Positions 1-10,803 of a stretch of DNA of 10,803 nt are shown piece by piece (the first letter of the stretch is position 1; each line of letters starts with the position of its first letter). Below the pieces are notes generated by a model. That model searched no databases and had not been told where the DNA came from. It saw nothing but the letters and a program-made list of their open reading frames with translations. Made by a program: the position numbers and the translations under genes. Location: positions 1-10,803 of the forward strand of contig JASLMY010000174.1 of assembly GCA_030746295.1 (NCBI GenBank), in the 5' to 3' direction. Origin of the DNA: Alphaproteobacteria bacterium. Its GTDB lineage: Bacteria > Pseudomonadota > Alphaproteobacteria > GCA-2731375.

Positions 1-4
1 CCTG

Positions 5-772
5 TTGCGCATCCCCCGTCTTCTGCAAGCCGTCCTGGTGGTGGTCGGGATCTACCTCGTCGCCGAGCTGATCTTCGCCGTCATCTTGGCCCAGCCGATT
101 CCCAACAGCCTGATGACGATGTACCTCTTCTTCATCGTCGCCGGCGTCTTCATGGTCTTCACCTTCACCGAGGAGAGCACGGCGGAGCTGACCCGGCCGA
201 TCAAGGCCCTGGTTGACGACCCTTCGAAGAAGCTGGTGCGCAACGTCGTCTTCGTGATCGTGCCGGTGCTGGCCGCCATCTTCACCTACTACAAGATGCT
301 GCCGAGCTTCGAGGCGCCGTTGGAGCTGCGCACCATTCACCCCGCGCCACCGAGCACGATCAAGGCCTACGGCAAGCGGATCAACCTCTTGGAGCTGGAG
401 AACCCGCTGCGCAAGTTCGAAAAGGAGGATCCGGAGAAGTTCCGCGAATTGGTGGCCGAAGGCGGCATGATCTACATCGCCAACTGCCAGTATTGCCACG
501 GCGACAAGCTGGACGGTAAAGGTCCCTACGCGCCCGGCCTCAATCCCGTGCCGCTCAACTTTCAGGACGTCGGCACCATCGCGCAGCTGCAGGAATCCTT
601 CCTCTTTTGGCGCATCGCCACCGGCGGTCCGGGCCTGCCGGAGGAGGCGACGCCCTGGCTGTCGTCGATGCCGATCTGGCAGAATTTCCTGGAGGAGGAG
701 GAGATCTGGAAGGTGATCCTCTTCCTCTACGACTACACCGGGCACCGACCGAGGTCGTGGGAGCATGAGTAA
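5..772 (+). CDS. Membrane-anchored monohaem cytochrome c (5' end may lie outside the window)
   Basis: Probable electron-transfer cytochrome held in the cytoplasmic membrane with its haem domain in the periplasm. Three hydrophobic segments are visible at about residues 6-28, 35-54 and 78-98. A hydrophilic linker follows, then one class I cytochrome c domain with the haem-attachment motif CQYCH (C161, C164, H165); M222 in SSMPIW is the likely distal haem ligand. Translation from the TTG at position 5 gives 255 residues and a plausible Arg-containing N-terminus. However, the frame is still open at the left edge and no ribosome binding site can be seen, so the real start may lie upstream. The 3' end overlaps the next cytochrome gene by 8 bases, which implies co-translation. 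Genes of this kind often sit beside cytochrome b/Rieske or menaquinol:cytochrome c reductase subunits; such a partner upstream is inference. The family assignment is sound, the exact electron partners are not known. Confidence 0.88.
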   Translation: MRIPRLLQAVLVVVGIYLVAELIFAVILAQPIPNSLMTMYLFFIVAGVFMVFTFTEESTAELTRPIKALVDDPSKKLVRNVVFVIVPVLAAIFTYYKMLPSFEAPLELRTIHPAPPSTIKAYGKRINLLELENPLRKFEKEDPEKFRELVAEGGMIYIANCQYCHGDKLDGKGPYAPGLNPVPLNFQDVGTIAQLQESFLFWRIATGGPGLPEEATPWLSSMPIWQNFLEEEEIWKVILFLYDYTGHRPRSWEHE

Positions 773-2309
773 GCGGGCGATGAGAGTATCGTTGTCGCTC
801 GCCGCGGGCTGGCTCGCCCTCGGCGCCGTCGGCCTCGCCATGCCGGCCGCCGCGGCACCCGGCGACGCGGACAAGGGCCAGGCGATCTACGCCAAGCGCT
901 GCATCTGGTGCCACGGCGAGGAAGGCGATGCCGACACCGACATGGCCGAGCGTTTGAACCCGCCGCCCCGCGACTTCTCCGAGGCCACCTACAAATTCAA
1001 GACCACCGGGGTCGACGACCCGATCCCGAACGACGCCGACCTCTTTCGAATGGTCAACGACGGCATGCCCGGCACCGCCATGGTCGGCTGGGGCGACGTC
1101 CTGTCGGAACAGGAGGTCTGGGACATCATCGCCTACATCAAGACCTTCGGCGGCCTGGAGGAGGAGAGCCCTTCCGAGCAGGTCGACTACGGCAGTCAGG
1201 TCGAGAGCTCGCCCGAGAGCATCGCCGCCGGTAAGAAGCTCTTCGTCGACCGCTGCGCCGAATGTCACGGCGAGTCCGGCAAGGGTGTCGCGACCAAGAA
1301 GCTGAAGACCGACGCCGGCGAGCGGACCTGGCCCCGAAACCTGACCAAGCCCTGGACCTTCCGCGCTTCCAACGCTCCGAAGGACGTCTACAGCCGTATC
1401 TCGGTCGGCATCCCGGGGACGCAGATGCCCTCCTTCGCCGACCCCAAGAGCAAGAAGAAGCTATCGCCGGAGGAGCGCTGGCACGTCGCCAACTACGTCG
1501 CCTCGCTGGCCGAGGTCGCCGAATTGGTCAAGGCCGAGAACACCGTCATCAAGGCCGATAAGACGGACACCGTGCCCGAGGCGGCGGACGATCCGCGCTG
1601 GCAGGAGGTGCGGCCGACGAGCTTCTTCCTGGTGCCGCAGATCATCGCCGAGGAGCGTTTCTTCACGCCGTCCAACGACACCGTGACGGTCCGGGCGCTC
1701 TACGACGAAAGCCGCCTCGCCCTTCTGGTCGAGTGGGACGACCGGACGAAGAGCATCCCCGGCGACAAGACGGCCGAGAGCATCGCCGATGAGGACATGG
1801 CCGAGGACGCTGTCGCGGTGCAGCTGCCGATCACGCTCTCCGACGGCATGGAGAAGCCCTACTTCGCCATGGGCGACGCGGCGCACCCCGTAAACCTCTG
1901 GCGCTGGGGCAGCGGCACGACCGAGGCGCCGGAGACGGTGGCGCTGCTCAATGCCGAAGGTTTGGAGGCGACGGAAGAGCGCGATGCGAAATCGATCGGC
2001 CTCCAAGCCAAGGGCGTCTACACCGACGGCACTTGGCGGGTCCTCTTCACCCGGCCGCTCACGACCGACGATGCTGACAGCGACCTGCAGTTCCCCGAGG
2101 GCCGTTTCATCCCCATCGCCTTCTCCGCCTGGGACGGCTCCAACGGCGAGACCGGCTCGAAGCACACGCTGACCACCTGGTATTGGCTGTTGCTGACACC
2201 GCCTGCCGGCATGACTCCAATTCTGACGGCATTGCTCGTCGGCGCCTTCATCTTCCTGGGCGAGATCTGGTGGGCCCGCTCGGCCCGCGGCCGGGAGCCC
2301 GAGGCATGA
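765..2309 (+). CDS. Dihaem cytochrome c fused to an EB_dh-type haem-binding domain, with C-terminal membrane anchor
   Basis: A 514-residue exported electron carrier. Order of parts: signal peptide (about 1-31, ending in an Ala-rich AAA-AP site); first cytochrome c domain with CIWCH (C46, C49, H50) and Met ligand candidates M101/M106; second cytochrome c domain with CAECH (C164, C167, H168) and M221 in GTQMPSF; a region of about 279-475 resembling the haem-b-binding gamma subunit of ethylbenzene dehydrogenase, dimethylsulfide dehydrogenase and chlorate reductase (EB_dh family); and a transmembrane helix at about 482-503 followed by a basic tail. By analogy with EbdC, M369 (in YFAMGD) and K466 (in GSKHTLTTW) are candidate axial ligands to haem b; this is inference. 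The protein could carry three haems in one chain. The ATG at 765 overlaps the preceding gene; an alternative ATG at 780 (M6) would also leave a complete signal peptide. The likely role is to pass electrons between a membrane quinol-oxidising complex and a periplasmic redox enzyme. Confidence 0.88.
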   Translation: MSKRAMRVSLSLAAGWLALGAVGLAMPAAAAPGDADKGQAIYAKRCIWCHGEEGDADTDMAERLNPPPRDFSEATYKFKTTGVDDPIPNDADLFRMVNDGMPGTAMVGWGDVLSEQEVWDIIAYIKTFGGLEEESPSEQVDYGSQVESSPESIAAGKKLFVDRCAECHGESGKGVATKKLKTDAGERTWPRNLTKPWTFRASNAPKDVYSRISVGIPGTQMPSFADPKSKKKLSPEERWHVANYVASLAEVAELVKAENTVIKADKTDTVPEAADDPRWQEVRPTSFFLVPQIIAEERFFTPSNDTVTVRALYDESRLALLVEWDDRTKSIPGDKTAESIADEDMAEDAVAVQLPITLSDGMEKPYFAMGDAAHPVNLWRWGSGTTEAPETVALLNAEGLEATEERDAKSIGLQAKGVYTDGTWRVLFTRPLTTDDADSDLQFPEGRFIPIAFSAWDGSNGETGSKHTLTTWYWLLLTPPAGMTPILTALLVGAFIFLGEIWWARSARGREPEA

Positions 2310-2542
2310 GCGTGGCCGAGACCGCAACCCCGATGGGCCGGCGCCGGGGCGTCAAGACCAAGATTCTGGGCGTCTGCCTGCTGTTCCTCGGCCTGATGGA
2401 CAGCCTCCTGTCCTGGCGTGGCGGCTTCGAGGTATCCAATCTCTACGTCGTTCTCGTCGTTCTCGGCCTGGTTCTGATCGTGGTTGGCAACATCCGGCAG
2501 AGGCGCGGCCGGGGGCCCCGTCCGGCATCCGAATTCGCTTGA
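2306..2542 (+). CDS. Small two-helix membrane protein of unknown function
   Basis: A 78-residue protein that I do not recognise as a named family. It has a short basic N-terminal stretch (GRRRGVKTK, 11-19), a hydrophobic segment at about 20-36, a short polar turn (RGGFEVSN, 38-45), a second strongly hydrophobic segment at about 46-62, and a basic tail (RQRRGRG). The charge distribution suggests a hairpin with both ends in the cytoplasm. The start is set by an ATGA overlap with the preceding cytochrome gene and by GGGAG at 2293-2297, eight bases upstream. It may be a small accessory or assembly subunit of the cytochrome complex; that rests on position alone. Its stop codon lies inside the FNR-like operator of the next operon. 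Confidence 0.7.
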   Translation: MSVAETATPMGRRRGVKTKILGVCLLFLGLMDSLLSWRGGFEVSNLYVVLVVLGLVLIVVGNIRQRRGRGPRPASEFA

Positions 2543-2552
2543 TCTTGGTCAA
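2539..2552. promoter_or_regulatory. FNR/FixK (CRP-FNR family) binding site upstream of hemA
   Basis: The 14 bases TTGATCTTGGTCAA match the FNR/FixK consensus TTGAT-N4-ATCAA at nine of the ten specified positions (G replaces the first A of the right arm). The box overlaps the stop codon of the preceding small gene and lies 58 bases before the hemA start. Its centre (2545.5) is exactly -41.5 from a possible start point at A2587, the classic position for class II FNR activation. This suggests that the haem genes are induced when oxygen is low. FnrL and FixK control of haem genes is known in other Alphaproteobacteria; control here is inferred from the site. Confidence 0.8.
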
Positions 2553-2574
2553 TGTTTTTAAAGATTTGCTCAGG

Positions 2575-2580
2575 GATAGT
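2575..2580 (+). promoter_or_regulatory. Probable -10 element of the hemA promoter
   Basis: GATAGT matches TATAAT at four of six positions. It lies where an FNR class II promoter would place its -10 hexamer (-12 to -7 if transcription starts at A2587). There is no good -35 hexamer, as expected if the activator occupies that region. The surrounding 2553-2600 stretch is markedly AT-richer than the rest of the window. The exact start point is inferred. Confidence 0.5.
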
Positions 2581-2610
2581 AGGCTAAATGGGGAGTTTTA
2601 GGGGTAGGAC

Positions 2611-3822
2611 ATGAACTACGAAAAATTCTTCGCGGAGAGCCTGGACGGGCTCAGGTCGGAAGGCCGCTATCGCGTCTTCGCCGACTTGGAGCGGCGCGCC
2701 GGCGAGTTTCCCTGGGCCGATCATCATCTGGACGAGGGCACCGAAGAGGTCGTCGTCTGGTGCTCGAACGACTATCTCGGCATGGGCCAGAGCCCGCTGG
2801 TGCTGGCGGCGATGCACGAGGCGCTGGACCGCTGCGGCGCCGGCGCCGGGGGAACGCGCAACATCTCCGGTACCAATCACTACCACGTCCTGTTGGAGCG
2901 CGAGCTTGCCGACCTGCACGGCAAGGAGGCGGCGCTCCTCTTCACCTCGGGCTACGTCTCGAACATGGCCTCGCTCTCGATCCTGGCCTCGCAGCTACCC
3001 GACTGCATCGTGCTTTCGGACTCGCTGAACCATGCCTCGATGATCGAGGGCATCCGGCACAGCCGGGCCGAAAAGAAGATCTTCAAGCACAACGACGTCG
3101 CCGACCTAGAGCGGCTCTTGGCCGAGCAGCCGGCGGAGCGGCCCAAGCTCGTCGCTTTCGAATCGGTCTATTCGATGGACGGCGACGTGGCTCCGATCGC
3201 AGAAATCTGCGAGGTGGCCAAGCGCTATGGCGCCTTCACCTACCTCGACGAAGTCCACGCGGTCGGTCTCTACGGGCCGGGCGGCGGCGGCATTGCCGAC
3301 CGCGACGGCGTCATGGCCGAGGTCGACATTATCGAAGGCACACTCGCCAAGGCCTTCGGCGTCGCCGGCGGCTACATCACCGGCACTTCCGACCTTTGCG
3401 ACTTCGTGCGCAGCCATTCCTCGGGCTTTATCTTCACGACAGCGCTGCCACCGGCGATCGCCGCCGGCGCGCTCGCCAGCGTCCGACACTTGCGGGGAAG
3501 CGATGCCGAGCGGCAGCGCCACCAAGAGCGCGCAGCGCGGCTGAAGTCGCTCATCAAGGCGGCGGAGTTGCCGTTGATGCCGTCCGAGAGCCACATCGTG
3601 CCCGTCCTGGTCGGCGACCCGGTGCGTTGCCGCGAGGTCACCGATACGCTGATGGCGCGCCACAAGATCTACGTCCAGCCGATCAACTATCCGACCGTGC
3701 CGCGTGGCACCGAGCGGCTGAGGCTGACGCCGTCGCCGTTCCACGACGATGCCGAGATGGACCGGCTGGTGGCGGCGCTGATCGAGATCTGGTCGGCGCT
3801 GGAGCTGCCGCTCGCCGCTTGA
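2611..3822 (+). CDS. hemA: 5-aminolevulinate synthase (ALAS)
   Basis: A pyridoxal-phosphate enzyme of the alpha-oxoamine synthase family that condenses glycine and succinyl-CoA to 5-aminolevulinate, the first committed step of tetrapyrrole synthesis in Alphaproteobacteria; cytoplasmic. At 403 residues it has the usual length of bacterial ALAS. Diagnostic features are the N-terminal MNYEKFF, the substrate-loop signature [17 protein letters not shown] (76-92), H141 in [10 protein letters not shown], the cofactor-contacting D213 and H216 in [11 protein letters not shown], and the Schiff-base lysine K247 in GTLAKAFG. The NISGTNHYH and [14 protein letters not shown] stretches separate it from the related KBL and BioF enzymes. 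The start ATG follows AGGGG at 2600-2604. The FNR-type operator upstream indicates oxygen-responsive control. It is the first gene of the haem operon; a second hemA copy may exist elsewhere in the genome for constitutive supply, which cannot be seen here. Confidence 0.97.
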
Positions 3823-3837
3823 GCCGGCGGCGCCGGC
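3823..3837. repeat. GC-rich inverted repeat after hemA
   Basis: GCCGGC-GGC-GCCGGC begins directly after the hemA stop codon and could form a six-base-pair hairpin with a three-base loop. No T-run follows, so it is not a convincing intrinsic terminator. It could stabilise the hemA end of the transcript or partly reduce read-through into the next gene 65 bases on. In such GC-rich DNA it may also be chance. Confidence 0.3.
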
Positions 3838-3902
3838 AGGGGTCCGGCGACAAGCCAAACAAGCCGCAAAGGCGAGACAGGGGACCAACGGGGAAGCGAG
3901 AT

Positions 3903-5597
3903 ATGAGTATTACCGTGACGTCCGACGCAACGCCGGACGAGACGAAGGCGCCGTTGTCCGCGCGCCGGATCATGGTGGCGCTGGACGCCTCCGAGCATGC
4001 CAACCGGGCCCTGGCCGAGGCCGTGCGCCTGGCCAAGTCGACCAGCGGCGAGATCATCGGCATTCACGCCTACGCGGCGCTGCTGCACGACCGCCGCTTC
4101 CGACAGATGGAAGGCGGCATGCCCGAGCGCTATCACCAGGAAGAGGAAATGGAGTACCAGCGTGAGGTCCACGACGACCTCATCACCCGCGGTCTCAATA
4201 TCATTTCCGACAGCTATCACGACGTCGGCGAGGCGGCCTGCCAGGCGGCCGAGCTGCCATACGGGCGGCTCAGCCCCGAGGGCAAGAACTACAGCCAGAT
4301 CGTCGAGGCCCTGAACGAGGGCGAATATGACCTGATCGCTCTCGGGGCACTCGGCCTCGGCGGCATGCCCGGTAGCATCATCGGCACCGTCGCCGAGCGC
4401 GTCGTCCGGCGTAGCCCGATCGACACCCTGGTGATCCGCGATCCGGAGCGTTCGATCACCTACGGCCCGGTCGTGGTCGGCATGGACGGCTCGAGCCGCT
4501 CCTTCGCCGCCCTCTTCATCGCCTTCGATTTGCATCGCCGATTTGGCGTCGAGGTCCATGCCGTCGCCGCCTACGACCCCTACTACCACTACGTCGCCTT
4601 CACCGCGATCTCCAAGGTGCTCAGCGACGAGGCCGGCAAGGTCTTCCGCTTCAAGGAGCAGGAGCAGCTGCACGAGGAGCTGATCGACGACGGCCTCGCC
4701 AAGATCTACCAGAGCCATCTCGACATCTCCGAGCGCCTGGCCGAGGAGGAAGGCGTGCCGCTTCGCACCGAGCTCTTGGACGGCAAGGCCTATCACGCGA
4801 TCCAGAAGTATCTGGAGAAGGTCGACGCCGGCCTGTTGCTGGTCGGCAAGACCGGCATCCACGGCGACGACGCCCTCGATATCGGTGGCAACGCGGAGAA
4901 CCTGCTGCGCTTCGCCCCCTGCCACGTCTGGCTGACGCAGCGGACCTTTACGCCCGCTCTCGACCTCATCGCCGAGGAGACCATCACCTGGAGCGAGGAG
5001 GCCGAGGCCTTGATCTCGAGGGCGCCGGCCTTCGCGCAAGGCATGGCACGCACGGCGGTGCTCAGGATGGCGCAGGAGCGCGGCCACACCTACATCACCT
5101 CTGGCCTGGTGCGCGAGGTCGCGGCCAAGATGATGCCGGGCGGCGACAAGCTGGGTGAGGACACGGCCGGTGCCGAAGGGACCGCCGAAGGTGTCAAAGT
5201 TCGGCGCGCGCTTCGCTGGGACGAGGCCGCCGTCGCACTCATCGACGCCATCGACGATGCCGCAGCGGCGCGCAATGTCCGGCTTCGGGCCGAAAAGGCG
5301 GCGAGACGGCAGGGCGACGGACGGGTCACGGCGGACCATGTCCGAAAGTTCCTCGAGAATGTGGCCCCTGGCGAGGAAGCGCTCGACTGGTCGGCGGCGG
5401 CGCTGGCCCGGCTGGCGCGGGTGCCGGAGATGATGCGCGACGCTACCCGCCAGCGCATCGAGGCCGTGGCCCGCCAACAGGGCGCTTCGGAGATCGATCT
5501 GGAGGTGGTCGAGGCGGGCCTAGTGGAGGCCCGCAAGGCGATGGCCGAGGCCATGTCCAAGGGCGGCCACAAGCTGGCGGGCGAGGGCGAGGACTAG
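3903..5597 (+). CDS. Tandem universal stress protein with three C-terminal PCP_red-like repeats
   Basis: A 564-residue soluble protein with no signal peptide. Residues about 21-180 and 188-346 are two UspA domains. The first has the full nucleotide-binding motif G-x2-G-x9-G-T (G148, G151, G161, T162). The second keeps the glycines (G315, G318, G328) but has Gly instead of Ser/Thr at 329, so it may bind ATP poorly. Behind them lie three copies of a Trp-led helical motif resembling the PCP_red domain, the C-terminal domain of the BchB/ChlB subunit of dark protochlorophyllide reductase: about 361-411 (W363), 437-486 (W439, more divergent) and 494-547 (W496). The second and third are joined by a short VAPGEEA linker; the first and second by a Gly/Glu-rich linker. 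The start follows GGGGAAG about seven bases upstream. It lies between hemA and a radical SAM gene that ends in the same domain, so a role in binding, sensing or handing on a tetrapyrrole is a reasonable inference. The biochemical activity is unknown. Confidence 0.85.
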   Translation: MSITVTSDATPDETKAPLSARRIMVALDASEHANRALAEAVRLAKSTSGEIIGIHAYAALLHDRRFRQMEGGMPERYHQEEEMEYQREVHDDLITRGLNIISDSYHDVGEAACQAAELPYGRLSPEGKNYSQIVEALNEGEYDLIALGALGLGGMPGSIIGTVAERVVRRSPIDTLVIRDPERSITYGPVVVGMDGSSRSFAALFIAFDLHRRFGVEVHAVAAYDPYYHYVAFTAISKVLSDEAGKVFRFKEQEQLHEELIDDGLAKIYQSHLDISERLAEEEGVPLRTELLDGKAYHAIQKYLEKVDAGLLLVGKTGIHGDDALDIGGNAENLLRFAPCHVWLTQRTFTPALDLIAEETITWSEEAEALISRAPAFAQGMARTAVLRMAQERGHTYITSGLVREVAAKMMPGGDKLGEDTAGAEGTAEGVKVRRALRWDEAAVALIDAIDDAAAARNVRLRAEKAARRQGDGRVTADHVRKFLENVAPGEEALDWSAAALARLARVPEMMRDATRQRIEAVARQQGASEIDLEVVEAGLVEARKAMAEAMSKGGHKLAGEGED

Positions 5598-5602
5598 ACG
5601 CC

Positions 5603-6892
5603 GTGCAAGCCGCCGTCGAGCCACCCTTCCTGGTGGCGCTGAACCTGACGCGGCGCTGCAATCTCCGGTGCGCCCATTGCTACTTGGATGCCGGCACGCG
5701 AACCGATGGTGCGGCCGACGAGCTGACGACGGCCGAGGCCAAGTCACTTATCGATCAGATCGCCGATCTCGGCGACGAGACCATGGTCGTGCTGACCGGC
5801 GGCGAGCCGATGCTGCGCCGCGACATCGAGGCGTTGGCGCGGCACGCCGCAGATCGGGGCCTGATGGTGGTCGTGGGCACGAACGGGCTGATGCTCGACG
5901 AGGCCCGGGTCGCTAGCCTGGTCGAGGCCGGCGTCGCCGGCGTCGGCATCAGCCTGGATTCGCTCGTGCCCGAGCGTCACGACATCTTCCGCGGCGTCCC
6001 CGGCGCCTGGGAGAAGGCGATGGCGGGGATCGACGCCTGCCGCCGTGGCGGCCTCGGTTTTCAGATCCACTTCTCGGTGACCGATGACACCGCACCTGAG
6101 CTGGAGGACATGATCGCCTTCGCGCGCTCGGCCGGCGCCCTCGTCCTCAACGTCTTCTTCCTGGTCTGCACCGGCCGTGGCGAGAAGGTCACCAACATCT
6201 CGGTCGAGACCTACGACGACGTGATGCGCCGGGTGACCCGGGCGGCCTACGAGGAGAGCGAGCTCATCATCCGGGCCAAGTGCGCGCCGCATTTCAAGCG
6301 CATGGCGATCGAGCTCGACCCCGCCTGGCCGATCACGCTGGCGCACGGGTATGAGGCCGGCGGCTGTCTCGCCGGTACCCGCTATTGCCGGGTGACGCCC
6401 GAGGGTGCCGTCACAGCCTGCCCCTATATCGAGGACGAGGTCGGCTCGATCCGCGGCCAAGGCTTCGCAGAGATCTGGCACGAGGCGCCGATGTTCCAGG
6501 CCCTTCGCCAGCCTCGATTGGAAGGCCGCTGCGGAGAGTGCGAGTACCGCAAGCTCTGCGGCGGCTGCCGGGCCCGCCCGCTGGCCCGCGACGGCGCGCT
6601 CATGGGCGAGGACTTCCTCTGCGCCTACCAGCCGGCAGGCGGTGCCGTGATCGAGCCGATGGCGCCCACGGCCCGAGCCATGACGTGGAGCGCCGAGGCC
6701 GAGACGCGGCTCGCCCGGGTGCCGCCCTTCCTGCGCAAGATGGTGCGCCGCCGAGCGGAGGACTATGCCCGCGAGCAAGGTGCCGCCGAGGTCACGGCAA
6801 CGCATCTCTCGACGCTGGCCAAGCGCCGCTTCGGCAAAGGTGGCCCGCCCCGAAAGCCCGACCTCTCGGGCCTTGGGAGGCCGGGCCCATGA
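5603..6892 (+). CDS. Radical SAM/SPASM protein with C-terminal PCP_red domain, NirJ/AhbD-like
   Basis: A 429-residue cytoplasmic enzyme. The radical SAM cluster motif is CNLRCAHC (C19, C23, C26), followed by the SAM-binding GGEP at 66-69. The C-terminal part carries many cysteines expected to bind auxiliary iron-sulfur clusters: C227 (CAPHFKR), C255, C262, C273, and the SPASM-like set C310, C313, C319, C322 and C340. KCAPHF and CGGCRARPLA recall NirJ (haem d1 synthesis) and AhbC/AhbD (side-chain removal and decarboxylation in alternative haem synthesis). Residues about 360-410 form a PCP_red domain (W362, VPPFLRKMVRRRAEDYAREQG) like those in the preceding gene. The start is a GTG five bases after that gene's stop, with GAGG at 5589-5592 as ribosome binding site. 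A porphyrin-modifying reaction (decarboxylation or propionate removal) is likely from family and neighbours; the exact substrate cannot be read from sequence. Confidence 0.9.
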   Translation: MQAAVEPPFLVALNLTRRCNLRCAHCYLDAGTRTDGAADELTTAEAKSLIDQIADLGDETMVVLTGGEPMLRRDIEALARHAADRGLMVVVGTNGLMLDEARVASLVEAGVAGVGISLDSLVPERHDIFRGVPGAWEKAMAGIDACRRGGLGFQIHFSVTDDTAPELEDMIAFARSAGALVLNVFFLVCTGRGEKVTNISVETYDDVMRRVTRAAYEESELIIRAKCAPHFKRMAIELDPAWPITLAHGYEAGGCLAGTRYCRVTPEGAVTACPYIEDEVGSIRGQGFAEIWHEAPMFQALRQPRLEGRCGECEYRKLCGGCRARPLARDGALMGEDFLCAYQPAGGAVIEPMAPTARAMTWSAEAETRLARVPPFLRKMVRRRAEDYAREQGAAEVTATHLSTLAKRRFGKGGPPRKPDLSGLGRPGP

Positions 6893-8295
6893 CGGTCGAC
6901 GTCGCCGTCGTCGGCGCCGGCATCTCGGGCCTTGCCGCCGCGCATGCACTGAAGTGCCGGGGCCACAGCGTCGTCGTCCTGGAGCGACAGGCGAGCGTCG
7001 GCGGCAACGCCGTCTCGGAGCGGTTGGGCGGCTTCCTGATGGAGCACGGGCCCAGCACCGTGAACGCGCAATCGCCAGTGGCGCTGGGTCTGAGCGACGC
7101 GCTGGGCCTGGCGGGCGAGCGCTGCGATCTGGGGCCCGGCGTCAAGCGGCGCTACCTGGTTCGGGACGGAGAGCTCGCCGGCATCGAGACCCACCCCTTC
7201 GGTTTCCTGGCCTCGAACTACCTCTCGCTTGCCGCCCGGCTTCGGCTGCTCGTCGAATGGGGCGTGCCCAAGGGCAAGGGCCATCCCGAGGCCGAGGAAA
7301 CGGTGGCCGCCTTCTGCCAACGCCGCTTTGGGACCGAGTTTACAAGCCGCATCATCGACCCGCTGGTCGGCGGCCTTTACGGCGGTCGGGCCTCGGAGCT
7401 TTCGATCAAGGCCGTGTTTCCGGGTCTGATCGGGCTGGAGCAGGATCATGGCTCGATTACTGCTGGCGTCGTGCGCAGCCGTTTCGCCAACCGGCGCATG
7501 CCGGGCAGCCGCCTCTTCTCGTGGCAGCAGGGCATCGGCGCCTTGCCGCGGGCCCTTCTGGCCCGGCTCGGAGACGAGGTGCGGACCGGCGTTGCCGTCA
7601 AGCGTCTGGGCGCGGCGGCAGGGGGCTTCGGGCTCGACCTCGGGTCTGCTGGCCGGCTCAGCGCCCGGGCCGTGCTCTTGGCGACCCAGCCCCATGTCGC
7701 GGCCGAGCTGCTGGGTGGCCTCGATTCCGCGGCGTCTGAGGCGGCGGCCGGGGTCGCGGCACCACCGCTCGCCGTCGTCTTCCTCGGCTACCCCCGCAGC
7801 CAAGTGGCGCACCCCTTGGACGGCCTGGGCTTCCTCGGTCCCGAGAGCGAAGGCCGCACGCTGACCGGCGCGCAGTTCTGCTCGACCATGTTCCCGGGCC
7901 GGGCACCCGATGGCCAAGTCGCCATCGCCGCCTATTTCGGCGGTGCTCGTGCGCCGGAGCTGGCGCAGCGGCCGGCAGCGGAGCTGATCGGGCTGGCGCG
8001 GGACGAGTTCCGCGACCTCATCGGCGCCGAGGGCGAGCCGACGCTGGCTCGCGTCCGCCATTGGCCGATGGGTCTGCCGCAGTACCGGATCGGCCACCTG
8101 GACCGCGTTCGGACCCTGCGTGGCACCCCGGATCGGCGGCCGGGTCTCTTCCTCGCCGGCAACTACTTCAGCGGCCCGTCGGTTGCCGAGTGCCTGAAGG
8201 TCGCGCAAGAGACGGCGGCGCAAATCGACGTCCATCTCGACGGTCAGGAACGGTCGCAACGCATCGCCGCGTCCCGCGCCGCCGACGCTTTCTAG
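6889..8295 (+). CDS. FAD-dependent protoporphyrinogen/coproporphyrinogen oxidase (HemY/HemG family)
   Basis: A 468-residue flavoprotein expected to oxidise protoporphyrinogen IX (or coproporphyrinogen III) by six electrons to the porphyrin. An N-terminal dinucleotide-binding motif (GAGISG, 9-14, followed by E32 at the end of the second strand) binds FAD. Other family marks are MEHGPSTVNA (51-60), DPLVGGLYGGRASELS (157-172, the GVYAG-like motif), FPGLIGLEQDHGSI (177-190), WPMGLPQYRIGH (392-403) and the C-terminal FAD-contacting GNYFSGPSVAEC (424-435). The length is normal. The ATG overlaps the radical SAM stop codon (ATGA), with GGGAGG at 6875-6880 as ribosome binding site, so it is the last gene of the operon. 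HemY-type enzymes normally use molecular oxygen, which sits oddly with FNR-type control. A few bacteria use other acceptors, so microaerobic work or an electron-acceptor partner is possible. It is named hemG or hemY by different pipelines, hence no symbol is given. Confidence 0.92.
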   Translation: MTVDVAVVGAGISGLAAAHALKCRGHSVVVLERQASVGGNAVSERLGGFLMEHGPSTVNAQSPVALGLSDALGLAGERCDLGPGVKRRYLVRDGELAGIETHPFGFLASNYLSLAARLRLLVEWGVPKGKGHPEAEETVAAFCQRRFGTEFTSRIIDPLVGGLYGGRASELSIKAVFPGLIGLEQDHGSITAGVVRSRFANRRMPGSRLFSWQQGIGALPRALLARLGDEVRTGVAVKRLGAAAGGFGLDLGSAGRLSARAVLLATQPHVAAELLGGLDSAASEAAAGVAAPPLAVVFLGYPRSQVAHPLDGLGFLGPESEGRTLTGAQFCSTMFPGRAPDGQVAIAAYFGGARAPELAQRPAAELIGLARDEFRDLIGAEGEPTLARVRHWPMGLPQYRIGHLDRVRTLRGTPDRRPGLFLAGNYFSGPSVAECLKVAQETAAQIDVHLDGQERSQRIAASRAADAF

Positions 8296-8435
8296 CTCGT
8301 CCACCCGGCATGTATTGGCGTCATCAGCGCCGTTGTTGTCTGGAGTCTCTTCGCCCCGGCGTTATGGATGGTAGCGAGGCTTCTTGGCCTTCGTCCTTGC
8401 TGATCAGGCGTCCGCGAAAGCGGGGCATGGCCAAC

Positions 8436-8465
8436 ATGACGGTGGCGGCGCAGTTTCGCTATGAT
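8436..8465 (+). promoter_or_regulatory. Possible sigma-70 promoter for the corrinoid/methyltransferase genes
   Basis: ATGACG (8436-8441) and TATGAT (8460-8465) match the -35 and -10 consensus at four and five of six positions and are separated by 18 bases. They lie about 80 bases before the start of the corrinoid protein gene. A small inverted repeat, ATGA-TCG-TCAT (8461-8471), covers the -10 and could be an operator. The evidence is only sequence resemblance. Confidence 0.35.
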
Positions 8466-8481
8466 CGTCATGAATTTGAGG

Positions 8482-8525
8482 GTTGTCCGGGAAATGTCGG
8501 CTCAAATGGGGATTCCCAGACCGGG
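8482..8525. repeat. Motif copy A (GTTGTC...GGGAAAT...ATTCCCAG), upstream of the corrinoid gene
   Basis: GTTGTCCGGGAAAT (8482-8495) and ATTCCCAGACCGGG (8512-8525) form an imperfect inverted pair, GGGAA (8489-8493) with TTCCC (8513-8517). Close variants of both parts recur at the right end of the window (10771-10799). It ends 17 bases before the start codon of the corrinoid protein gene, so it may be an operator or a leader-RNA structure. The role is unknown. Confidence 0.35.
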
Positions 8526-8542
8526 TTTTTGCGGAGAGCGTT

Positions 8543-9190
8543 ATGTCGGGTGATTCAGAGTTCGATGTCGTCGAGGCGGTTTGTGAACTGCGCGAGGCCG
8601 AGGTATTGGCCTGGGTCGGCGAGCAGCTTGAGCTACAGCCGCCCTTGGAGATCGCCAATGCCTTGACCGCCGGCCTCGAGCGACTGGGCGCGCGCTTCGC
8701 CGATGGCACGGTCTTCATTCCCGAATTGGTGATGGGCGGCGAGCTCTTCACGAAGGCCATCGAGCTTCTGACCCCAGCCCTCGAGGCCAGCGGCAGCGCG
8801 CTGAAGAAGCACGGCACGGTCATCATCGGCACGGTCAAGGGAGATTTGCACGATCTTGGCCAGAACCTGGTTTCGGTGACCCTGGCGGCGGCCGGTTTCG
8901 AGGTTATCAACCTGGGCTGCGACGTGGCACCCGAGCGTTTCGTCGAAGAAGTCGCGCGCAGCCGGCCGCAGGTCATCGGGCTGTCCGCGCTCTTGACCAC
9001 CACCATGCAGAGGCAGGCCGAGATCATCGAGGCCCTGGCGGCGGCCGGCTTGCGCAACCAGGTGCGGGTGCTGATCGGCGGTGCCGTGGCCAACCAACGC
9101 TGGGCCGACGAGATCGGTGCCGACGCTTATGGCGCCGATGCCATCGATGCCCTCGACAAGGTCAAGACCCTGGTCGGCGTCAACGCGTGA
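8543..9190 (+). CDS. Corrinoid-binding protein of a methyltransferase system (MttC/MtgC-like)
   Basis: A 215-residue cobalamin-binding protein that should carry a methyl group between a substrate-specific methyltransferase and a tetrahydrofolate-dependent one in the cytoplasm. The N-terminal third (about 1-88) is the helical cap domain typical of the B12-binding methyltransferase family (PPLEIANALTAGLERLGARFADG..FIPELVMGGELF). The Rossmann-like B12 domain contains the base-off/His-on motif D-x-H-x-x-G (D101, H103, G106 in GTVKGDLHDLGQ), with S148-x-L150 and GG at 179-180 as the other cobalamin contacts. H103 would be the lower cobalt ligand. The ATG at 8543 is chosen because GGAGAG (8533-8538) lies just upstream and because the conserved fold begins soon after; an upstream TTG at 8483 would add 20 unrelated residues. 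It is 22 bases from the methyltransferase gene, its expected partner. Confidence 0.93.
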   Translation: MSGDSEFDVVEAVCELREAEVLAWVGEQLELQPPLEIANALTAGLERLGARFADGTVFIPELVMGGELFTKAIELLTPALEASGSALKKHGTVIIGTVKGDLHDLGQNLVSVTLAAAGFEVINLGCDVAPERFVEEVARSRPQVIGLSALLTTTMQRQAEIIEALAAAGLRNQVRVLIGGAVANQRWADEIGADAYGADAIDALDKVKTLVGVNA

Positions 9191-9212
9191 ATTTGGCTTT
9201 CGGGAGTGCGAG

Positions 9213-10676
9213 ATGCAACCGCGGCTGACCTTTCTGAACGACGAGGAACTGGACCGCATCATCGACGGCGCCTTCGAGGTCCTGGCCCGTGTCGGCGTCC
9301 ATATCGGCAGCGAGCGGGTGATGGATATCGTCGCCTCCCAGACCGGTGCCCGACGCGACGGCGAGCGCGTCACGCTGAGCCGCGATCTGGTCGAGCGCTG
9401 CCTCGAGACCTGCCCCGCCGAGGTCAGGCTCTACCGCCAGGACAGGGACGAGCCCATCGTGCTGGCTGGCGATGCGGTCAATTTCGTAGCCGGCTCGACG
9501 GTGCCCTACATCTACGACCCCGACAGCATCGGCCTGCGCGAGGCCACCTCGCGCGATCTCGTCAACCACACCAAGGTCATCGACCGCTGCGACCACATCG
9601 ACATGCAAAGCGGCTCCTTCGTGCCCAGCGACGTGCCCAAGCCCATCGTCAGCGCCTACCGCTACTATCTGGCGCTGCTCTATTCGCCGAAGCCCATGTT
9701 CAGCGGCGCCTTCGGCACTGACGACATCGCCGTCATCTGGGGCGTCATGGCGGCGCTGGCGGGGGGCGAGAAGGAGCTGGCGGAACGGCCCATCGCACTT
9801 CTGTGCGTCAATCCCTCGTCGCCGCTGGGGCTGACCGAAGTGGTGGCCGAAAACGCCGCATTCCTGGCCGAGAAGAACTTCCCCTGCCTGATGATCCCGA
9901 TCCCGCTGGCTGGCGGCTCCTCGCCAGTGACGCTGGCCGGTACCCTGGTCCAGCACACGGCCGAGAACCTGGCCACGCTGGTGGTCAGCCAGACGGTGCG
10001 GCCCGGCGCACCGGTGATCTTCGGTGGCGGCCCCTCGATCATGGACATGCGCAAGGGCACTGCCTGCCAGGCCGCCAGCGAAGCCATCATGATGGGGGCG
10101 GCCATCGGCCAGATCGCCAAGCGTCTGAAACTGCCGTCGTCGACCAACACCGGTCGCGCCGACAGCAAGTGCGTCGACTATCAGGCCGGTGAGGAATCGG
10201 GAGCGGCGCTGACCGCCATGGCGCTGGCGCGCATCAATCTGATCCGAGGCTCGGGGACGCTCGAATACGCCAACGTCGTGAGCACGGAGAAGCTGCTCAT
10301 CGATAACGAGATCTGCGGCATGGCCAAACGCCTGATCCGGCCGATCGACACCGGTGACGAGGCCCTGGCGCTGGACGTCATCCTCGAGCGCGGCACCACT
10401 ACGACCGGGTTCCTGTCGTCGCCTCATACCCTGAAGTGGTTCAGAAGCGAGTTCTTCCAGCCCTCCGACATCATCGATCGCGGCCAGCGCCGGGAGTTCG
10501 AGGCCCAAGGCAGCAAGGACGCCTTCGGCCGAGCCCAGGTCGGCGTGCAGCAGATCCTGGCCGAATACACGCCGCGCCAGATCGACGCCGAGCGAAAGCG
10601 CGAAGCCGACCGCATCATCGCCGCCTATGCCAAGCAGCACGGCATGGACCAATTGCCGGTGACGGAACTCGAATAG
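9213..10676 (+). CDS. Trimethylamine methyltransferase family protein (MttB superfamily, non-pyrrolysine)
   Basis: A 487-residue cytoplasmic TIM-barrel enzyme, about the usual length for the family, expected to transfer a methyl group from an N-methyl compound to the corrinoid protein encoded just before it. Recognisable parts include the N-terminal FEVLARVGVHIGSERVMDIV, FVAGSTVPYIYDPDSIGLREAT (91-112), PKPMFSGAFG (159-168), LCVNPSSPLGL (197-207) and GGGPSIMDMRKGTACQAASE (271-290). True trimethylamine methyltransferases carry pyrrolysine at an in-frame amber codon near residue 334. Here the reading frame has no amber codon before the final stop, so this belongs to the larger non-pyrrolysine group that includes MtgB (glycine betaine) and relatives acting on proline betaine, carnitine and similar compounds. 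The substrate is not known. The ATG at 9213 follows CGGGAG at 9201-9206. No methylcorrinoid:tetrahydrofolate methyltransferase or reductive activator lies in the window; they could follow downstream. Confidence 0.93.
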   Translation: MQPRLTFLNDEELDRIIDGAFEVLARVGVHIGSERVMDIVASQTGARRDGERVTLSRDLVERCLETCPAEVRLYRQDRDEPIVLAGDAVNFVAGSTVPYIYDPDSIGLREATSRDLVNHTKVIDRCDHIDMQSGSFVPSDVPKPIVSAYRYYLALLYSPKPMFSGAFGTDDIAVIWGVMAALAGGEKELAERPIALLCVNPSSPLGLTEVVAENAAFLAEKNFPCLMIPIPLAGGSSPVTLAGTLVQHTAENLATLVVSQTVRPGAPVIFGGGPSIMDMRKGTACQAASEAIMMGAAIGQIAKRLKLPSSTNTGRADSKCVDYQAGEESGAALTAMALARINLIRGSGTLEYANVVSTEKLLIDNEICGMAKRLIRPIDTGDEALALDVILERGTTTTGFLSSPHTLKWFRSEFFQPSDIIDRGQRREFEAQGSKDAFGRAQVGVQQILAEYTPRQIDAERKREADRIIAAYAKQHGMDQLPVTELE

Positions 10677-10770
10677 CCGCCCAGGCATGTCCGACGCCTG
10701 CCGTTCCGGATCAGGCGCCGCCCCCAGGACATTGGGGCCGGCCGTTTACGCCGCGTTTGGCGACGCTTCA
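10677..10770. terminator. GC-rich hairpins after the methyltransferase gene, possible weak terminator
   Basis: CGCCTG (10695-10700) can pair with CAGGCG (10712-10717) across an 11-base loop, and CAGGC at 10682-10686 offers an alternative partner for the same GCCTG. CCCC (10722-10725) can pair with GGGG (10734-10737) across an eight-base loop. None is followed by a T-run, so a rho-independent terminator is not clear. No gene was seen in this tail. Confidence 0.3.
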
Positions 10771-10799
10771 GTTGTCGGAAATTCCCAGCCTCGGGAAAT
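10771..10799. repeat. Motif copy B (GTTGTCGGAAATTCCCAG...GGGAAAT) at the right edge
   Basis: GTTGTCGGAAAT (10771-10782) and the inverted repeat TTCCC-AGCCTC-GGGAA (10782-10797) resemble the elements at 8482-8525 before the corrinoid gene. The window ends four bases after it, so it may precede another gene of the same regulon. Function unknown. Confidence 0.35.
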
Positions 10800-10803
10800 A
10801 CTG

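Follow-up and report, generated by a model that had tools for sequence, protein, structure and literature searches.

A tandem Usp protein with PCP_red repeats is tied to a cytochrome-linked bd-like oxidase complex

Proteins that join tandem Usp domains to a tail of PCP_red units are almost invariably associated with a bd-like oxidase complex that is linked to cytochromes. This is the main new fact to emerge from our analysis of a 10,803-nucleotide stretch of alphaproteobacterial DNA (the window), and the CydA-like association had been missed by the original prediction. The window encodes one such protein of 564 aa (3903..5597; uninterrupted translation, with its parts assigned by Pfam and structure prediction), and its genes are closely packed on a single strand, the plus strand for all window features given below from cTM to PPO. 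With moderate confidence, we favor the reading that this Usp-PCP_red protein would be the scaffold or carrier of a tetrapyrrole-handling and assembly module dedicated to a bd-like oxidase complex with c-type and EB_dh cytochromes.

We compared the window with 80 related loci, the best 80 of 279 relatives from a contig scan. Many of the operons concerned also carry, further upstream, a bd-like gene (CydA-like, ~600 aa) followed by genes for a cytochrome c, a membrane-anchored c-type cytochrome ('cTM') and 'EBdhC', a protein with two c-type haem domains and an EB_dh domain; the bd-like gene itself fell within the examined DNA in 37 of the 80 loci. The window contains cTM (5..772; Pfam Cytochrome_CBB3, 27.9 bits), which belongs to the bd-like complex operon and whose 5′ part is probably cut by the window edge, as well as EBdhC (765..2309; EB_dh 92.9 bits, Cytochrom_C in two stretches), whose start overlaps cTM. 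Synteny therefore suggests a bd-like gene upstream of the window's module, too. When window proteins were used as tblastn queries, relatives of cTM and EBdhC were detected in 39 and 47 of the 80 loci, respectively.

At the level of genomes, 56 of the 60 Usp-PCP_red-positive genomes reached through the loci had a bd-like match, and the four without one (G034, G041, G046, and G047) may owe this to the gaps of draft genomes. Genome samples from three lineages gave a concordant picture: Usp-PCP_red, bd-like, and both genes were found in 9, 10, and 9 of 289 alphaproteobacterial genomes, in 9, 11, and 9 of 274 gammaproteobacterial genomes, and in 6, 7, and 5 of 282 Myxococcota genomes. Pooled over 845 genomes, this amounts to 24 with Usp-PCP_red, 28 with bd-like and 23 with both (Fisher p ~4e-39; 1e-34 without the three centres)—p-values that assume independent genomes, which genomes are not, although the three separate lineages agree. 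The sampled genomes were the same for both queries, as judged by size and handles, and the thresholds were 1e-60 (Alpha- and Gammaproteobacteria) or 1e-50 (Myxococcota) for Usp-PCP_red and 1e-40 and 1e-30 for bd-like. A single contig carried both genes in seven of nine alphaproteobacterial cases, in nine of nine gammaproteobacterial cases (~16 kb or less) and in one of five Myxococcota cases, the latter with short contigs.

All six exceptions to this co-occurrence sit at contig ends. Two contigs (L113 in G429, L124 in G865) end within the bd-like gene, and in L118 (G754) the Usp match is truncated by the contig end. In L085 (G093), the contig stops 98 bases past an SCO match behind EBdhC, and the same EBdhC-SCO order in L109 leads to Usp-PCP_red. 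The one genome with Usp-PCP_red only (L119 in G719) has a contig edge that starts with cTM and EBdhC. L112 (G530), in turn, leans against the rule: no Usp-PCP_red was found in the 960 bases between EBdhC and the contig end, and in other loci the gene starts up to ~860 bases after EBdhC. Frames holding a stop were counted as they are (Usp-PCP_red in G456 and G645; bd-like in G093 and G329), and the bd-like query also picks up a second, longer CydA-like gene, on which alone at least one genome (G617) was counted.

As a separate observation, many loci with the bd-like gene only hold the complex twice, with the longer CydA-like gene (~720 aa) and its own cytochromes preceding the first set (for example, L010 2-4211 and 4671-9578; G006:C13:100437-102467).

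How close is the bd-like protein to known cytochrome bd oxidases? It scores 56.5 bits against Pfam Cyt_bd_oxida_I (cut-off 26.2), and we compared it with E. coli CydA at H19, E99, E107, and E445, residues with haem roles. The H19 and E107 positions are kept in 30 of 30 sequences, whereas in all 30 the E99 position is taken by Tyr and that of E445 by Leu, the last being read from a weak part of the alignment (hhalign 90%; sound in the N-terminal half, weak in the C-terminal half). By these four positions, it differs from a canonical cytochrome bd subunit I. By description only, it can be set beside the c-type-linked OR-N CydAA′, which PMC10839748 presents as a putative, c-oxidising and uncharacterised enzyme. 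In Nitrospira marina, according to PMC8115632, bd-like oxidases number seven, all putative, and several UspA proteins become more abundant under low O2.

The architecture of the Usp-PCP_red protein itself was borne out. Two UspA domains followed by three PCP_red-like repeats had been proposed, and Pfam recovered Usp in two stretches (114.6 bits) and PCP_red (PF08369) in three (88.4 bits against a cut-off of 32.5; E 3.1e-25), with agreeing predicted folds. Profiles built from a 61-sequence alignment set the borders of the three units, each also seen in the predicted structure: R1 (residues 361-408; 4983..5126), R2 (residues 437-485; 5211..5357), and R3 (residues 494-542; 5382..5528; also by Pfam). 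A further PCP_red unit ends the neighboring radical SAM enzyme (residues 360-402 by profile, 6680..6808; Pfam 60.6 bits at residues 362-402), which thus likewise scores as a PF08369 member and does end in the same motif, as had been suggested. The proposed consensus W-(S/D)-x-x-A-x-x-L itself describes R1 and R2; in R3, as in the unit of the radical SAM enzyme, one more residue precedes the Leu. Self-alignment pointed to mutual homology, with profile-profile probabilities of 98% for R1/R3, 97% for R2/R3, and 84% for R1/R2. Comparing R1, R2, R3, and the radical SAM unit pair by pair gave six sequence scores, five of them higher than in any of 2000 shuffles; the R2/R3 score was modest and was reached in 20 of 2000. 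Judged by sequence comparison, the four units are thus homologous far beyond chance.

Across 81 sequences (the 80 loci plus the window), W363 and W496 are present in all 81 and W439 in 80. The Trp, Arg, and Pro positions of the units are strongly kept, and mean conservation over the units as a whole is 0.56-0.65. Most proteins carry three units (52/81) or five (26/81), one has four, and two have two units, the latter possibly being cut sequences. The full-length model brought up only the Usp part when folds were searched, and we therefore modelled the tail separately; the best matches of the predicted repeat structures were two solved PCP_red domains, though weakly so, and the predicted fold came about as near to AAA+ lid domains as to the PCP_red domain 2kru.

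The N-terminal body has a predicted tandem Usp fold and is of the ATP-binding class. In Usp domain 1 (residues 20-180; 3960..4442), the G-x2-G-x9-G-(S/T) motif (G148-x2-G151-x9-G161-T162) is complete in 80 of 81 sequences; in Usp domain 2 (residues 187-346; 4461..4940), Gly replaces Ser/Thr at position 329, as it does in 78 of 81 sequences. The glycines of both motifs, including G315, G318, and G328 of domain 2, are invariant across the 81 sequences. Each domain further contains a family-specific stretch—residues 55-107 (4065..4223) in domain 1, where H55, H62, and H90 are present at every readable residue across the 81 sequences, and the matching residues 222-273 (4566..4721) in domain 2, with invariant H229 and H257. 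With mean conservation values of 0.84 and 0.91, the highest among the stretches measured, these outrank both the whole Usp domains and the PCP_red units, and so the key chemistry may sit in the Usp part. The two domains align free of gaps (98.7%), pairing H62 with H229, F66 with F233, Q86 with Q253, and H90 with H257. From this symmetry, our guess would be that H62, H90, H229, and H257 form a metal, haem or phosphate site.

Such paired invariant His/Gln stretches had not featured in the original prediction, and they set the protein apart from known relatives. Compared with the tandem Usp proteins Rv2623 (3cis) and TTHA0350 with ATP (3ab8), it adds the paired histidine stretches and the PCP_red tail. 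BchB/ChlB of the dark-operative protochlorophyllide reductase (DPOR) has a C-terminal PCP_red domain (PDB 2kru, 2ynm, 2xdq), whereas Usp-PCP_red proteins are without the nitrogenase-like body and instead have a Usp body bearing three to five units. NCBIfam BchB models give the window's protein 44-45.7 bits, where their cut-offs are 490 and 509, and it does not classify as a DPOR subunit.

The gene immediately downstream encodes a NirJ2/AhbD-like enzyme of the radical SAM/SPASM type (5603..6892; Pfam Radical_SAM 96.5 bits, SPASM 32.2 bits), and the one after it an FAD-type protoporphyrinogen oxidase (PPO; 6889..8295). The former belongs to the AhbD/NirJ/NirJ2 superfamily, well under the curated equivalog cut-offs (310.7 bits for TIGR04055 and 297.9 for TIGR04545, against 500 bits each). 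It differs from AhbD and NirJ in its PCP_red tail and in that the organisms usually have HemJ too (18/20). The CxxxCxxC motif was present in 71 of 71 radical SAM relatives, the tail in 70 of 71, and PF08369 in all 120 database relatives listed, a few of which carry the JGI name AdoMet-dependent heme synthase. PPO is a TIGR00562 member (6892-8295; 241.9 bits, cut-off 97.85), and its start overlaps the radical SAM stop in an ATGA (6889-6892), as also seen at 2306-2309.

These three genes—Usp-PCP_red, radical SAM, and PPO, the last not mentioned in the original prediction—form a conserved module. Matches by tblastn were found in 76 (radical SAM) and 68 (PPO) of the 80 loci. Among loci with room on the contig, radical SAM adjoins Usp-PCP_red in 74 of 75 (five of 80 left out), the median distance between the Usp-PCP_red stop and the beginning of the radical SAM match being 20 bases, and PPO is no more than 4 kb away in 65 of 68 (12 of 80 left out). 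The anticipated linkage to tetrapyrrole-type genes thus held, and none of the outcomes named in advance as refuting the original prediction came about. In L108, which has Usp-PCP_red (with one in-frame stop) and PPO, radical SAM had no match in 20 kb, and no PPO match was found in L001, L054, and L068. HemJ is present in 18 of 20 Usp-PCP_red-positive genomes, and the module's PPO is therefore usually an additional one. In these 20 genomes, the listed PCP_red matches are confined to the module by contig and frame; among 14 control genomes, Synechococcus alone has a PCP_red domain. Separately, L127, L126, L121, and L120 (Myxococcota) show extra PCP_red-like profile hits beyond the matched Usp and radical SAM stretches.

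The placement of the gene inside a haem operon, by comparison, stood for the window itself, with 5-aminolevulinate synthase (ALAS; 2611..3822; TIGR01821 664.5 bits, cut-off 338.55) upstream and radical SAM and PPO downstream, but did not extend to ALAS elsewhere. ALAS was found in none of the 80 related loci and was dropped as a general partner; it is an addition to the operon seen in this window alone, as if boosting precursor supply. Nor did tblastn find relatives in any of the 80 loci for the small protein without a family (2306..2542; ORF and Pfam), probably a membrane protein, or in the other loci for the two genes that follow the module. The latter encode a corrinoid protein (8483-9190; TIGR02370 186.5 bits, below the cut-off of 215.3) and an MttB-like methyltransferase (9081-10676; TIGR02369 347.3 bits, below the cut-off of 525), whose frame is free of in-frame stops and so looks like the non-pyrrolysine kind.

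How might these components work together? The haem idea of the original prediction is plausible and better supported than its author knew, and the mechanism that we infer takes in tetrapyrrole or haem binding, the direction of the chemistry, its product, a role for ATP and delivery to the oxidase. According to PMC7242693, AhbD converts two propionates of Fe-coproporphyrin to vinyls and NirJ removes two propionates en route to haem d1. Like these relatives, the radical SAM enzyme would trim or oxidise porphyrin or haem propionate side chains, and the FAD-type PPO would oxidise the macrocycle. The PCP_red units on both Usp-PCP_red and radical SAM proteins would hold the tetrapyrrole or the partners, such that the former is passed on, not released, and the tandem Usp body, which is of the ATP type and has invariant histidines in pairs, would gate the hand-over to the oxidase subunits; in the window, ALAS would add precursor supply. 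Co-inheritance in one operon speaks to shared use rather than to the step performed. A bolder version, which we hold only tentatively, is that the module builds a special haem—side-chain-modified or with a reduced ring, of an undescribed kind—and inserts it into the CydA-like subunit, with PCP_red as the carrier.

The resemblance to AAA+ lid domains argues against the carrier mechanism in one respect, as PCP_red units of this modelled fold may bind proteins only, and protein-protein contacts would suit such a fold equally well. Usp-PCP_red could then be an ATP-dependent scaffold that joins radical SAM, PPO, and oxidase subunits without touching a tetrapyrrole, its PCP_red units serving for docking. 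We consider this rather unlikely: the occurrence of PCP_red in BchB and in a tetrapyrrole-type radical SAM enzyme is compatible with either role, and conservation is strong at the Trp, Arg, and Pro positions. Our search of the open-licence literature found no paper defining the role of the domain.

The molybdoenzymes and cytochromes of the same operons need cofactors too, which likewise counts against a module dedicated to the bd-like oxidase. An IdrA-like gene lies near the module in 23 of 80 loci, and IdrB-like and two MauG-like peroxidase genes in 20 of 80 each. In some loci, IdrP1-P2-B-A-like genes together with HEAT, c8, and FGE genes stand in a single row between EBdhC and Usp-PCP_red (whole in L081, with the upstream part visible in L082, L084, and L088). 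A side observation concerns L064 (6061-9987), where three genes separate the IdrA-like gene from Usp-PCP_red: one for a HEAT-repeat protein, one for c8, whose C-terminal part is CarboxypepD_reg-like, and one for a protein with an FGE-sulfatase domain. Both Idr-like subunits, large and small, exceed arsenite oxidase family cut-offs, and together with the two peroxidases they would fit, by sequence, the idrABP1P2 iodate reductase pattern published in PMC8692401; neither universal stress nor radical SAM, cytochrome bd or protoporphyrinogen comes up in the main text of that source. The window is without idr genes. Other loci have NarG-, NarH-, and NarJ-like genes plus an EB_dh gamma subunit in the same interval.

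It is therefore conceivable that the module serves the EB_dh and c-type cytochromes or a molybdoenzyme, with bd-like merely sharing the operon. In 24 Usp-PCP_red-positive genomes, EB_dh (21) is as constant as bd-like (20), and L087 (G046) holds NarG-like, NarH, NarJ, EB_dh gamma, Usp, radical SAM, and PPO genes in a genome without a bd-like match. We nevertheless deem this improbable, given that the molybdoenzymes vary (iodate-reductase-like or NarG-like) or are absent from the stretch examined, while bd-like is found in 56 of 60 Usp-PCP_red-positive genomes. Present in 23 of 80 loci, iodate-reductase-like genes were rejected as the general partner, and molybdoenzymes of either type are optional extras.

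Also improbable in our eyes is a regulator whose Usp domains sense ATP or energy state and whose PCP_red units sense a tetrapyrrole, tuning radical SAM and PPO or oxidase expression: ATP-binding-type Usp domains and two-component genes close to some loci would suit it, but the Pfam search turned up neither a DNA-binding nor an output domain, the gene is bound to those of its enzymes, with the radical SAM match starting a median of 20 bases after its stop, and sigma-54 or PAS two-component systems are already present at some loci.

The Usp-PCP_red family is widespread yet unstudied. A search of 5.8 billion proteins, with 7999 candidates scored, returned 5220 matches at E 1e-3 or better, of which lower-ranked ones may rest on a single Usp domain. 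Both families were present in all 120 matches listed (the query included), and wherever one of these bore a name, it was universal stress protein. The 80 loci stem mostly from metagenome-assembled genomes of Alphaproteobacteria, with some Gammaproteobacteria and one Myxococcota; names such as ETNP and Arabian, taken as the only evidence of habitat, point to a marine origin for many. Assemblies bearing the names Roseovarius and Aliiroseovarius are among the carriers of the module (L061 and L065). Phage and plasmid collections yielded no match, and carriage by either was dropped from consideration. We found no paper on the Usp-PCP_red fusion in the open-licence literature.

The link to the bd-like oxidase gives this family a testable job, and provides an uncharacterised oxidase with three candidate biogenesis factors. 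It also places PCP_red, otherwise familiar from a chlorophyll-making enzyme, in a setting outside (bacterio)chlorophyll synthesis. If a modified haem is indeed made, the module would bear on the origin of unusual haems in bd-family oxidases. We know of no earlier dedicated cofactor pathway for a bd-family oxygen reductase; should the special-haem reading prove true, the module would be a pathway devoted to making the cofactor of such an enzyme.
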